Of a stretch of DNA of 64,000 nt, positions 1 through 64,000 are shown in pieces; position 1 is the stretch's first letter; each line of letters opens with the position of its first letter. The stretch is from Clostridia bacterium (lineage in GTDB: Bacteria; Bacillota; Clostridia; Christensenellales; Borkfalkiaceae), in the NCBI GenBank assembly GCA_029055875.1, contig JAIDCJ010000010.1:191473-255472 (forward strand), written 5' to 3'. A program made the translations under genes and the position numbers. A model generated the notes under the pieces. That model made no database searches. It saw only the letters and a program-made list of their open reading frames with translations, and was not told the DNA's origin.

Positions 1-57
1 AAATACCTTTAATGATTGGTTGCTTTACATACAAAAAGAATAAATTTTAACAGCGAA

Positions 58-82
58 CCCTTCCTCAAATTTTGGGGAAGGG
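58..82. other. stem-loop upstream of thrC
   Basis: A 12-bp inverted repeat (left arm 58-69, right arm 71-82, one G-T pair) ends 25 nt before the thrC start. No T-tract follows on the plus strand, so it is not a classic terminator; it may be the end of an upstream transcript or an mRNA structure. The first 57 bases hold no gene I can recognise. Confidence 0.5.
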
Positions 83-107
83 TATCATCCTAAAAAGTAG
101 GTGTAAT

Positions 108-1595
108 ATGTACTTTATCAGCACGAGAGGAAAAGAGCGCGTGACGGGCGCACAGGCAATCGTCCAAGGCATTGCGGGCGACGGCGGCTTGTTCGTTCCC
201 GAAAAGTTCCCCGCGGTTTCAAGCGAAGAAATAGAAAAAATGCTTGAAATGGACTACGCCGAGCGTACGGCGTTCGTGCTCTCGAAATATCTTGACGACT
301 ATCCCGCGGACGAACTACTCACGGCAGTCCGCACCGCCTATTCGCGCTTTGAAGAGGGCGACGCCGCACCGCTTGTGAAAATCGAGGACGGCGTGTATAT
401 TTTAGAGCTCTTCCACGGCCCCACCTGCGCGTTCAAGGATATGGCGCTCACCGTGCTTCCCTATCTTTTGAAAAAGGGGTGCGAAATCGTCGGCATTAAG
501 GAAAAGGTGCTCGTGCTCGTAGCCACGAGCGGCGATACCGGCAAGGCCGCCTTAGAGGGCTTTAAGGATGCGAAGGGCGTTAAGATTATGACCTTCTATC
601 CCGAAGAGGGCGTCTCCAAAATGCAGAAGCTGCAAATGTGCACCACGGAAGGAAACAACGTGAACGTGGTTGCCGTAAACGGCAACTTCGACGACTGCCA
701 GACGGGCGTAAAAAAGATTTTCAATTCCGAGGAGTGCAGGGCGGCGTTGAAGAAAAAGGGGTATCTGCTTACTTCCGCAAACTCTATCAATTTCGGCAGG
801 CTTGCGCCGCAGATTGCGTATTATTTCTCCGCCTATTGCGATTTGATTTCGTCGGGGCAGATTCAGCTCGGCGACAAGGTAGACTTCGCCGTGCCCACGG
901 GCAACTTTGGCAACATTCTTGCCGCGTACTACGCAAAGCGCATGGGCCTGCCCGTAGGAAAACTGCTTTGCGCTTCCAACCGCAACAACGTGCTTACGCT
1001 GTTCTTCGGCAGCGGCACTTACGATACGAAGCGGCCCTTCTTCAGAACCATGTCCCCCTCTATGGATATTCTCGTTTCCTCGAACTTGGAGCGGCTTTTA
1101 TTCGAGTTTTCGGGCAGGAACGCCGCGCTTACGGCGGAGCGCATGAACGCACTCTCCGCAAAGGGGAAGTATTCGGTACACGCGGACGAGCTTGCAAAAA
1201 TGGGCGAGAGCTTCTACGCGGGCTTTGCTTCCGAGGACGACACCGTAGAATGCATTTACGAATTCTTTATGGAATACGGTTATCCCATGGATACGCACAC
1301 GGGCGTTGCCATGCACGTTGCCCAGAAGTACGCCGAGGAGCAAAAGGACGCAGAGGAGAAGCACCCCATGGTGGTGGTTTCCACGGCGAGCCCCTACAAG
1401 TTCCCGCAGGACGTTTTGTACGCACTCACGGGGAACGACGTAAAGGACAGCTATAAGGGCGTTAAGCGCATTCACCTTTTAACGGCAATGAAGGTGCCTG
1501 AGAGCTTAAAGGCAATTCGCTATCTTCCGCTTCGGTTCAAGAAAACGACGAGCCCCGCCAAAATGTTCGACGAAGTTTTAGAATTTATCGGTTAA
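108..1595 (+). CDS. thrC: threonine synthase
   Basis: This PLP enzyme converts O-phosphohomoserine to threonine in the cytoplasm. The 495-aa product starts MYFISTRG, the usual N-terminus of the longer (yeast/E. coli-like) threonine synthase class. The PLP lysine lies in HGPTCAFKD (about K110) and the phosphate-binding loop in ATSGDTGKAA (about 138-150). I chose the ATG at 108 because family alignment begins there; an in-frame TTG at 72 would add 12 unrelated residues. A weak purine stretch precedes the ATG. The gene stands alone, closed by a terminator just after its stop; no other threonine-pathway genes are in view. Confidence 0.95.
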   Translation: MYFISTRGKERVTGAQAIVQGIAGDGGLFVPEKFPAVSSEEIEKMLEMDYAERTAFVLSKYLDDYPADELLTAVRTAYSRFEEGDAAPLVKIEDGVYILELFHGPTCAFKDMALTVLPYLLKKGCEIVGIKEKVLVLVATSGDTGKAALEGFKDAKGVKIMTFYPEEGVSKMQKLQMCTTEGNNVNVVAVNGNFDDCQTGVKKIFNSEECRAALKKKGYLLTSANSINFGRLAPQIAYYFSAYCDLISSGQIQLGDKVDFAVPTGNFGNILAAYYAKRMGLPVGKLLCASNRNNVLTLFFGSGTYDTKRPFFRTMSPSMDILVSSNLERLLFEFSGRNAALTAERMNALSAKGKYSVHADELAKMGESFYAGFASEDDTVECIYEFFMEYGYPMDTHTGVAMHVAQKYAEEQKDAEEKHPMVVVSTASPYKFPQDVLYALTGNDVKDSYKGVKRIHLLTAMKVPESLKAIRYLPLRFKKTTSPAKMFDEVLEFIG

Positions 1596-1602
1596 AATAA
1601 AA

Positions 1603-1620
1603 CCCCCGCAAAAGCGGGGG
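1603..1620. terminator. bidirectional terminator between thrC and the XRE gene
   Basis: A 7-bp G/C stem (CCCCCGC/GCGGGGG) with an AAAA loop is flanked by A-rich sequence on the left and T-rich on the right, so it can terminate both convergent genes. Confidence 0.9.
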
Positions 1621-1623
1621 ATT

Positions 1624-2064
1624 TTAATTTTCTCTACCTATCAGATAATCCAAGGTAATTTTCATATAATCGGCTAATTCGCAGACGGAGGAAAGCATTG
1701 GCATTTGCCCGTTTTGCCAGTTTGTAAAATACGCGTCCTTAATGGCGGTTTCTTTGGTAATTCGGTAACGCGTCTTTCCCGTTTGTTTCATGACTGAGCG
1801 CAGGTTTGCATAAAATGGAGGAAGAGGGCGGGGGATTATTGTTTGGTCTGTTTCCGTTCTTCCTGCAAGAAAGTCTAAGGAACAATGAAAAAAGTCCGCA
1901 ACCTTTATTGCATTTTCAAGCGAAATTTCGTTTGTAGCGTTCAACCAGGTACGGACGGTAGAACCCGCCGTCCCGAGTTCTTTTGCGAGCGCTTCCGATT
2001 TCATATCATTGCGGTCAAACATCAGCTCTTTGAGCCTTTCTGAGAAAATCGACAAATGATACAT
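1624..2064 (-). CDS. tandem double-HTH XRE-family regulator (second of pair)
   Basis: This 146-aa protein contains two successive XRE/Cro-type helix-turn-helix units, roughly residues 5-68 and 80-146, each closing with the family's D-F/Y-L-x-G-R ending (LDFLAGRTE, LDYLIGREN). It is predicted to be a DNA-binding regulator with no separate ligand domain. It lies 18 nt downstream of a paralogue with the same two-HTH plan and probably shares its transcript. The target is not known; the palindrome at 2553-2596 in the shared upstream region is the obvious candidate site. Composition is more AT-rich than the flanking housekeeping genes, consistent with acquisition, though this is inference. Confidence 0.85.
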   Translation of the reverse strand: MYHLSIFSERLKELMFDRNDMKSEALAKELGTAGSTVRTWLNATNEISLENAIKVADFFHCSLDFLAGRTETDQTIIPRPLPPFYANLRSVMKQTGKTRYRITKETAIKDAYFTNWQNGQMPMLSSVCELADYMKITLDYLIGREN

Positions 2065-2082
2065 AAACTTCTGATTAAGGTG

Positions 2083-2520
2083 TTAAATTTCTCTGCCGAG
2101 AATATAATCTACCGAGCGGTCAAGGGCTTCGGCAATTTTTACAACGTTCACGATTGAAGGCTGTGTCTTTCCCCTAACCCAATAACGCATAACCGATTCG
2201 GGAATGTTCGTTCTTCTCCGCAGTTCGGCGCGCGTAATATTGTTTTCTTTGCAAAGCTCTAACAAACGGGTTCCGAAGGGCGGACAAGGTTTGAAACGCT
2301 TTGCATAATTTTCGGATTCAATTCCCAAAAGAAAATCGGTCGTGCATTGAAAATAATCGGCGAGACGCAAAGTCATTTGCAGAGATGGATAGAATCTCCC
2401 AATGATATAATGGCTTATATTAGAATTTCCGCTACCCAATTTTTTGCTAAGCTCCGTGGGAGTGATTCCCTCGTCAAAAATCAATTCTGAAAGCCTTTCG
2501 CCAAATTTCGACAAATTCAT
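2083..2520 (-). CDS. tandem double-HTH XRE-family regulator (first of pair)
   Basis: A 145-aa protein with two XRE-type HTH units, about residues 4-65 (ending TDFLLGIES) and 78-145 (ending VDYILGREI). It is a paralogue of the adjacent downstream gene, from which it differs at most positions, so the duplication is old or the two were co-inherited. The start ATG has an AGGAG ribosome-binding site 8 nt upstream. It is divergent from a small gene at 2660, and the intergenic region carries a perfect 11-bp inverted repeat positioned to repress both directions. Likely an autoregulated repressor; its ligand or inducer is unknown. Confidence 0.85.
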   Translation of the reverse strand: MNLSKFGERLSELIFDEGITPTELSKKLGSGNSNISHYIIGRFYPSLQMTLRLADYFQCTTDFLLGIESENYAKRFKPCPPFGTRLLELCKENNITRAELRRRTNIPESVMRYWVRGKTQPSIVNVVKIAEALDRSVDYILGREI

Positions 2521-2552
2521 ACAAACACTCCTATTTTTCTACAAAATATTCT

Positions 2553-2596
2553 CAGCGAAATTCAACGAAATTGCTTGCCGTCGTGGAATTTCGCTG
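2553..2596. promoter_or_regulatory. probable XRE operator palindrome
   Basis: The 11-bp sequence CAGCGAAATTC at 2553-2563 recurs inverted as GAATTTCGCTG at 2586-2596. An extra direct half-site (CGAAATT) lies just right of the left arm. The right arm fills the spacer of the plus-strand promoter (2575-2603), the left arm sits upstream of the minus-strand regulators. Confidence 0.75.
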
Positions 2597-2603
2597 ATAT
2601 AAT
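2575..2603 (+). promoter_or_regulatory. sigma-A promoter for the small gene at 2660
   Basis: TTGCCG (2575-2580) and TATAAT (2598-2603) are separated by 17 nt. The operator right arm (2586-2596) lies inside the spacer, which predicts repression by an XRE protein. Confidence 0.75.
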
Positions 2604-2659
2604 ATAGCTACACTATCTATGCGCAGGATGTGAATAAAAATTCGCGAGGAACAAAAGAA

Positions 2660-2854
2660 ATGAACAAAAAGCTACGGCAAGAGCAAAAAGACGAGCATGA
2701 ACGTGACGTCGAAACGGCGGATTTACTTCTTTCGGTAAAATACGCTTTGAACAATCGTATCGGGGCGGGAATAGAAATACTGAGCAGTAATTCTTTGCTT
2801 TTATCGTTTGAAAGCGGCGAGCGGTTTGAATTGAAAATTGAAAGGAAAGCATAG
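2660..2854 (+). CDS. small hypothetical protein divergent from XRE regulators
   Basis: A 64-aa protein I do not recognise. The first 20 residues are highly charged (Lys/Glu/Gln-rich, likely helical) and the rest alternates hydrophobic and polar residues, ending in a basic tail. I chose the ATG at 2660 because GAGGA at 2646-2650 is well spaced; a GTG at 2630 would add 10 residues without a ribosome-binding site. A strong promoter, an operator and a terminator frame it, which supports it being real. Being the only plus-strand target of the XRE operator, it may be the regulated output of this locus. Confidence 0.65.
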   Translation: MNKKLRQEQKDEHERDVETADLLLSVKYALNNRIGAGIEILSSNSLLLSFESGERFELKIERKA

Positions 2855-2868
2855 CTATATTTTATGAT

Positions 2869-2904
2869 AAAGCCGCGCCGACTATTTTAGTCGGCGCGGC
2901 TTTA
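2869..2904 (+). terminator. terminator after the small gene
   Basis: A near-perfect stem of up to 17 bp (arms 2869-2885 and 2887-2903, GC-rich in the middle) ends in TTTATT. Confidence 0.9.
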
Positions 2905-2938
2905 TTGTGTAAACAAAATGAAATGCAAAGGGAATGCC

Positions 2939-2967
2939 TTGCAATTTTTGAAAGAGTATGTTATACT
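2939..2967 (+). promoter_or_regulatory. trpS promoter, start codon 12 nt after the -10 box
   Basis: TTGCAA (2939-2944), 17-nt spacer, TATACT (2962-2967). The trpS ATG at 2980 falls about 6 nt after the expected transcription start and no Shine-Dalgarno sequence precedes it. Confidence 0.8.
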
Positions 2968-2979
2968 GTTTGGTAAGTT

Positions 2980-3975
2980 ATGGAAAAGAAAATTTTGTAT
3001 TCGGCGGTTCAGCCGAGCGGAAACCTCACAATCGGAAACTATGCGGGCGCAATCCGTAACTGGGTGCAGCTGCAAAACGAGAACGATTGTTTTTACGCCA
3101 TTGCCAATATGCACGCCATCACCGTGCGCCAAGAGCCTGCCGAGCTTCGCCGTCATACGTTGGAGCTTGCCGCGCTCTATATTGCCTGCGGAATCGACCC
3201 CGAAAAGTGCGCGCTCTACGTGCAGTCGCAGGTGCCTCAGCACGCGGAACTCATGTGGGTTCTTAACACCATTACCTACGTCGGCGAAATGAACCGCATG
3301 ACGCAGTTCAAGGATAAATCTCAAAAGCACGCCGATAATATCAACATGGGGCTTATGGACTACCCCGTGCTCATGGCGGCGGATATCCTTTTATATCAGG
3401 CAGACCTCGTGCCCGTGGGACACGACCAAAAGCAGCACGTGGAAATCGCACGCGATATTGCAATACGCTTTAATAACCGTTACGGCGAGACCTTCCGCGT
3501 ACCCGAGCCCCTCATTATGAAATCGGGCGCGAAGATTGCTTCGCTCCAAGAGCCCACCAAGAAGATGAGCAAGTCGGACGAGAATATCAACGCCTGCATC
3601 TATATGTCGGACGATAAGGATACCGTCATTCGCAAGTTCAAGCGTGCCGTGACGGATAGCGACAATGAAATCCGCATCTCGGACGAAAAGCCGGGGATCA
3701 CCAACCTGCTTACCATTTACGCGACCTTTACGGGCAAGACCGTAGAGGAGGCGGAAAAGGAGTTCGCGGGCAAGGGCTACGGCGATTTCAAGCTCGCCGT
3801 TGGGGAGGCGGTTGCGGACGCACTCGCGCCCATTCAGGCGGAGCAGAAAAAACTGCTTGCCGATAAAACGTATCTTACAGGCGTTCTCGCTTCGGGTGCG
3901 GAGCGTGCCTATAAGGCGGCGCGGAAAACGCTTTCCAAGGTGTACCGCAAAGTCGGCTTCTATCAGGGTGAATAA
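2980..3975 (+). CDS. trpS: tryptophanyl-tRNA synthetase
   Basis: Class I aminoacyl-tRNA synthetase charging tRNA-Trp. The 331-aa length is normal. The HIGH-type signature is in PSGNLTIGNY (12-21) and the KMSKS loop is at about 194-199 (KKMSKS). The N-terminus MEKKILYSAVQPSG matches the family, fixing the start at 2980. No ribosome-binding site is visible and the promoter -10 box ends only 12 nt upstream, so the mRNA is probably leaderless or nearly so. The DUF5685 gene follows 2 nt after the stop, so the two are likely cotranscribed. Confidence 0.97.
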   Translation: MEKKILYSAVQPSGNLTIGNYAGAIRNWVQLQNENDCFYAIANMHAITVRQEPAELRRHTLELAALYIACGIDPEKCALYVQSQVPQHAELMWVLNTITYVGEMNRMTQFKDKSQKHADNINMGLMDYPVLMAADILLYQADLVPVGHDQKQHVEIARDIAIRFNNRYGETFRVPEPLIMKSGAKIASLQEPTKKMSKSDENINACIYMSDDKDTVIRKFKRAVTDSDNEIRISDEKPGITNLLTIYATFTGKTVEEAEKEFAGKGYGDFKLAVGEAVADALAPIQAEQKKLLADKTYLTGVLASGAERAYKAARKTLSKVYRKVGFYQGE

Positions 3976-3977
3976 GC

Positions 3978-4844
3978 GTGTTCGGTTACATTCGGTACGA
4001 TTACCCCAACCTCTATATTAAAGACCTCATGCTCTATAAGGCGCTCTACTGCGGGCTGTGCAAGAGCATCGGCAAAGCCTGCGGACAGATGGCACGCGTG
4101 GGACTTACCTATGATTTTACATTTCTCTCCGCGCTTTTGCATAACATGACGGGTACGGATATTAAGGTGGAAAAGCAGAACTGCTTCGAGCACTGCTTCA
4201 AAAAACGCCCCATTGCAAAGGTTGACGAGCTGACGAAGGAGCTCGGCGCGCTCAATACGGTGATGCTGTATTACAAGCTGACGGACGATATCGCAGACGG
4301 CGGCAAGGGGCGCGGGAAACGCATTTGGTTCAAAAAGGGCTTCAAGCGTGCGAAGAAGAAATATCCCGCACTTGTGGAAATCGTCGAGCGGTATATGACG
4401 GAGCAGTCCAAAACGGAGCAGGCAAAGACGCCTTCACCCGACGCGGCGGCAGATCCTTCCGCTTGTATGATGCGCGAAATTTCCGTTCACTTTTTGGGTG
4501 AGCGTGCAACCGAGGCGACGGGGGAGCTTTTCTACGAGCTTGGCAAGTGGGTGTATCTTATCGACGCGCTGGACGACTACGATAAAGATTTGAAAAAGAA
4601 AAATTACAATCCGTTCGTTCTGAGCTACGGCTCGAAAAGCAAAGCGGAGCTTATGGAAAAGAACGGCGGGGAAATTTCCTTTTTGTTCGATACGTTGTTT
4701 TATTCCCTGCGGGAGAGTTTAAGTAAAATAGAGTTCCATTTCAACCGTGATTTAACGGATAACGTGCTCCTGCGTGGACTGCCTATGGAAACGGCGCGGG
4801 TGATGAAAGGCGCAAAGCCCGAAAAAATGCAGGCGAAAATTTAG
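3978..4844 (+). CDS. DUF5685-type family protein
   Basis: A 288-aa cytoplasmic protein (GTG start, 2 nt after trpS) that I match to the DUF5685 family, found mainly in Clostridia and without assigned function. The N-terminus carries the characteristic Y-C-G-L-C motif (C25, C28) followed by C35 and a second pair C69/C73, a likely metal or thiol site. Two Asp-rich helices stand out: DDIAD at 103-107 and DALDDYDKD at 196-204, reminiscent of the paired motifs of class I isoprenoid synthases; that comparison is inference. It leads a cluster with two Cys-tailed TPR proteins and a membrane protein. Family assignment comes from memory of the motif. Confidence 0.75.
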   Translation: MFGYIRYDYPNLYIKDLMLYKALYCGLCKSIGKACGQMARVGLTYDFTFLSALLHNMTGTDIKVEKQNCFEHCFKKRPIAKVDELTKELGALNTVMLYYKLTDDIADGGKGRGKRIWFKKGFKRAKKKYPALVEIVERYMTEQSKTEQAKTPSPDAAADPSACMMREISVHFLGERATEATGELFYELGKWVYLIDALDDYDKDLKKKNYNPFVLSYGSKSKAELMEKNGGEISFLFDTLFYSLRESLSKIEFHFNRDLTDNVLLRGLPMETARVMKGAKPEKMQAKI

Positions 4845-4853
4845 AGGTGCGAT

Positions 4854-5246
4854 ATGGACGAGGAGAGGGAAGAGGAGTTCTTCGGGAAGGTGCGTAAGGC
4901 GCTCGATATCGGCGACGCGGGACGCGCGGAAAAACTACTCTACGAAATTGAGGAACGCAATGCGGAGTGGTATTATTTGCAGTCACTTGTATTCCGCGAA
5001 AAAATGTGGTTTTCGGAGAGCAGAAAGAGCATTAAAAAAGCAATCAAGCTCGAACCCAAAAACAAAGAATATAGAACTGCGTTGAAAGAACTTGAACAGA
5101 AGGCAAAGGAAAACCGCAAAAAAGAACGGGCGGAGCAAAAAGAACGAGAACGTCATGCCCAGCAGATGGGTGCAACAGACAAGGCGGATGCTGCGTTATG
5201 TCAGGCAATCTGTGAAGGATTGTGCGACGGTTGCAACGGTTGCTAA
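4854..5246 (+). CDS. TPR-like protein with Cys-rich C-terminal tail
   Basis: A 130-aa protein. Residues 5-80 form a TPR-like helical unit (GDAGRAEKLLYEIEERNAEW..LQS), residues 85-108 are a highly charged helix and the last 17 residues contain five cysteines (CQAICEGLCDGCNGC). The helical core is clearly paralogous to the middle of the next gene, including N-A-E-W/H-Y-L-Q-S and a shared E-S-K/R-K pattern, but this copy has no J-like domain. No function is known. The shared tail style suggests both proteins bind the same metal, thiol or membrane partner. Confidence 0.75.
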   Translation: MDEEREEEFFGKVRKALDIGDAGRAEKLLYEIEERNAEWYYLQSLVFREKMWFSESRKSIKKAIKLEPKNKEYRTALKELEQKAKENRKKERAEQKERERHAQQMGATDKADAALCQAICEGLCDGCNGC

Positions 5247-5270
5247 GAATAATAAATTTAAGGTAAATGT

Positions 5271-5879
5271 ATGAATCAGGAAAATTACGAGATTTTACAA
5301 ATAAGCCCTTCTGCGACGGACGAGGAAATCAAAGCGCAGTACGAGCGTCTGAAAGCCAGGTATAACGAAGAGAAGTGGCAGGACGGCGAGGCGGGCAACA
5401 ACGCCGCAAAAATGCTTGGAAAGCTCGACGCCGCTTATAACGAAATTATGGAAGAGCGCAAGGAGAAGAGTGAAAACACGAGCGGCGCGAGTGCGTTCGA
5501 CGAGGTTGCAAGCTGTATCCGCAGCGGCGATATCACGCGTGCACAGCAACTCCTTGACGGCTTCAACGAGAGGAATGCGGAATGGCACTATTTGCAGTCC
5601 GTCGTATTCTTCAAAAAGAATTGGATGAACGAGAGCAAGAAACAGCTCGAAATCGCCATGCAGATGGACGGAAGCAATCCCAAGTACCGCGAAGCGTACG
5701 AAAAGCTCAGCGGGCGCGCAAACTATACCGAGCAGACGGGCGGTGCGCAGAATATCAACCCCAACCCCGCTTCGGGTGACGATCAGATGGGCGGAAACTG
5801 GTGCGCAAACTGCGCAAGTATGTGCTATACCTTCCTCTGCGTAAACTGTCTTTTCAATCTCTGCTGTAACTGCCATTAA
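5271..5879 (+). CDS. degenerate J-domain / TPR protein with Cys-rich tail
   Basis: A 202-aa protein. Residues 1-65 resemble a DnaJ J domain (NYEILQISPSATDEEIKAQYERLKARY ... LDAAYNEIMEE) but the HPD tripeptide that stimulates DnaK is replaced by N-E-E, so it should not act as a normal co-chaperone. Residues 80-145 are the TPR-like unit shared with the preceding gene. The last 28 residues contain eight cysteines and one terminal His (CANCASMC, LCVNC, LCCNCH). It begins 24 nt after its paralogue and precedes a membrane protein by 2 nt, indicating one operon. Confidence 0.8.
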   Translation: MNQENYEILQISPSATDEEIKAQYERLKARYNEEKWQDGEAGNNAAKMLGKLDAAYNEIMEERKEKSENTSGASAFDEVASCIRSGDITRAQQLLDGFNERNAEWHYLQSVVFFKKNWMNESKKQLEIAMQMDGSNPKYREAYEKLSGRANYTEQTGGAQNINPNPASGDDQMGGNWCANCASMCYTFLCVNCLFNLCCNCH

Positions 5880-5881
5880 TA

Positions 5882-6430
5882 ATGAAAAGATTTTCAAAAT
5901 CTTATGAAATCGCGCTCTCCGCTATCGCCTGCGCCTTTGCGGCAATGGCGCTCACGCTCGGCACCTACGTAGACGTAATGCTCGCGGCGGGGTATCTTCT
6001 GGCGGTGTTCGCGCTCATGGTTCCGCTCTCCAAGGAATTTATCTGGGGCGGTGCGCTCGCCTTTATCGGGGCAAGCCTTCTTGCGTTCCTCTTTAATATC
6101 GGCGGAATTTTGAAGCTTGCGCCGTTTATGATTTTCTTCGGGCTTCACCCGCTCGTCAATTTTCTGCAAAAGAAGTATATTCACAAGCTCCCCGTACATA
6201 TCGCGGTGTTTGCGGTAAAAGCCTTGTGGTTTGACGGCGTGCTGTTATTTTTGTGGTTCTTGGTGGGGCCGCTGTTCGGGCTGAACGAGCTTTCGTTTTA
6301 CCCCGAGCTCGCAAAATATATTTACTATATCGTCTTTTTCGGCGGTACGCTTTTATTCGCCGCATACGATTACATGATGTTCCTCTGCCAGCGTTCGGTG
6401 AACGCAATCGTCAGGAGAATCAGGAGGTAA
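5882..6430 (+). CDS. polytopic membrane protein, possibly ECF S-component-like
   Basis: A 182-aa protein with about five hydrophobic segments (roughly residues 10-30, 33-50, 55-75, 105-128 and 140-165) and a basic C-terminus (VRRIRR). The compact five-helix layout and the Lys/Arg N-terminus recall small energy-coupling-factor substrate-binding components, but no diagnostic motif is visible, so the role stays open. It directly follows the Cys-tailed TPR genes and precedes rlmD by 3 nt, so it probably belongs to the same transcript. Confidence 0.6.
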   Translation: MKRFSKSYEIALSAIACAFAAMALTLGTYVDVMLAAGYLLAVFALMVPLSKEFIWGGALAFIGASLLAFLFNIGGILKLAPFMIFFGLHPLVNFLQKKYIHKLPVHIAVFAVKALWFDGVLLFLWFLVGPLFGLNELSFYPELAKYIYYIVFFGGTLLFAAYDYMMFLCQRSVNAIVRRIRR

Positions 6431-6433
6431 GGT

Positions 6434-7858
6434 TTGGAAAAGAATGAAACCGTCGTCGCTATCGCGGACGCCCTCGGCAGCAGTGGAGAGGGAATCGTAC
6501 GCCTTGGCGGCGTTACTGTTTTTGTGCCCTATTTGCTCCCCCGTGAAAAGGCAAAAATCAAAATTCTAAAATGCAAGGGCAATATCGCCTACGGCAAAAT
6601 CGAAGAAATCTTAACGCCCGCCGAGGAGCGCGACCGCCCGCATTGCGCTGTGTTTTCCCGCTGCGGGGGCTGTCAGCTCCAACATATGCGCTACCGCGTG
6701 CAGCTCAAACTGAAAACTTCAATCGTGAGCGACGCGCTCAAGAAAATCGGCGGGATAGAGTTTCCCGTATCTCCTTGCGTAAGGAGTGAGAACGAATACG
6801 GCTACCGCAATAAACTTCAACTTCCTATCGGAAGAGTGAACGGAGAAAACGCCGTCGGGTTTTACGCAGAGCGGTCGCACCGCATCGTGCCCACCGACGA
6901 ATGCCCCATTCACCCCGAATGGGCGGGAAAGCTGATTGCCGCAGTCAAGAACTTTATGGAAAAGTGCGGGCTGGACGGCTACGACGACGAAACGGGAAAC
7001 GGACAGCTCCGCCATATCGTGGTGCGGGAGATTCGCGGCAAGTATATCGTCACGCTCGTTTCTACCGTGCCCGAAATCAAGGGAATCGATTATTTCCTTT
7101 ATCTTTTAGACGGAATTTTTCCCGAATATAGCTTCTATCTGAATCTGAACGATAAAAAGACGAACGTCATTTTCGGGGAGCAGTTCACGCTCTTGAAGGG
7201 AAAAGGGTTTTACGATTGCACCGAAAACGGCGTTACGTACGAGGCGGGTGCGCAGACCTTCGTGCAGGTGAACGCGTCCGTCCGCGGCAAGCTTTACGAT
7301 AGGGTTGTTTCTCTGATTGAAAAGGACGAAACGGTAATAGACTGTTTTTCGGGCGGCGGGCTTTTAACCGCAATGCTTGCGAAGAAATGCAAGAAGGCGT
7401 ACGGAATTGAAATCGTGCCCGAAGCGAGTAGGTGCGCCGAGGCAGTGGCGGAGCGGAACGGACTTTCCGATAAAATGACGAATATCTGCGGAAGGGTGGA
7501 GGACACGCTTTCGGATATTTTGGCGAAGGAGCCGAACGCGACGCTCGTTTTAGACCCGCCCCGCGCAGGCGTGGAGCGGAGCGTATTGAAAGCGATTCTC
7601 GCCTACGGCGCGAAGAAGATCATCATGGTTTCTTGCGATCCCGCAACGCTTGCGCGCGATCTCGGAATTTTGACGGGAAGCCTTGTTGAAACGGAAAAGG
7701 GCGAGCTTGTAAAGTCGGCTTCTCCTGACGGAAAGTACACGCTCACCGCAGTAGAGCCGTTTGATATGTTCCCGCAGACAAAGCATGTGGAAACGCTCGT
7801 GGTGCTTTCCCACAAATTCAAGTCAGTCGGGGCACAGAATGCCCGCGTTGGGGAATGA
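6434..7858 (+). CDS. rlmD: 23S rRNA (uracil-C5)-methyltransferase, RlmD/RumA family
   Basis: Methylates a uridine of 23S rRNA (U1939 type) using SAM. The 474-aa product has an N-terminal TRAM-like domain (1-60), iron-sulfur ligands C71, C77 and C80, the SAM loop DCFSGGG, LDPPRAG, and the catalytic-cysteine motif VSCDPATL near residue 400. The start is a TTG at 6434 with AGGAGG 6 nt upstream; no in-frame ATG is nearby. The last ~14 residues after HVETLVVLSHK are unlike the family and are read out of frame from the SDR remnant that follows, so this tail looks newly acquired. Confidence 0.93.
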   Translation: MEKNETVVAIADALGSSGEGIVRLGGVTVFVPYLLPREKAKIKILKCKGNIAYGKIEEILTPAEERDRPHCAVFSRCGGCQLQHMRYRVQLKLKTSIVSDALKKIGGIEFPVSPCVRSENEYGYRNKLQLPIGRVNGENAVGFYAERSHRIVPTDECPIHPEWAGKLIAAVKNFMEKCGLDGYDDETGNGQLRHIVVREIRGKYIVTLVSTVPEIKGIDYFLYLLDGIFPEYSFYLNLNDKKTNVIFGEQFTLLKGKGFYDCTENGVTYEAGAQTFVQVNASVRGKLYDRVVSLIEKDETVIDCFSGGGLLTAMLAKKCKKAYGIEIVPEASRCAEAVAERNGLSDKMTNICGRVEDTLSDILAKEPNATLVLDPPRAGVERSVLKAILAYGAKKIIMVSCDPATLARDLGILTGSLVETEKGELVKSASPDGKYTLTAVEPFDMFPQTKHVETLVVLSHKFKSVGAQNARVGE

Positions 7859-8279
7859 GATAGACGAGCAGCTTGCGACCACGCTGACCGAAGAATTATT
7901 GCGGCTTGAAGTGTTGCAGCCGAAAAACATACGCGATACCCTGCACGCTTACCAAATGGCAAAACGCTGTAACGAAAAGCGCGTCATGTACGAAGCGGTA
8001 AGGTGGGGAGAGCGCGGTGCGCGCCTCAATTCCATTTCCCCCGGCATTATTGTAACGCCGCTTGCGATAGACGAATTTAACGGCCCGCGCGGGGATTTTT
8101 ATAAGAATATGTTTGCGAAATGCCCTGCGCACCGCCCCGGAACTGCGGACGAGGTGGCAAACGTTGCTGAGCTTTTAATGAGCGATAAGGGTGCGTTCAT
8201 TACAGGTTCGGACTTTTTGATTGACGGCGGTGCGACTGCCGCGTATTATTACGGGGCGTTAAAGCCCAAGGGAGAATGA
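7839..8279 (+). pseudogene. 3' remnant of a short-chain dehydrogenase/reductase gene
   Basis: The 146 codons from the ATG at 7839 match only the C-terminal half of an SDR oxidoreductase: catalytic Y-x3-K (YQMAK), RLNSISPGIIVTPL, and the C-terminal FITGSDFLIDGGA strand. The N-terminal Rossmann half with the TGxxxGxG NAD(P)-binding motif is absent; that position is occupied by the end of rlmD, which it overlaps by 20 nt. It cannot bind cofactor as it stands, so I call it a deletion remnant. The frame is still open to its natural stop, implying a recent event. The CMD-cupin gene follows after 1 nt and was probably its operon partner. Confidence 0.8.
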
Positions 8280-8280
8280 T

Positions 8281-9039
8281 ATGAAAAAAATCGTACAGAC
8301 GGCGGGCAGAAGCGCACTCGGAGAATTTGCGCCCGAATTTGCTCATTACAACGACGACGTGCTGTTCGGCGAAAACTGGAACAATACGGATATCGATATT
8401 AAAACGCGGTGTATCATCACGGTGGTATCGCTCATGTCGCAGGGCATTTGCGATAGCTCTCTCAAACACCATTTGCAAAATGCCAAAAATAACGGTGTCA
8501 CCAAAAAGGAAATCGTTGCGGCAATTACGCACACGGCGTTTTATGCGGGCTGGCCCAAGAGCTGGGCGGTGTTCAATCTTGCCAAAGAGGTATGGAACGA
8601 GAATGCGCCTGCCGTAACCGAAAAGGAAGAGTATGAAAATTCGATATTCTTCCCCGTGGGCGCGCCGAACGACGCATACGCAAAATATTTTAAGGGGCAG
8701 AGCTATCTTGCGCCTATTTCCAAGGAACAGGTTTTCATTGCAAACGTAACCTTCGAGCCGAAGTGCCGTAACAACTGGCATATCCACAAGGCGAAGAAGG
8801 GCGGCGGACAAATTCTCGTGTGCGTCGGCGGAGAGGGGTACTATCAGGAATGGGGCAAGCCCGCCGTAAAGATGAGCGCGGGCGACGTTGTGAATATTCC
8901 CGTCGGCGTCAAGCATTGGCACGGTGCGGGGAAAGATAAATGGTTTTCCCATCTTGCAATCGAGGTTCCTGCCGAGGACGGGAAAACGGAATGGTGCGAA
9001 CCCGTATCGGACGAAGATTACGAAAATGCAGTCAAATAA
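8281..9039 (+). CDS. carboxymuconolactone decarboxylase-like / cupin fusion protein
   Basis: A 252-aa two-domain protein. Residues 10-115 match the CMD/AhpD-like helical family (FGENWN, R-C-I-I-T-V-V-S-L, HLQNAKNNGVTKKEIVAAITHTAFYAGWP). Residues 150-245 form a cupin barrel with the metal-binding His pair HIH, G-G-E-G-Y-Y and the late HWH. Such fusions are common in anaerobes; the substrate is unknown and a role in redox or carbonyl metabolism with the neighbouring (now truncated) SDR is inference. It starts 1 nt after the SDR stop and ends in a 19-bp terminator. Confidence 0.85.
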   Translation: MKKIVQTAGRSALGEFAPEFAHYNDDVLFGENWNNTDIDIKTRCIITVVSLMSQGICDSSLKHHLQNAKNNGVTKKEIVAAITHTAFYAGWPKSWAVFNLAKEVWNENAPAVTEKEEYENSIFFPVGAPNDAYAKYFKGQSYLAPISKEQVFIANVTFEPKCRNNWHIHKAKKGGGQILVCVGGEGYYQEWGKPAVKMSAGDVVNIPVGVKHWHGAGKDKWFSHLAIEVPAEDGKTEWCEPVSDEDYENAVK

Positions 9040-9042
9040 ATA

Positions 9043-9086
9043 GGAAAAAGAAATACGGCGCGCGAATGCGCCGTATTTCTTTTTCC
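9043..9086 (+). terminator. terminator after the CMD-cupin gene
   Basis: A perfect 19-bp stem (9043-9061 with 9068-9086) with a 6-nt loop; the right arm contains TTTCTTTTT. Confidence 0.9.
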
Positions 9087-9107
9087 CGTTTGCTTTGTGG
9101 AAATATC

Positions 9108-9136
9108 TTGACAATCTTTTCTGCAAACGCTAAAAT
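9108..9136 (+). promoter_or_regulatory. consensus promoter of the surface-protein gene
   Basis: TTGACA (9108-9113), 17-nt spacer, TAAAAT (9131-9136). A short palindrome ATTAGA-6-TCTAAT at 9144-9161 covers the initial transcribed region and could be an operator. Confidence 0.8.
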
Positions 9137-9204
9137 ATATTCGATTAGAAATATATCTAATTAGTGTGATTCATAATAATTGTATAAAAATTTCGAGGGA
9201 ACTT

Positions 9205-11982
9205 ATGACAAAACGGAAAAAGGGCCTTATTATTGCGTGCGCTTCAATTTGCGCACTTGCGGCGGGTGCGGGGCTGGGCTTTGCCCCTGCAAACAATTTT
9301 GCGTATGCGGACGAGAGCACGGCCGAGGCGAGCTACTGGAAGGAAGTGCCTCATATCAGCGGTTGGAGCTGGGGCTCTTTCGACGCGGAGAAGAATTGTT
9401 TTAGAGCAATTCCCGCCGATTATTATAGCGGCGACGTTACGTTTACCTTTCAAAATTCGGAAGGTCTAACGATTTTAACCGCATACGAGAAAGTATTGAA
9501 CGGCGAATTCGCGTACTATTCCGACGTATCCTTCAAAAAATTAGAAGGCGAGTATCTGAATTTATATTTGGAAAGCAATCTCGGGAAATGGGACGCGGGA
9601 GAATATACGATGACGGCGGCTGCCGAGGCGCTTGAAGGATATCCCGCCTACGAGGCGAGCGTGCAGTTTTCCGTACAAAAGGCGAAAAATTACTGGGTGC
9701 AAACGCCTTATATCGAGAGCTGGTACGAGAAGAGCTGGTCGGCAGAGGAAAATCTTCCCGCGGCGGAAGACGCATTCGGCAATACGGTGGAATATACCGT
9801 CTATAAAGCGAAGGCGGACGCAACCGAGCCGGATGAAAGCGCCGTCTATTACGATACCGTGACGGATATGAACAAGCTGAGCGGTGCAGCGGCGGGGCGT
9901 TATTATTTAGCGGCGCGTGTTAAGGGAAGCGGGAACTATGAGGAGCTTAAATCGATCGTTCCTTTCCGCGTTTTCGATTCTCAAGTAGCTTCCACTACGC
10001 TTGAAGCTACACGGGAAGCGGCGTTCGACGAGATCGACCGTTTTATCGAATGGGACAATCCTTTTGCAACCAATTTGAAGGTAGATAAAGAGCTTGCCGA
10101 GGTGCAGGCGGATATCAGCCATATCAAAGACGCTACTTCGGTTTCCACCATTCAGACGTGGCTTCCGAAGGTGAAGCTCACCATTTGTAAAATTTACGCG
10201 CAAGAAGAAATTTTGCGTTATGCAAAGGACTTAAAGGTGGATATCACGCTTGACGAGCTTTTGATGAAGCCTTGGGCGGAGGATATTCAAAACGCAGACG
10301 ATATTGCCTTAGTGGCAGTGAAGCTCGGAAGCAAGACGGAGCATACGGGCGCGCTCGGCGAGGTTTACAAGCTGGCGGTGCAAAACGCGAGAAACGCGGC
10401 TTCGGCAGAGTTGGACGAGTATGCCAAGGCGGCGGGCGTTACCGAATACGACACGGTATTTACGGACGCCGATACGATTGAAGAAGTAGAGGAACTGCTC
10501 GCGCAGAAAAAGCACGATATCGACCTCAAAGCGCTTCAAACGATTACCGATTTGAAAGCATACAAGGACCGCACGTGGGACGCAGTCCGCAATTATGCGA
10601 AATATATCGGAATCTATTTGGGGAACGAAGAAGATAAACTCCGCTATAAGGATATCTATGCCGCTCCAACGATTGAGGACGTTGAAACCGTCTACGGCGA
10701 GTTAAAGGGCATGATTGACGAGGAGTTGCTCTATAAAAAGCTCGATCTTCTCAATGAGTTGAGAAACCTGGCCGTGTATTACCGCGACGAATATTCCGTT
10801 GCGGAAGAGGTGTTTGAGGCGATTATTTCGCTCAATTACAGCAGCGGTTCGGCATGGAAGGGAATTTACGAAAATTCGTCCACGTTTGTTTCGGCACAAA
10901 CGGCTTATAAAATAGCGGAGAACGATTTGAAAGCCGCCGTTCTTCCCGACGTAAAAATAGCCGTTATCGAAAAACTGAAAGATTTGGCGCAAGCTGGTGT
11001 TTCTCCGTTCGAGCTTGATGCGTACGTGCAAAGGGTAGAGGACGCGGAAACGGTAGACGAAGTAGAGAAAATATTACGTGAAGCCGAGTTCCAAGTAGAT
11101 AATACGCTCTATACCGCGCGTATGGAAGTGGTGCGCGCGCTCGATGAGTTTGCGGCGGAATACTTTGAAGATTATAACTGGAACGTGCTCGTAAAAGCAC
11201 TCGACGAGGGCAAGGATAAAATTTACGGCGCGAAAGTCCTTTCCGAAATTTACGAGGCGTTTGAAGCCGCAAAGCTCTATTTCATGCGCGCCTACGTGAG
11301 TGCCGAGCTCGACCATTACGGCGAAATTTACGCAGATTACGATATCAGTCTGATTGTAGATAGACAAAAGGCAAAGGTTACGGGAAGCTCTACGACGGTG
11401 AACGCGCTCTTGAAACTTCTCACCGATGCCCAAAAAGATATTTATGACGCGGCAAAAACGACTGCGCCCCAAAGCCTCAAAGAGATGAGCCTTGCTTATC
11501 CGAAATTCGACTACTCGAAGGACGTGGAGAACATAAAGGCCGCGGAAAATCTTGACGAATTGCACAAGGCATATACGGCGGCGAAGGCACGGTTCAACGA
11601 GCTTGCCGCGGCGGTGAAAAACGCAAGAGATATGTTAGAGCTCTATGCCAGGAGCTACGGATTGGAAGTGAAAGAGGGTACGGATGCGGCGAAAGCAATC
11701 GACGGAATATATACCGCCGCTTCTCCCGAGGATTTGCCCGAGCTTGTGAAACAGGCGAAAGCGGATATCGACGCCGCCGCAGGGGAAGTGCAAAAACGCA
11801 TCGATTCCGTAAACGCGGCACTCATTGCCTGCACGGCCGTCTTCGCCGCTGCGGCAGTCGGGTTTGCTACTTTGCTCGTAATTCTTTGGAGAAAGAAAAA
11901 ATCTCCCGCAAAGAAGAGCGCGGAAACGGAAACCGAAAAGAAAGAGCCAGACGAAGAGGATCGGCAAAAACCCGTTGAGTAA
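9205..11982 (+). CDS. large surface protein with alpha-helical repeats and C-terminal membrane anchor
   Basis: A 925-aa exported protein of unknown function. A Sec signal peptide covers residues 1-37 (basic start, hydrophobic core, cleavage after A-Y-A). Residues 40-260 contain two related beta-type modules, each opening with Trp-rich YW...P.I..W. Residues 270-880 are built from ~80-aa alpha-helical repeats with a recurring A-x-T-I-E-E-V-E-x2-L motif. A transmembrane helix (about 882-905) is followed by RRKKK and a Lys/Glu-rich cytoplasmic tail. I chose the ATG at 9205 because GAGGG precedes it; an upstream GTG at 9166 would place 13 extra residues before the signal. It has its own promoter and terminator. 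Confidence 0.8.
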   Translation: MTKRKKGLIIACASICALAAGAGLGFAPANNFAYADESTAEASYWKEVPHISGWSWGSFDAEKNCFRAIPADYYSGDVTFTFQNSEGLTILTAYEKVLNGEFAYYSDVSFKKLEGEYLNLYLESNLGKWDAGEYTMTAAAEALEGYPAYEASVQFSVQKAKNYWVQTPYIESWYEKSWSAEENLPAAEDAFGNTVEYTVYKAKADATEPDESAVYYDTVTDMNKLSGAAAGRYYLAARVKGSGNYEELKSIVPFRVFDSQVASTTLEATREAAFDEIDRFIEWDNPFATNLKVDKELAEVQADISHIKDATSVSTIQTWLPKVKLTICKIYAQEEILRYAKDLKVDITLDELLMKPWAEDIQNADDIALVAVKLGSKTEHTGALGEVYKLAVQNARNAASAELDEYAKAAGVTEYDTVFTDADTIEEVEELLAQKKHDIDLKALQTITDLKAYKDRTWDAVRNYAKYIGIYLGNEEDKLRYKDIYAAPTIEDVETVYGELKGMIDEELLYKKLDLLNELRNLAVYYRDEYSVAEEVFEAIISLNYSSGSAWKGIYENSSTFVSAQTAYKIAENDLKAAVLPDVKIAVIEKLKDLAQAGVSPFELDAYVQRVEDAETVDEVEKILREAEFQVDNTLYTARMEVVRALDEFAAEYFEDYNWNVLVKALDEGKDKIYGAKVLSEIYEAFEAAKLYFMRAYVSAELDHYGEIYADYDISLIVDRQKAKVTGSSTTVNALLKLLTDAQKDIYDAAKTTAPQSLKEMSLAYPKFDYSKDVENIKAAENLDELHKAYTAAKARFNELAAAVKNARDMLELYARSYGLEVKEGTDAAKAIDGIYTAASPEDLPELVKQAKADIDAAAGEVQKRIDSVNAALIACTAVFAAAAVGFATLLVILWRKKKSPAKKSAETETEKKEPDEEDRQKPVE

Positions 11983-11992
11983 AATAATAGTT

Positions 11993-12014
11993 AAGCCGCG
12001 CATATGCGCGGCTT
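11993..12014 (+). terminator. terminator after the surface-protein gene
   Basis: A palindromic stem AAGCCGCGCA/TGCGCGGCTT followed by CTATTTT. Confidence 0.8.
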
Positions 12015-12051
12015 CTATTTTCCGCAGGAGCATTTGTTTTTGCGGGAGCGT

Positions 12052-12080
12052 TTGAAAATACGGAAAAAGTGTGATATAAT
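12052..12080 (+). promoter_or_regulatory. lon promoter
   Basis: TTGAAA (12052-12057), 17-nt spacer, TATAAT (12075-12080), followed by a GAGGAG ribosome-binding site before the ATG at 12098. No CIRCE-type heat-shock repeat is visible. Confidence 0.85.
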
Positions 12081-12097
12081 TAGATAGAGGAGTATCT

Positions 12098-14419
12098 ATG
12101 GACAAACGTACGAAAATATTATCCGTCATTCCCATGCGGGCACAGGTCGTGTTTCCCGATACCGCCGTCGCATTCGACGCGGGGCGGGGAATGTCGCTTG
12201 CCGCAATCGAGCGGGCGGACAAGAACGATAAGCTCGTATTTATCAGCAAACAGACGAACGCAGAAAAAGAAAACCCGAACGGGGACGATTTATATGCAAT
12301 CGGCACGGTGGCGCAGATTCGCCAGACCACCCGCCTGCCGGGGGATAGGTTCCGCGTCTACGTGCAGGGCTTATACCGCGCGGTTGCAAAGGAGTTCAAA
12401 ACGGAGGGGGGAGTTATCACCGCCAGCGTGGAGGAGCTCGTAACCGTCCGCGGCGATTATAATCTTGAAGAGGCGTCCTTCCGCACCGCCAAGGATTTGG
12501 TGAGCGATATCGTGCAGGCGGACGGCAAGATTGCAAAGGAGCTTGAAAACGCGCTCACGGGCATTACCGACTACGACGCGTATATCAACGTATGCGCGCA
12601 CTATCTGCGCCTGAAAGACGACGTCAAGCAAAAGCTTTTGGAAGAGAACCGCATTCCCGCGCGGTTCAAGCTGTTCGAGCAGTGTCTCAACGACGAGCTT
12701 GAAATCACCCGCTTGGAGCACAAGATTGCACAGACCGTGCGCAAGAATATCGATAAATCGCAAAAGGAATATTTCCTGCGCGAACAGCTCAAAGCCATTC
12801 ACTCGGAGCTCGGCGACGACGTGGAGGACGGCGTAAAATTAAAGGAAAAACTGCTTGCGAAGAATCTGCCCGAGGCAATCATGCAAAAGGCGGAGGCGGA
12901 GCTTGCCCGCATGGACAAGACGCAGCCGTCCTCGCCCGAATATACCGTAATTCGCAACTACTTGGACTGGATCGTCGATTTGCCTTGGAGCGAGGAAACG
13001 ACGGACACCGAAAAGCTTTCCGACGTGGAGGCGGTTTTGGAAGCCGATCACTACGGCTTAGAAAAAATAAAGGAGCGGGTAGTGGAGTACCTCGCCGTGT
13101 TAAAGCTCACGGGCGAGTTGAAAGCGCCTATCCTCTGCTTGGTTGGCCCGCCCGGTGTGGGCAAAACGAGCGTTGCGAAATCCATTGCACGCAGTCTTGG
13201 AAGAAAGTTCGTGCGCATGAGTTTGGGCGGGCTCAAGGACGAAGCGGAAATCCGCGGACACCGCCGCACCTATATCGGCGCGATGCCTGGGCGCATTATT
13301 TACGAAATGAAAAACGCGGGCTGTATTAACCCCGTGTTCCTTTTGGACGAGGTCGATAAAATCTCTTCGGATTTGCGCGGCGATCCTTCGAGCGCACTCT
13401 TGGAGGTTTTAGACCCCGAACAGAATTATACCTTCCGTGATCGGTATTTGGAAGTCGAATACGATTTATCCAAAGTCATGTTTATTGCAACGGCGAACTC
13501 GCTCGACACCATTACAACGCCTTTGAAGGACAGAATGGAAATTATCGAGCTTTCGGGCTACACGCCGCAGGAAAAGGAAGAGATTGCAAAGCGGTACCTC
13601 GTGCCCAAGAAGCGCAAGGAAAACGGGCTTGACGAAGATAAACTGAAAATCACGGACGGCGCAATCTCCGCGCTGATTGACGGCTATACCATGGAAGCGG
13701 GCGTGCGTTCGTTGGAGCGCACTATCGGCACCGTTTGCAGAAAGGCGGCGGTGCGCATTGCAAAGGGAGAAGAAAAGAGCATTACCGTCAAGAAAACCGA
13801 TCTCGAGGACTTCCTCGGCGGCAAGCGGTTTTTCCGCGACGGCGAGCTTTTGGACGGAATCGAAGTGGGCGCGGCAACGGGACTTGCCTGGACGGCGGTC
13901 GGCGGCACGACGCTCACCATAGAGGTTTCGGCAATGCACGGCAAGGGCGATATTCAGCTTACGGGCAAGCTCGGCGACGTCATGAAGGAGTCGGCGCACG
14001 CGGCAATCAGCTACCTGCGCGCCCATGCCGAGAAATACGGAATCGACGAAAAGGATTTCGAGGAAAAGGATATCCACATTCACATTCCCGAGGGCGCAAC
14101 GCCCAAGGACGGCCCGAGCGCGGGCATTACCATGGCAACCGCAATTCTCTCCGCGTTCACGGGACAGCCCGTCCGTAAGGACGTTGCCATGACGGGCGAG
14201 ATAACGCTCCGCGGAAAGGTGCTGCCCATCGGCGGGCTCAAAGAAAAGGCACTTGCCGCAAACAGGCTTGGTATCCGCGACGTGATTATTCCCGAAGAGA
14301 ACAAAAAGGACGTGGAAGAGATTCCCGAAACCGTGCGCAAAGAGCTCAACTTTATTTGCGTGAAGAACGTAGACGAGGTGTTCCGCTCGGCCGTAACGGG
14401 AGGGAATTATGGAAATTAA
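12098..14419 (+). CDS. lon: ATP-dependent protease La (LonA type)
   Basis: A cytoplasmic AAA+ serine protease degrading misfolded and regulatory proteins. The 773-aa product has the N-terminal LON substrate domain (1-200), a coiled-coil linker, the ATPase with Walker [10 protein letters not shown] (about 350-358) and Walker [10 protein letters not shown], and a protease domain with the Ser in PKDGPSAG (about S674) and the Lys in [10 protein letters not shown] (about K716), i.e. the complete Ser-Lys dyad. The next gene, engB, overlaps its end by 11 nt, as in the lonA-ysxC pair of Bacillus. Confidence 0.98.
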
Positions 14420-14990
14420 GGGCGCAAAGTTCGTCACTTCGGCGGCGAGCGAAGCACAGTTTATCCGCCCCGATAAGCCCATGATTGCCGTGTGCGGAAA
14501 GAGCAATTCGGGCAAGAGCACGCTCATAAACCTGCTTGCGAACCAAAAGGGACTTGCCAAAACGAGCTCCGCACCCGGCAGAACGCGGCTCGTGAACTAT
14601 TTCGATTTCGGCGCGTTTCTGCTTGCAGACCTGCCCGGTTACGGCTATGCCGCCGTATCCAAAGCGGAAAAAGAGAAGTGGGGCAAAACGCTCGATTCCT
14701 TCTTTGCAAGAAAGGAAGAGATTGCGCACGTCTTCGTTTTAAGCGACATTCGGCGCGATCCGTCCGAAGACGATATGCAAATGATTACCTTTTTGAACTA
14801 TCACATTTTGCCCTTTACCGTGATTGCGACGAAGAGCGATAAGCTTTCGAGAATGAAGCGCAAAGAGCGGACGAGAAAAATCGCGCAGAGCTTCGGGCTT
14901 GGCGAGGGGAACGTGATTGCGGTATCGGGACTTACGGGCGAGGGCAAAGCGGAACTGCTTCATAAAATCGGAGAGATTATCGAGCTATGA
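14409..14990 (+). CDS. engB: ribosome-biogenesis GTP-binding protein EngB/YsxC
   Basis: A 193-aa TRAFAC GTPase that assists late assembly of the 50S subunit. The G1 loop GKSNSGKST (30-38), G2/G3 region (SSAPGRTR, DLPGYGYA) and G4 TKSD are all present. The start lies inside lon (11-nt overlap), implying translational coupling. Length and motif order are normal for the family. Confidence 0.97.
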   Translation: MEIKGAKFVTSAASEAQFIRPDKPMIAVCGKSNSGKSTLINLLANQKGLAKTSSAPGRTRLVNYFDFGAFLLADLPGYGYAAVSKAEKEKWGKTLDSFFARKEEIAHVFVLSDIRRDPSEDDMQMITFLNYHILPFTVIATKSDKLSRMKRKERTRKIAQSFGLGEGNVIAVSGLTGEGKAELLHKIGEIIEL

Positions 14991-15322
14991 ATTTGGAAGA
15001 AACACCTGCAAAAAAGAAATGGCAAAAGCCCGTCGGGATAATTCTGAGTATCCTTGCATACGCTTTTTTGGCTGCGGGGATTGCGTTAGCTTGTCTTTCG
15101 TGGCTTTCATTGGAAGTCAGAGTTTATGCGCCGATTTTCGGGGCTATCTTGTTTGCGCTTGCCGGCGCTTGGGGATTTGTATTTTGTGAGCGCGCAGAAT
15201 TGGTCTTCTCGCTCAGCGAATACGCGTGGTCGCAGCAACCGCATGGAAACCGCGCACTTTACATGATTACCTTTCCCTGTCGTTTTCTTGCCGTTATTTT
15301 TCAATACTTCAACGGCGCATAA
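14987..15322 (+). CDS. small two-helix membrane protein
   Basis: A 111-aa protein whose ATG overlaps the engB stop (ATGA). Two hydrophobic segments at about residues 17-38 and 45-66 are joined by a very short turn; the N-terminus is Lys-rich and the C-terminal 45 residues are mixed, with a hydrophobic end. I do not recognise the family. Position at the end of the lon-engB operon and coupling to engB support it being expressed. Confidence 0.6.
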   Translation: MNLEETPAKKKWQKPVGIILSILAYAFLAAGIALACLSWLSLEVRVYAPIFGAILFALAGAWGFVFCERAELVFSLSEYAWSQQPHGNRALYMITFPCRFLAVIFQYFNGA

Positions 15323-15364
15323 AAAACGGTAATTCACTTTTTGCAAAATTTTTCATAACAGTCA

Positions 15365-15395
15365 AAAAATCGCTTGCCAAGGGCGGGCGATTTTT
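15365..15395 (+). terminator. terminator stem overlapping the rpsB promoter
   Basis: Arms AAAAATCGC (15365-15373) and GCGATTTTT (15387-15395) with an inner GCC/GGC pair give a bidirectional terminator for the lon-engB operon. The rpsB -35 box lies inside this stem-loop. Confidence 0.65.
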
Positions 15396-15403
15396 GTTAT
15401 AAT
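15374..15403 (+). promoter_or_regulatory. rpsB promoter and leader
   Basis: TTGCCA (15374-15379), 18-nt spacer, TATAAT (15398-15403). About 105 nt of untranslated leader follow before rpsB, long enough for ribosomal-protein feedback control; I could not match it to a known leader motif by eye. Confidence 0.7.
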
Positions 15404-15514
15404 GAAAAGGCTGTAAATACGCACCCTTGGCGTGCCGCTCTCCGTGTCCGTAAATTTTTCATGCGGATATCGGGCGGAATAACTCACAAAGAGGGGAAGT
15501 AAAACGGAGGAATT

Positions 15515-16288
15515 ATGGCAGTTATTTCTATGAAACAGCTTCTCGAAGCTGGCGTACACTTCGGTCACCAGACCAGAAAGTGGAATCCCAAAATGAAGAA
15601 GTATATCTTCGCAGCGCGTCACGACATTCACATCATCGATTTGGAAATGACCGCGAAGCTCATCGAAGAGGCGTACACGTTCGTATGCGAATCGGTGAAA
15701 CAGGGCAAGACCGTCCTTTTCGTCGGCACCAAAAAGCAGGCGCAGGACGCAATTAAGGAAGAGGCAGAGCGTTGCGGTCAGTACTACGTGAACTCCCGCT
15801 GGCTCGGCGGTATGCTCACCAACTTCAAAACCATTCGTTCCCGTATCGACTATCTTGAAAAATTAGAGAGAATGGAAGCAAGCGGCGAATTCGAGCTTCT
15901 TCCCAAAAAGGAAGTTTTAGGGCTCAAAAAAGAGATGGGTAATTTGCAGGAGAACCTCGGCGGTATCAAGAACATGCACGGTATGCCCGGCGTTATGTTT
16001 ATCGTAGACCCCAGCAACGAGGACATTGCGGTTGCAGAGGCAAGAAAGCTGAACATTCCCATCGTAGCAATTACCGATACCAACTGCGATCCCGACCTTA
16101 TCGACTACGTGATCCCCGGCAACGACGACGCGATCCGCGCAATCAAGCTGATTGCTTCCGTCATTGCAAACGCGGTTATCGAGGCAAATCAGGGTGAAAC
16201 TCCCGTTATCGTAGAAGAGGGTGAAGCAGCAGCTCAGCCTACCGATATTGAGGAAGTAGTTGCAAATGCCGAGGAAGCGGCAGAATAA
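15515..16288 (+). CDS. rpsB: 30S ribosomal protein S2
   Basis: A 257-aa structural protein of the small subunit, beginning [27 protein letters not shown] as in the family, with the second signature region [26 protein letters not shown] site precedes the ATG. The C-terminus has a ~30-residue Glu/Ala-rich acidic extension, a common variable tail. It opens the rpsB-tsf-pyrH-frr block. Confidence 0.98.
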
Positions 16289-16310
16289 TCTTTTTAAGGA
16301 GATACGAATT

Positions 16311-17216
16311 ATGGCAGAGTTTACGGCAAAAGACGTTATGAAGCTCCGCGAGCAGACGGGCGCAGGCATGATGGACTGCAAGAAAGCGCTTGTTGATGCA
16401 GACGGTGATATGGATAAAGCGGCAGACCTTCTCCGTGAGCGCGGAATTGCAAAGGCTGCAAAGCGTGCTTCCAAAATTGCTGCGGAAGGCATTGTTTACG
16501 CACTCGTAGAGGGCAAGACGGGCGTGCTCGTAGAAGTGAACTGCGAGAGCGACTTCGTTGCAAAGGGTGATAAATTCCACGCGCTTGTGGAAGAGGTTGC
16601 AAAGCAGATTGCGAAAGTAAAGCCCGCAACCGTAGAAGAACTCCTTGCTTCCAAGATGGGCGGCAAGACGGTAGATACCTTCGTTCAGGAGCAGACGGCC
16701 GTTATCGGCGAGAAGATTTCCGTTCGCCGTTTCGCGCTTTACGAGAGCAAGGGTTTCGTAGAAACCTACATTCACATGGGCGGCACGATGGGCGTTATGC
16801 TCGACTTCGACGGCAAAGAGAACGCCGATACGAAGGAGCTTGCACACAACGTTGCGCTTCACACCGCATTCTCGAAGCCTTCCTACAAGACGGCTGCGGA
16901 GGTTTCCGCGGAAACGCTTGAAAAAGAAAAGGCTATCATGAAGCAGGAAGTCATCAACGAGGGAAAACCTGAAGCGATTGCAGAAAAAATCGTGCTCGGC
17001 AAAATCAAGAAGTTCTACGAAGAGAACTGCCTCATGGATCAGAAGTTCGTCAAGGACGACAAGGTGACCATTGCGCAGCTCATTGCGGAAACGGCAAAGA
17101 AGACGCCCGTAGAACTGAAAAACTTCTGCTTCTTCGTCATGGGTCAAGGCCTTGAAAAGAAGAGCGAAGACTTGCAGGAAGAAGTCAACAAGCAAGTTGA
17201 AGCAATGAAGAAATAA
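16311..17216 (+). CDS. tsf: elongation factor Ts
   Basis: A 301-aa guanine-nucleotide exchange factor for EF-Tu. The N-terminal UBA-like module (TAKDVMKLREQTGAGMMDCKKAL) and the core signature CESDFVAK are present. I start at the ATG at 16311, which has AAGGAG upstream; the upstream in-frame codons overlap rpsB and are not family-like. It lies 22 nt after rpsB and is closed by a terminator. Confidence 0.98.
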   Translation: MAEFTAKDVMKLREQTGAGMMDCKKALVDADGDMDKAADLLRERGIAKAAKRASKIAAEGIVYALVEGKTGVLVEVNCESDFVAKGDKFHALVEEVAKQIAKVKPATVEELLASKMGGKTVDTFVQEQTAVIGEKISVRRFALYESKGFVETYIHMGGTMGVMLDFDGKENADTKELAHNVALHTAFSKPSYKTAAEVSAETLEKEKAIMKQEVINEGKPEAIAEKIVLGKIKKFYEENCLMDQKFVKDDKVTIAQLIAETAKKTPVELKNFCFFVMGQGLEKKSEDLQEEVNKQVEAMKK

Positions 17217-17231
17217 TTTTTCACAAAGGAT

Positions 17232-17258
17232 AACGGAGGGCGTTTGCTCTCCGTTTTT
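17232..17258 (+). terminator. terminator after tsf
   Basis: Stem AACGGAG/CTCCGTT with an inner GC/GC pair and a following TTTTT tract. Confidence 0.85.
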
Positions 17259-17292
17259 CATATCATAACTACGGTTTTGTTTTTGGAAATTC

Positions 17293-17321
17293 TTGCATTT
17301 TTTGTCAAGGTATGGTATACT
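17293..17321 (+). promoter_or_regulatory. pyrH promoter
   Basis: TTGCAT (17293-17298), 17-nt spacer, TATACT (17316-17321), then an AGGGGG ribosome-binding site before the ATG at 17350. Confidence 0.8.
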
Positions 17322-17349
17322 GTTAAAAACATATCGCAGGGGGAAAACA

Positions 17350-18060
17350 ATGCAACCCAAATATAAGCGAATTTTGCTCAAGCTCTCGGGCGAGGCACTC
17401 GCGGGAGAACAGAAGCACGGCATCAACGCCGAGGTTGTTGCGGGCGTCGTAGACCAGATTGCCAAGGTGCACGAGATGGGCGTGGAAATCGCGCTCGTTA
17501 TCGGCGGAGGCAATTTCTGGCGGGGACGGCAAGGCACGAACATGGACCGCGCAACCGCCGACTGCATGGGCATGCTTGCAACGGTAATGAACTCTCTTGC
17601 CATGATGGACGCCATTGAAAAGCGCGGCATTCCTACCCGCGTTCAGACGGCACTCAACATGATTTCCGTTGCCGAGCCTTACGTTTTAAGAAAGGCACTG
17701 CGCCACTTTGAAAAGGGGAGAGTCGTCATTATTGCGTGCGGTACGGGCAACCCCTACTGCTCAACGGATACCGCCGCGGCACAGCGTGCGTGCGAAATCG
17801 ACGCGGACGTCCTTCTCATGGCGAAGAACGTAGACGGCATTTACGACAGCGACCCCGCCACCAATCCCAAAGCGAAAAAGTACGAAACGCTTCATTTCGG
17901 CGATATCGTAAACAAGGGACTCAAAGCAATGGACGCCACCGCCGCAACCATGTGCATGGAGAATAATATCCCCGTGCTTGCATTCGGGCTTGGCGAAAAA
18001 GATTCCATTCTTCGCGCCGTCTGCGGCGAACATATAGGAACTTTAATTTCCAATAAATAA
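17350..18060 (+). CDS. pyrH: UMP kinase
   Basis: A 236-aa amino-acid-kinase-fold enzyme phosphorylating UMP to UDP. Signatures include [11 protein letters not shown] near the start, IGGGNFWRG (phosphate loop), the Cys/Thr-rich [15 protein letters not shown] region and the DGIYDSDP motif. The ATG at 17350 follows a good ribosome-binding site. It has its own promoter between tsf and frr. Confidence 0.97.
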
Positions 18061-18245
18061 TTTCGCGGATTTTTTCTGACGAAAAAACTCCGCGAGCTAT
18101 AAGCTCGGTTCAATAATCTTTCTTGCAGGAGCGTTGAACGGATTCAACAAAAGACAGTAAGCCGAAAGTAATCGGCAAATTGAGTCGTGTTACGGCGAAG
18201 TGAATTCGCCTAACACCCTAATTTTGAATATCAAAAGGAGAAACC
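18061..18245 (+). ncRNA. candidate structured RNA element, copy A (5' of frr)
   Basis: This 185-nt gap has no ORF but five stem-loops: H1 18064-18094 (13 bp, C88 bulged), H2 18093-18107 (CGAGCT/AGCTCG), H3 18133-18148 (GTTGAA/TTCAAC), H4 18161-18176 (GCCGA/TCGGC) and H5 18187-18216 (12 bp with one bulged C). Bases 18159-18218 are identical over 60 nt to 57408-57467. The other copy keeps H1-H3 with different sequences, which points to a conserved RNA fold. It could be a cis-regulatory leader of frr or a mobile repeat; I cannot name a known class. Confidence 0.6.
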
Positions 18246-18818
18246 ATGGTAGATAACGAAAAAGTAGAGGAAATTTTCCTCGTTCTCGAAGATAAGCTTG
18301 ATAAGACGGTAAACGTCTTGAAGGACGAATACGCAGGCATTCGCGCAGGGCGCGCCAATCCGCATATTCTGGATAAAGTGCAGGTAGAGGCGTACGGCGG
18401 CATGAGCCCCTTGAACCAGCTCGGCAATATCTCCGCCGCAGACGCAAGATGCCTCGTTGTAAGCCCTTGGGATAAGTCGCTCTTGAAGTCCATTGAAAAG
18501 GCGATTCTTACCGCGAACCTCGGAATCAATCCCACCAACGACGGCAACGTGATTCGTCTTGTGTTCCCCGAACTCACCGAGGAGCGCAGAAAGGAGCTCG
18601 TAAAACAAATGAAGAAGCTCGGCGAGGATGCAAAGGTCGCCGCACGCAACAACCGCCGCGACGCAATGGAAGCGTTAAAGAAAATGAAGACGGCAAAGGA
18701 GATTTCCGAGGACGAATCCCGTAACCTCGAACAGGACGTAGAAAAGAGCGTCGGGAAGGCGATGGAGGAAATCGATAAATCGATAGCGGCGAAGGAAAAG
18801 GAGCTGCTCACCGTCTGA
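18246..18818 (+). CDS. frr: ribosome recycling factor
   Basis: A 190-aa protein that, with EF-G, splits post-termination ribosomes. The family core is clear: the L-KDEYAGIRAGRANP--LD motif near residue 30-45 and the C-terminal helical hairpin rich in Lys/Glu. AAGGAG precedes the ATG. The candidate RNA element lies directly upstream, and the stop codon overlaps the uppS start. Confidence 0.97.
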   Translation: MVDNEKVEEIFLVLEDKLDKTVNVLKDEYAGIRAGRANPHILDKVQVEAYGGMSPLNQLGNISAADARCLVVSPWDKSLLKSIEKAILTANLGINPTNDGNVIRLVFPELTEERRKELVKQMKKLGEDAKVAARNNRRDAMEALKKMKTAKEISEDESRNLEQDVEKSVGKAMEEIDKSIAAKEKELLTV

Positions 18819-19513
18819 TGAAGAAACAAACTCAGGCCGGCCTTCCGCGCCACGTTGCAATTATTATGGACGGCAACGGCCGCTGGGCAAAAAAGCGGTT
18901 GCTTCCGAGAAGCGCGGGACACCGTGCGGGCATGAACCGCATGATTTCGCTTTCCGAGGCGGTATTCGACCGCGGCGTGGAAGTGTGCACGGTGTTTGCC
19001 CTCTCAACGGAAAATCTTTCCCGCCCCGAAGAGGAGCTGAAAGGTCTTTTCTCACTCTTTCGGGAATACTTTGCAAAGAACGTGGAAAAACTCGTTAAAA
19101 AGCATATTCTTCTCAAGGTAATCGGGAATCTTTCGCTTTTGCCGGAGGATATCGGCGAGCTCGTCCGCGCGGGCGAGGAAGAAACGAAGGGCGGCGATAA
19201 AGGCACGCTCGTGCTTGCAATCGGCTACGGCGGCAGACAGGATATTCTCGCCGCAGTAAACGAGGCGGTGCGCCGCGGCAGGGAGGTGAGCGAGGAGGAG
19301 TTCTCCGCGCTTCTCTACACCAAGGACTTGCCCGAACCCGATCTTCTCATTCGTACGGGAAAGGAGCTGCGCATTTCCAACTTTTTGTTGTGGCAGTCGG
19401 CATACACGGAATTTTACTTTACCGATACGCTCTTCCCCGATTTCACGGACGAGGAGCTTGACAAGGCACTCAAAGCTTATGCGGCGCGCGAGCGCAGGTA
19501 CGGCAAAATATAA
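18818..19513 (+). CDS. uppS: undecaprenyl (di-trans,poly-cis) diphosphate synthase
   Basis: A 231-aa cis-prenyltransferase that makes the C55 lipid carrier for peptidoglycan. Motifs IIMDGNGRWAKKR (catalytic Asp), GHRAGMNR, and the C-terminal LIRTGKELRISNFLLWQ ... E-F-Y-F are present; the usual R-T-G-G is R-T-G-K here. The ATG shares one base with the frr stop (TGATG), so translation is coupled. It feeds the cell-wall ligases encoded further along. Confidence 0.97.
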   Translation: MKKQTQAGLPRHVAIIMDGNGRWAKKRLLPRSAGHRAGMNRMISLSEAVFDRGVEVCTVFALSTENLSRPEEELKGLFSLFREYFAKNVEKLVKKHILLKVIGNLSLLPEDIGELVRAGEEETKGGDKGTLVLAIGYGGRQDILAAVNEAVRRGREVSEEEFSALLYTKDLPEPDLLIRTGKELRISNFLLWQSAYTEFYFTDTLFPDFTDEELDKALKAYAARERRYGKI

Positions 19514-19522
19514 AGGAGCTTC

Positions 19523-20509
19523 ATGAGCCATAAAAATCTAAAACTCAGAATCATAACGGGGACGATTTATTTCGCTTGTCTGGTCGCATTTTTCGTTTTG
19601 AAAATATTCGTCAACAAGCTCTTTTTCGACGGGTTGATTCTGCTGTTCGGCATTGTAGGAACGTACGAAATGCTGCGCGCGTTCGGCGATAAACTGCATA
19701 TCTCGCAGAAGATCGTCGTGCTGACGTTTTCCATTCTCGTTCTCACCACCTATGCGGTCAGCGACTATATCTATACGGACGTGTACCGTTTGCGGCTCCC
19801 CGAGGGAAGTCCGCTCGAAGCGGTAGGGCGAAACTACGCGCCCCATTTCATGCTCGTGGTGTTCGTTGCGGGGTTTGCAATCCTGTTCGGACTTTTGGTG
19901 TTTGCGCACCAACACGTAACGCTCGAATCGACGGGCTACGCGCTCATGTCCTATCTGTATCCCACGGTATTTTTGATCGTGCTCGTCGTATGTAACCACT
20001 TGGAGAAATATTCGGACGTAGCAATCGCGTTCGTGTTCGGAATCAGCCCGTGTGCGGATATGTTCGCCTACGCGTTCGGCAAGTCGTTCGGCAAAAAACT
20101 GCCTGCGAAAATGGCGCCCAATATCAGCCCCAACAAGACGGTCATCGGCGGATTCGGCGGACTCATCGGCGGTGCAATCGGCGCAATTCTCGTATTCTTC
20201 GTGTATTACGGTTTCTGCAAAGCAATCGTATTGCAGCCGGGCAGCTTTGCGGACGTAACCTTCCACTTCTCCGAAGTCGTCTTTGAATGGGACGAAATGA
20301 TTTTCTTTGCGGGAATCGGTATTCTCACCTCTGCGTTCTCACAGTTCGGCGATTTGGTGGAGAGCGCAATCAAGCGCAAGCTTGAGCTCAAAGATATGGG
20401 CAACATTCTTCCGGGGCACGGCGGAGTTTTAGACCGCATCGATTCGTCCCTGTACGCAGGGTTAATCATTGCGCTCGTTTTCGTCGTTCGACTCATGTTG
20501 TTCCAGTAA
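19523..20509 (+). CDS. cdsA: phosphatidate cytidylyltransferase
   Basis: A 328-aa membrane enzyme making CDP-diacylglycerol from phosphatidate and CTP. There are about eight hydrophobic segments and the C-terminal family signature [20 protein letters not shown] ... [19 protein letters not shown] is located 7 nt before the ATG. It sits between uppS and dxr as in most Firmicutes; a terminator follows. Confidence 0.96.
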
Positions 20510-20524
20510 AGCGCATATATTATA

Positions 20525-20551
20525 CCGTCCGCCGTGCGGCGGGCGGTTTTT
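20525..20551 (+). terminator. terminator between cdsA and dxr
   Basis: A 9-bp GC stem (CCGTCCGCC pairs with GGCGGGCGG) with loop GTGC, followed by TTTTTAT. The dxr start codon lies only 13 nt beyond. Confidence 0.8.
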
Positions 20552-20563
20552 ATCAAAAGACTT

Positions 20564-21652
20564 ATGAAGAAAATTGCACTCATCGGTTGTACGGGGAGTA
20601 TCGGTAAACAGACCGCCCAAATCGTACGCCAATACCCAAACGAATTTTGCTTTTCCGCGCTCGCCTGCGGGCATGATACGGCGGGGCTCAAAAAGCTCGA
20701 AGAGGAATTTCACCCCAAACGTACCTACTGCGAAGCGGAGGGGAAGGGGGATATTTCCTGCCTCTTCGAGGACTGCGACGTCGCGCTTATCGCGGCGGGC
20801 GGGTTTGCGGGTTTGAGATATACCCTTGCGGCAATTCGTGCGGGCAAGCAGATTGCGCTTGCGAACAAGGAATCTCTCGTCTGCGGCGGAGAGCTCGTGC
20901 TCAGAGAAGCAAAAAAGCACGGCGTGGAAATCGTGCCCGTGGATAGCGAACACTCTGCCATTTTTCAGGCACTTTCCATGCGGAGAGATACCGCGTATTC
21001 GCGGCTCGTACTCACGGCGAGCGGCGGCCCGTTTTTGCATTTTACGGAGAAAGAGCTTGCGCGCGTGACGGCAAAGGACGCGCTCCGTCACCCCACCTGG
21101 AGCATGGGCGCGAAAATTACCGTTGACAGCGCAACCCTTCTGAATAAGGGCTACGAGGTGATCGAGGCGAAATGGCTGTACGGCGCGGAGTTTTCTCAAA
21201 TAGAAGCGGTCGTTCACCCCGAGAGCATCGTGCATTCGCTCGTGTATTTCGAGGACGGCGCGGCGCTTGCGCAGATGGGCTATCCCGATATGCGCCTGCC
21301 CATTCAGCTTGCGCTCACTTATCCGAAACGCCTTGCTTGCTGTGAATTTTTGGACTTGGCGAAAATCGGTACGCTGCATTTCGAGCGGCTCCCGAAGGAA
21401 AAATTCCCGTGTTTTACGCTTGCTATCAGGGCGGGCGAAGCGGGTGGAACCTGTCCCGCCGTGTTGAACGGTGCGGGCGAAGAGGCGGTTTATGCGTTTT
21501 TGGGCGGGTGCATATCCTTCCCGAAAATCGCGGAAACTATTGAGGACGCATTGGCGCATATTACCCGCAGCGCGGCGGAAAGCTACGAAGCCGTTGCCGA
21601 GGCGGATTCGCTTGCGCGGGCTTGCGCGCGTAAATTTATCTATGGCAAATAA
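20564..21652 (+). CDS. dxr: 1-deoxy-D-xylulose-5-phosphate reductoisomerase
   Basis: Second step of the MEP isoprenoid pathway (DXP to MEP, NADPH-dependent). The 362-aa product starts MKKIALIGCTGSIGKQT (NADPH loop) and has ANKESLVCGG, the metal-site VDSEHSAIFQ, and the HPTWSMGAKITVDSATLLNKG segment. I prefer the ATG at 20564; an upstream GTG at 20534 lies within the terminator stem. No ribosome-binding site is visible before the ATG, so expression may rely on read-through from cdsA. It overlaps rseP by 11 nt. Confidence 0.96.
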   Translation: MKKIALIGCTGSIGKQTAQIVRQYPNEFCFSALACGHDTAGLKKLEEEFHPKRTYCEAEGKGDISCLFEDCDVALIAAGGFAGLRYTLAAIRAGKQIALANKESLVCGGELVLREAKKHGVEIVPVDSEHSAIFQALSMRRDTAYSRLVLTASGGPFLHFTEKELARVTAKDALRHPTWSMGAKITVDSATLLNKGYEVIEAKWLYGAEFSQIEAVVHPESIVHSLVYFEDGAALAQMGYPDMRLPIQLALTYPKRLACCEFLDLAKIGTLHFERLPKEKFPCFTLAIRAGEAGGTCPAVLNGAGEEAVYAFLGGCISFPKIAETIEDALAHITRSAAESYEAVAEADSLARACARKFIYGK

Positions 21653-22952
21653 TCTTTTGAGCGTATGGGGCACGATCGGCTCCGTGCTACTTGCAATTTT
21701 AGTTCTTCTCGTCATGATCACCGTCCACGAGTTCGGGCACTATCTGGCGGGGAAAATTTTGCATTTCAAAATTAACGAATTCTCTATCGGGTTCGGGCCT
21801 GCGCTCTTCAAGCGCAAGCGCAAAAAGTCGGACGAGGTGTTCTCTATCCGTTTAATTCCGCTCGGCGGGTATTGCTCGTTTGCGGACGAGGACGGCTTGG
21901 AGGAAGAGCAGAAAGAGGAAACCGCACCCGAACCGTTTGCGGAAGAATTTTCCGAAAACGCAACCGAGGAGAGCGTTCCCGTCGAGGAAATAGCAGAGGC
22001 GGCTCCCGAAGAAGAGAATCCCAAAAAGCGCAAAAAGAAGCGCGAAGTGGAGCTTGGCAAGTTCAACGATAAAAAGCCCTGGCAGCGCATTATCGTGCTC
22101 GTTTCGGGCGCGCTCATGAATTATATTTTAGCGGTCTTTCTCATTATCATTTGCTTTTTTGCCTACGGGCAGACGATGACCGCCGTGTACAGGACTGCGC
22201 CGATAGAGGGGATACCTACCGAATATACCGAAGAAAACAGCTTGCAGGATTTAGATATCCTTCTCAAAGCAAACGGAAAAAGCATTTACCTCACAACGGA
22301 TATCGCAAAGGCGGTAAACGGCAAGAAAGCGGGGGACACGGTGAAGTTTACCGTTTCCCGCGCGTACGGCGTCGTTTGGGAAACAAACGAAAAAGGGGAA
22401 GAAAGACCTTCGTTCGACCACCGCGAGGTGATTACGGTTGAAGTCAAGCTCCGCTCCGACGTGAAGGTGAAAAACAGCGCGGATTTGGACTCCGTGTGGG
22501 GTGCGCTTGGAATTAGGCAAGCGGAATCGGGCGGATACGAGCTTGCAAGCTCTTCCTACCGCTTCGGGTTCTTTGAAACGCTCGGTCGCTCGTTCATGTA
22601 CTCGTTCAAGATTGCGGGCTCGATTTTCAAAATTATCGGGGAACTTCTCACGTTTAATTTGAATATAACTGCCTTGGGCGGGCCCGTAACCACCATTGCA
22701 ATGACCTCGAAAATTGCGTCAAGCAGTTTCCGCGGACTGTTGGAAATTGCGGGATTCATCGGCGTCAACCTTGCCGTGTTCAACCTTTTGCCCATACCCG
22801 CGCTGGACGGCAGTAAAGTCGTGTTTACCGTAATCGAATGGATCCGCAAAAAACCTATCAGCCGAAAGGTAGAGGCGGTGATCCACGCCGTGGGCTTCGT
22901 GCTCCTTCTGGGCTTTGCCGTGCTCGTGGATATTCTGCAATTCGTGCTATAA
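21642..22952 (+). CDS. rseP: site-2 (RIP) zinc metalloprotease, RseP/RasP family
   Basis: A 436-aa intramembrane protease that cleaves anti-sigma factors and signal-peptide remnants. TM1 holds the zinc motif HEFGH (H29, E30, H33), a PDZ domain lies near 190-270, and the third zinc ligand motif NLLPIPALDG is near 382-391. The ATG at 21642 lies within the end of dxr. Residues ~83-143 are a long Glu/Pro/Ala-rich then Lys-rich insertion (ending NPKKRKKKREVE) between the GGYCSF strand and the second TM; usual family members have a much shorter loop here. Confidence 0.95.
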   Translation: MANNLLSVWGTIGSVLLAILVLLVMITVHEFGHYLAGKILHFKINEFSIGFGPALFKRKRKKSDEVFSIRLIPLGGYCSFADEDGLEEEQKEETAPEPFAEEFSENATEESVPVEEIAEAAPEEENPKKRKKKREVELGKFNDKKPWQRIIVLVSGALMNYILAVFLIIICFFAYGQTMTAVYRTAPIEGIPTEYTEENSLQDLDILLKANGKSIYLTTDIAKAVNGKKAGDTVKFTVSRAYGVVWETNEKGEERPSFDHREVITVEVKLRSDVKVKNSADLDSVWGALGIRQAESGGYELASSSYRFGFFETLGRSFMYSFKIAGSIFKIIGELLTFNLNITALGGPVTTIAMTSKIASSSFRGLLEIAGFIGVNLAVFNLLPIPALDGSKVVFTVIEWIRKKPISRKVEAVIHAVGFVLLLGFAVLVDILQFVL

Positions 22953-22958
22953 ATGAAA

Positions 22959-22992
22959 AGTCCGCTTATCTTTAAGGATAAGCGGACTGTTT
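22959..22992. terminator. bidirectional terminator between rseP and the exonuclease
   Basis: Stem AGTCCGCTTATC/GATAAGCGGACT with a 6-nt loop and GTTTTTA after it; A-rich on the other side, so it serves both converging genes. Confidence 0.9.
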
Positions 22993-22995
22993 TTA

Positions 22996-23841
22996 TTACG
23001 GTAATATTTTAATTGCTTTCAGAATTTCGGTGGTAGATTCCTGCGTGCCGTCGAATTTCAACTCGTCAAGGGGGAAGAGCAGCGCGGCGTCACCCGATAG
23101 TTTTATGAGCTTGTAGTTCGTCCGCAGTCTTTCCGCATTTTGTACGATAGATTCCCGAACTGAACGCCGTTCAATTTGGGGTGCATTTGCAAGAATGCCG
23201 TCGAGCGTTGAAAACTGTTGCAAGAGGAGTGCCGCCGTTTTCGGCCCGATTTTATCCGCACCTTTGATATTGTCCGCACTATCTCCAACCAAGGCTTTGA
23301 AGTCGGCGTATTGCGCGGGGGATATTCCGTAGCGGGAAGATACGTAGTCGGGCGTACAAATTACCGTTTTCATGCCGCGGTAGCGAAGCACCGAAACGTT
23401 ATCGGTAATCAGTTGAAAATAGTCGCTGTCGAACGATGAGATGATAATTCGGGTATCTCGTCCGTAGGCACGGGCATACGAGGCAATCCAGTCGTCCGTT
23501 TCGCATACCGTCGTTTCCGCGTGCTTGATATGGAGATAATCGAGCGCGGCGTAGATATCGGGCAGCTGTGTAAAGGGGTTTTCCTCTTCGCTGACTTTGC
23601 CGTAATCGATTCGGTTTGCTTTATAATCTGCATTGAGCGCGGCGCGCCCGTTTTCATGCTCGCCGTCGAAGAGTACCGCAACGTGCGTGGGCTCTGTCAT
23701 GCGAATGATTTTCAGCAGCGCTCCCGCGAAGCCCAACGTGCCGTGAACCGCCTTGCCGCTTGCGTTGAATATCCGCGCGGGCATTCCGAAAAACATCTGA
23801 AAAAGTAGATTGCTCCCGTCCACTAAAAGCAGTTTTTTCAT
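22996..23841 (-). CDS. 5'-3' exonuclease (PolI N-domain / YpcP type)
   Basis: A 281-aa stand-alone flap-type 5'-3' exonuclease for RNA primer and flap removal. It has the acidic metal site LLVDGSNLLFQMFFG, the DD near SSFDSDYFQL and the helix-hairpin-helix GDSADNIKGADKIGPKTAALLLQQF. Length matches YpcP-like proteins. Its promoter (TTGCTT-17-TACAAT) ends 6 nt before the ATG and no ribosome-binding site is visible, so its mRNA is probably leaderless. Confidence 0.92.
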   Translation of the reverse strand: MKKLLLVDGSNLLFQMFFGMPARIFNASGKAVHGTLGFAGALLKIIRMTEPTHVAVLFDGEHENGRAALNADYKANRIDYGKVSEEENPFTQLPDIYAALDYLHIKHAETTVCETDDWIASYARAYGRDTRIIISSFDSDYFQLITDNVSVLRYRGMKTVICTPDYVSSRYGISPAQYADFKALVGDSADNIKGADKIGPKTAALLLQQFSTLDGILANAPQIERRSVRESIVQNAERLRTNYKLIKLSGDAALLFPLDELKFDGTQESTTEILKAIKILP

Positions 23842-23847
23842 ATCCCG

Positions 23848-23876
23848 ATTGTATCATAAACAGGATAGAAAAGCAA
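23848..23876 (-). promoter_or_regulatory. promoter of the exonuclease gene, ATG 6 nt after the -10 box
   Basis: On the minus strand TTGCTT (23876-23871) and TACAAT (23853-23848) are 17 nt apart; the ATG begins at 23841, which is about the expected +1. Confidence 0.8.
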
Positions 23877-23880
23877 GAAA

Positions 23881-25035
23881 TCAATCGTCTTCGCTTTGCT
23901 CCGTGGGCACTTCTTCGGCGGCGGGCTGAGGCTTTTCCTCGACTCGGAATTTGCGTGCCTGTTTTACGAACGCGCGCGAGCTGAACACCAGCACTCCCGC
24001 CGCAATTACGATTGCAATATCAACGAACACGAAGGAGTTGTAGGTAAGGCTGTAAATCCAAGGGCTTATAGGATTCTCTGCGGCGTCAAGGGCATATTCG
24101 GAGAAGGCGAATACGCCCGAGAGGATATGTGCAAGATAACGCAGAACGCTCGCAACGATTGCGCCGAGCGCGAATTGAATTTGAGGGAGTTTATCAAGTT
24201 TTTTGATATTTGCAAACATACCCGCTACGCCGATTGCGGCGAATGCAATGGGGTAATCCAAGAGGAACTGCGCGGGGTGTACGATCCACGGGTCCTGAAC
24301 GGCTTGCAGAATGCCGTATATCATGCCCGCGAATACGCCCTTTTTTGTGCCGAACATATACGCATAAATCATGAGCGGCAGGAGCGAGGCAATGGTAACC
24401 GAACCGCCCTGCGGAAGCTTTACAATGCGCAGATACGAGAGCGCAAAGCTCATGGCAATGCAGATTGCGGCGTAGGAGATTGACTTGCTGTCGAAGCCTT
24501 TCTTATCCTTTCTGCCGAAGAAAAAGGCAAGAAAAGCAATCACGGCAATCAGTCCCGCCGCGCAAAGATAGAGCGCTACGTTTTCGGAAACGGTGATTTT
24601 TACGCCGTTCATGTCCTCTGCGTCGCCCGAGGCGTAGTATACGCCCATGCAGGCGAAAACGGCTACGAGCGCCGCACCAACGATACAGCCGAGAATAATA
24701 TAGATGAGCTTACTGCGTTTGAATACGAGGGTAATGGCGCTTGCTGCAATCGCCACAATAAGAACGAGCAGGGGAACGAAGAGAATGGTTTGAATTCCGT
24801 CCTCGGCGAACGTGAACGCAAGGAACATAATTCCGACGACGCACGCATAGGCAATGGCGGAAATCAAACTGATTTTGAGAAACTTCTGTCTTCGTTCGCC
24901 TTTGAGTACGAACACGCAAACAAGAAATGCAGCTACGAGCGCAACCGTCAGCCAAATGGCAACCGACCGCGTTGCGTTCATGGGGGAGTCAAAGAGGATT
25001 GGATACCACTTTGCACTCATGAGAGAGAGTAACAT
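23881..25035 (-). CDS. thiT: thiamine ECF transporter S component with extended N-terminus
   Basis: Membrane substrate-binding subunit of a thiamine ECF transporter. The C-terminal half of this 384-aa protein (about 190-365) matches ThiT: LPQGGSVTIASLLPLMIYAYMFG, GVFAGMIYGILQAVQDPW and HPAQFLLDYPIAFAAIG. The first ~185 residues hold about five further hydrophobic helices not found in usual ~190-aa ThiT proteins. The C-tail is Glu/Pro-rich. ACGGAGG lies 6 nt before the ATG. A TPP riboswitch with terminator precedes the gene and supports the substrate. The shared ECF ATPases and T component are not in the window. Confidence 0.9.
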   Translation of the reverse strand: MLLSLMSAKWYPILFDSPMNATRSVAIWLTVALVAAFLVCVFVLKGERRQKFLKISLISAIAYACVVGIMFLAFTFAEDGIQTILFVPLLVLIVAIAASAITLVFKRSKLIYIILGCIVGAALVAVFACMGVYYASGDAEDMNGVKITVSENVALYLCAAGLIAVIAFLAFFFGRKDKKGFDSKSISYAAICIAMSFALSYLRIVKLPQGGSVTIASLLPLMIYAYMFGTKKGVFAGMIYGILQAVQDPWIVHPAQFLLDYPIAFAAIGVAGMFANIKKLDKLPQIQFALGAIVASVLRYLAHILSGVFAFSEYALDAAENPISPWIYSLTYNSFVFVDIAIVIAAGVLVFSSRAFVKQARKFRVEEKPQPAAEEVPTEQSEDD

Positions 25036-25084
25036 AAAAAACCTCCGTAAAAAGTGTTTTATTTCACTCCGCCCAAAGAAAAAA

Positions 25085-25102
25085 CCCGCGAAAAAACGCG
25101 GG
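25085..25102 (-). terminator. riboswitch-controlled terminator
   Basis: On the minus strand CCCGCG-TTTTTT-CGCGGG is followed by TTTTTTC. It lies between the TPP aptamer and the transporter start and is probably the expression platform. Confidence 0.85.
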
Positions 25103-25117
25103 TGAAAACTTCTTAGA

Positions 25118-25199
25118 AAATCCTGTACTTTCGTTCAAGTATTACCTTGTCCGATTCAAATGGTATCATCTCAGCCTGTTACGGCACCCACGACGGATA
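25118..25199 (-). promoter_or_regulatory. TPP riboswitch
   Basis: Read on the minus strand, the aptamer shows GTGGGTGCC, the core AGGCTGAGATGATACC, GAATCGGAC and AAGGTAATACTTGAACG, the canonical order of THI-box elements. A terminator hairpin follows, so TPP binding should end transcription before thiT. Confidence 0.93.
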
Positions 25200-25241
25200 T
25201 GAAATTACCGTTATTATATCATGTAATCATAGAAAAGTAAA

Positions 25242-25270
25242 TTGTTTTTTTACGGAATTTATAGTATAAT
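25242..25270 (+). promoter_or_regulatory. promoter of the DUF3592-like gene
   Basis: TTGTTT (25242-25247), 17-nt spacer, TATAAT (25265-25270). The ATG inside the -10 box (25269) cannot be the start; the GTG at 25290 behind GAGGGG is. Confidence 0.8.
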
Positions 25271-25289
25271 GCAAAAAGAGGGGAACGAA

Positions 25290-26042
25290 GTGGGTAAAAA
25301 GAAAAAACACGTTCAAACGGAACAGGAACGGCTCTATCAGGAGGCGGCGGCAAGAAAGCGCGCGGAAAAGCTGGTTGCTCATCAAAAGGACGAGCGCAAA
25401 AACGCCATTATTCTTCTTTCTATCTCGCTTGCAATGTTTTTATTGTTCGTGGGATTTTTCGCCTGGCACACCGCAAGAATGCGCAGCTACGAATTGGATT
25501 TCGTGCGCATCGAGGGCACCGTTACGGGCTATGAAACCCATCATTCGTCTACCTCGGGGCACGGAAGCAGAACCTATTATTATCTGCAAATTACTTATTC
25601 GTACGGCGGGGAAGAGTACACGTTTACGGATAGAACGGGGCACAAATATATTGCAAGCGGCGTGATTGGAAGTTCGACGGAAATTTACGTGGACCCCGCG
25701 GCTCCCTCGAATGCCGAAAAGGTGAGCTCCTCGGGCTTCGTTTCCATTATCTGCGCGTGCTTCTTTGCCTTTTTCTGCATGATGTATGCGGTGGGCATGA
25801 ATATACTTTTAAGCACGAAGCAGAGCACGTTCAAAAAACGGTTGCTGTTTGTTTGGGGTGCGGAGATACTGATTGGCATTGTTTTCTTGCTGCTGTTTTG
25901 GCTGGGGCTTCCGCACAGCGGCTTCGGGGAAGTTTTCCGCCGTATCGAGGGTGCGGTGGGGATTACTGTCGTTTCGGGCCTCGTTTTGCTCGCGGCGTTC
26001 ATTGACGGATTGATTGCTTATAAATTCCGCTCTATCAAATAA
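25290..26042 (+). CDS. DUF3592-like membrane protein
   Basis: A 250-aa membrane protein. Residues 1-45 are a Lys/Glu/Arg-rich cytoplasmic helix, TM1 is at about 48-68, followed by an extracytoplasmic beta domain of DUF3592 type (RIEGTVTGYETHH ... YYYLQITYSYGGEEY ... IYVDPAAPSNAE), then three more hydrophobic segments. Function is unknown. I chose the GTG at 25290 from its GAGGGG site and the promoter position. It is monocistronic with its own promoter and terminator. Confidence 0.75.
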   Translation: MGKKKKHVQTEQERLYQEAAARKRAEKLVAHQKDERKNAIILLSISLAMFLLFVGFFAWHTARMRSYELDFVRIEGTVTGYETHHSSTSGHGSRTYYYLQITYSYGGEEYTFTDRTGHKYIASGVIGSSTEIYVDPAAPSNAEKVSSSGFVSIICACFFAFFCMMYAVGMNILLSTKQSTFKKRLLFVWGAEILIGIVFLLLFWLGLPHSGFGEVFRRIEGAVGITVVSGLVLLAAFIDGLIAYKFRSIK

Positions 26043-26050
26043 AGAACAAA

Positions 26051-26080
26051 GCCGCCCGCGCTAAGATTCGCGCGGGCGGT
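26051..26080. terminator. bidirectional terminator
   Basis: A 10-bp stem CCGCCCGCGC/GCGCGGGCGG separates the converging DUF3592-like and XRE genes; an almost identical stem recurs at 27191-27221. Confidence 0.9.
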
Positions 26081-26083
26081 ATT

Positions 26084-26290
26084 TTAATAGTTATCGGCAA
26101 TGCCGAGAAAATAATCGGCAGAAATATTAAACGCGGTTGCCATTTGTTTCAAGGTATCGTACCCCGGTTTCGCCTTACCGCGTAGCCATTCGCTCACCTG
26201 ACTTGGCTTTACGCCTATTTTGTATGCAAATGCCGATTGCGTCATATTCGTATCGATTAAAAAATTCCGCAATATTTCCTGAAATTCCAT
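26084..26290 (-). CDS. small XRE-family regulator
   Basis: A 68-aa single-domain Cro/CI-type HTH protein (MTQSAFAYKIGVKPSQVSEWLRGKAKP as the HTH, closing ADYFLGIADNY). It is divergent from a LacI-type gene, and the 96-nt gap carries three copies of a palindrome of the TAGAA-WW-TTCTA type. One copy overlaps its own -10-like TATAAA, implying autorepression. No Shine-Dalgarno is visible before its ATG and the TATAAA lies 8 nt upstream, so it may also be translated from a leaderless mRNA. Confidence 0.88.
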   Translation of the reverse strand: MEFQEILRNFLIDTNMTQSAFAYKIGVKPSQVSEWLRGKAKPGYDTLKQMATAFNISADYFLGIADNY

Positions 26291-26300
26291 ACCATTAGTT

Positions 26301-26366
26301 TATAGAATTTTCTATAAAATTACTTGACTTGTAGAATTTTCTAATCTATAATGTAGAAAATTCTAC
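26301..26366. promoter_or_regulatory. array of three XRE-type operators
   Basis: Three related palindromes: TATAGAA-TT-TTCTATA (26301-26316), GTAGAA-TT-TTCTAA (26332-26345 region, one mismatch) and GTAGAA-AA-TTCTAC (26353-26366). Their centres are about 30 and 21 bp apart, i.e. on one face of the helix. The second lies between -35 and -10 of the rightward promoter and the third on its start site. Confidence 0.85.
26324..26352 (+). promoter_or_regulatory. repressible promoter of the LacI-type gene
   Basis: TTGACT (26324-26329), 17-nt spacer, TATAAT (26347-26352), with operator copies inside the spacer and over the start site. Confidence 0.85.
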
Positions 26367-26386
26367 ACAAGACGAACGGAAACCGA

Positions 26387-27178
26387 ATGGATAAAATCAC
26401 GATAAAGGACGTTGCGCGCCTTGCAGGCGTTTCGGTGGCTACCGTTTCCTATATTATAAACGGAAAGCACGAGGACAGATATACGTCGGATACCAAACGG
26501 AAAGTGTTACAAATCGTAAATTTGTATAGCTTTCGTCCCTCGCGGCTTGCGCAGTCCTTTGCATTGGGCAAGAGCAGGAACGTTATTTTACTGACGGATA
26601 AACACGAAACGCTCCTTCAAAAAGCGGAAAGCTACGACTTTTTGATGGCGCTCTGCAAGACGTTTGAAGGGCTTGGTTACAGCCTTATCGTGCGTTCCTA
26701 TTTGGAAAATACCCGAATCGATTCGGCGGACGCAATCATCTGCGTCGGCATGGAAGAAGAAAAATTCCGTCGCTTAGCGCAGGAAAATTTTGTGCCGCTT
26801 ATTTCGGTGGACGGAAAAATCAACGATAATTTGTTCTTTCAGATTTATCAAGATTTTAACCACGTTTTACAAGAGGGCGGGAAAGCATTCGGAAAGGATA
26901 ACTTTAAGGTCGCTTTGGTAGATACCTATAATGAAACCTTGAAAGAGGAGATACGCGCATTATCCGATTGTTTTGTTTTTCTCGACGACGCAGGCAAACT
27001 GCCAAAGGGGAATATCGTAACGGTGCACGCTTCTTTGTACGATTTATGCAAAGCCGAAAATAGGAACACATTGTTCGTGCCCGCCAACACGCACGCGAGA
27101 GTGGACGCCGTTTTAGATTGCTTTCATCAGGCGGTCGAGCGCGTACAGGGAACGATGCATATCGTAAAAGTAAAATAA
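26387..27178 (+). CDS. LacI-family regulator with shortened effector domain
   Basis: A 263-aa transcription factor. Residues 3-50 are a typical LacI HTH (TIKDVARLAGVSVATVSYIINGK) followed by the hinge region RPSRLAQSFALGKSRNV. The effector-binding part is ~70 residues shorter than the usual ~330-aa family length and lacks the familiar sugar-binding motifs, so its ligand is unclear. It is expressed from an operator-covered promoter shared with the divergent XRE gene, suggesting it is the target of that regulator. A terminator closes it. Confidence 0.85.
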   Translation: MDKITIKDVARLAGVSVATVSYIINGKHEDRYTSDTKRKVLQIVNLYSFRPSRLAQSFALGKSRNVILLTDKHETLLQKAESYDFLMALCKTFEGLGYSLIVRSYLENTRIDSADAIICVGMEEEKFRRLAQENFVPLISVDGKINDNLFFQIYQDFNHVLQEGGKAFGKDNFKVALVDTYNETLKEEIRALSDCFVFLDDAGKLPKGNIVTVHASLYDLCKAENRNTLFVPANTHARVDAVLDCFHQAVERVQGTMHIVKVK

Positions 27179-27190
27179 ATAAAAAAGAAA

Positions 27191-27221
27191 GCCGCCCGCG
27201 CTTTGAATAAGCGCGGGCGGT
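27191..27221. terminator. bidirectional terminator
   Basis: Stem CCGCCCGCGC/GCGCGGGCGG with loop TTTGAATAA, then TAATTTT; A-rich on the left. Same arms as the terminator at 26051-26080. Confidence 0.9.
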
Positions 27222-27225
27222 AATT

Positions 27226-28134
27226 TTATGGATTGGTTGTTTCGGGTTCGGGCTTTTCGGGGGCGGCGGGAACGAGTGATTTCACGTACGCTTCCGCATT
27301 CATGCCGATTACGATAAAGCCGATTTCGAGGAATGCAAGCCCGATGACAAGTCCCGCAATTTTGTTAAAGATTGCGGCTATAATCGAGCCGAATGCGATT
27401 GAGATATAAAATATAATAAAATTCGTAAGTACCAGCTGTGCGATATTTTTGATGGTGAGTATTTCTTTTAAGTCCACCCGTTTTACACCGTGCACGAGAT
27501 ACGCTTCCAACAGTAATATCGTGCCGAAGAGAAGCGGCGGTACGATAAGAGCAATGACGAAACCCGCGCTCCACAGCTCCGTGAGCCACACGCCGAGGTA
27601 CGCCGTTCCTGCGGTTAAAACGGAATCGACGAGGGTGACGAGAAACCATTTCCACCAAGCCCGCCGCGCAATGTTTCTGCGAATGAGGTATTTGGTGAGG
27701 AAATATCCGCCCACTACGCCCATTGCCGTGAACAGCAACACAACCACGGCGCAGTGCGTAATTTGGGAAACGCACAGCTGCACCGTTTCGCCCAGCTCGA
27801 CGGCAAGCGGTTCGTAGTTTCCTACAAACGTTTGTAGGCTCGTCTGCAAGGTGGTATTCAGCCATTCGTCGCTGATAAGCGTGTGGAACGCGCTGATCGG
27901 CTCGCTCCAGTTCAGCGCAAGCGTCGAATCCCATAAGCTGTTCAGAAAGGGCATGAAGTCGAGCTCTGCCGAATTGGAAATTTCTATGACGCTGTTGACC
28001 ATGCTTTTGAGCGAGGAAATAATAGAGGGGACTGCAATAGAAACGCCTAAAATCAGTCCGAGTGCAAGCGTGCCGAGCGGCGTGAAGAAATATTTCAGGC
28101 TCTTAAAATAGTTGGTTATTCCTTGTTTAATCAT
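27226..28134 (-). CDS. polytopic membrane protein of unknown function
   Basis: A 302-aa protein with about six hydrophobic segments (near residues 18-40, 125-150, 165-185, 190-212, 230-255, 262-282) and a ~70-residue extracytoplasmic stretch after the first. The N-terminus (IKQGITNYFKSLKYFF) is basic and amphipathic; the C-tail is Pro/Glu-rich. I do not recognise the family. Its ATG overlaps the end of mnmG by 4 nt, so it is the last gene of the dnaA-mnmG transcript. Confidence 0.65.
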   Translation of the reverse strand: MIKQGITNYFKSLKYFFTPLGTLALGLILGVSIAVPSIISSLKSMVNSVIEISNSAELDFMPFLNSLWDSTLALNWSEPISAFHTLISDEWLNTTLQTSLQTFVGNYEPLAVELGETVQLCVSQITHCAVVVLLFTAMGVVGGYFLTKYLIRRNIARRAWWKWFLVTLVDSVLTAGTAYLGVWLTELWSAGFVIALIVPPLLFGTILLLEAYLVHGVKRVDLKEILTIKNIAQLVLTNFIIFYISIAFGSIIAAIFNKIAGLVIGLAFLEIGFIVIGMNAEAYVKSLVPAAPEKPEPETTNP

Positions 28135-29990
28135 TTGTGTAAGCTCAAATAAATCATGAGTACGGCGATATCGGCGGGGTTCACGCCCGAAATGCGTTCG
28201 GCTTGTCCCAAATTCAAGGGACGGATTCGCTGCAATTTCTCCCGCGCTTCCAACCGAAGTCCTTCGATTTTTTCATAGTCGATATCCGCGGGCAGGGGCT
28301 TTTCTTCCATCTTCTTGGCGCGTTCTATCTGCTCCGCGCCCTGCTTCAAATATCCTGCATAGCGGATTTCCGTCTCCGAGCTTTGTAATACGTCGTACGG
28401 CAAGCCGCTTAAAATGCCGAAGGTTTCCGTTATCTTGGAAAGGGGAATGCCGCGGCGCAATAAATCTGCATACGTTACGCCTGCTTTCAAGGGCTCGCCA
28501 CCCTCGCTTTGTACGAGCGCGTCCGCCTTTTTCTGCTCCGCCCGTTCGTTTAAGAGGGCAAGCGCGTCTTCCCGCATCTTCTTTCTTGCAAGGAATTTTT
28601 CATAGCGTTCCCCGCTCACAAGCCCGCATTCGTACCCGATGGGGGTAAGGCGCAAATCGGCGTTGTCTTGCCGAAGAGAGAGCCGGAACTCCGCGCGCGA
28701 GGTCATCATGCGGTAGGGCTCGTCCGTGCCCTTGGTAACTAAATCGTCAATGAGTACCCCGATATACGCCTGATCCCGCCGAAGAATGAGCGGGGGAAGC
28801 CCGCGCAGTTTCAACGAGGCATTGAGGCCCGCCACAAGTCCCTGCGCCGCTGCCTCTTCGTAGCCGCTCGTGCCGTTTACCTGCCCCGCCGTGTAAAGTC
28901 CTTCCACCTTCTTAAATTCAAGGGTGGGAAGCACGTCGAGCGTGTCGATACAGTCGTATTCGATTGCATAGGCGTACCGCGCGATTTCGCATTGTTCGAG
29001 CCCCTCGACGGTGCGGTACATCTCCTTTTGCAAATCGTGGGGGAGAGAGGTCGAAAGTCCCTGAACGTAAATTTCCGTCGTGTCCGCGCCCTCTGGCTCC
29101 AAAAAGAGTTGGTGCCGCTCCTTTTCGCGGAAGCGCACGACCTTCGTTTCAATCGAGGGACAATAGCGGGGGCCCGTCGAGGAAATCTGTCCGTTATATA
29201 ACGGTGCACGGTCGAGATTGTTTAAGATGAGCTCGTGCGTGCTTTGGTTGGTATAGGCAAGGTAGCACGGCGTTTGCGTATCGGGAACGCTGTCGTTGAG
29301 AAAGGAAAAGGGATAGACCTTTTCGCCGTCCTGCACGGGCAGGCGGGAGAAATCAACCGTTCTGCCGTCGAGGCGGGCGGGGGTGCCCGTCTTGAACCGC
29401 CTTATTTTATAGCCGAGCTTTTTTAAGTTTTTGGTGAGAAGGGTGGCGTTCGCGAATCCGTTCGGGCCGCTCTTTTTCACCGTTTCGCCCGTAATCGTTT
29501 CCGAGCAGAGATAGGTGCCCGTTGCAACGATGACCGCGCGGCAGGTGAATACGCCGCCGTAAGAGGTTTTTACGCCGACGACCTTTTTGTTCTTCGTGAG
29601 AATTTCCGCCGCCTCGCCCTGCACGATGCGCAAATTTTGGGTGTGTTCGAGCACGCGCTTCATCTCGCGGTGGTAGGCGTTCTTATCCGTCTGTGCGCGA
29701 AGCGACTGCACCGCCGCGCCTTTTCCCTCATTGAGCATACGGTATTGGAGCGCGCACCTGTCGGCATTCAAGCCCATTTCGCCGCCGAGCGCGTCTATTT
29801 CGCGTACTAAATGCCCCTTCGCCGTTCCACCGACGGAGGGGTTACAGGGCATAAAGCCGATACTATCGAGATTGAGGGTGAGCATCACCGTTTTTAAGCC
29901 CGTGCGGGCAAGCGCTAAGGCCGCTTCGCAGCCCGCGTGACCTGCACCGATAACGACGGCGTCGCAAACCCCTTCGGAAAATTCTTTCAT
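28131..29990 (-). CDS. mnmG: tRNA uridine-5-carboxymethylaminomethyl modification enzyme MnmG (GidA)
   Basis: With MnmE and folate, this FAD enzyme modifies the wobble uridine U34 of certain tRNAs. The 619-aa protein has the FAD loop VIGAGHAGCEAALALAR near residue 15, GFMPCNPSVGGTAKGHLVREIDALGG, and the GYEEAAAQGLVAGLNA region. Normal length. The start codon shares one base with the dnaA stop (TAATG). The usual partner mnmE is not in view. Confidence 0.97.
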   Translation of the reverse strand: MKEFSEGVCDAVVIGAGHAGCEAALALARTGLKTVMLTLNLDSIGFMPCNPSVGGTAKGHLVREIDALGGEMGLNADRCALQYRMLNEGKGAAVQSLRAQTDKNAYHREMKRVLEHTQNLRIVQGEAAEILTKNKKVVGVKTSYGGVFTCRAVIVATGTYLCSETITGETVKKSGPNGFANATLLTKNLKKLGYKIRRFKTGTPARLDGRTVDFSRLPVQDGEKVYPFSFLNDSVPDTQTPCYLAYTNQSTHELILNNLDRAPLYNGQISSTGPRYCPSIETKVVRFREKERHQLFLEPEGADTTEIYVQGLSTSLPHDLQKEMYRTVEGLEQCEIARYAYAIEYDCIDTLDVLPTLEFKKVEGLYTAGQVNGTSGYEEAAAQGLVAGLNASLKLRGLPPLILRRDQAYIGVLIDDLVTKGTDEPYRMMTSRAEFRLSLRQDNADLRLTPIGYECGLVSGERYEKFLARKKMREDALALLNERAEQKKADALVQSEGGEPLKAGVTYADLLRRGIPLSKITETFGILSGLPYDVLQSSETEIRYAGYLKQGAEQIERAKKMEEKPLPADIDYEKIEGLRLEAREKLQRIRPLNLGQAERISGVNPADIAVLMIYLSLHK

Positions 29991-31330
29991 TATTGTTTGA
30001 GTACAACGCTCTTAATGTCGTTTACGTCCTTTTGAATGGTATCGTTCACGCGAATGAGTTCGGCAACCTTATCCCGCGCGTAAATGATGGTGGAGTGGTC
30101 TCTTCCGCCCATTTCCTTGCCCACCGTCACGAGGGGCAGAGAGAGCATTTCGCACAGAAGATATACGCAGATTTGCCGTGCGCGTACGAGCTCGTGCCGC
30201 TTGCCTTTGCCGATGAGGTCTGCCTTCGTAATGGAGAAGTGCGAGCAGGTTGCGCGGATAATCGTTTCCACGGTGATTTCCTCGGAATCGTTATCGCTGA
30301 TGGATTCCTGCAACGCCGTTGCGGCGAGCTCTACGGAGAGGGGCTCCTCGTGGAGCTTACTTGCAAAGATAACGGTGTTGAGCCGTCCCTCTAAGGTGCG
30401 CACGTTGTTATCGGAATTCTTTACGAGGAAAGCGAGCACGTCCTCGGGAACGACCACTCTCTTTTCAAGCGCCTTGCGTTTCAAGATGGCGATTTTCGTA
30501 TCGATATCGGGCGGTTGGATATCCGCAATCAGCCCGCCCTCGAAGCGGGTGCGGAGCCGCTCTTCCAAGGTTTTGAGTTCCTTTGCGGGGCAGTCGGAAG
30601 ATACGACGATTTGCTTGTGCTGGGTGAACAGCTCGTTAAAGGTGTGGAAGAACGCTTCCTGTACGCCCGCGCCTTTCCAGAACTGAATGTCGTCGATAAT
30701 GAGAACGTCCACGTTGCGGTAGCGGTTGCGGAAGCGTGCTTCGGTATCCCGCCCGCCGTGCTTGGAGAACATACTGTCTACGTATTCGTTGAGGAAGGTT
30801 TCGCTCGTGGTGTAGAGTACTTTGAGCGAGGGCTTGCGCTCTGCAATTTCGTTTGCGATTGCCTGCAAGAGGTGCGTTTTGCCGAGGCCCGAACCGCCGT
30901 AAATATAGAGCGGATTGAAATTCTCGCCGGGGTTCTGGGCAACGGACTTTGCCGCCGCTAACACGAACTTATTGGAAGGGCCTTGCACGAAGGAATCGAA
31001 GGTGTAGCGTTTATCGAGAATGACGTGCTGTTCCTCTACGGCGTCGGGCATTTCGTTTAAGGTATACGTTTCGCTGCCCTCTACGATAATGGTGACGTCC
31101 AAAAGTCCCACGTCTGCGGAGATGACCGCTTCGCGGAGTTTATCGAGGTGATGCGTGGTAATTACGTTTGCACCCTGCTCGGTAACCGCCTGCAACACGA
31201 TTTTACGGTTGACGATATCTACGGGCGTGAGCGATTCCACGAACGCAGAGTAAGGGATAGGGCTGATGAGTTTTTCCGCCCGTTCCTTGATTTTTTTCCA
31301 GAAAACTTCGAGTTGAGTAATTTCCGCCAT
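29990..31330 (-). CDS. dnaA: chromosomal replication initiator DnaA
   Basis: AAA+ ATPase that opens oriC. The 446-aa protein shows Walker A GGSGLGKTH (145-153), Walker B VLIIDDIQF, and the C-terminal DnaA-box-binding HTH with GRDHSTIIYA. A GAGGAC site precedes the ATG. It is divergent from recF and cotranscribed with mnmG; the usual dnaN is absent. I see no cluster of DnaA boxes in the 94-nt gap to recF, so oriC is probably elsewhere. Confidence 0.98.
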   Translation of the reverse strand: MAEITQLEVFWKKIKERAEKLISPIPYSAFVESLTPVDIVNRKIVLQAVTEQGANVITTHHLDKLREAVISADVGLLDVTIIVEGSETYTLNEMPDAVEEQHVILDKRYTFDSFVQGPSNKFVLAAAKSVAQNPGENFNPLYIYGGSGLGKTHLLQAIANEIAERKPSLKVLYTTSETFLNEYVDSMFSKHGGRDTEARFRNRYRNVDVLIIDDIQFWKGAGVQEAFFHTFNELFTQHKQIVVSSDCPAKELKTLEERLRTRFEGGLIADIQPPDIDTKIAILKRKALEKRVVVPEDVLAFLVKNSDNNVRTLEGRLNTVIFASKLHEEPLSVELAATALQESISDNDSEEITVETIIRATCSHFSITKADLIGKGKRHELVRARQICVYLLCEMLSLPLVTVGKEMGGRDHSTIIYARDKVAELIRVNDTIQKDVNDIKSVVLKQ

Positions 31331-31370
31331 TTTGTCCTCGCAAACGCTTTCTCTTTTCTTGTAGATTTGC

Positions 31371-31376
31371 TATAAT
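31371..31376. promoter_or_regulatory. shared -10 region between dnaA and recF
   Basis: TATAATTATA is a self-complementary -10 region usable on both strands: TATAAT at 31371-31376 for recF, and TATAAT on the minus strand at 31380-31375 for dnaA. No clear -35 box stands out on either side. Confidence 0.5.
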
Positions 31377-31424
31377 TATATTACAAAAACCGAAAAAAGA
31401 AAAGTGTTTTTGCGGAATTTCCCC

Positions 31425-32507
31425 ATGGTAATCAAAAATTTGACTTTGGACAATTTCAGAAATTACGAGCACGAGAGCTTCTCCTTTGACGAGGGGCTCA
31501 ACGTCCTCACGGGGAAAAACGCGCAGGGCAAAACCAACTGCGCCGAGGCGGTGTTCTACCTCTGCACGGGCGCGTCGCTCCGCATTCGGCACGACAGACA
31601 GCTTATTCGCAAAGGGGCGGAGTTCGCCCGCATTGCGGCGGTTACGGAGAGCCGGTTCGGCAAAGTTACGCTGGAAGCCGTCATTTTCGAGAATAAGCGC
31701 GAGCTGTATCTCAACGGCAATAAAATCCGCCCCGTCGATTTTTTGGGCAACATGAACAGCGTGTTCTTTTCGCCCGGTGAGCTGCGCCTCATTCAGGACG
31801 GGCCCGACGAGCGCAGACGCTTTCTCAATCTCTCTATTTCGCAGACCTCGCGTGATTACCGCGTGGCACTCTCCCGCTATCAGCGCGTACTCGATCAGCG
31901 CAATAATCTTTTGAAGGGCTTCGGCTACTCGCAGGATACGGACGCGCTCGACGTATGGGACGAACAGCTTGCAACCTATGCTTCCCGCATCGTGAAAAAG
32001 CGCAGGGAATTTCTTGCGGAGCTTTCCCCGCTTGCAGGTGCGGCGCATGCCTCTCTTACGGACGGCGCGGAAGAGCTCACGCTCAGTATGGACGGGGCGT
32101 ACGAGGGGGACGAGGAGAGCGTAAAGGAAAAGCTCTTCCGCGAAATTACTTCCTCGCGCGAGCGGGATTTGCGCCTCGGCTATACGACGGTGGGCCCGCA
32201 CCGCGACGATATTCGCGTCAGCATTAACGGAACGGACGCGCGCGGCTATGCCTCGCAGGGGCAGGCGCGTACGGCGGCGCTCTCTATGAAGCTCGCCGAA
32301 ACGCAGATTTTCCGTTCCATCACGGGCGAAGCACCCATTCTCATTTTGGACGACGTAATGAGCGAGCTCGACCTTCCGCGCCGCAAACGGCTGTTGGAAG
32401 GCGTTAAGGACTTGCAGTGTATTCTTACCTGCACGCACGCCGAGCGGGTGCTCTACGGCAAGGAAGCCCGCCGTATCCGCATTCAGGCGGGAAAGGTGAT
32501 AGAATGA
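31425..32507 (+). CDS. recF: DNA replication and repair protein RecF
   Basis: SMC/ABC-type ATPase that helps load RecA at gaps. From the ATG at 31425 the 360-aa product starts MVIKNLTLDNFRNYE, the family N-terminus, with the P-loop GKNAQGKTN (about 30-38), the signature-like TTVGPHRDD and Walker B PILILDDVMSELD. A GTG at 31404 would add seven unrelated residues. No ribosome-binding site is evident. It overlaps the PHP gene by 4 nt. Confidence 0.96.
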   Translation: MVIKNLTLDNFRNYEHESFSFDEGLNVLTGKNAQGKTNCAEAVFYLCTGASLRIRHDRQLIRKGAEFARIAAVTESRFGKVTLEAVIFENKRELYLNGNKIRPVDFLGNMNSVFFSPGELRLIQDGPDERRRFLNLSISQTSRDYRVALSRYQRVLDQRNNLLKGFGYSQDTDALDVWDEQLATYASRIVKKRREFLAELSPLAGAAHASLTDGAEELTLSMDGAYEGDEESVKEKLFREITSSRERDLRLGYTTVGPHRDDIRVSINGTDARGYASQGQARTAALSMKLAETQIFRSITGEAPILILDDVMSELDLPRRKRLLEGVKDLQCILTCTHAERVLYGKEARRIRIQAGKVIE

Positions 32508-33331
32508 GAGCGGATTTGCATATTCATACAATTTATTCGGACGGCGCAAACACGCCCGAGGAAATTGCGCGCCGCGCACGGGCGGCGGGAGTGGAGCTCA
32601 TTTCCATGACCGATCACGATAGCCTCGGCGGCTTAGAGGAAAAACGCGCGGCGGCGGAAAAGTGCGGTTTGAAATTCGTTTCGGGCTGGGAGGTCTCTTC
32701 CTACGAGGGCGATAAGGTGCACGTGCTCGGCTACCGTTGCACGGCGTGCGAAGAATATTACGCCTTCCTTGAAAAACGCAAAACGGGCGCGGTGCTTCGC
32801 GCGCAGGATATCATAGAGAAGGCAAACGCATATCTCGGCTTAAACGTAAGCATGGAGGAAGTGGAGCGGGAACATCTCAAAAAGGATGCGCCCCTTCATA
32901 CCATGCACGTTGTGAACGCGTTTGCAAAACGGCTTTCAAAAAAGCCCATGCAGTGCTACGAGGCGTTGTTCGATAAAGGAAAACCCGCCTATTCGGAGCT
33001 GTGGCGTCCCACGCCCGAGGAGGCAATCAAGGTAATTCATGCGTGCGGCGGGCTTGCCGTGCTTGCGCACCCCGGGCGGATTCGTTTAGAGAACGGCGTG
33101 CGCATTGAGCTTATAAACGGGCTCGTTGAACGCGGGCTGGACGGAATAGAATGCTATCACTCGTCGCATACTGAAAAGGAGACGGAGTACTTGAAAGCGT
33201 ACGCGGCGGCGCACGGTTTGCTGGTTACGGGCGGCTCGGATTTTCATAAGGACGGCGGAAACCGCATTCTCGGCCTTCCCGAATTTCACGCCTCCGAAGA
33301 CCTTCTTTCTGCGCTCGGTATTCCGCTCTGA
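32504..33331 (+). CDS. PHP-domain metal-dependent phosphoesterase (RNase AM/TrpH type)
   Basis: A 275-aa PHP hydrolase. Metal-binding motifs DLHIHTIYSDG (residues 4-14), TDHDSLGG, GWEVSS, LAHPGR and the terminal GSDFH are complete. Related proteins are 5'-3' exoribonucleases or nucleotide 3',5'-bisphosphate phosphatases; the exact substrate cannot be told from sequence. I start at the ATG at 32504 (ATGA overlap with recF) because the HIH motif must lie near the N-terminus. Confidence 0.88.
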   Translation: MRADLHIHTIYSDGANTPEEIARRARAAGVELISMTDHDSLGGLEEKRAAAEKCGLKFVSGWEVSSYEGDKVHVLGYRCTACEEYYAFLEKRKTGAVLRAQDIIEKANAYLGLNVSMEEVEREHLKKDAPLHTMHVVNAFAKRLSKKPMQCYEALFDKGKPAYSELWRPTPEEAIKVIHACGGLAVLAHPGRIRLENGVRIELINGLVERGLDGIECYHSSHTEKETEYLKAYAAAHGLLVTGGSDFHKDGGNRILGLPEFHASEDLLSALGIPL

Positions 33332-33338
33332 GGCGCGA

Positions 33339-34490
33339 ATGATAAATTGTTTCAACGTAGTATCGCTCCTCCTTGCGGGGAGCTTTTTAATTGGAGCGGG
33401 CACGCCCGAAGCGGTACCCGCCGCGCGGCGGCGCACCGTGGAATGGGAGAGCGTGCCGTTTACGCTTTTATCCCCTGCGGGTGAGCGCGAGGTTACGCTC
33501 TCCTCGTTCGGGGGTCGGCGGGAATGGGCGAATGCCGAGGAAGACGTACTTGCGTTTTGCAGGCTGAACGCGCGGGAAGCGGTGGACGCGAAGCTGTTTT
33601 TCGACGGACAAGCGTTTACTTACGTTCCCGAGCAAAAGGGCGTTTACTGCGACTATGCGCGCTCGCTGAAAAACGCGCTTACGGCAATGGAAGAGGGGAG
33701 AGCGGAATCGGAAATTATCACCGTGGAGTACGAGCCCAAGGTTACCGTAAAAACGCTTAAAGCGCGTACGAAGCGGCTCGGTGCGTTTACCACCTATTTC
33801 GACGGCGCGAATTTGCCCCGCGTGCACAATATCGCGCTTGCGGCCTCCCGCATTTCGGGAACGGAAATTTTGCCGCACGCTGAGTTTTCCTTTAACGCCG
33901 CGGTGGGCAAGCGCACGGAGAAAAACGGATTCGAGATTGCAAACGTCATTCAGGGCGGCGAGTTCGTGCCCGGTGTGGGCGGCGGGGTGTGTCAGGCGAG
34001 CACTACGCTTATGAACGCCGCGCTACTTTCAGGGCTGAGTATTACCGAGAGCCGCGCGCATTCCCTTTCCGTTGGGTACATTCGTCCCTCGCTCGACGCA
34101 ATGGTTTCCGAGTATTGCGATTTGAAATTCGTGAACCCTTACGAGTTCCCCGTATACCTCTCGGCTGTAACGGGTGAAAACTTCGTGCGCTTTATTGTCT
34201 ACGGCAAGCCCGACGGCAGACGCTACGAAATCGAGAGCGAGGTGCTCCGCCGTATTCCGCCCCCGCCCGCCGAAATACGCGAAGGGGAAGAGGAAAAAGT
34301 CGTTCGTAACGAGAAAGAGGGCATTGCAAGCGAGAGCTATCTTTTGGTGTACGATAGCGCGGGCAATCTCATATCGCGCACGCTTTTTCGGCGGGATACC
34401 TACGCTAGCGTGCAGGGAATTTACGAGATTCCGCCTGCGGTAGAGGAAAATACGGAAAACGGGCAAGAAAAAAATTCCGAAATACGGTGA
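33339..34490 (+). CDS. VanW-family surface protein
   Basis: A 383-aa exported protein. An N-terminal hydrophobic signal (residues 5-25) is followed by ~100 residues of unassigned domain and then the VanW core: LPHAEFSFNAAVGKRTEKNGF, the hallmark VPGVGGGVCQASTTLMNAALLSGL and YIRPSLDAMV. The C-terminal part is a short beta region with a charged tail. VanW proteins are common cell-surface proteins in Clostridia with unproven function; the name does not imply vancomycin resistance here. It follows the PHP gene by 7 nt. Confidence 0.88.
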   Translation: MINCFNVVSLLLAGSFLIGAGTPEAVPAARRRTVEWESVPFTLLSPAGEREVTLSSFGGRREWANAEEDVLAFCRLNAREAVDAKLFFDGQAFTYVPEQKGVYCDYARSLKNALTAMEEGRAESEIITVEYEPKVTVKTLKARTKRLGAFTTYFDGANLPRVHNIALAASRISGTEILPHAEFSFNAAVGKRTEKNGFEIANVIQGGEFVPGVGGGVCQASTTLMNAALLSGLSITESRAHSLSVGYIRPSLDAMVSEYCDLKFVNPYEFPVYLSAVTGENFVRFIVYGKPDGRRYEIESEVLRRIPPPPAEIREGEEEKVVRNEKEGIASESYLLVYDSAGNLISRTLFRRDTYASVQGIYEIPPAVEENTENGQEKNSEIR

Positions 34491-34497
34491 AAATAAG

Positions 34498-34526
34498 TTG
34501 CTTTTTATTTGAGTTTCCTTTATAAT
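34498..34526 (+). promoter_or_regulatory. rplS promoter
   Basis: TTGCTT (34498-34503), 17-nt spacer, TATAAT (34521-34526). Confidence 0.85.
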
Positions 34527-34536
34527 GAATAACTGA

Positions 34537-34598
34537 CTTCGGGCATTCCTCTGCCGCTTAGCGGGAATGAATGTCGCGTAAAACACGGAGGTAAAGTC
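34537..34598 (+). promoter_or_regulatory. putative L19 ribosomal-protein leader
   Basis: Between the promoter and rplS the RNA can form GGCATTCC / GGGAATG stems enclosing CTCTGCCGCTTAGC, then ACGGAGG before the start. Position and stem sequence resemble the Firmicutes L19 leader; assignment is from memory. Confidence 0.55.
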
Positions 34599-34940
34599 AT
34601 GGGGCTCATTGAGCAAATTGAAGCCGAGAACATGAAGCAGGAAGTTCCCAAGTTCAACGTCGGCGATACCGTAAAAGTCGGTTATCGTATTATCGAGGGC
34701 GGCAAGGAAAGAATTCAGAACTTCGAGGGTGTGGTTATCGCAAAGAAGAACGGCGGTATCCGCGAAACGTTCACCGTGCGCCGTTTATCGTTCGGCGTAG
34801 GCGTGGAGCGTTGTTTCCCCTTGCATTCCCCCAAGGTGGCATACGTCACCGTCGTACGCGAGGGCAAGGTTAGAAGAGCAAAACTCTACTATCTTCGCGG
34901 ACTTACGGGTAAAGCGGCGAAAATCAAAGAAAAGAAGTAA
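34599..34940 (+). CDS. rplS: 50S ribosomal protein L19
   Basis: A 113-aa structural protein at the 30S-50S interface. The core [32 protein letters not shown] and the C-terminal [22 protein letters not shown] are diagnostic. GGAGG precedes the ATG. Its usual neighbours rpsP, rimM and trmD are missing; it is monocistronic with a terminator. Confidence 0.98.
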
Positions 34941-34958
34941 TTCTTCAAAGAGCGAAAG

Positions 34959-34991
34959 GCGGCAGTCAAAAGTCAATGACTGCCGCTTTTT
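34959..34991 (+). terminator. rplS terminator
   Basis: Stem GCGGCAGTC/GACTGCCGC (34959-34967 with 34978-34986) followed by TTTTTG. Confidence 0.88.
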
Positions 34992-35056
34992 GTATGCCCG
35001 AAACAAAGAATTGCGCACGGCGTTTGATTTTCGGCAATAAATATTTTCAAAAACAG

Positions 35057-35085
35057 TTTACAATTTGCCCCGAATGGGTTAGAAT
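35057..35085 (+). promoter_or_regulatory. promoter of the GT-C type gene
   Basis: TTTACA (35057-35062), 17-nt spacer, TAGAAT (35080-35085). Confidence 0.75.
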
Positions 35086-35123
35086 AAGGAAGATACCAAT
35101 ATAATAGGGAATAGTGTGTTCTT

Positions 35124-37178
35124 ATGAAAAAGTTGCAAAAGCTATCTAAATATCTGATTGCGTTTATCATTCTCGCAGTCGTGTTCTTAGGCGTCGGGCT
35201 CGGATCGCTCGGCAGCGTTGAGTCCACGGGGAAATCTTATCTTCTCATGAACGCCACAAAGGAACAGGGCGAATCCAGCGTTATCTTTAAGCTGAGCAAC
35301 CCGCAGGATAAGGACGGGAAACCTATTTACTGCTCCTTATCGCACGTCTATTTGAACGTTGCCATTCTCTATTCCCAAGAGGGGGAAGACGCGCAGATCC
35401 GCATTAACCGTGGCGCTTCGGCGAGCTCGTTCTCTACCTCTTCAAACTATCAATATACGGCGACGCTTGAAAACCTCAAGCCCGATAGCGAGCGCGACGA
35501 AAAGACGACGGCGATCGAGAACTGCCAGTATAACTGGATCGATCCGTTTGCGGAAAATCTGGAAACCGTCTATAAGCTTTCGAGCTGGATGTATTATAAG
35601 CTTACTGCACCCAAGAGCAATCTTTTAATCAACGAGGTCGTGTTCGTCGGCGAAGTGCTCCGCACGCCAAATGCGGACGGCACCTTTGGCGAGGTTGCTT
35701 CGAGCGGCGTTCCCTCGGGAGAATTCGTCGTGCTTCCCACGGAAATTTACTCGGCAACCCAGCATAATAATCAGAGTGCGGAGGACGCGAAAAAGGCGGC
35801 GGGTGCGCTCATCGACGCGCAGCATATGCCGAAGCTCTCCCAGTCTACCTACCACCGTTTTACCAAGGAAGAGATTTATACCCTTTCTTCTATTTCCGAA
35901 ATGAAAAGGGGCAACATTTACGAGGAGGGGAGCGTCTACCACGGCGACACCGTGCATAACACGTTCGGGACAAGCCTCGTTGCATTCGGCACCGTCATGT
36001 TCGGCATGAGCCCGTTCGGACTGCGTTTTATGCCCATGCTCTTCTCGTTCGGCGTACTCGTTCTCGGATTCTTCATTGCGCGGGATATGTTCAAGAGCGA
36101 TAAAGCAGGGTTTGCGTTTGCAATTCTGTACGCGCTTTCGGGGCTCTCAATCGGAATCGGGCATTTCGGTACACCGCTCATGATCGGCGTGTTCTTCTTC
36201 CTCGGCGCATTCTACGGAACTTATCGCTTCTACCGCCACGGCTTGAAGAAGAACGGTGTTTCGCTCATTCTCGGGGGACTGAGCGGGGCGGCGGCAATCT
36301 GCGTGAGCGGCGCGTACGTCATTCCCATGCTCGGCATCTGCGGATTGTTTGCGGCGGGTATGCTCAAACAACAGCGCGCACGCAAATACTATCTCGGCGC
36401 CGCAATCGAACAGGCGGAAGCGGAAGAGGCTTTGCAGCCTGCGCCCGAGGTAAGCGAAGCGCAGGAAGAAAAACCTTTGAGCGAGGCTCAGAGAAAGGTT
36501 CAAAGCGTGGCGGCAGAGTACCGCCGCAAAAATACTGCGGCTCCCGTTGCGTTCTTTGCAAGCTTAGTCGTAGGGGCAATTTTCCTCTCGCTCATCTTCC
36601 TCATTCCCACTTACTATCTGGCGGTCAAGCTGTTCGATAATCCCGCGTCGCCCTCGCTCAACTTCTTCACGCTGGGCGCGCAATTCTTCGCGGGCGGATT
36701 CGTAGGCGTAAACGGCAGTCCCAACGTATGGCTTCCCGCATACACCGTATTTACGGGCGCGGGCGAAACGTTTGCTATTACCTCAATCGTCATTAACGTG
36801 TTTGCATTCCTTGCGGGGCTTGCGGGCATTGCGTATGCAATTTGGCGCATTATTGCGCTTTGCAAGAGCGGGAAAGACTTCTATCAGAAAGCGGAATTCG
36901 TCAACCTTACTTCGCTTCTCGGCGGAATCGTCATATGCCTCGTTACTGCAATCTTTGCGAAGGGTGCGATTGCGTTCCTCCTGCTCGTCTATCTGTTTGC
37001 GTTCCTGCTTGCGGCGGAAGCCGTGCGCCACTTCACAGCGGAAAAGGGCAAGCTTGGTTCGGCGGCGAAAATCGTTTGCATCGTAGGCATTGCCTTGCTT
37101 GCGGCGTGGTTTGCGCTCACGGCAATCTTCACGTTCTCGATCCCGCTCCCCGCGTCGTTCATGAAAGCGTTTTTATAA
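35124..37178 (+). CDS. GT-C-fold membrane glycosyltransferase-like protein (PMT/GT39-like)
   Basis: A 684-aa polytopic protein with TM1 at residues 10-30, a ~250-residue extracytoplasmic region resembling a beta-sandwich, then about ten TM helices. The segment TVHNTFGTSLVAFGTVMFGMSPFGLRFMPMLF aligns with the HPPLGK-type loop of dolichyl-phosphate-mannose-dependent transferases, but the HPPLGK residues read HNTFGTS. A cytoplasmic loop near 430-475 is Glu/Ala/Pro-rich. Likely a lipid-linked sugar transferase or a divergent relative; catalytic status is uncertain. It has its own promoter and precedes comM by 9 nt. Confidence 0.6.
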   Translation: MKKLQKLSKYLIAFIILAVVFLGVGLGSLGSVESTGKSYLLMNATKEQGESSVIFKLSNPQDKDGKPIYCSLSHVYLNVAILYSQEGEDAQIRINRGASASSFSTSSNYQYTATLENLKPDSERDEKTTAIENCQYNWIDPFAENLETVYKLSSWMYYKLTAPKSNLLINEVVFVGEVLRTPNADGTFGEVASSGVPSGEFVVLPTEIYSATQHNNQSAEDAKKAAGALIDAQHMPKLSQSTYHRFTKEEIYTLSSISEMKRGNIYEEGSVYHGDTVHNTFGTSLVAFGTVMFGMSPFGLRFMPMLFSFGVLVLGFFIARDMFKSDKAGFAFAILYALSGLSIGIGHFGTPLMIGVFFFLGAFYGTYRFYRHGLKKNGVSLILGGLSGAAAICVSGAYVIPMLGICGLFAAGMLKQQRARKYYLGAAIEQAEAEEALQPAPEVSEAQEEKPLSEAQRKVQSVAAEYRRKNTAAPVAFFASLVVGAIFLSLIFLIPTYYLAVKLFDNPASPSLNFFTLGAQFFAGGFVGVNGSPNVWLPAYTVFTGAGETFAITSIVINVFAFLAGLAGIAYAIWRIIALCKSGKDFYQKAEFVNLTSLLGGIVICLVTAIFAKGAIAFLLLVYLFAFLLAAEAVRHFTAEKGKLGSAAKIVCIVGIALLAAWFALTAIFTFSIPLPASFMKAFL

Positions 37179-37187
37179 GGTATAACT

Positions 37188-38711
37188 ATGGTATCTAAAA
37201 TTATCTGCTATACGCTCAGCGGACTCGACGGCGTGCCCGTGGAAGTGGAAGCAGACGTCAACAAGGGAATCCCGCAGTACGAAATGGTGGGACTTCCCGA
37301 TACGGCGGTAAAGGAGAGCAAGGAGCGCGTGCGCTCGGCCTTGAAGAACAGCGGTCTCCTTTTCCCCGTCAATAAAATAACCGTAAACTTTGCGCCCGCC
37401 GATATCCGGAAGGAGGGCGCGTCGTTTGACTTGGCGGTTGCAATCAGCCTCTTAAAGGCGAGCGAACAGCTCGTCGGCGCGGACGTTACGGACGTCGTCT
37501 TTTTGGGTGAGCTTGCGCTCAGCGGCGAGCTGCGTCCCGTTTCGGGATTACTTCCCATTCTCATTTCCGCAAAGGGGCACGGCTATTCCAAATTTATTAT
37601 TCCCGCGGCAAACGCAAAGGAAGCGGGCTTTATGGGCGGAGCGGAAATCTATCCCGCCCGTTCGCTTTCGGAGGTCGTAAAACACCTTTTGGGCACGGCG
37701 GAAATTGCGCCGCTTCAAACGGAAGCGTTTACCCTTTCCGAGGGCAAGGCGGGCTCAGCCGATTTGAAGTTTGTAAAGGGCCAGCCCGTCGCGCGGCGTG
37801 CCTTAGAGATTGCGGTTGCGGGCGGACATAATTTGTTAATGGTGGGCCCGCCCGGTGCGGGCAAGACCATGCTCGCGCGGTGCATTCCCTCCGTCATGCC
37901 CGATTTAACTTTTGAAGAGGCGCTTGAAATTACTAAGATACATTCGGTGGCGGGTACGCTCGGCGAAGAGGGAATCGTAAGCGTTCGTCCCTTCCGCACC
38001 CCGCACCATACGGCAACCACCGTATCTATGTGTGGCGGCGGGAACCGTGCCGTCCACCCCGGTGAAATATCTTTGGCGCACGGCGGCGTTTTGTTTTTGG
38101 ACGAGCTTCCCGAGTACAACCGTTCGACGTTGGAAGCGCTCCGTCAGCCCTTAGAGGACGGAAAAATTACCGTTTCGCGTGCGGGCGGAACTTATACGTA
38201 TCCCTCGCGGTTTATGCTCTGCGCGAGTATGAACCCCTGTCCGTGCGGGAACTACGGCTCCGTGGAGCGAACCTGCACCTGTACGCCTGCGGAAATCCGT
38301 AACTACCGCAGAAAGATTTCGGGGCCGCTACTCGACCGTATCGATTTGCAGGTGGAAGTGGATAACGTTTCTTACGACGAGCTCACTTCTAATCTGGAAG
38401 GGGAGAGCTCGCAAAAAGTTAAGGAGCGGGTGAACGCCGCAAGGCGCATTCAGCATTCGCGTTTCGAGGGTTGTGCGATACATACCAACGCCGAAATGGG
38501 CGAGAAGGAGCTTTCAAATTATTGTGTACTCTCCGCGGAAGGCGACGGGATCTTACGCTCCGCGTTTGAGAAAATGCACCTCTCTGCGCGGGCGCGCGCG
38601 CGTATTATGAAGGTTGCGCGGACGATTGCCGATCTCGATTTTAGCGAAGAGATTTTACCAAAGCACGTTTACGAAGCGGTATCCTACCGCATTTTCGATA
38701 AAATGGACTAA
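37188..38711 (+). CDS. comM: YifB/ComM Mg-chelatase-like AAA+ ATPase
   Basis: A 507-aa AAA+ helicase-type protein that in naturally competent bacteria promotes branch migration during uptake of DNA. It has the N-terminal Lon-protease-like ChlI domain (residues 20-140), Walker A GPPGAGKT (about 219-226), Walker B VLFLDELPE, the CSMNPCPCG-type region and the C-terminal ChlI domain. dprA follows 3 nt later, a common pairing that links both to DNA processing. Confidence 0.94.
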   Translation: MVSKIICYTLSGLDGVPVEVEADVNKGIPQYEMVGLPDTAVKESKERVRSALKNSGLLFPVNKITVNFAPADIRKEGASFDLAVAISLLKASEQLVGADVTDVVFLGELALSGELRPVSGLLPILISAKGHGYSKFIIPAANAKEAGFMGGAEIYPARSLSEVVKHLLGTAEIAPLQTEAFTLSEGKAGSADLKFVKGQPVARRALEIAVAGGHNLLMVGPPGAGKTMLARCIPSVMPDLTFEEALEITKIHSVAGTLGEEGIVSVRPFRTPHHTATTVSMCGGGNRAVHPGEISLAHGGVLFLDELPEYNRSTLEALRQPLEDGKITVSRAGGTYTYPSRFMLCASMNPCPCGNYGSVERTCTCTPAEIRNYRRKISGPLLDRIDLQVEVDNVSYDELTSNLEGESSQKVKERVNAARRIQHSRFEGCAIHTNAEMGEKELSNYCVLSAEGDGILRSAFEKMHLSARARARIMKVARTIADLDFSEEILPKHVYEAVSYRIFDKMD

Positions 38712-38714
38712 CCT

Positions 38715-39782
38715 ATGACGGAAACCGAGAGAGCACTTTTATGGCTTGCGGCGTGTACGCCGCTCGACTACCGCGAACGCGTAACGCTGCTGCACGCGGC
38801 AAAGCACCCCGTAGCTCTTTTTAACGAATTTGAAAAATTTTCAAATTTGGTACTAAAAGGGGGTAGAAACGGGGTATATAATAGCGACAGGCCTGCGCGC
38901 GAGCGGGAAACGGACGAGGTAATTGCCCGTCTGAAAGCGAAAAACCGTTTCGCCGTTACCTACGTAAGCGAGGACTATCCCGCTTCCGTGAAAGCGATAC
39001 CAGACGCACCGCTCGTGCTCTTCGGCGAGGGCAACCGCGAGCTATTAAAAAAGGAAAAGTTTTGTATCGTCGGCTCGCGCATCACGCCCCCTTGGGCGGA
39101 AAAGGCGGGCAAAAAGATTGCGGGCGAGCTTACGGAAAAGTTCGTTATCGTAACGGGACTTGCCGAGGGCGGCGACAGCGCGGCCATTGCGGGCGCGTTG
39201 GAGAGCGGAAAGCTCATTTGCGTTTCTCCCTGCGGGCTTGACGAATGCTATCCCGCATCTCACGCGCACCTCAAAAGACAAGTGAAAGAAAAGGGGTTGC
39301 TTCTCTCCGAATTTCCGTTCGGTGAGAAGGTGCAAAAGGGTTTCTTCCATGCACGCAACCGTATTTTAGCGGCACTTTCCGAGGGCGTGCTTATCATCTC
39401 GGCAGGGCTCAAAAGCGGAACCATTATTACCGCAAGCCGCGCGTTTGACTACGGCAGAGATTTGTTCGTGTTCCCGTACAACCTCGGCGTGAAGCAGGGC
39501 GAGGGCTGTAACGAGCTCATTAAAAAGGGCGCGTATATTGCAACGGACGTGGACGATATCTTTTTTCAGTACGGTTTCGCTCCGTCGAAAAAGCAACCGC
39601 CTACGCTCAGCGCAGAGGAAGCGCGCATTATGGAAGTGCTCTCTGAAAACGGAGAGCTGCACGCGGCGGTAATTGCCGAAAAAACAAACTTGCAAATATA
39701 CGAGGCGGCGGCAACGCTCTCCTCGCTTGAAATAAAAGGGCTCGTCACAAAGTCGGGCGGAAACAAATATTCCGCAATATAA
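38715..39782 (+). CDS. dprA: DNA-processing protein DprA
   Basis: A 355-aa protein loading RecA on incoming single-stranded DNA. The Rossmann-like core is clear: FCIVGSR near residue 117, VTGLAEGGDSAAIAGAL, FPFGEKVQKGFFHARNRILAALSEGVLII, and a C-terminal winged-helix domain after residue 295. Residues 38-60 are coded by an unusually AT-rich stretch with a perfect 21-nt palindrome (38827-38847). The gene lies 3 nt after comM and 8 nt before topA. Confidence 0.93.
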   Translation: MTETERALLWLAACTPLDYRERVTLLHAAKHPVALFNEFEKFSNLVLKGGRNGVYNSDRPARERETDEVIARLKAKNRFAVTYVSEDYPASVKAIPDAPLVLFGEGNRELLKKEKFCIVGSRITPPWAEKAGKKIAGELTEKFVIVTGLAEGGDSAAIAGALESGKLICVSPCGLDECYPASHAHLKRQVKEKGLLLSEFPFGEKVQKGFFHARNRILAALSEGVLIISAGLKSGTIITASRAFDYGRDLFVFPYNLGVKQGEGCNELIKKGAYIATDVDDIFFQYGFAPSKKQPPTLSAEEARIMEVLSENGELHAAVIAEKTNLQIYEAAATLSSLEIKGLVTKSGGNKYSAI

Positions 39783-39790
39783 GGAGCAGT

Positions 39791-42013
39791 ATGGATTTAA
39801 TTATCGTGGAGTCACCTTCCAAGGCAAAGACAATTTCAAAGTACTTAAAGGGGAAGTATCGGGTAGACGCTTCGGGCGGACATATCCGCGACCTTCCGCA
39901 AAAGACGCTCGGCGTTTCAATCGATAAAAACTTCGAGCCCAAATACGTCACTTCCCCCGGCAAGGAGGAAGTAATCGGCCGTTTGACGGAAGCCGCAAAA
40001 AAAGCGGATAAAGTGTATCTCGCAACCGACCCCGACCGCGAAGGCGAAGCGATTTCCTGGCACCTGCAAAGCGTTTTGGGACTTTCCGAGGACGGCGAGA
40101 ACCGTATCGAGTTCAACGAAATTTCTCCGAGGGCGGTGCAAAATGCGCTCGAACATCCGCGCAAAATCAACTATAATCTCGTGGACGCACAGCAGGCGCG
40201 CCGCGTGATGGATAGGCTGGTGGGCTACAAGCTCTCGCCCCTTCTCAATAATAAAATTCAGAGCGGGCTCTCCGCGGGACGCGTGCAGTCGGTTGCGCTG
40301 CGACTCGTGGTGGATAGAGAGCGCGAAATTCTCGCATTCGTGCCCGAAGAGTACTGGAACGTGACGGCGGAGCTTCAGGACGGCGAAAAGAAGTTTTCTC
40401 CCTTCAAGGCCGCGCTCGAAAAGAAGAACGGCAAGAAGTTCAAAATCTCGAATAAGGAAGAAGCGGACGAAACGCTTGCGGCACTCGGCGCGGGGAGCTA
40501 CTCGGTAGCTTCGGTCAAGAAGTCCGTCACCAAATCGCACGCGCCCGCACCCTTCACAACGAGCACCCTGCAACAGGACGCTTCCAATAAGCTTGGGCTT
40601 ACCGCGCCCGAAACTATGCTCATGGCGCAGCACCTTTACGAAGGTATGGACGTTGAGGGCGGCGAGCATATCGCGTTCGTCACCTATATCAGAACGGACT
40701 CCACCCGCGTTTCTTCCGAGGCGCAGGCAATGGCAAAGGAATATATCGAGAGCCGTTACGGGAAAGAGTACTATCCCGAAAAGCCCAACTTCTACGCCTC
40801 CAAAAAGGGCGCGCAGGACGCGCACGAGGCAATTCGTCCCATCGACCTTGCGCGTACGCCCGAGTCGGTGAAGAAGATGCTCGATAAGAAGCACTTCAAT
40901 GTTTACAAGCTCATTTACGAACGCTTCGTGGCGTCGCAGATGAGCGAGGCGCAGTACGACTCCATGCAGTTTGAGGTGGCAAACGGCGAATACGGCTTTA
41001 AGGCGAGCGGCAAATCGCTCAAATTCGCGGGCTATACCGCCGTGTATCAGGAAACCAAAAAGGACGACGAGGAAGAGACGAAGGGCCTCCTTCCCCCGCT
41101 TGAAGAGGGCGACGGACTTTCCTGCCTTGCATTGAAGCCCGAACAGAAATTCACCAAGCCCCCCGTGCGCTATACCGACGCTTCGCTCGTAAAGGCCATG
41201 GAAGATAAGGGGATAGGCCGTCCCTCTACTTACGCGTCTATCATCTCCGTTTTGAACAAGCGCAGATACGTTGAAAAAGACGGAAAATACATGAAGCCCA
41301 CCGACGTTGCGTTCCGCATTACCGATTTGTTAATGCACTACTTTACCGATATTATGGACGTCGGCTTTACGGCGAGCATGGAAGAAAAGCTCGACGAAAT
41401 CGAAGAGGGCGGTAAGGACTGGCATTCCATTATCGGCGATTTCTATCCGCCGTTCGAGGAAAAGCTCCGCTTTGCGAATACGGACGGAAACGAGGAAACG
41501 GATATCCTCTGCGAAAAGTGCGGCTCCCGCATGATTCGTAAAACCAACAAATACGGCAAATACCTTGCCTGCTCCAACTACCCGAAATGCTCGAATATCG
41601 TGGGCGAAGAGGGGCCCGAAATTACCGATACGCCGTGCCCCAAGTGCGGCGAGCTCATGATCGTGAGAATGGGCAAATTCGGTAAATTCCTGTCCTGCCC
41701 CAACTATCCCGAATGCAAATCGACTTTGCCCTACGGCGAGAAGAAAGAGGACGTTTTGGAGGGCATCTGCCCCGAGTGCGGCAAGCCCGCTAAGAGGCTC
41801 CGCTCCAAGAAGGGAAAAATCTACTACGGGTGCAGCGGCTATCCCGAATGCAAGTTCATGAGCTGGGATATCCCCACGGGCGAGAAATGCCCCGAGTGCA
41901 AGAGCCCCATTGTGAAAACGCCCAAGGGCAGAGTGAAGTGCTCGAATAAGGACTGCCGCTATCAGCCCCCTCAGCCGCCGCAGGAAGAAAACAAGCAGGA
42001 ACAGCATGATTAA
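39791..42013 (+). CDS. topA: DNA topoisomerase I
   Basis: A 740-aa type IA topoisomerase that relaxes negative supercoils. TOPRIM motifs (IVESPSKAKTISKYL, ATDPDREGEAISWHL) and the active-site tyrosine in TYIRTDSTR (about Y299) are present. The C-terminus has four C4 zinc ribbons (from about residues 575, 615, 655 and 700), ending in a basic/Gln tail. AAGGAG precedes the ATG. It overlaps trmFO by 8 nt. Confidence 0.98.
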   Translation: MDLIIVESPSKAKTISKYLKGKYRVDASGGHIRDLPQKTLGVSIDKNFEPKYVTSPGKEEVIGRLTEAAKKADKVYLATDPDREGEAISWHLQSVLGLSEDGENRIEFNEISPRAVQNALEHPRKINYNLVDAQQARRVMDRLVGYKLSPLLNNKIQSGLSAGRVQSVALRLVVDREREILAFVPEEYWNVTAELQDGEKKFSPFKAALEKKNGKKFKISNKEEADETLAALGAGSYSVASVKKSVTKSHAPAPFTTSTLQQDASNKLGLTAPETMLMAQHLYEGMDVEGGEHIAFVTYIRTDSTRVSSEAQAMAKEYIESRYGKEYYPEKPNFYASKKGAQDAHEAIRPIDLARTPESVKKMLDKKHFNVYKLIYERFVASQMSEAQYDSMQFEVANGEYGFKASGKSLKFAGYTAVYQETKKDDEEETKGLLPPLEEGDGLSCLALKPEQKFTKPPVRYTDASLVKAMEDKGIGRPSTYASIISVLNKRRYVEKDGKYMKPTDVAFRITDLLMHYFTDIMDVGFTASMEEKLDEIEEGGKDWHSIIGDFYPPFEEKLRFANTDGNEETDILCEKCGSRMIRKTNKYGKYLACSNYPKCSNIVGEEGPEITDTPCPKCGELMIVRMGKFGKFLSCPNYPECKSTLPYGEKKEDVLEGICPECGKPAKRLRSKKGKIYYGCSGYPECKFMSWDIPTGEKCPECKSPIVKTPKGRVKCSNKDCRYQPPQPPQEENKQEQHD

Positions 42014-43289
42014 AATTATCGGCGCGGGGCTTGGCGGAAGCGAGGCGGCGTACTATCTGGCGAAACGCGGCGTAGAGGTCGAGCTCGTGGATATGAAGCC
42101 CGAAAAGCGCACCCCTGCGCATAGCTCAAACGGCTTTGCCGAGCTCGTTTGTTCCAATTCCTTAAAGAGCAGCGATATCTACGGTAATGCCTGCGGACTT
42201 TTGAAAGAAGAGCTTCGCATTTTAGGCTCGCTCACTATGGAAGCGGCGGAAAAAACCAAGGTTCCCGCGGGCGGTGCCTTAGCCGTCGATCGGGACAAGT
42301 TTTCCGATTATATCACGGAAAAGCTTCGCGCAGAGAAAAATATTCGTATCGTCTGCCGCGAGGAAGAGGAGCTGCCGAAAAGCGGAATCGTTGCAACGGG
42401 CCCGCTCACGGCGGGAGCGCTGTACGAGGCAATCGAAAAAAGGTTCGGCGGTTCGCTGCATTTTTACGACGCGACCGCGCCCGTCGTTTCGGCGGACAGT
42501 ATCGACTATTCAAAGACCTTTTCCATGAGCCGCTACGGCAAGGGCGAGGGAGATTATATCAACTGCCCGCTCACGAAAGAGGAATATTATCATTTTATAG
42601 ACGAGCTTCTCGGCGCGGAGAAGGTAGAGCTTCACGCGTTTGAAAAGCGGGAAATCTTCGAGGGCTGTATGCCCGTTGAGGTCATGGCGTCGCGCGGGAA
42701 GGATACCCTGCGCTTCGGTATGCTCAAATCCGTGGGGCTGGAGTTCGAGGGCGTGCGCCCCTACGCCGTATTACAGCTTCGGCGCGAGAACGAGGCGGGC
42801 ACCTCTTACGGGCTCGTCGGGTTTCAGACCAACCTCAAATTCGGCGAGCAAAAGCGCGTGTTCTCACTCATTCCTGCCCTCAAAAATGCGGAGTTCGAGC
42901 GTTACGGCGTGATGCACCGCAATACCTATTTGCAGTCGCCCGAAGTGCTTCAAGCGGATTTCTCGGTAAAGCAAAACCCCGACTTATTCTTTGCGGGGCA
43001 GATTACTGGGGTAGAGGGCTACGTTGAAAGTGCCATGAGCGGACTACTCGCGGGGATTCACGCCTATCGGCGGCTTTGCGGGAAGGAGACTATCGTCCCA
43101 GAAGATACCTGCGTTTGCGGCGCGCTCTCGCGCTACGTTGCAACGCATAGCGGGCACTTCGAGCCTATGAATGCAAACTACGGGATCCTGCGTGCGGGCT
43201 TTGAAACCGTGCGCGATAAAAAAGAAAAGAAACGATTATTAAGTGAACGGGCATTACAAGAAATAATCCGTTTTCAGGAGGAATTATAA
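42006..43289 (+). CDS. trmFO: folate-dependent tRNA (uracil-54-C5)-methyltransferase TrmFO
   Basis: A 427-aa FAD and methylene-THF enzyme forming ribothymidine at tRNA position 54. The FAD loop GAGLGGSEAAYYLAKRG (6-22), the AHSSNGFAELVCSNSLKSSD segment and GQITGVEGYVESAMSGLLAG are family hallmarks. It begins inside topA and ends directly before hslV. The xerC gene often found next is missing. Confidence 0.97.
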   Translation: MIKIIGAGLGGSEAAYYLAKRGVEVELVDMKPEKRTPAHSSNGFAELVCSNSLKSSDIYGNACGLLKEELRILGSLTMEAAEKTKVPAGGALAVDRDKFSDYITEKLRAEKNIRIVCREEEELPKSGIVATGPLTAGALYEAIEKRFGGSLHFYDATAPVVSADSIDYSKTFSMSRYGKGEGDYINCPLTKEEYYHFIDELLGAEKVELHAFEKREIFEGCMPVEVMASRGKDTLRFGMLKSVGLEFEGVRPYAVLQLRRENEAGTSYGLVGFQTNLKFGEQKRVFSLIPALKNAEFERYGVMHRNTYLQSPEVLQADFSVKQNPDLFFAGQITGVEGYVESAMSGLLAGIHAYRRLCGKETIVPEDTCVCGALSRYVATHSGHFEPMNANYGILRAGFETVRDKKEKKRLLSERALQEIIRFQEEL

Positions 43290-43823
43290 ATGGAATTTCG
43301 CGGAACTACCATTTGCGCCGTCAAGAAGAACGGCGTAACGGCAATCGCAGGCGACGGACAGGTTACCATGGGCGAGTCTGTCGTATTCAAAAATACGGCA
43401 ATCAAGGTACGCCGCATTTACGGCGGCAAGGTCATTTTAGGCTTTGCGGGCTCGGTAACGGATGCGTTCTCGCTCTCGGAGCGGTTCGAGGGAATGCTCA
43501 ATAAATTCGCGGGCAACCTCATGCGCTCGGCGGTGGAGCTTGCAGATTTGTGGCGGTCGGATAAAATCGGCAGAAAGCTGGACGCCATGATGATTACGGC
43601 GGATAAGGATACGCTTTTAATTCTCTCGGGCACGGGCGAAGTCATCGAGCCCGACGAGGGCATTTGCGCAATCGGCAGCGGCGGGAACTACGCGCTCGCG
43701 GCGGCGCGTGCACTCGCGCAGAATACCAAATATTCCGCCGAGGAAATTGCGAAAAAGTCGCTGAAAATCGCAAGCGAAATCTGCGTCTATACGAACGACC
43801 ATATCATCTGCGAGACGATATAA
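43290..43823 (+). CDS. hslV: HslV (ClpQ) proteasome-like peptidase
   Basis: Threonine peptidase of the HslVU chambered protease, 177 aa. The catalytic Thr follows the short pro-sequence MEFRG (T6 in [10 protein letters not shown]), so five residues must be removed. Other hallmarks are GDGQVTMG and the [11 protein letters not shown] turn. AGGAGG lies before the ATG, overlapping the trmFO end. Unlike the usual order, a membrane-protein gene separates it from hslU. Confidence 0.97.
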
Positions 43824-43845
43824 GCCTATTTACGGGAGCCTTGAA

Positions 43846-44481
43846 ATGCAACCAAAGAGATTCGCGGCGCGCTATGAAAAAGAGACGACTGCGTTCCTGT
43901 TTTTGATTTTAATCTTCACGGGACTGCCGCTTGTTTTATTCGGCATTTCCATGATGGCGGAAAGCGGGAACATGAGCTTTACCTTACAAATGTGGGGGTG
44001 GCTGTGTCTTTTTATCATTCCCGCGTTCCTCTTGTTAGACGCGTTTTACGCACTCTATCATTCGGAAACGGTTGCGTTCAAAGAGGACGCTCTCGTTCGG
44101 TATCGGACGGTTTTCTCGAAAAAGGGAACGGAAATTGCTTACAGCGATATCACCCAATGCGTCGCTTCCAACGGGCTTTGGTATCATCAGGGCTCCTATC
44201 GCCGCGGAAGAAAGGTTTATCTTTTTAGCAGAAGCGTTTTGGTGAAGAAGCTCGATTTGAATAGCAAACTGGTTTTGGAGCTGTACACGCGGCTGGGAGA
44301 GAAAAAGTTCAAGGTCATAGGGGACAACCGTCATACGAAAACGATCGATAAATTTTTTAATATCGTTTTCAGCGAATTATCCTATGAACAACAGTTGGTA
44401 CTCACAAAGCGGTACTGCCATTTGACGAAGTCCGAAGAACAGGACGGAGAAGAATTGCTCAGGCAAAAGAAAGCATTGTAG
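43846..44481 (+). CDS. two-TM membrane protein with PH-like domain, inserted between hslV and hslU
   Basis: A 211-aa protein with two TM helices (about 16-38 and 48-68) and a cytoplasmic beta-rich domain (75-170) of bacterial PH/YdbT-like appearance: KEDALVRYRTVF, EIAYSDITQC, KVYLFSRSVLV. The C-tail is charged. I do not recognise a named family. It lies 22 nt after hslV and 22 nt before hslU in the same direction, so it probably shares their transcript; the codon style matches its neighbours only partly. Confidence 0.7.
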   Translation: MQPKRFAARYEKETTAFLFLILIFTGLPLVLFGISMMAESGNMSFTLQMWGWLCLFIIPAFLLLDAFYALYHSETVAFKEDALVRYRTVFSKKGTEIAYSDITQCVASNGLWYHQGSYRRGRKVYLFSRSVLVKKLDLNSKLVLELYTRLGEKKFKVIGDNRHTKTIDKFFNIVFSELSYEQQLVLTKRYCHLTKSEEQDGEELLRQKKAL

Positions 44482-44503
44482 CGGCAAAGAATAAGGAGAA
44501 GAT

Positions 44504-45814
44504 ATGAATTTATCACCCAAACAAATCGTAAACGAACTCAATAAACACATTATCGGTCAGGACGAGGCGAAAAAGGCGGTTGCCATTGCGCTTCGCAACC
44601 GTTATAGAAGGGCGCAGCTCTCTCCCGAGCTCCGCGAGGAAATCACGCCCAAAAACATTATTATGAAGGGTCCTACGGGCGTGGGCAAAACGGAAATTGC
44701 ACGCCGTCTTGCCAAGCTCGTGAAAGCGCCTTTTATTAAGGTGGAAGCAACCAAGTACACCGAGGTCGGCTACGTCGGCAAGGACGTAGAGGGCATGGTG
44801 CGTGATTTGGTGGAATGCGCGTTCCGCTTAGTGAAGGACGAGAAGACGGCGGAGGTCTCCGCGAAAGCGACGGATACCGCCGAAAAGAAAATGGTGAAAA
44901 TTCTCGCCGAGGCGAAGAAGGCGGATAGGGGCGAAACCCCGCGCGAAATCTTCGAGGCGAATTTGTTGGAATCGCTCAGAAAGGGCACCTTCGATAATCT
45001 CGTCATCGAGGCGGAGGTTGCCGACGAGCCCAAGAACATGGAACTCATTCCCGGCGGCGCGGCAATCAACCTCGGTTCTATCTTCGGCGAAATGCTTCCC
45101 GCGCGGAAGAAAAAGCGCAAGATTGCCGTAAAAGAGGCTATGAAGCTGTTCGTTGCCGAGGAAGCGGAAAAGCTCATCGACGACGACGCCGTGAAAGAAG
45201 AGGCGCTTCGCCGTGCCGAAAACGACGGTATTATCTTCATTGACGAAATCGATAAAATTGCGGGCAAGGGCAACACTTCGGGCGCGGACGTTTCCCGCGA
45301 GGGCGTGCAAAGGGACATTCTGCCTATCGTAGAGGGCAGCACGGTCATGACGAAGTACGGCCCCGTGAAGACGGACTATATGCTCTTTATTGCGGCGGGT
45401 GCGTTCCACGTTGCAAAGGTGGAAGACCTGATTCCCGAGCTGCAAGGGCGTTTCCCCGTTTCGGTGGAGCTTAGCTCGCTCACGAAAGAGGACTTCGTAA
45501 ACATTTTAACGAATACCGAGCATTCGCTCACACAGCAGTACGCGGTGCTTTTGGCGGTGGATAATATCGACTTAAAGTTTACGCCCGACGCAATCGAGGC
45601 GATTGCGGAAATCTCCGAGGAAATCAACCTCACAAGCGAGGATATCGGCGCAAGAAGATTGCACACCGTTATGGAATATCTGCTTGAAGATATTTCCTTC
45701 AACGCGGGCGGGAACGATTATCCCGTTATTCCCGTGGAGGTCAACCGCGCGTACGTCGAGGAGCACCTTAGCAAAATCACCAAAGACAGAGATTTGAAGA
45801 AATACGTTTTGTAA
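44504..45814 (+). CDS. hslU: HslU (ClpY) ATPase
   Basis: A 436-aa AAA+ unfoldase feeding HslV. Walker A GPTGVGKTE (about 55-63), the pore motif E-V-G-Y-V-G-K, Walker B IIFIDEIDK, and sensor/arginine motifs (LQGRFPV) are all present, with the intermediate I-domain between residues 110 and 230. AAGGAG is positioned before the ATG. Confidence 0.98.
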   Translation: MNLSPKQIVNELNKHIIGQDEAKKAVAIALRNRYRRAQLSPELREEITPKNIIMKGPTGVGKTEIARRLAKLVKAPFIKVEATKYTEVGYVGKDVEGMVRDLVECAFRLVKDEKTAEVSAKATDTAEKKMVKILAEAKKADRGETPREIFEANLLESLRKGTFDNLVIEAEVADEPKNMELIPGGAAINLGSIFGEMLPARKKKRKIAVKEAMKLFVAEEAEKLIDDDAVKEEALRRAENDGIIFIDEIDKIAGKGNTSGADVSREGVQRDILPIVEGSTVMTKYGPVKTDYMLFIAAGAFHVAKVEDLIPELQGRFPVSVELSSLTKEDFVNILTNTEHSLTQQYAVLLAVDNIDLKFTPDAIEAIAEISEEINLTSEDIGARRLHTVMEYLLEDISFNAGGNDYPVIPVEVNRAYVEEHLSKITKDRDLKKYVL

Positions 45815-45823
45815 GGTCTTTCT

Positions 45824-46462
45824 ATGATGCAGGAAGAAATCAACGAACTCATTGCAAAAGCCGAAGGAGGCGATGCAGAGGCGCAGCTTGCCCTTGCGTA
45901 CCACTATTGCGACGAGGCGGAGAAAAAGTTAGCGCTTTTTCAAAGTTTGCCGTCGGGCAGTCCGAATCTCAAAGGCGCCGCGGTAATGTGGGACAAAAAT
46001 CCCATTACCGACGCCGTGAACGAGGATAGGAGACGCGCCTTTCTATGGTTTGAGAAGGCGGCGGGACTGGGCAGCGTAGAGGCCCTCTATGAGTTGAGCG
46101 TTTGCTACGAACGCGGCGCGGGTACGCCCTCGTTCCCCGAGAAAGCGCGGAAGCTTTTAGAGCAGGCGGCTAACGCGGGGTATATGCCCGCGCAGTACGA
46201 TTTCGGAATGTTGTACCTCTACGGAAAGACGAATACGGCGGGCGAGAAGGAATTTCCCAAAGACGAAGCCCTTGCCGTGAAGTGGCTGTTAAAAGCCGCC
46301 GAGCAGGGCGATTCGCTCGCGCAGTATCAACTCGGCGAATGCTTTGAAGAGGGCACGGGCGTAGAAGCAAACGAAGAAACAGCAATCGCATGGTACGAAA
46401 AATCCGCAGAGCGCGGAAACGAATTGGCGTATCAGGCGTTGGAAAGATTAAAGGAAGAATAA
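45824..46462 (+). CDS. Sel1-repeat protein
   Basis: A 212-aa soluble protein with about four Sel1-like (TPR-related) repeats, recognisable from A-x-A-Q-x-x-L-A-x2-Y, A-F-L-W-F-E-K-A-A-G-L-G-S-V-E-A-L-Y-E-L, Y-M-P-A-Q-Y-D-F-G-M-L-Y and D-S-L-A-Q-Y-Q-L-G-E. Such proteins act as adaptor scaffolds; the partner is unknown. Tandem ATGs at 45824 and 45827 are both possible. It lies 9 nt after hslU and 10 nt before hisS. Confidence 0.85.
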   Translation: MMQEEINELIAKAEGGDAEAQLALAYHYCDEAEKKLALFQSLPSGSPNLKGAAVMWDKNPITDAVNEDRRRAFLWFEKAAGLGSVEALYELSVCYERGAGTPSFPEKARKLLEQAANAGYMPAQYDFGMLYLYGKTNTAGEKEFPKDEALAVKWLLKAAEQGDSLAQYQLGECFEEGTGVEANEETAIAWYEKSAERGNELAYQALERLKEE

Positions 46463-46472
46463 CGGAGTTAGT

Positions 46473-47732
46473 ATGATAAACATTCCCAAGGGTACGAAGG
46501 ACGTATTGCCTGCCGAGGTGTATTTGTGGCACCACGTGGAGGACACGGCGAGAAAGACGGCGGAGGCGTTTTCGTTCAAGGAAATCCGCACGCCCGTATT
46601 CGAGCACACCGAGCTTTTTGCACGCGGCGTGGGCGATACCACCGACATTGTAAATAAAGAAATGTACACCTTTCTCGATAAGGGCAACCGTTCCATTACG
46701 CTCCGCCCCGAGGGAACGGCAGGGGTTGCGCGCGCGTTTTTAGGCAACGGTCTTGCGGGCGGCGCAATGCCGTTTAAGGCGTACTACCTTATTTCCGCAT
46801 TCCGTTACGAGCGTCCGCAGGCGGGAAGACTCAGAGAGTTCCACCAGTTCGGCGCGGAGCTCTACGGCGCGGCGGGAGCAACTGCCGATGCAGAAATCAT
46901 TGCCCTTGCAGATTCTTTCCTTAAAAATTTAGGCTTAAAAAACGTTTCTTTGCAAATTAACTCTATCGGCTGTAAGACCTGCCGTGCGGAGTATCATAAG
47001 GCACTCAAAGCGTATTTTGCGCCGCATTTGAAAGAAATGTGTGCGGACTGCAACGCGCGGTTTGAAAAGAACCCCATGCGCATGATCGACTGCAAGGAAG
47101 AGGGCTGCAAGAAAATTACGGCGAATGCGCCGAGAATGCTCGACTATTTGTGCGACGATTGCAAGGCGCATTTCGAGGAAGTGAAAAACCTGCTCAATGC
47201 GGCGAATATCAAATATGAAATCAATCCCTCTATCGTGCGCGGGCTCGATTATTACAGCCGCACGGTATTCGAGTTCACGTCCGAAGCGGCGGGTGCGCAG
47301 GGCACGGTGCTCGGCGGCGGGCGTTACGACGGACTCCTCGAACAGATGGGCGAAAAGGCGGTTCCCGCAGTCGGCTTTGCGGCGGGCTTGGAACGGCTCT
47401 TAATGGTAATTGCGGCGGAGAATGCGCCCGTACCCGAGGAGAAAGGCGTAAGTTGCTATCTTGCGGGTATGGACGGAAAATCACGCGGACAAGCATTCGT
47501 CCTTGCAAGCGAGCTGAGAAAGGCGGGAATCTCTGCGGAAGTCGATTTAATGGAGCGTTCCTTGAAGGCGCAGTTCAAGTATGCCGATAAAATTGGTGCG
47601 CGGTTCGTTGCCGTCATCGGCGAGAGCGAGCTTAATGAGGGCGCGGCGGAAGTGAAGGATATGAAAAATTCTTCTTCCGAGCGGGTTAAATTCAGTGAAC
47701 TTGCAACATACTTAAAGCAAAAGGAGAACTGA
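46473..47732 (+). CDS. hisS: histidyl-tRNA synthetase
   Basis: A 419-aa class II synthetase charging tRNA-His. Motif 1 (KEIRTPVFEHTELFARG), motif 2 (LRPEGTAGVARA, FRYERPQAGRLREFHQFG), the histidine-specific VRGLDYYSRTVFE and motif 3 (GFAAGLERL) are clear, followed by the C-terminal anticodon-binding domain. ACGGAG precedes the ATG. Aspartyl-tRNA synthetase, its frequent partner, is absent. Confidence 0.98.
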   Translation: MINIPKGTKDVLPAEVYLWHHVEDTARKTAEAFSFKEIRTPVFEHTELFARGVGDTTDIVNKEMYTFLDKGNRSITLRPEGTAGVARAFLGNGLAGGAMPFKAYYLISAFRYERPQAGRLREFHQFGAELYGAAGATADAEIIALADSFLKNLGLKNVSLQINSIGCKTCRAEYHKALKAYFAPHLKEMCADCNARFEKNPMRMIDCKEEGCKKITANAPRMLDYLCDDCKAHFEEVKNLLNAANIKYEINPSIVRGLDYYSRTVFEFTSEAAGAQGTVLGGGRYDGLLEQMGEKAVPAVGFAAGLERLLMVIAAENAPVPEEKGVSCYLAGMDGKSRGQAFVLASELRKAGISAEVDLMERSLKAQFKYADKIGARFVAVIGESELNEGAAEVKDMKNSSSERVKFSELATYLKQKEN

Positions 47733-47733
47733 T

Positions 47734-48048
47734 ATGGTAAAGGAAGTAAACGACGAAGAATTAAAAGCGCTGATTGCGGGGGGCAAAACAATCGTATGTG
47801 ATTTCTTTGCGAGCTGGTGCGGCCCGTGCAGAATGCTTGCGCCCGTAATGGAAACGCTTTCCGAAGAGCTTGGGACACAAGCCGAGTTCGTGAAAACGGA
47901 TACCGACAAAAACCCTGTGGTTGCAATCGAGAACAGCGTTGCGTCCATTCCCACGGTAATTATTTTCGAGGACGGAAAGGTAAAGGCACAGAACGTCGGG
48001 TTCATGCCCGAAGAAGTTATGCGCGAATATCTGAAAGCGCATATTTAG
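47734..48048 (+). CDS. trxA: thioredoxin
   Basis: A 104-aa disulfide reductase with the W-C-G-P-C active site near residues 29-33 and the cis-proline S-I-P-T-V-I-I-F. AAGGAG is located before the ATG, which is 1 nt after the hisS stop. Normal length for the family; no thioredoxin reductase is nearby. Confidence 0.97.
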   Translation: MVKEVNDEELKALIAGGKTIVCDFFASWCGPCRMLAPVMETLSEELGTQAEFVKTDTDKNPVVAIENSVASIPTVIIFEDGKVKAQNVGFMPEEVMREYLKAHI

Positions 48049-48064
48049 ATTTCGTAAAAAATGC

Positions 48065-48093
48065 TTGACAGAATATAGATTGCGTCATATAAT
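48065..48093 (+). promoter_or_regulatory. ribU promoter
   Basis: TTGACA (48065-48070), 17-nt spacer, TATAAT (48088-48093), a full consensus promoter. Confidence 0.9.
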
Positions 48094-48107
48094 ATAGGCA
48101 ATCGAAT

Positions 48108-48219
48108 ATTCTTTGGGGCGGAGTGAAATTCTCCACCGGCAGTAAAGTCTGCGAAGAGCGTGAGCTCCCGATCGGGTGCAATTCCCGAACCGACGGTATA
48201 GTCCGGATACGAAAAGAAA
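48108..48219 (+). promoter_or_regulatory. FMN riboswitch (RFN element)
   Basis: Canonical RFN segments appear in order: GGGGCGGAGTGAAATTCTCC, ACCGGCAGTAAAG, GCGAAGAGC, the CCCGATCGGGTGCAATTCCC region, and CCGACGGTATAGTCCGGAT closing P1. It lies between the promoter and ribU with a terminator behind it. Confidence 0.96.
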
Positions 48220-48237
48220 TGAAAAGCGAATTTTACG

Positions 48238-48268
48238 CGCCCCTTATTTTGAGGGGCGTCTTTTTTTC
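48238..48268 (+). terminator. FMN-riboswitch terminator
   Basis: Stem CGCCCCT/AGGGGCG followed by TCTTTTTTT, between the aptamer and the ribU start; FMN binding should favour it. Confidence 0.88.
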
Positions 48269-48306
48269 AAAGAATATCCGAAAATAAACTTTTTAGAGGT
48301 ATTCTT

Positions 48307-49029
48307 ATGGAAGAAGAACTTGCAACTGAGGCGGTAGAAACCGCTGAGCCCGCCGCGGAAGCGGTGGAAAAACCCACACGCGGCGCACGCGTGAAAGCTA
48401 TTTTGCGCGAGCATTTCTCCGCGCCCCGCATTGCATACATGGCGTTTTTTACCGCGCTTGCGTTTGTGGTCACTTTTTTGGAATTTCCCATTTTCCCTGC
48501 CGCGTCCTTTTTGAAATTCGATTTCGCAAATCTGTTTTTCATGATTGAGGGATTCATCTTCGGCCCCGTAGAAGCGATTATTTCTATCGGTATTAAGGAA
48601 CTGCTTTGCTGGACGAAGTCCTCTACGGCGGGCGTAGGCGAAATTGCCAACTTTATTATGTCTACGGCGTATATCATTATCCCGTCCATTGCATACCGTT
48701 TCAAACGCGGCAAGTGGTGGGTGTGCCTGTATCTCGTATGCGCCTGCGTGCTGCAAATGAGCGTGAGCTTGGTTGTAAACCGCTATATCAACTACTGGTT
48801 CTTCTGCGACGTCATGCACTTTATTCCGAACATGAACTCGGGCGAGTTCTTTGCCATTACCTGGCAGTTCGTTTTAGGATTCAACGCCATCAAGAGCGTA
48901 GGAATCAGTATCGTCGTATTCCTCGTCTATAAGCCGCTTTCGCGGTTCATTAAAATGACGACGGATAAATTCGACAGGCGCATGGCAAAGGCAAAAGAAA
49001 AAAGGAAGAGCAAAAACGAACAAGGCTAA
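48307..49029 (+). CDS. ribU: riboflavin ECF transporter S component RibU
   Basis: A 240-aa membrane protein with five or six TM helices from residue ~42, containing the RibU-type stretches LEFPIFPAASFLKFDFANLFFMI and FIFGPVEAIISIGIKELLCW. The upstream FMN riboswitch supports riboflavin or FMN as substrate. The first 25 residues form a Glu/Ala-rich acidic tail and the C-terminus a Lys-rich one, both cytoplasmic. AGAGGT precedes the ATG. The ECF ATPase and T subunits are not in this window. Confidence 0.94.
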   Translation: MEEELATEAVETAEPAAEAVEKPTRGARVKAILREHFSAPRIAYMAFFTALAFVVTFLEFPIFPAASFLKFDFANLFFMIEGFIFGPVEAIISIGIKELLCWTKSSTAGVGEIANFIMSTAYIIIPSIAYRFKRGKWWVCLYLVCACVLQMSVSLVVNRYINYWFFCDVMHFIPNMNSGEFFAITWQFVLGFNAIKSVGISIVVFLVYKPLSRFIKMTTDKFDRRMAKAKEKRKSKNEQG

Positions 49030-49043
49030 ATCATAAAAATTCA

Positions 49044-49072
49044 TTGCAAAATTCAGCCGTATGCGGTATAAT
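49044..49072 (+). promoter_or_regulatory. tsaE promoter, ATG at about +1
   Basis: TTGCAA (49044-49049), 17-nt spacer, TATAAT (49067-49072). The ATG at 49081 is 8 nt beyond the -10 box and no ribosome-binding site is present. Confidence 0.82.
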
Positions 49073-49080
49073 AACCGTGT

Positions 49081-49482
49081 ATGGCTGTTTTTCTTTCTAA
49101 GAGTCAAGAGGATACGCTTGCTTGGGCACAGGAATATGCAAAAACTCTGCGCCTAGGGGATACCGTGCTCTTAGAGGGGGAAATGGGCGCGGGCAAGACG
49201 CTCGTTGCAAAGGGCATTGCAAAGGGGCTTGGAATTAAAGAAGAAGTCACAAGCCCGACCTACGCCTACGTGAACGCCTACGAAAACCGCCTCTTTCACT
49301 TCGATTGCTACCGCGTTTCAAGCGAGCAGCAGGCGTTTCAGCTCGGCTTTGCGGACTATTTCGAGGCGGGCGGGATTTGCCTCGTGGAATGGAGTGAGAA
49401 TATTGCGGGCTTGCTTCCCGAAAACCCGAAACGGGTGGAAATTATAAAATGCGGCGAAAGCGCAAGGGAGATACGGTTTTGA
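49081..49482 (+). CDS. tsaE: tRNA t6A biosynthesis ATPase TsaE
   Basis: A 133-aa P-loop protein that regenerates the TsaB-TsaD complex during threonylcarbamoyladenosine synthesis on tRNA. Walker A is GEMGAGKTLVAKGIAKGLG, followed by TSPTYAYVNAY and HFDCYR. It begins right at the predicted transcription start and appears leaderless. It heads a chain of five overlapping genes. Confidence 0.95.
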   Translation: MAVFLSKSQEDTLAWAQEYAKTLRLGDTVLLEGEMGAGKTLVAKGIAKGLGIKEEVTSPTYAYVNAYENRLFHFDCYRVSSEQQAFQLGFADYFEAGGICLVEWSENIAGLLPENPKRVEIIKCGESAREIRF

Positions 49483-50066
49483 AATTTCTTGCAATCGATA
49501 CGAGCGGTAAGAGTTTAGCGGTCGTTTCTTACTGCGACGGAAAAACTCAATATTCCTATCTTCCCGAAAGTCAGTCAAAGCATTCGGTTGTTTTAATGGA
49601 TGCAATCGAGAACAGCTTGAAGCGCGCCAAAATGAAAGCAAGCGACTGTGATTTTTTCGGCGTCGTCGTCGGCCCCGGTTCGTTTACGGGAATCCGCATA
49701 GGCATTGCAACCGTAAAGGGGCTGTGCTTCGCCTGCGATAAAAAGGCGGTGGCTGTCACTTCTTTGGACTGCATTGCATACGCTGAAACGGGAGCAAAAC
49801 GGCTCGCCCTCGTGGACGCGCTTCACGGCAATTATTACGCCTCCGCCTATTCGGAAGAAAACGGTGTGGACGCTCAGCCCGCGTTCCTTTCGGGCGATGA
49901 AGTAAACGCACTCATTCAAAAGGGATACGCGCCCCGATACCCCGACGGCGTAGACACGGCGAAGGGGCTGTTGAACGCGATACTTGCGCATAAAGATAAG
50001 CTGATTGACGCGAAGGAGCTTACCGCCCTATATTTGAGGAAGAGCTCTGCGGAGGAAAACAGATGA
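49479..50066 (+). CDS. tsaB: tRNA t6A biosynthesis protein TsaB
   Basis: A 195-aa ASKHA-fold scaffold of the t6A machinery. From the TTG at 49479 (overlapping the tsaE stop, TTGA) the protein starts with the expected FLAIDTSGKSLAV; the key loop VVGPGSFTGIRIG and the C-terminal YLRKSSAE are present. AAGGGAG is located 7 nt before the TTG. tsaD is not in view. Confidence 0.95.
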   Translation: MKFLAIDTSGKSLAVVSYCDGKTQYSYLPESQSKHSVVLMDAIENSLKRAKMKASDCDFFGVVVGPGSFTGIRIGIATVKGLCFACDKKAVAVTSLDCIAYAETGAKRLALVDALHGNYYASAYSEENGVDAQPAFLSGDEVNALIQKGYAPRYPDGVDTAKGLLNAILAHKDKLIDAKELTALYLRKSSAEENR

Positions 50067-50500
50067 ACGGCAGAGTGTGGACGGCGGAAGATTTAGACGA
50101 GATTGCCGGCCTCGAAGAGGAGTGTTTTCCTACCGAGCATTGGACGCGGAGAATGCTTGCCGACTCCTTCGTATCGGGGAACTTTTTTGGGGTTCTGCTC
50201 GAAGAGGACGGAGCAGTTACGGCGTACGGCGGCATGAGTATCGTATGCGACGAGGCGGAGGTTCAGCTGATTGCGACGGCGGAGATGTACCGCCGCTGCG
50301 GCAGGGGCGGTAAGATTTTAGAGGATTTACTTGATGAGGCGGCGCGGCGGGGCGTGAAACACGTATTTTTGGAAGTACGCGTTTCCAACGCAAGCGCGCA
50401 GATGCTGTATCTCAAACACGGGTTCAAGGGCGTTTATTGCCGTACCCGATACTATCCCGACGGCGAGGACGCGCTCGTCATGAAAAAGGAGCTTATTTGA
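50063..50500 (+). CDS. rimI: ribosomal-protein-alanine N-acetyltransferase RimI
   Basis: A 145-aa GNAT acetyltransferase, normally modifying the N-terminus of S18. The acetyl-CoA loop RRCGRGGKILEDLLDEA and the motif B strand VFLEVRVSNASAQMLYLKHGF fit the family. Its ATG overlaps the tsaB stop (ATGA). Order tsaE-tsaB-rimI is standard in Bacillota. Confidence 0.93.
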   Translation: MNGRVWTAEDLDEIAGLEEECFPTEHWTRRMLADSFVSGNFFGVLLEEDGAVTAYGGMSIVCDEAEVQLIATAEMYRRCGRGGKILEDLLDEAARRGVKHVFLEVRVSNASAQMLYLKHGFKGVYCRTRYYPDGEDALVMKKELI

Positions 50501-51195
50501 AACTTTCTTATATTCAAAAGGGGAGCGGGAAGGACTTGGTTATGCTTCACGGCTACCTCGCTACGAAAGAAAGTTTTTATCCGCAGATAGAATATTTTTC
50601 CCGCTTTTACCGCGTGACTGCGCTCGACTTTCCGGGCTTCGGGCAGGCGGAGGAGCTCACCGGGCCGTACTCCGTAGGCGACTACGCAGACTGGCTCACG
50701 CGTGCTTTGAAGGAGCTTGAAATCGAAAGCCCTTTCGTCATTGCGCATTCGTTCGGCGGGCGGGTGGCGGTGAAATGCCTCTCGCGCGGGAACTGCTTTG
50801 AGCGCACCGTGCTCACGGGCTGTGCGGGAATTATTCCGAAACGAACTTTGAAATACAAGCTGCGCGTGAAGACGTACCGCCTTGTAAAAAAGTTTGCACC
50901 GCGCTATGCCGAGAGGAAATTCGGCAGCAGCGAATACAGAAGTCTTTCGCCCGTCATGCGGGAGAGCTATAAAAAAATCGTAAACGAGGACTTACGCGAG
51001 GACGCGAAAAAAATTGCCGTGCCCGTTTTATTTATCGTAGGCGATCAGGATACGGAAACGCCCGTAAAATCGGCGGAAATCTATCACGCGTGCGTGAGCG
51101 GAAGCAGGCTTAAAGTTATGGCAAACTGCGGACACTTCGCGCATTTAGACGACGCACTGCATTTCAATCTCGCGGCAGAGGAGTTTTTCAAATGA
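50497..51195 (+). CDS. alpha/beta hydrolase
   Basis: A 232-aa hydrolase of the alpha/beta fold. The oxyanion motif LHGYLATKESF, the nucleophile elbow AHSFGGR (Ser), the acid after FIVGDQDTETP and the final His in NCGHFAHLD form a complete triad. The start is a TTG at 50497 overlapping the rimI stop, with AAGGAG upstream. The substrate is unknown. Its position before the murF-like gene (4-nt overlap) suggests coupling but not function. Confidence 0.88.
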   Translation: MKLSYIQKGSGKDLVMLHGYLATKESFYPQIEYFSRFYRVTALDFPGFGQAEELTGPYSVGDYADWLTRALKELEIESPFVIAHSFGGRVAVKCLSRGNCFERTVLTGCAGIIPKRTLKYKLRVKTYRLVKKFAPRYAERKFGSSEYRSLSPVMRESYKKIVNEDLREDAKKIAVPVLFIVGDQDTETPVKSAEIYHACVSGSRLKVMANCGHFAHLDDALHFNLAAEEFFK

Positions 51196-52778
51196 ATTTT
51201 TCAGATTCACTCATCATCGGAATCGTGTTCGGGGGGATTCTCTCGGGCTGGATGCTCTCGCTCGTCTGTATCCGTATGCTGGGCATTTTGCAGCAGGAGG
51301 GGTACGCTTCCAAACCGTTCCTAAAATGGTGTTTCAAAAAAGGAAACTTAGAAGAGCGGCGGCTGGTGCTTCTCACCATTTCGCTCGCGCTTTTGGTTGC
51401 GCTGTTTAATTTGTGCTTCTGCTTTTGGGACTATAAAATTGCCAACCTCATTTCCGTGGTGCCCTTCGCGGGCTGGATCGCGTTCTACTTTATTTCCGAG
51501 CGCAAACGCGCGTTAAAGGTGAAAACGGTATCAACGCCCCGCATGATCCGCCTCGCGGTTTGCAATCTCTTCTTTTTAATTCTCATTTCCTGCGGATTGG
51601 GCTTTGCGTGCGCGGCGGCGTCGCTTGCAATCGATAAATCGTGGTATTATCTTTTCCGCTTCGTATATTTTGCGCTTCTGCCCCTCGTGCTTCCGCTCGT
51701 GATAGCGCTTTCAAACACCGTAATGAAGGCTTATGAAATTCCGCACACGAAGAAGTATTTGAAAAAGGCGAAAAAGCTCTTCGCGGAAAGCAGCTGCAAA
51801 ATCGTGGGCATTACGGGTAGCTTCGGCAAGACGAGCGTGAAGAACTACGCATATACTATTCTTTCGCATAAGTTCCGCGTGATTGCAACGCCCGCTTCCT
51901 ACAACACGCCGCTCGGCATTTCAAAAGCTGTGAATATGAACGGTTTGGACTGCGATATCTTCCTTGCGGAAATGGGCGCGAGAAAGACGGGGGATATCAA
52001 GGAGCTCTGCGATTTGGTGAACCCCGAGTACGGCGTCGTGACGGGGGTGTGCTGTCAGCATCTCGAATCGTTCGGCTCGCTCGAAAACATTCAAAAGGAA
52101 AAGGGCGTGCTCGCAAAGCGCGCCGAAAAAGTCGTGCTCGGCAGCAGCGTTACGGCGGAGAAAGAGGGCGCGCTCAAAGAGGGAGTCGATTTTGCCGCGG
52201 AGGATATCGAGCTCACGGCGGACGGCACGAAATTTACGCTTCGTATCAAGGACGAAAAGGTTCCCGTGCAAACGGCGCTTCTCGGCAGACACGCCGCCGA
52301 AGATATTGCGCTTGCCGCTGCGCTCAGCTTTTTGCTCGGCATGACGATAGAGGAGATTGCCGCGGGGATAGAGGCAATCGAGCCCGTACCGCACCGCTTG
52401 CAAAAAATAGAGGCGAACGGCGTGACCATTTTAGACGATTCCTACAACTCCAACGTGGAGGGGGCGAAGGTTGCCGTGGAAACGCTGAAGCTCTTCGGGG
52501 GCAGAAAGTTCGTGGTAACCCCCGGTCTTGTGGAATTGGGGCTTATCGAAGCAAAGAAGAACGAGGAGCTCGGCGCATTGTTCACGGGGCTGGACGGCGT
52601 TATCTTAGTGGGTGAAACGCGGGTATTGCCGCTTCGGAGCGGCTATCTATCGGCAGGCGGTGAAGAGGACAAAGTGACCATGGTGCCCTCGCTCCATAAG
52701 GCGCAGCAGTACCTTGCCACCGTGCTCTCGGCGGGCGATACCGTACTCTTTCTTAACGACTTGCCCGATAAGTATTAA
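51192..52778 (+). CDS. murF: MurF-like Mur ligase with N-terminal membrane domain
   Basis: A 528-aa ligase predicted to add D-Ala-D-Ala to the peptidoglycan precursor. Residues 1-180 contain about five TM helices in place of the usual soluble UDP-MurNAc-binding domain. The ATP-binding domain starts with GITGSFGKTS (206-215) and continues with NTPLGIS, EMGARKTGDI, and the C-terminal DDSYNSNVEGAKVAVETL and VTPGLVELG, all MurF-like. ddl lies directly downstream, which supports MurF. Membrane attachment suggests action next to the lipid stage; this is inference. Confidence 0.85.
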   Translation: MNFSDSLIIGIVFGGILSGWMLSLVCIRMLGILQQEGYASKPFLKWCFKKGNLEERRLVLLTISLALLVALFNLCFCFWDYKIANLISVVPFAGWIAFYFISERKRALKVKTVSTPRMIRLAVCNLFFLILISCGLGFACAAASLAIDKSWYYLFRFVYFALLPLVLPLVIALSNTVMKAYEIPHTKKYLKKAKKLFAESSCKIVGITGSFGKTSVKNYAYTILSHKFRVIATPASYNTPLGISKAVNMNGLDCDIFLAEMGARKTGDIKELCDLVNPEYGVVTGVCCQHLESFGSLENIQKEKGVLAKRAEKVVLGSSVTAEKEGALKEGVDFAAEDIELTADGTKFTLRIKDEKVPVQTALLGRHAAEDIALAAALSFLLGMTIEEIAAGIEAIEPVPHRLQKIEANGVTILDDSYNSNVEGAKVAVETLKLFGGRKFVVTPGLVELGLIEAKKNEELGALFTGLDGVILVGETRVLPLRSGYLSAGGEEDKVTMVPSLHKAQQYLATVLSAGDTVLFLNDLPDKY

Positions 52779-52792
52779 AATAATAAGTTATC

Positions 52793-52830
52793 AAAACACA
52801 CCGAAGATGAATGCTTCGGTGTGTTTTATT
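52793..52830 (+). terminator. terminator between the murF-like gene and ddl
   Basis: A 14-bp stem (AAAACACACCGAAG pairs with CTTCGGTGTGTTTT) followed by ATTTT; ddl starts 14 nt later behind AGGAGG. Confidence 0.85.
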
Positions 52831-52843
52831 TTAGGAGGATATT

Positions 52844-53944
52844 ATGAAGACGGTAGCAGTATTTTTCGGCGGAAAATCCAACGAACACGAAATTTCGATT
52901 ATCACGGGGCTGTTTGCGGCAAATCTTTTAAGCGGGCATTACCGCGTGATACCCGTGTATCTCTCGCGGGAGGGGGAGCTGTATGCTTCGGAAAAAATAA
53001 AAAGCATCGAGGACTTACGCACGCCCCCGCTTGCGTTCCCCCGCGCGGCGTTAGAGGGGGCAACGCTCGTATTACATAAAAAGCGCAAAAAGGTGATTGC
53101 GAAAATCGACGTCGCGCTCAACTGCTGTCACGGCGGCGCGGGCGAGGACGGAACGCTCTCCGCGCTTTTGAAATTCCACGGTGTGCCCTTCGCTTCGCCC
53201 GATACCGCGCTGTCGAGTACGTTCATGAATAAGGAGCTCGGCAAGATTGCGGCGAAGGGGCTCGGCATTCCCGTGGTGGAAGGCTTTGCCGTGCACGAAT
53301 CGGAGTGGAAGAAAGCCGCGCAGGAAGTGACGGGGAAGGCGGCGGAGCTTGGGTATCCGCTTATCGTAAAACCCTTCGTGCTCGGTTCGAGTATCGGTAT
53401 CAAGGTCGCGAAAGACGAAGAGGAATTCAAGGAAGCCTTGTCTCTTGCGTTCCGCTTAGATACGGGCGCGGTGGTGGAAAAATACCTCGAGGGGAAGCGG
53501 GATATCAACTGCGCCGCCTACCGCAAAAACGGCGAAACGGTGCTCTCTCCCTGCGAAGAGGTTTTCTCCCATGAGGAAATTCTCAGCTTTTCGGAAAAGT
53601 ACGAGGGCACGGGCGCGCGCAATTCTCAGCTTCCCGCGCTTCTGCCCGATGAACTCGCACGGGATATTCAAGCGTACACCAAACTCATTTACGAGAGCTT
53701 CGGGGGGATAGGAATCGTGCGGGCGGACTTTCTCGTGCATGAAGATAAAGTTTATTTTAACGAGCTCAACACCGTGCCCGGCTCGCTTGCGTGCTACCTC
53801 TTCGGGGAGTCGCTCAGCGAGAACCGCGATTTTTTAATCTCACTCGTGGAAGAGGCGAAGCCGATAAAAGAGAAAGAAACGGTCGTCACGGGGATTTTGA
53901 GCACCCCTGTTTTTGCGGGCGCAAAAGGTTGCAAACGGCGGTAA
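52844..53944 (+). CDS. ddl: D-alanine--D-alanine ligase
   Basis: A 366-aa ATP-grasp enzyme making the D-Ala-D-Ala dipeptide used by MurF. Signatures include [13 protein letters not shown] at the start, [18 protein letters not shown], the ATP-grasp loop [10 protein letters not shown] and [16 protein letters not shown]. The last ~25 residues after the family core are poorly conserved. AGGAGG precedes the ATG. With the murF-like gene it forms a dipeptide-synthesis and ligation pair; no vanH/X genes accompany it. Confidence 0.96.
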
Positions 53945-53975
53945 AATTTTGTATAATATCCCCGAAGGAGATATT

Positions 53976-55178
53976 ATGTCAAAAATCAAGATGACGACGC
54001 CGCTCGTGGAAATGGACGGCGACGAAATGACGCGAATCCTGTGGAAGCAAATCAAGGAAATTTTGATTCTTCCCTACGTGGACTTAAAGACGGAATACTA
54101 CGATTTGGGGCTTGTAAACCGTGACAAGACGGACGACAAGGTGACCGTAGACAGCGCGCTTGCGGCGAAGAAATACGGCGTTGCGGTGAAGTGCGCTACC
54201 ATTACGCCCAACGTGCAGCGCATGAGCGAGTACAACCTCAAACAAATGTGGAAGAGCCCCAACGGCACCATTCGCCGCATTTTAGACGGCACGGTGTTCC
54301 GCGCACCCATTCTCTGCAAGGGCATTCAATCCTACGTTCCTTCTTGGACGCAGCCCATCGTGCTTGCCCGCCATGCCTACGGCGACGTGTACTCCGCCGT
54401 GGACGCGGTAGCGAATGCGGGAGAAAAGGTCTACCTCGTTACCGAAAATGAAACCGGCGAAGTGAGCCGCACGCTCGTGCACGATTTTTCAGGCGGCGCG
54501 GGCGTGGTGCAGGGTATGCACAATACGGATGCGTCTATCCGTTCCTTCGCGCACTCCTGCTTCCGCTATGCGCTCGATTTGGGTTATCCCATGATTTTTG
54601 CAACCAAGGATACCATTTCCAAGGTTTACGACGGACGCTTCAAACAGATTTTCGCAGAGGTATACGAGGAGTATCGTGCACAGTTTGAGGCGAAGGGGAT
54701 CGACTATTTATATACGCTTATCGACGACGCGGTGGCGCGGATCATGCGCTCGAAGGGCGGGGTGCTCTGGGCGTGCAAGAATTACGACGGCGACGTGATG
54801 AGCGACATGGTTGCAACTGCGTACGGGTCTCTGGGTATGATGACGTCCGTGCTTGTTTCGCCCGACGGCAAGTACGAGTTCGAGGCGGCGCACGGCACGG
54901 TAACGCGGCATTATTATAAATACCTGAAAGGCGAGGAGACCTCTACCAACTCGGTGGCAACCATTTTCGCCTGGACGGGCGCATTAAAAAAGCGCGGCGA
55001 GCTGGACGGAAATAAAGAGCTTATTGCGTTCGCGGAGAAGTTGGAGCGCGCCACGACGGATACGATTGAAGCGGGAGAGATGACGGGCGATTTGGTGCCG
55101 CTCTTCTCGCGCGATGGAATCACGCCGAAAAAGCTGAATTCCGAGGATTTTTTACAGGCAATTTCAAAACGGCTATAA
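53976..55178 (+). CDS. icd: NADP-dependent isocitrate dehydrogenase (type II)
   Basis: A 400-aa enzyme oxidising isocitrate to 2-oxoglutarate, of the eukaryotic-like class: [29 protein letters not shown], the metal-site [13 protein letters not shown] ... [10 protein letters not shown], and the NADP region [14 protein letters not shown]. The ATG at 53976 follows GAAGGAG. No citrate synthase or aconitase genes are nearby. A bidirectional terminator closes it. Confidence 0.97.
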
Positions 55179-55181
55179 GAA

Positions 55182-55215
55182 AAGCCCCCGCTCAAAGCGG
55201 GGGCTTCGGTTTTTT
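55182..55215. terminator. bidirectional terminator
   Basis: Stem AAGCCCCCGC/GCGGGGGCTT with loop TCAAA between the converging icd and metallopeptidase genes; a T-tract follows after CGG. Confidence 0.88.
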
Positions 55216-55939
55216 ATTTATCTCTTCTTATAAACGAGAGTATGATAAATAGGAATCTGAGGAAGTAAATAAGCGAGATGAGAAGGGAAGCAACGTAGGT
55301 GAGTGCGGCGGCGGTGAGAACTTTACTTGCCGCAGGCACTTCCTCTTTTGATAAGATGCCGTCCTCTACGAGCATCTTCTTGGCGCGCCTCGAAGCGTTG
55401 AATTCCACGGGCAGGGTTACAAGCATGAACAGCGTCGAGAGTCCGTACATTGCAATGCCCGCGTAAACGAGCCATTCGCCGTAGTCCGTTTCCGAAGTCG
55501 CAAAAACAAGCGCGGAGAGCAAGATACCAACGATAATCACGGGGAGTGCTAAGCGGGAGCCGATATTGGTGATAGGCACGAGTACGTTTCTGATTTTATA
55601 GGGAACGTACCCCGTCTTCTTCTGCATCACGTGCCCGACTTCGTGCGCCGCAACCGCTACGCTCGCAACGGAAGCCGAACCGTAAGTACTCATGGAAAGA
55701 TTCACCTGCTTTTTGGCCGGGTTGTAGTGGTCGGTAAGACTGCCGTTCACGCGGTTTACCGAAATGTCGTTCACGCCCCGCCGCTGCATGAGCCGCACGG
55801 CGGTATCGTAGCCCGTCATGTGCGAGCTGTTCGCAACCTTATCGTACTTGGAATAAGTGGTACTCACCTTCGCGCTTGCCCATGCCGCAAATGCGAGGAA
55901 GGGCAGAAGGATTACTAAATAAATAAGATAAAAGTACAT
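55214..55939 (-). CDS. membrane zinc metallopeptidase (YugP family)
   Basis: A 241-aa integral membrane protease with TM1 at 3-23, the zinc motif HEVGH (H99, E100, H103) in AVAAHEVGHVMQKK, and three further TM segments (about 128-148, 155-178, 210-235). The zone TYSKYDKVANSSHMTGYDTA is typical of the family. The substrate is unknown. A GAGG ribosome-binding site and a TACAAT -10 box lie upstream; it is divergent from obgE. Confidence 0.9.
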   Translation of the reverse strand: MYFYLIYLVILLPFLAFAAWASAKVSTTYSKYDKVANSSHMTGYDTAVRLMQRRGVNDISVNRVNGSLTDHYNPAKKQVNLSMSTYGSASVASVAVAAHEVGHVMQKKTGYVPYKIRNVLVPITNIGSRLALPVIIVGILLSALVFATSETDYGEWLVYAGIAMYGLSTLFMLVTLPVEFNASRRAKKMLVEDGILSKEEVPAASKVLTAAALTYVASLLISLIYFLRFLFIILSFIRRDK

Positions 55940-56000
55940 AAATTACCTCTATATATATTGTACCACAAAAAAGGGGATTCTAACACCGCGAAAAAACTTC

Positions 56001-56029
56001 TTGCGCTTTTGCGCGGAATTTGTTATACT
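56001..56029 (+). promoter_or_regulatory. obgE promoter, ATG 6 nt after the -10 box
   Basis: TTGCGC (56001-56006), 17-nt spacer, TATACT (56024-56029). The ATG at 56036 sits at the expected +1 with no Shine-Dalgarno. Confidence 0.8.
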
Positions 56030-56035
56030 GTGTTC

Positions 56036-57313
56036 ATGGACAACAAGGTATTTACCGACAAAGTGAAAATCACCGTAAAGGCGGGCGACGGCGGCGACGG
56101 CATGAATTCGTTCAAAGCCTATAAGGGCAAGCCAGCCTGCGGGCCCGACGGCGGCGACGGCGGAAACGGCGGGAGCGTTTATTTCCTCGGCGATAAGGAT
56201 ATGAACGATCTTTTATCCTTCCGCTTTACTTCCAAATACGTTGCCGAAAACGGCGAGCGCGGCGGCACGAATCAATGTTCGGGCAAGAGCGGGAAGGATA
56301 TTATTATAAAGGTTCCCTGCGGCACGCTGGTGCGCGACTATGAGAGCGGGAAAATTATCTGCGATATTTACGAGGATGGCGAACAGGTTCGTATTCTCGA
56401 AGGCGGCAGAGGGGGCAAGGGCAACGTGCGCTTTACCACGGCGCGCCGCCATGCGCCCAACTTTGCGCAAAAGGGCGTAAAGACTTTGCCGCATACTTTA
56501 ATACTCGAAATGAAAGTGATTGCGGACGTGGGGCTCGTGGGCTTTCCCAACGTGGGCAAGAGTACGCTTCTTTCTAAAATTTCGGCGGCAAAGCCCAAGA
56601 TTGCGGACTATCACTTCACCACGCTTTCGCCGAACTTAGGCGTCGTTCGCCGCTATGAAAAGTCTTTTATCGTTGCCGATATTCCGGGGCTCATAGAGGG
56701 CGCGGCGGAGGGCGCGGGCTTAGGGCACGACTTCCTTCGGCATATCGAGCGTACGCGCGCTATCTGCCACGTGGTGGATATTTCGGGCGTGGAGGGGCGC
56801 GACCCGTTGGAGGATTTCGCAAAAATCAATGCGGAGCTGAAAAGCTATTCCGAAAAGCTTGCAGCTCTCCCGCAAATCGTTGCGCTGAATAAATGCGACT
56901 GCTTCGGTGCGGAGGAGAACCTCAAACGCTTCAAACGCAAGTACGGCAAAAAATACGAGTTGTTCCCGATCACCGCCTTGAAAGGGGAAGGGCTGAACGA
57001 GCTTTTGGATAGGCTCTCGGCGCTTCTTGAAACGCTGCCGCCTGCCGAGCGCATTCCCGCCGACGAGGACTTCGAGTTTGCCCAGAGCGACAATACGCAG
57101 TTTGAAATTTTCAAGGACGAAACGGGCGCGTACGTCGTTGTGGGCGGGCTGGTGGATATGCTTTGCAGAAACGTGGTGCTCACCAACCCCGATTCTATGG
57201 CGTACTTCCAGCGCGTTCTAAAACTTCGCGGCGTGTTTAAGGAGCTTGCGAAAATGGGCTGTAACGAGGGCGATACGGTTATCGTAGGTGAAGTTGAATT
57301 TGAATATGTGTAG
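56036..57313 (+). CDS. obgE: GTPase ObgE/CgtA
   Basis: A 425-aa essential GTPase for 50S assembly and stress signalling. It shows the glycine-rich OBG fold (GDGGDGMNSFKAYKGKPACGPDGG...), the G domain with G1 GFPNVGKST (about 168-176), G3 DIPGLIEGA, G4 NKCD, and a C-terminal OCT domain. I start at the ATG at 56036, which matches the family N-terminus; an upstream in-frame start would add 26 unrelated residues. The mRNA is probably leaderless. Confidence 0.97.
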   Translation: MDNKVFTDKVKITVKAGDGGDGMNSFKAYKGKPACGPDGGDGGNGGSVYFLGDKDMNDLLSFRFTSKYVAENGERGGTNQCSGKSGKDIIIKVPCGTLVRDYESGKIICDIYEDGEQVRILEGGRGGKGNVRFTTARRHAPNFAQKGVKTLPHTLILEMKVIADVGLVGFPNVGKSTLLSKISAAKPKIADYHFTTLSPNLGVVRRYEKSFIVADIPGLIEGAAEGAGLGHDFLRHIERTRAICHVVDISGVEGRDPLEDFAKINAELKSYSEKLAALPQIVALNKCDCFGAEENLKRFKRKYGKKYELFPITALKGEGLNELLDRLSALLETLPPAERIPADEDFEFAQSDNTQFEIFKDETGAYVVVGGLVDMLCRNVVLTNPDSMAYFQRVLKLRGVFKELAKMGCNEGDTVIVGEVEFEYV

Positions 57314-57498
57314 GGTTCACGAGATTTGTTGCAAGCAACAAATCTCCGTGAGGAAACTCACTTAAATGATTTTGAATACCGCTTGTCGTTGTGCGTCAAT
57401 CGACAACAAGCCGAAAGTAATCGGCAAATTGAGTCGTGTTACGGCGAAGTGAATTCGCCTAACACCCCTATTTTAGAAAATAATATGGAGTAAAAATT
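57314..57498 (+). ncRNA. candidate structured RNA element, copy B
   Basis: This 185-nt gap mirrors the one before frr: H1 57318-57350 (15 bp, C46 bulged in CTCCG), H2 57348-57361 (GTGAG/CTCAC), H3 57383-57406 (TTGTCG plus TTG paired with CAA plus CGACAA), then H4 and H5 inside the 60 nt (57408-57467) identical to 18159-18218. H1 to H3 keep pairing with changed bases relative to copy A. In both copies the 3' base of H1 overlaps the 5' arm of H2. The element ends 31 nt before the next start codon. Confidence 0.6.
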
Positions 57499-58971
57499 AT
57501 GACAACGCAAATGAAAGCATTCTTTTATGAGTACAAATACTACGCATTTCCCGACGGCGTAAAGTCGCTCGACGAGCTGAAAAAAATGCCGAGCGTGACT
57601 TGTATGCGCTTGAAAGAGGAGCGGTGCATGGCGCCCGATTTCATCTTCGAGAGCACGGAGGAGGAAACGCTTGCAATCGAGCACCCCGAGCGGCTGTTCG
57701 AGGTGAGCGTTACTATTCGCACGGGCGAGGAATACGACGAAATTCTCCGTAAACAGGTGGATAAAGTCTGCCACGACTGCGAACGCTATATCCCCGACGG
57801 CGACCCGCGCGATACGGGGAATTTAGACGGGCACCACCGCGAAATCTCGCTCGACGGCGTATGCTACGAGCGCGAGGGCAAGAACGATCCTTGGGACTTC
57901 GGCACCTGCGCAAAGGTGTTTTGGTACCGCATTTCAACGAAGCTCAACGAGCTTGCGAAGTATATTGATGCGGGCAATCAGAAAAAGCTCAACGCTGTAC
58001 TTAATCGGGAGCTCCAAAACTTTATGTTCCCCGCGAACTTCTACGGCGGCGTGCATGAGGGCAAGTACTGTCTCACGTTTATGCCCGATTTCGACCACGT
58101 TCCCTTCGTCCGTCTGCTGTACCGTTATTTGACGGAGGTTGCCATGCAGGACAACTCGGAAATCAAAGAGGCGGGTTGGGAGGTGTTCCCTTGCCGCAAA
58201 CAGGGCGTGTTCCGCTATACGGGCAAGCACAAGTTCCGCAAAGAGCTTGCGCGCATCGTTCCCGCGGAGAACCCCAACGGCGTCGGACTGGAGCTCTACT
58301 GCAAAAAAGCCGACGATAAAAAACGCTATGCGCTCTTTCAGGATTTGTTTGCCTATCTCGCGGAACAAATCGGCGAGGCAAAGGCTTATACGCTCGTGAC
58401 CGAAGTGACGATCTCGGCGGATAAAACGGATAAAGTGCCCGTTTCCGAGCTTATTCCCGCGCTTGAAAAGAAGTATCGGGAAGCTTACGGCGACGAAGAG
58501 CAGTATCCCGCTCCGCTCGGCTACGGCAGCCACGGCGGCGAGCACGACTTTCCCTTCCGCGAAAAAATTACCGAGGGCGCAACGGTCTGCCCCGATATCA
58601 GCTTTTTGACGCTCGAAACGCTGCACGAGGCGTGGTGGATGGATTTCTGCGGGTTTGCCTATTTGTACGTACCGCACTCTCCTGCCGACGCGCTCGAAAC
58701 GGTGTCCTGGTATCTTGCGAACGGCAACCTCGTACCCGAGCCTCTTCGCGATCCCGAAGAGGGCGGACTCACGGGCGGCAGCGCAGGCGTGGGCTTCTGC
58801 GGGGAAGACGGCTTTATTCTCGACTGCTTCGTGGCGAGCGAGAAGGCGTTCTTCCGCAGACTGCGCATTATTGCACCCGTGCTTCAAAGCTACGGCGTGA
58901 AGCTGGTTACGGTTAAGAAAGAGGGCGTCACCGTTTACGACTGCGGTTATCAATTTACGATTTCGGAGTAA
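57499..58971 (+). CDS. 490-aa protein of unknown function
   Basis: I do not recognise this soluble protein. It opens with TTQMKAFFYEYKYYAFPDGVKS, has a Cys/His-bearing segment VCHDCERYIPDGDPR (about residues 88-102) followed by LDGHHREISLDGVCYE, and ends in a beta-rich region (VKLVTVKKEGVTVYDCGYQF). There is no signal peptide or TM helix. GGAG precedes the ATG. It sits between obgE and yhbY where nadD and related genes are often found, and follows the second copy of the repeated RNA element, which may be its leader. Confidence 0.7.
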   Translation: MTTQMKAFFYEYKYYAFPDGVKSLDELKKMPSVTCMRLKEERCMAPDFIFESTEEETLAIEHPERLFEVSVTIRTGEEYDEILRKQVDKVCHDCERYIPDGDPRDTGNLDGHHREISLDGVCYEREGKNDPWDFGTCAKVFWYRISTKLNELAKYIDAGNQKKLNAVLNRELQNFMFPANFYGGVHEGKYCLTFMPDFDHVPFVRLLYRYLTEVAMQDNSEIKEAGWEVFPCRKQGVFRYTGKHKFRKELARIVPAENPNGVGLELYCKKADDKKRYALFQDLFAYLAEQIGEAKAYTLVTEVTISADKTDKVPVSELIPALEKKYREAYGDEEQYPAPLGYGSHGGEHDFPFREKITEGATVCPDISFLTLETLHEAWWMDFCGFAYLYVPHSPADALETVSWYLANGNLVPEPLRDPEEGGLTGGSAGVGFCGEDGFILDCFVASEKAFFRRLRIIAPVLQSYGVKLVTVKKEGVTVYDCGYQFTISE

Positions 58972-58977
58972 AAAATT

Positions 58978-59268
58978 ATGACTTCAAAGCAGAGAAGTAA
59001 CTTAAAATCGATTGCGGCGACCATGAAGCCGATTGCGCAGGTCGGCAAAGAGGGCATCGGCGAAAATTTAATTAAAAGCCTATCCGAGGCGTTAGAGGCG
59101 CACGAGCTGATTAAAGTGAATCTGCTTCCCGCATCGGGCGAGGACGGCGATAATCTTGCTATGAACATTGCCGATTTATTGCATGCGGAAGTGGTTGCGG
59201 TCATCGGCAGAAAGGCGATTTTCTACCGCCGCTCTTCCCGCAAAGATTTCAAGCATATCGAGTTTTAA
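58978..59268 (+). CDS. yhbY: YhbY-type RNA-binding protein (CRM domain)
   Basis: A 96-aa CRM-fold protein associated with pre-50S particles. The pattern LTSKQR-type start, IAQVGKEGIGENLIKSLSEALEAHELIKV and VVAVIGRKAIFYRRS is the family in full. It lies 6 nt after the unknown 490-aa gene and 2 nt before a membrane-protein gene. Confidence 0.95.
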   Translation: MTSKQRSNLKSIAATMKPIAQVGKEGIGENLIKSLSEALEAHELIKVNLLPASGEDGDNLAMNIADLLHAEVVAVIGRKAIFYRRSSRKDFKHIEF

Positions 59269-59270
59269 TA

Positions 59271-59822
59271 ATGGATCGGAAAAAATTATTCTATATATGT
59301 CTCGGCGGCGGATTGGTATTCGGGCTACTTTTTTTCGCATTCTACGGAATCGAGGCGGGTTACGACAAATTTTTAGCGTTCTGCTCGATTGCCGGCGGCT
59401 TGATATTCGGCTTGCTTTTCTTCGTCATTATGGCGCTCGTGCTGAAATTTTCCAAGCCCGTATCGTTTGAAGACAAAAAAGCGCAGGCAAAGCTGCAAGA
59501 GAACGAAAGCACTTTTTACGGAAATTTCAAGGAGAAGTTTCCCGCATTCCTGCCCTACGGCAAGGGGCTGAAAAAAGCGGTTTGCGAAACGGCGGTGTAC
59601 TTGTTTTCCGACAAAATGAAAGTCGTATTCTGCCATTTCAAAAAGCTGTACACGGGTGATTTTCCGTATAAGGATATGATCAAAGTCGTCATGAACGGAC
59701 AAATGACAGAGCTCTATTCGATAGGGGACGAAGGCTGCTTCGCGTTTTTCATGTTAAAGGAAGAGGGAACGCATTTTGCCGAAATGCTCACGGAGCTCGG
59801 CGTGAAAGTGGAAAAGGCGTAA
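59271..59822 (+). CDS. two-TM membrane protein with C-terminal cytoplasmic domain
   Basis: A 183-aa protein with two TM helices (about 7-27 and 35-60) separated by a short loop, then a ~115-residue cytoplasmic domain with alternating beta strands (AVYLFSDKMKVVFCHFKKLYTGDFPYKDMIKVVMNG), possibly PH/GRAM-like. The plan resembles the membrane protein between hslV and hslU, although sequence identity is not obvious. Function unknown. It starts 2 nt after yhbY and ends in a terminator. Confidence 0.7.
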   Translation: MDRKKLFYICLGGGLVFGLLFFAFYGIEAGYDKFLAFCSIAGGLIFGLLFFVIMALVLKFSKPVSFEDKKAQAKLQENESTFYGNFKEKFPAFLPYGKGLKKAVCETAVYLFSDKMKVVFCHFKKLYTGDFPYKDMIKVVMNGQMTELYSIGDEGCFAFFMLKEEGTHFAEMLTELGVKVEKA

Positions 59823-59854
59823 GGTATTCAAGCATATTGATTTTTTAGAAAATA

Positions 59855-59884
59855 AAAGCCGTGGAAACTTCCACGGCTTTTTTG
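59855..59884. terminator. bidirectional terminator
   Basis: A 13-bp stem AAAAGCCGTGGAA/TTCCACGGCTTTT with a T-run after it serves both the membrane-protein gene and the converging lipoprotein gene. Confidence 0.9.
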
Positions 59885-59894
59885 TTATACCATT

Positions 59895-60806
59895 TTAACC
59901 ATTAAATGAGTTCTTATAGGTGTATAAAACAGAAGGGGTGAAATATGTAATTGCAACTGGTTCGCTGGTTGAAATTGCGGAATAAATAGCGGTAGACAGC
60001 TCGGACTCGAAGGTGGTATTCACCATTTTTCCGTAAATAAATATATCAATATTAACAAGTTTTCTTTCCGAAAATGAAGATTTGATTTTTGATGCGGAAA
60101 TAAAGTCCAAATTCATTATTAGTGCGCCCTCATATTGCTTATATTCCTCATATTCCTTGGCGTCAGATACTGATTTAATTATAAAAGAATCTGCACCGTC
60201 ATTACCAAATAAAGATTTTGTATTTTCCGTTATTCCGAAATTGTCTAACATCTCATTGTAAATATTTTTTTTCAATGTGTAATTGGCAACAACTTGTGCG
60301 GATTTTTGTTTGTCTAATTCCTGAATAAAGAATCCTGCTTGAATATAGTTGCCTCTATTTAGCATTTCTAAATCTTCATATTCTTTATCTGTTAAACTGT
60401 ATTTTAAGAGATACATAGTATAATAATCTGAGCCGTTGTTAGAATTTGTAATTATTGTGCGTAAAAATAATTCATTTTTATTTGTGTCATAAACATAGGA
60501 ACATGAACCTACGTTGATATAATTGTTTTTAATAGCTGTGATATCATAACCTTGTTTCTCTAAAAAAGTAAAAGGAATATCTTCATATTTATAACCAAGA
60601 TTTGAATAACTTGCATCATCTATCAAGTCATTGTAGTAATCGCTGTTCAGCACTTCGGTTAAAATTTTGCTGTATTTTCCGCTTTCTTCGTTTCCGCCGT
60701 TGTTGCCGCTTCCGTTGCCGCTGTCGGGATTATCGTTATTTCCGCAGCCCGCGAAGCAAGCAATCGCAAAGAACATGATTGCAAAAACCGCAAATATTTT
60801 TTTCAT
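59895..60806 (-). CDS. AT-rich secreted lipoprotein of unknown function
   Basis: A 303-aa lipoprotein: KKIFAVFAIMFFAIACFAGC is a signal with lipobox ending in C21, then a Gly/Asn/Ser linker (NNDNPDSGNGSGNNGGNEESG) and a ~270-residue Asn/Tyr/Ser-rich domain that I cannot assign. Base composition is clearly more AT-rich than surrounding genes, suggesting recent transfer. I chose the ATG at 60806 because AAGGAG lies just upstream. It is divergent from a small XRE gene, and its consensus promoter is covered by operator-like palindromes, so it is probably repressed by that protein. Confidence 0.75.
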   Translation of the reverse strand: MKKIFAVFAIMFFAIACFAGCGNNDNPDSGNGSGNNGGNEESGKYSKILTEVLNSDYYNDLIDDASYSNLGYKYEDIPFTFLEKQGYDITAIKNNYINVGSCSYVYDTNKNELFLRTIITNSNNGSDYYTMYLLKYSLTDKEYEDLEMLNRGNYIQAGFFIQELDKQKSAQVVANYTLKKNIYNEMLDNFGITENTKSLFGNDGADSFIIKSVSDAKEYEEYKQYEGALIMNLDFISASKIKSSFSERKLVNIDIFIYGKMVNTTFESELSTAIYSAISTSEPVAITYFTPSVLYTYKNSFNG

Positions 60807-60823
60807 AAATAAAACTCCTTCGA

Positions 60824-60868
60824 TAGCCCACATGGGCTATTTTTATTTATTGTACTCCCATGGGGCTA
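60824..60868. promoter_or_regulatory. pair of operator palindromes between the lipoprotein and XRE genes
   Basis: TAGCCCA-CA-TGGGCTA (60824-60839) and TACTCCCATGGGGCTA (60853-60868) are related palindromes with centres 29 bp apart. The second fills the -35/-10 spacer of the leftward promoter; the first lies between that promoter and the lipoprotein start. Confidence 0.8.
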
Positions 60869-60877
60869 AAATGTCAA
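60849..60877 (-). promoter_or_regulatory. lipoprotein promoter
   Basis: On the minus strand TTGACA (60877-60872), 17-nt spacer, TACAAT (60854-60849). The spacer is an operator palindrome. Confidence 0.85.
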
Positions 60878-60894
60878 TAAAAGGGGAGTAAATT

Positions 60895-61104
60895 ATGGAA
60901 ATTCTTTTTGCAGAGCGTTTGCGTGAGCTCATGAAAGAACACGGATTAAATCAAGTAAAACTTGCGGAGAGAGCAGGGGTGAAGCAAAACACAATCAGCG
61001 CGTGGCTATTAAAAAAGAAAGAGCCGAGCGTCACGAGCCTTTGGTTGCTTGCCGATTACTTCGGAGTGGACGTAGATTATTTAATCGGCAGAAAAGACGA
61101 TTGA
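60895..61104 (+). CDS. small XRE-family regulator next to the lipoprotein
   Basis: A 69-aa single HTH protein (LRELMKEHGLNQVKLAERAGVKQNTISAWLLKKKEPS, ending VDYLIGRKDD). GGGGAG precedes the ATG; a TAAAAT -10-like box lies at 60867-60872. The two palindromes in the divergent region indicate it represses both itself and the lipoprotein gene. It is AT-rich like its partner, so the two probably moved as a unit. Confidence 0.88.
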   Translation: MEILFAERLRELMKEHGLNQVKLAERAGVKQNTISAWLLKKKEPSVTSLWLLADYFGVDVDYLIGRKDD

Positions 61105-61134
61105 ATTTTTCCCGAAAAAAATTCGGACAAGTTC

Positions 61135-61163
61135 TTGTAATTTTTTGGAAAACATGATACAAT
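61135..61163 (+). promoter_or_regulatory. promoter of the NifU-like / GGGtGRT operon
   Basis: TTGTAA (61135-61140), 17-nt spacer, TACAAT (61158-61163), followed by GGAGG before the ATG at 61195. Confidence 0.8.
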
Positions 61164-61194
61164 ATATCGCGGAAATTTAATTGGAGGAATTATA

Positions 61195-61896
61195 ATGCAA
61201 TATTCTCGTGAAGTAGAAGAAATGTGTTGCGTTGCGAAGGGCCCCAAACACGACCCTGCTCCCATTCCCGAAGAAGGGAAATGGATTTGCGCAAAGCAAA
61301 TCACGGACATCAGCGGATTCACGCACGGCGTGGGTTGGTGCGCTCCCCAGCAGGGCGCCTGCAAGCTTTCGCTCAACGTGAAAGAGGGCGTCATTCAAGA
61401 GGCGCTCGTTGAAACCATCGGTTGCTCGGGTATGACGCACTCGGCGGCTATGGCGGCGGAAATTCTGCCCCACAAAACCATTTTAGAGGCGCTCAACACC
61501 GACCTCGTTTGCGACGCGATCAACACCGCTATGCGCGAGCTGTTCCTGCAAATCGTTTACGGAAGAACGCAGTCCGCTTTCTCGGACGACGGTCTGCCCG
61601 TCGGTGCAGGGCTCGAAGATTTGGGCAAGGGCCTTCGTTCGCAGGTCGGCACCATGTACGGCACGGCGAAAAAGGGCGTTAGATATCTTGAAATGGCGGA
61701 GGGCTACGTTACCCGCCTCGCGCTCGATAAAGACAATCAGGTAATCGGCTACGAATTCGTATCCCTTGGCAAAATGACCGACTTCATCAAGAAGGGCTCG
61801 GAGCCTAACGAAGCTTGGACGAAGGCAATGGGGCACTACGGCAGATTCGAGAAAGAACAGGGTGCGGTGAAGTACATCGACCCTCGTAAGGAATAA
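61195..61896 (+). CDS. NifU/IscU-like iron-sulfur scaffold protein
   Basis: A 233-aa protein annotated in related genomes as an iron-sulfur assembly scaffold. It has Cys residues in the order MCCVAKG (C11, C12), WICAKQ, GWCAPQQGAC and the IscU-like turn ETIGCSGMTHSAAMAAEILPHKT. The C-terminal ~70 residues are outside the core fold and end GAVKYIDPRKE. The 12-nt gap to the GGGtGRT gene and one shared promoter mark a two-gene operon. The client of the scaffold is not known. Confidence 0.82.
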   Translation: MQYSREVEEMCCVAKGPKHDPAPIPEEGKWICAKQITDISGFTHGVGWCAPQQGACKLSLNVKEGVIQEALVETIGCSGMTHSAAMAAEILPHKTILEALNTDLVCDAINTAMRELFLQIVYGRTQSAFSDDGLPVGAGLEDLGKGLRSQVGTMYGTAKKGVRYLEMAEGYVTRLALDKDNQVIGYEFVSLGKMTDFIKKGSEPNEAWTKAMGHYGRFEKEQGAVKYIDPRKE

Positions 61897-61907
61897 GGGG
61901 GTGCGGT

Positions 61908-62909
61908 ATGGCTTTGTTTGAAAGTTATGAAAGAAGAGAAAAGAAGATTTTAGGCGTACTCAAAGAATACGGCATTAAGTCCATTGAAGAGTGCAAAGAC
62001 ATCTGCCTTAGTAAGGGCGTTGACTGCGATAAAATCGTGCGCGGCACGCAGCCCATCTGCTTTGAAAACGCGGTTTGGGCTTACACGGTCGGTGCGGCAA
62101 TCGCTATTAAAAAAGGCTGCAAAAAGGCTGCCGACGCGGCTGCGGCTATTGGCGTAGGACTTCAATCGTTCTGCATTCCCGGTTCGGTTGCGGAGAACAG
62201 AAAGGTGGGTCTCGGCCACGGCAACCTCGGCAAAATGCTCCTTTCCGAAGAGACGGACTGCTTCTGCTTCCTTGCAGGTCACGAGAGCTTTGCGGCGGCA
62301 GAGGGCGCAATCTCCATTGCAATGAACGCGAACAAGGTAAGAAAGAAGCCCCTTCGCGTTATCCTCAACGGTCTCGGCAAAGACGCTGCGTTCATCATTT
62401 CGCGTATCAACGGCTTCACCTATTGCGAAACGGTGTTCGATCCCTATACCGAAACGGTTACGGTCACTAAGGAAGTTGCTTATTCGGACGGCCCCCGCGC
62501 GAAAGTAAAGTGCTACGGCGCGGATAACGTTCCCGAAGGCGTTGCAATTATGAAGCTTGAAAAGGTTGGCGTTTCCATTACGGGTAACTCCACCAATCCC
62601 ACGCGTTTCCAACACCCCGTTGCGGGCACCTATAAAAAGTGGTGCAACGAGAACGGCGTGAATTATTTCTCCGTTGCATCGGGCGGCGGCACGGGCAGAA
62701 CCCTGCACCCCGATAACATGGCGGCAGGGCCTTCCTCCTACGGCATGACGGATACGATGGGCAGAATGCACTCGGACGCACAGTTCGCAGGCAGCTCTTC
62801 CGTTCCCGCGCACGTTGAAATGATGGGCCTTATCGGCATGGGCAACAACCCCATGGTCGGCGCAACGGTTGCAGTAGCCGTTGCCGTGCAAGAGGGTATG
62901 AATAAATAA
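61908..62909 (+). CDS. GGGtGRT family protein
   Basis: A 333-aa protein of the family named for its G-G-G-T-G-R-T motif, here at about residues 259-265 (VASGGGTGRTLHPDNM). It is widespread in Clostridia and Bacteroidetes, usually next to the NifU-like gene, and has no assigned function. Conserved cysteines occur in the N-terminal third (ECKDICLSKGVDC, PICFENAV) and in DCFCFLAGHESFAAAEGA. A GGGGG-rich ribosome-binding site is located before the ATG. A terminator follows. Confidence 0.9.
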   Translation: MALFESYERREKKILGVLKEYGIKSIEECKDICLSKGVDCDKIVRGTQPICFENAVWAYTVGAAIAIKKGCKKAADAAAAIGVGLQSFCIPGSVAENRKVGLGHGNLGKMLLSEETDCFCFLAGHESFAAAEGAISIAMNANKVRKKPLRVILNGLGKDAAFIISRINGFTYCETVFDPYTETVTVTKEVAYSDGPRAKVKCYGADNVPEGVAIMKLEKVGVSITGNSTNPTRFQHPVAGTYKKWCNENGVNYFSVASGGGTGRTLHPDNMAAGPSSYGMTDTMGRMHSDAQFAGSSSVPAHVEMMGLIGMGNNPMVGATVAVAVAVQEGMNK

Positions 62910-62923
62910 TCGAATGAGTTTGG

Positions 62924-62952
62924 AAAACCGTCTGTGTATTCAGGCGGTTTTT
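62924..62952 (+). terminator. terminator after the GGGtGRT gene
   Basis: Stem AAAACCGTCTG/CAGGCGGTTTT (one G-T pair) with loop TGTATT and a T-run. Confidence 0.85.
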
Positions 62953-62960
62953 CATTTTCC

Positions 62961-62989
62961 TTGACGAAATAATGTGGAAAGGATATAAT
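62961..62989 (+). promoter_or_regulatory. tcdA promoter, ATG 10 nt after the -10 box
   Basis: TTGACG (62961-62966), 17-nt spacer, TATAAT (62984-62989). The ATG at 63000 is only 3-4 nt beyond the expected +1 and no ribosome-binding site is seen. Confidence 0.82.
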
Positions 62990-62999
62990 ACCTTTATAT

Positions 63000-63698
63000 A
63001 TGGAAAGTCAGTTTTCGAGAACTCAGTTATTGTTCGGCAAAGAGGCGATGGAAAAGCTCGCCGCTTCGCGTGTGGCGGTGTTCGGGCTGGGCGGCGTAGG
63101 CGGCTACACCGTGGAGGCTTTGGCGCGCTCGGGTGTGGGCGCGCTCGATTTGATTGACAACGATAAAGTGAGCCTTACCAACCTCAACCGGCAAATTCTT
63201 GCAACCCATCATACGATAGGGGAGTACAAAGCGGACGTCGCTAGCGCGCGCGTAAAGGAAATTAACCCCGACTGCAAGGTGACTGCGCACAAGGTTTTCT
63301 ATCTGCCCGAAACGCAAGGCGAGTTCGATTTTACGAAGTTTGATTATATCGTGGACGCAATCGATACGGTTGCGGGCAAAATTGCGATTATCGAAAACGC
63401 GGAAAAGTGCGGCGTTCCCGTCATTAGTTGTATGGGCGCGGGGAATAAGCTTGATCCGACTGCGTTCGAGGTTGCCGATATTTATAAAACATCCGTCTGT
63501 CCGCTTGCAAAGGTCATGCGCCGCGAGCTCAAAAAACGCGGCGTTCAGAAGTGCAAGGTCGTTTATTCCAAGGAAGAGCCTTTCGTGAAGGGCGCCGAAG
63601 AGGACGGCAAACGGATTCCCGCGAGCGTTGCATTCGTGCCGAGCGTTGCGGGGCTCATTTTAGCGGGCGAAGTAATTAAAGATTTAATAGGAACGTAA
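63000..63698 (+). CDS. tcdA: tRNA threonylcarbamoyladenosine dehydratase
   Basis: A 232-aa E1/MoeB-like ATPase that cyclises t6A to ct6A on tRNA. Hallmarks are the start FSRTQLLFGKEAMEKL, the ATP loop VFGLGGVGGYTVEALARSGVG, DNDKVSLTNLNRQI and DAIDTVAGKIAII. It acts after the TsaBDE system, part of which is encoded at 49-50 kb. It looks leaderless and is followed 4 nt later by a ttcA-like gene. Confidence 0.95.
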   Translation: MESQFSRTQLLFGKEAMEKLAASRVAVFGLGGVGGYTVEALARSGVGALDLIDNDKVSLTNLNRQILATHHTIGEYKADVASARVKEINPDCKVTAHKVFYLPETQGEFDFTKFDYIVDAIDTVAGKIAIIENAEKCGVPVISCMGAGNKLDPTAFEVADIYKTSVCPLAKVMRRELKKRGVQKCKVVYSKEEPFVKGAEEDGKRIPASVAFVPSVAGLILAGEVIKDLIGT

Positions 63699-63702
63699 GT
63701 GA

Positions 63703-64000
63703 ATGGAGATTCAAACGAAGGCGGAGGAGAGCCTCAGAAAAAAATTTCATAAAAAGCTGTTCTCGGCGTTTGCGAAGGGAATCGTCGCCTACGATATGAT
63801 TCAGCCGAACGACCGTATCGCAGTCTGCATTTCGGGCGGAAAGGATTCCATGATTATGGCAAAGCTGTTTCAGGAATTACAGCGGCACCATAAGTTTGAA
63901 TTCGGGCTCACGTTTCTCATGATGGATCCCGGTTACAGCAAGGAAAACCGCGAGCTCATTGAAAAAAACGCGCTTGCTTTGGGCATTCCTCTAACTATAT
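63703..64000 (+). CDS. TtcA-like tRNA 2-thiocytidine synthetase, N-terminal part
   Basis: The first 99 codons of a PP-loop ATPase run off the window end. The PP-loop signature SGGKDS is at residues 44-49 in IAVCISGGKDSMIMAKLF, after a Lys-rich N-terminal helix. The pattern fits the TtcA family, which thiolates tRNA cytidine 32 with an iron-sulfur cluster; the CxxC ligands would lie beyond the window. The ATG at 63703 starts 4 nt after the tcdA stop, so cotranscription is likely. Confidence 0.85.
   Translation, partial: MEIQTKAEESLRKKFHKKLFSAFAKGIVAYDMIQPNDRIAVCISGGKDSMIMAKLFQELQRHHKFEFGLTFLMMDPGYSKENRELIEKNALALGIPLTI

Follow-up and report, generated by a model that had tools for sequence, protein, structure and literature searches.

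The window, a stretch of 64,000 nt from a Clostridia bacterium of the family Borkfalkiaceae, contains two intergenic gaps of 185 nt each: one separates the pyrH stop codon from the frr ATG (positions 18061-18245) and the other lies between the obgE stop and a 490-aa open reading frame (57314-57498). A 59-base repeat pattern matched both gaps without a mismatch, the number of matches expected in shuffles being 0, and direct sequence comparison extended the identity to a 60th base and ended it at the 61st, bearing out the shared 60-nt block of the original prediction. The gaps folded at -61.2 and -57.6 kcal/mol (z-scores of -5.8 and -5.1), with 0 of 200 shuffles as good. Visible in these folds were H4 and features that had been described earlier, namely, H1 and its bulged C, an H2 that overlaps the H1 base, and a 12-bp H5, which also carries a bulged C; both copies end about 30 nt before a start codon, as had been stated. 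Throughout the copies analyzed, the repeat measures about 165 to 175 nt and follows the general order H1, H2, H3, linker, H4 within the core, CAAATTG, H5, and an A/T-rich tail near ATTTTGGAA. H1 begins with TTC, finishes with GAG, and usually contains the bulged C, and H5 exists as several unrelated sequence classes. Coordinates of the window copies and their modules are compiled in Table 1.

Table 1. Features of the two repeat copies in the window
Feature	Positions	Strand	Context or basis
Copy 1 of the repeat	18062-18228	+	pyrH (stop 18058-18060) to frr (start 18246); 3' end of tail approximate
Copy 1 H1, TTC...GAG, bulged C	18062-18096	+	Fold; re-pairing across copies
Copy 1 H2, overlaps 3' base of H1	18093-18107	+	Fold; without support in own-genus test
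Copy 1 H3	18108-18139	+	Fold; H3 covariation in sister genera only
Copy 1 conserved core: H4 (18161-18176) and CAAATTGAG	18153-18184	+	Core pattern, re-pairing, covariation
Copy 1 H5, 12 bp with bulged C	18187-18216	+	Fold; swap test
60-nt block identical to 57408-57467	18159-18218	+	Sequence match
Copy 2 of the repeat	57316-57478	+	obgE (stop 57311-57313) to 490-aa gene (start 57499); 3' end of tail approximate
Copy 2 H1	57316-57352	+	Fold; re-pairing across copies
Copy 2 H2, overlaps 3' base of H1	57348-57361	+	Sequence, fold
Copy 2 H3-like hairpin	57383-57406	+	Fold
Copy 2 conserved core with H4 (57410-57425)	57402-57433	+	Fold, re-pairing, covariation
Copy 2 H5	57436-57465	+	Fold; swap test

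No Rfam 15 family reached its gathering threshold on either copy when the whole window was searched, in agreement with the initial failure to recognize a known RNA class. At a relaxed threshold, the best result on copy 1 was Enterococcus-1 (21.9 bits versus a threshold of 71.4; E value of 0.016), and 15 further loci with copies yielded no Rfam match on the element at an E value of ≤1. The window's only match at the gathering threshold was an FMN riboswitch (48105-48222, + strand; 101.8 bits). RNA genes can be neighbors too: at locus L012 (positions 1135-1399), the feature immediately upstream of a copy is a large signal recognition particle RNA (165.9 bits). An exact 25-nt pattern found 0 matches in the public genome collection, viral contigs contained 0 matches with the core pattern and none for the 490-aa protein, and no description of this repeat was seen among the papers listed in literature searches.

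Searches of related genomes revealed a repeat of high copy number and narrow distribution. The genome of origin (1.6 Mb in 25 contigs) holds 5 copies, two of them in the window. A degenerate core pattern matched at least 120 stretches in the public genome collection, nearly all from uncultured Clostridia, with one of the matches listed in Candidatus Gallimonas gallistercoris. As proposed in the original prediction, related clostridial genomes were searched with a covariance model, built from 72 copies out of 76 candidates, which recovered many copies: 72 of 81 genomes of the genus contained the element, 16 of them with at least 40 copies, and the other 9 gave no match. At the family level, the element was present in 61 of the 201 genomes and in 4 of the 18 genera sampled. 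Three of the 291 genomes in a class-wide sample matched, two belonging to the genus itself and one to another genus of the family; the 287 genomes from outside the family and one further family member showed no match. These large-scale searches were run with stricter filters, under which weak matches are lost. A plain DNA search was positive in 36 of 101 genomes; it hit other families of the order twice, both times weakly and over a very short stretch (E values of 0.004 and 0.01), and we take these two matches as chance. Genomes of sister genera contained up to 71 matches. Contigs stop 22 to 63 nt past a copy in six loci, as a repeat that breaks assembly would cause, so counts in fragmented genomes may be too low.

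The stems of the repeat change in sequence while keeping their pairing. The search pattern left three H4 pairs free, and these were counted in 140 copies: the first is C-G in 95, G-C in 41, and something else in 4; the second is G-C in 88, A-T in 42, and C-G in 10; and the third is A-T in 94, C-G in 23, T-G in 11, T-A in 9, and G-C in 3. The covariation score of H4 was 0.605 versus 0.136 after shuffling, and no slid register exceeded 0.15. Within the genus, H1 arms scored 12.7 with their own partner versus 7.1 with that of another copy, and H5 arms scored 18.2 versus 14.6 upon swapping (123 of 140 copies, those with nested inserts or short ends being excluded). The same swap test failed for H2 (15.1 with self and 15.5 swapped) and for a helix around H4, and a covariation scan of the own-genus copies found no convincing helix in the H2-H3 region. 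In the sister genera, H3 scored 22.8 versus 15.6 swapped and H2 scored 21.4 versus 16.9. An alignment of their H3-H5 portion, comprising 39 of 84 copies picked for a clear linker, showed changes on both sides in 20 of 25 pairs and a score of 0.414 versus 0.118. The earlier claim that the 5' hairpins are re-paired thus stands for H1 in the own genus and for H2 and H3 in the sister genera, and it found no support in the own genus for H2 (swap test) or for the H2-H3 region (scan). A fold of the whole alignment recovered only H4 plus parts of H1 and H5 because the stems differ too much between copies.

Some further structural observations were made along these alignments. In one locus with nearly identical tandem copies, H1 differs by a paired change (GTTA/TAAC versus GTGA/TCAC), which is a recent compensatory or template-switch event. 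The H3 loop of sister-genus copies keeps a GGGC.CAC..TATTATA-like motif, which contains a -10-like TATTAT, on a stem that varies (three loci serve as examples). A ribosome-driven switch between the H1 base and H2 was also considered; the overlap of the two is real in both window copies, but re-pairing failed in the own genus and the switch is not claimed.

Comparison of the pyrH-frr and obgE neighborhoods in relatives (30 loci each, own genome included) suggested how the repeat came to lie in the window. pyrH and frr are adjacent in 28 other congener loci, where 23 gaps measure 11 to 49 nt and five measure 120 to 447 nt and hold other sequence; the element is absent from all 28, the 447-nt gap being seen only over its last 230 nt. 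The 490-aa protein (57499-58971, + strand) has no Pfam match, and a relative follows obgE in 5 of the 29 other obgE loci, 12 to 32 nt past the stop and without the element. Judged from these empty sites, the repeat was inserted at both positions in the window. The original prediction had offered, as one of two options, an undescribed cis-regulatory RNA, that is, a leader controlling the downstream gene (frr or the 490-aa gene). A structured element with a conserved core about 30 nt before a start codon in both window copies is what such a leader would look like, but it is missing from 28 of 28 congener loci ahead of frr and from 5 of 5 ahead of the 490-aa gene, its neighbors are unrelated genes, 19 copies lie between convergent genes, the next start codon is 59 to more than 1,000 nt off in the loci examined, and no Rfam family matched at threshold. 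The regular neighbor of the repeat is the upstream stop codon rather than the downstream start, and we regard a downstream-gene leader as highly improbable.

The second option, a mobile RNA-like repeat, gained support from the many copies, the empty sites, the tandem copies, which occur about 173 nt apart, and the diversity of the neighboring genes. Copy number, empty sites, and tandem arrangement lead us to infer that the element is mobile and probably non-autonomous. The element shows both hallmarks of small interspersed, MITE-like repeats: many dispersed copies without genes, and empty sites in relatives. Inspection by eye of the printed flanks, around approximate ends of the element, disclosed no constant target duplication. 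In two other species (loci L202 and L203), elements sit behind the same stop codon, that of the gene following obgE; they share an H5 class and have unrelated H1 arms. H1-like hairpins also occur directly behind the obgE stop in one locus and about 14 nt behind it in another; neither was found to be accompanied by an exact CAAATTG core motif, and both of them are therefore leads only. Other repeats were noticed around the copies. H1 loops can hold a G-rich repeat (gggggagggtgg..., in three loci), so other inserts seem to be tolerated there. In five loci, another dispersed repeat, recognizable by the motif GTCATTTCGAG, lies beside or within copies, and a common flank like tgtgtagttgtca(a/g)tttgcg just upstream of H1 in four loci is perhaps another repeat or a shared insertion site.

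Hairpins near both ends and a bias in orientation could also mark a non-autonomous derivative of a known mover, such as IS200/IS605 or RAYT (Y1) elements, a group II intron or other reverse transcriptase, IS110 with its bridge RNA, or an integron attC-like site. attC sites follow the stop codons of cassettes, and bridge RNAs are similar in length to the repeat; both traits fit. The three enzyme families examined, however, did not track the copy number: PF01797 (Y1_Tnp) occurred in 20 of 81 congeners and 2 of the 16 genomes with at least 40 copies, PF00078 (RVT_1) in 16 of 81 and 3 of 16, and PF01548 (IS110), above its cutoff, in 4 of 81 and 0 of 16. Upstream genes are housekeeping genes, not cassettes. 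No gene was enclosed by H1 in any of 125 copies, and the 5' arm did not fare clearly better at distances of 300 nt to 3.2 kb. We consider descent from one of these movers very unlikely.

The placement of the repeat is striking. In 43 of 101 copies, a same-strand stop codon (TAA in 26, TGA in 9, and TAG in 8) precedes the start of H1 by 0 to 5 nt, counting in-frame stops of same-strand frames of at least 90 aa and those of the 140 distinct copies whose H1 begins with TTC. A second, later set from the own genus yielded 16 of 40 (56 cores minus 14 duplicates left 42 new ones, 2 of which lack H1); coming from the same genus and partly from the same species, it is non-overlapping with the first set but not fully independent of it. 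In the sister genera, 11 of the 31 copies with a clear H1, out of 84, occupied this position. By way of control, a same-strand stop at any distance up to 60 nt was found for 13.7% of random positions. The mirror arrangement, with a gene ending toward the 3' side of the copy no more than 60 nt away, was seen in 18 of 101, 8 of 40, and 8 of 31 copies, somewhat above this control, which refers to the other side, with no peak at any one distance in the first set. In every set, the majority of copies lie elsewhere than 0 to 5 nt behind a called stop, some of them following another copy.

With a codon-trained gene caller, the gene called on the 5' side was on the same strand in 68 of 77 copies, and co-directional gaps contained 37 sense versus 6 antisense copies (P = 1.6e-6). 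Convergent gaps, which are symmetric for a count of strands, held 19 copies, divergent gaps held 0, and one copy lay inside a gene; the background of gene pairs was 456 co-directional, 75 convergent, and 72 divergent. Compared with uniform placement, 28 of 56 copies began 0 to 5 nt behind a stop, where about 1.5 were expected, and the mirror placement was found in 0 of 56. The same held within convergent gaps (8 of 19 versus about 0.5 expected). The 3' end of the element abuts the next gene in no gap examined. Upstream genes are diverse and of housekeeping type: 18 of the 20 proteins scanned, from 32 listed, had a Pfam match, and their products include IMP dehydrogenase, YchF, phosphotransacetylase, SecA, glutamine synthetase, phosphoglycerate kinase, and LepA. 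At 0 to 5 nt, the structure lies well inside the 15 nt behind a stop codon that serve to define REP-like placement.

Sense placement after stops of diverse genes would be expected of a functional 3'-untranslated-region module, e.g., an mRNA stabilizer, an attenuator, or a ribosome-stalling structure, that is under selection and whose spread is secondary, and E. coli REPs provide a precedent according to PMC12306157. At the two loci compared, however, congeners do not share the sites, and 9 of 81 congeners gave no match; selection for such a module as the primary cause is, in our view, rather unlikely. The base pairs themselves bear on the question of selection as RNA or as DNA. H1 stems of the own genus comprise 1,107 Watson-Crick, 5 G-U, and 16 A-C pairs, and H5 stems comprise 623, 4, and 7, respectively. 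Summed over the helices counted, 49 G-U versus 43 A-C pairs reveal no overall strand preference. An unrestricted stem count gave 34 G-U and 45 A-C pairs in the own genus and 18 and 50 in the sister genera, an A-C excess to which a shift in register at the bulged C may contribute. Because the stems are so poor in G-U pairs and favor neither strand overall, an effect on the mRNA is no more than a possibility.

Such stems, almost purely Watson-Crick, can be read as a palindrome at the DNA level, whose hairpins would have a role, if any, during movement, as single-stranded DNA or cruciforms, and whose pairing is restored by template switching or copy exchange, with no RNA function. Template switching can create and restore stems, as described in PMC8794818. 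Since perfect stems are obtainable in this way as well, the covariation found here does not prove RNA function; the covariation check suggested by the original prediction thus gave a strong signal that does not settle RNA versus DNA as the selected form. The lack of overall strand preference, the A-C excess over G-U in the unrestricted count, and the pair of species in which unrelated H1 arms accompany the same H5 class behind one stop codon all agree with a DNA palindrome. Against it, H4 on its own favors the sense strand (9 G-U versus 1 A-C), and repair of palindromes leaves the sense, post-stop placement unexplained. We consider this explanation plausible, though less likely than not.

Taken together, the two gaps hold copies of a small interspersed, modular, and strongly structured repeat that is mostly sense-oriented, very often placed just after stop codons, and probably mobile. 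Such a repeat would enter or survive chiefly just behind stop codons, where it would become an untranslated part of the host mRNA, with H1 then positioned under or beside the terminating ribosome. By analogy with E. coli REPs, it may stall ribosomes and lower output; alternatively, it may block 3' exonucleases. The placement itself can be read in two ways, namely, as targeted insertion or as free insertion with survival only at these sites. The more specific idea that insertion is aimed at sites of translation termination in the sense direction, perhaps via an RNA- or ribosome-linked step, each copy then forming a post-stop structure in a host mRNA that the terminating ribosome reads, is speculative and in itself unlikely. 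Either way, the copies, in sense orientation within housekeeping operons, constitute a natural series for testing what stop-proximal structures do to termination, recycling, and the decay of mRNA, and the exchange of whole hairpins with pairing kept offers a natural test of template switching versus RNA selection.

The nearest precedent found in the literature is the group of E. coli REPs near stop codons. Like the repeat described here, REPs are palindromic, occur in many copies, and in many cases lie within 15 nt behind stops; ribosome stalling at REPs so placed is reported in PMC12306157, which cites Liang et al. 2015. They differ in size, 20 to 40 bp according to PMC3733652 versus about 170 nt and five hairpins here; by the count given in PMC12306157, only 11% of them lie within 15 nt of a stop; and the REP transposase family (Y1) does not track the copy number of our repeat. 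The pneumococcal BOX, RUP, and SPRITE elements are likewise small, interspersed, and structured, BOX being modular, and PMC3049150 reads them as mobile parasites located near diverse genes and within transcripts. As described there, 60.8 to 63.3% are on the leading strand, mirroring the coding bias, BOX distances to genes follow a general decay, and SPRITE cluster near the 3' ends of genes; compared by description only, the repeat differs in placing H1 0 to 5 nt behind the stop in half of the copies so compared (28 of 56). The bcr1-bcr18 repeats of the Bacillus cereus group are also clade-restricted and interspersed; some are MITE-like, some have a conserved RNA structure, and they are often within transcripts (PMC3446304). 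No post-stop rule is mentioned in the available portion of PMC3446304, a comparison again made by description only. We therefore read the repeat as belonging with small interspersed repeats of the BOX/bcr/REP kind, albeit larger, module-swapping, and mostly in sense orientation after stop codons. Its distinguishing features are the five-hairpin order, the exchange of modules, and the post-stop, mostly sense placement.
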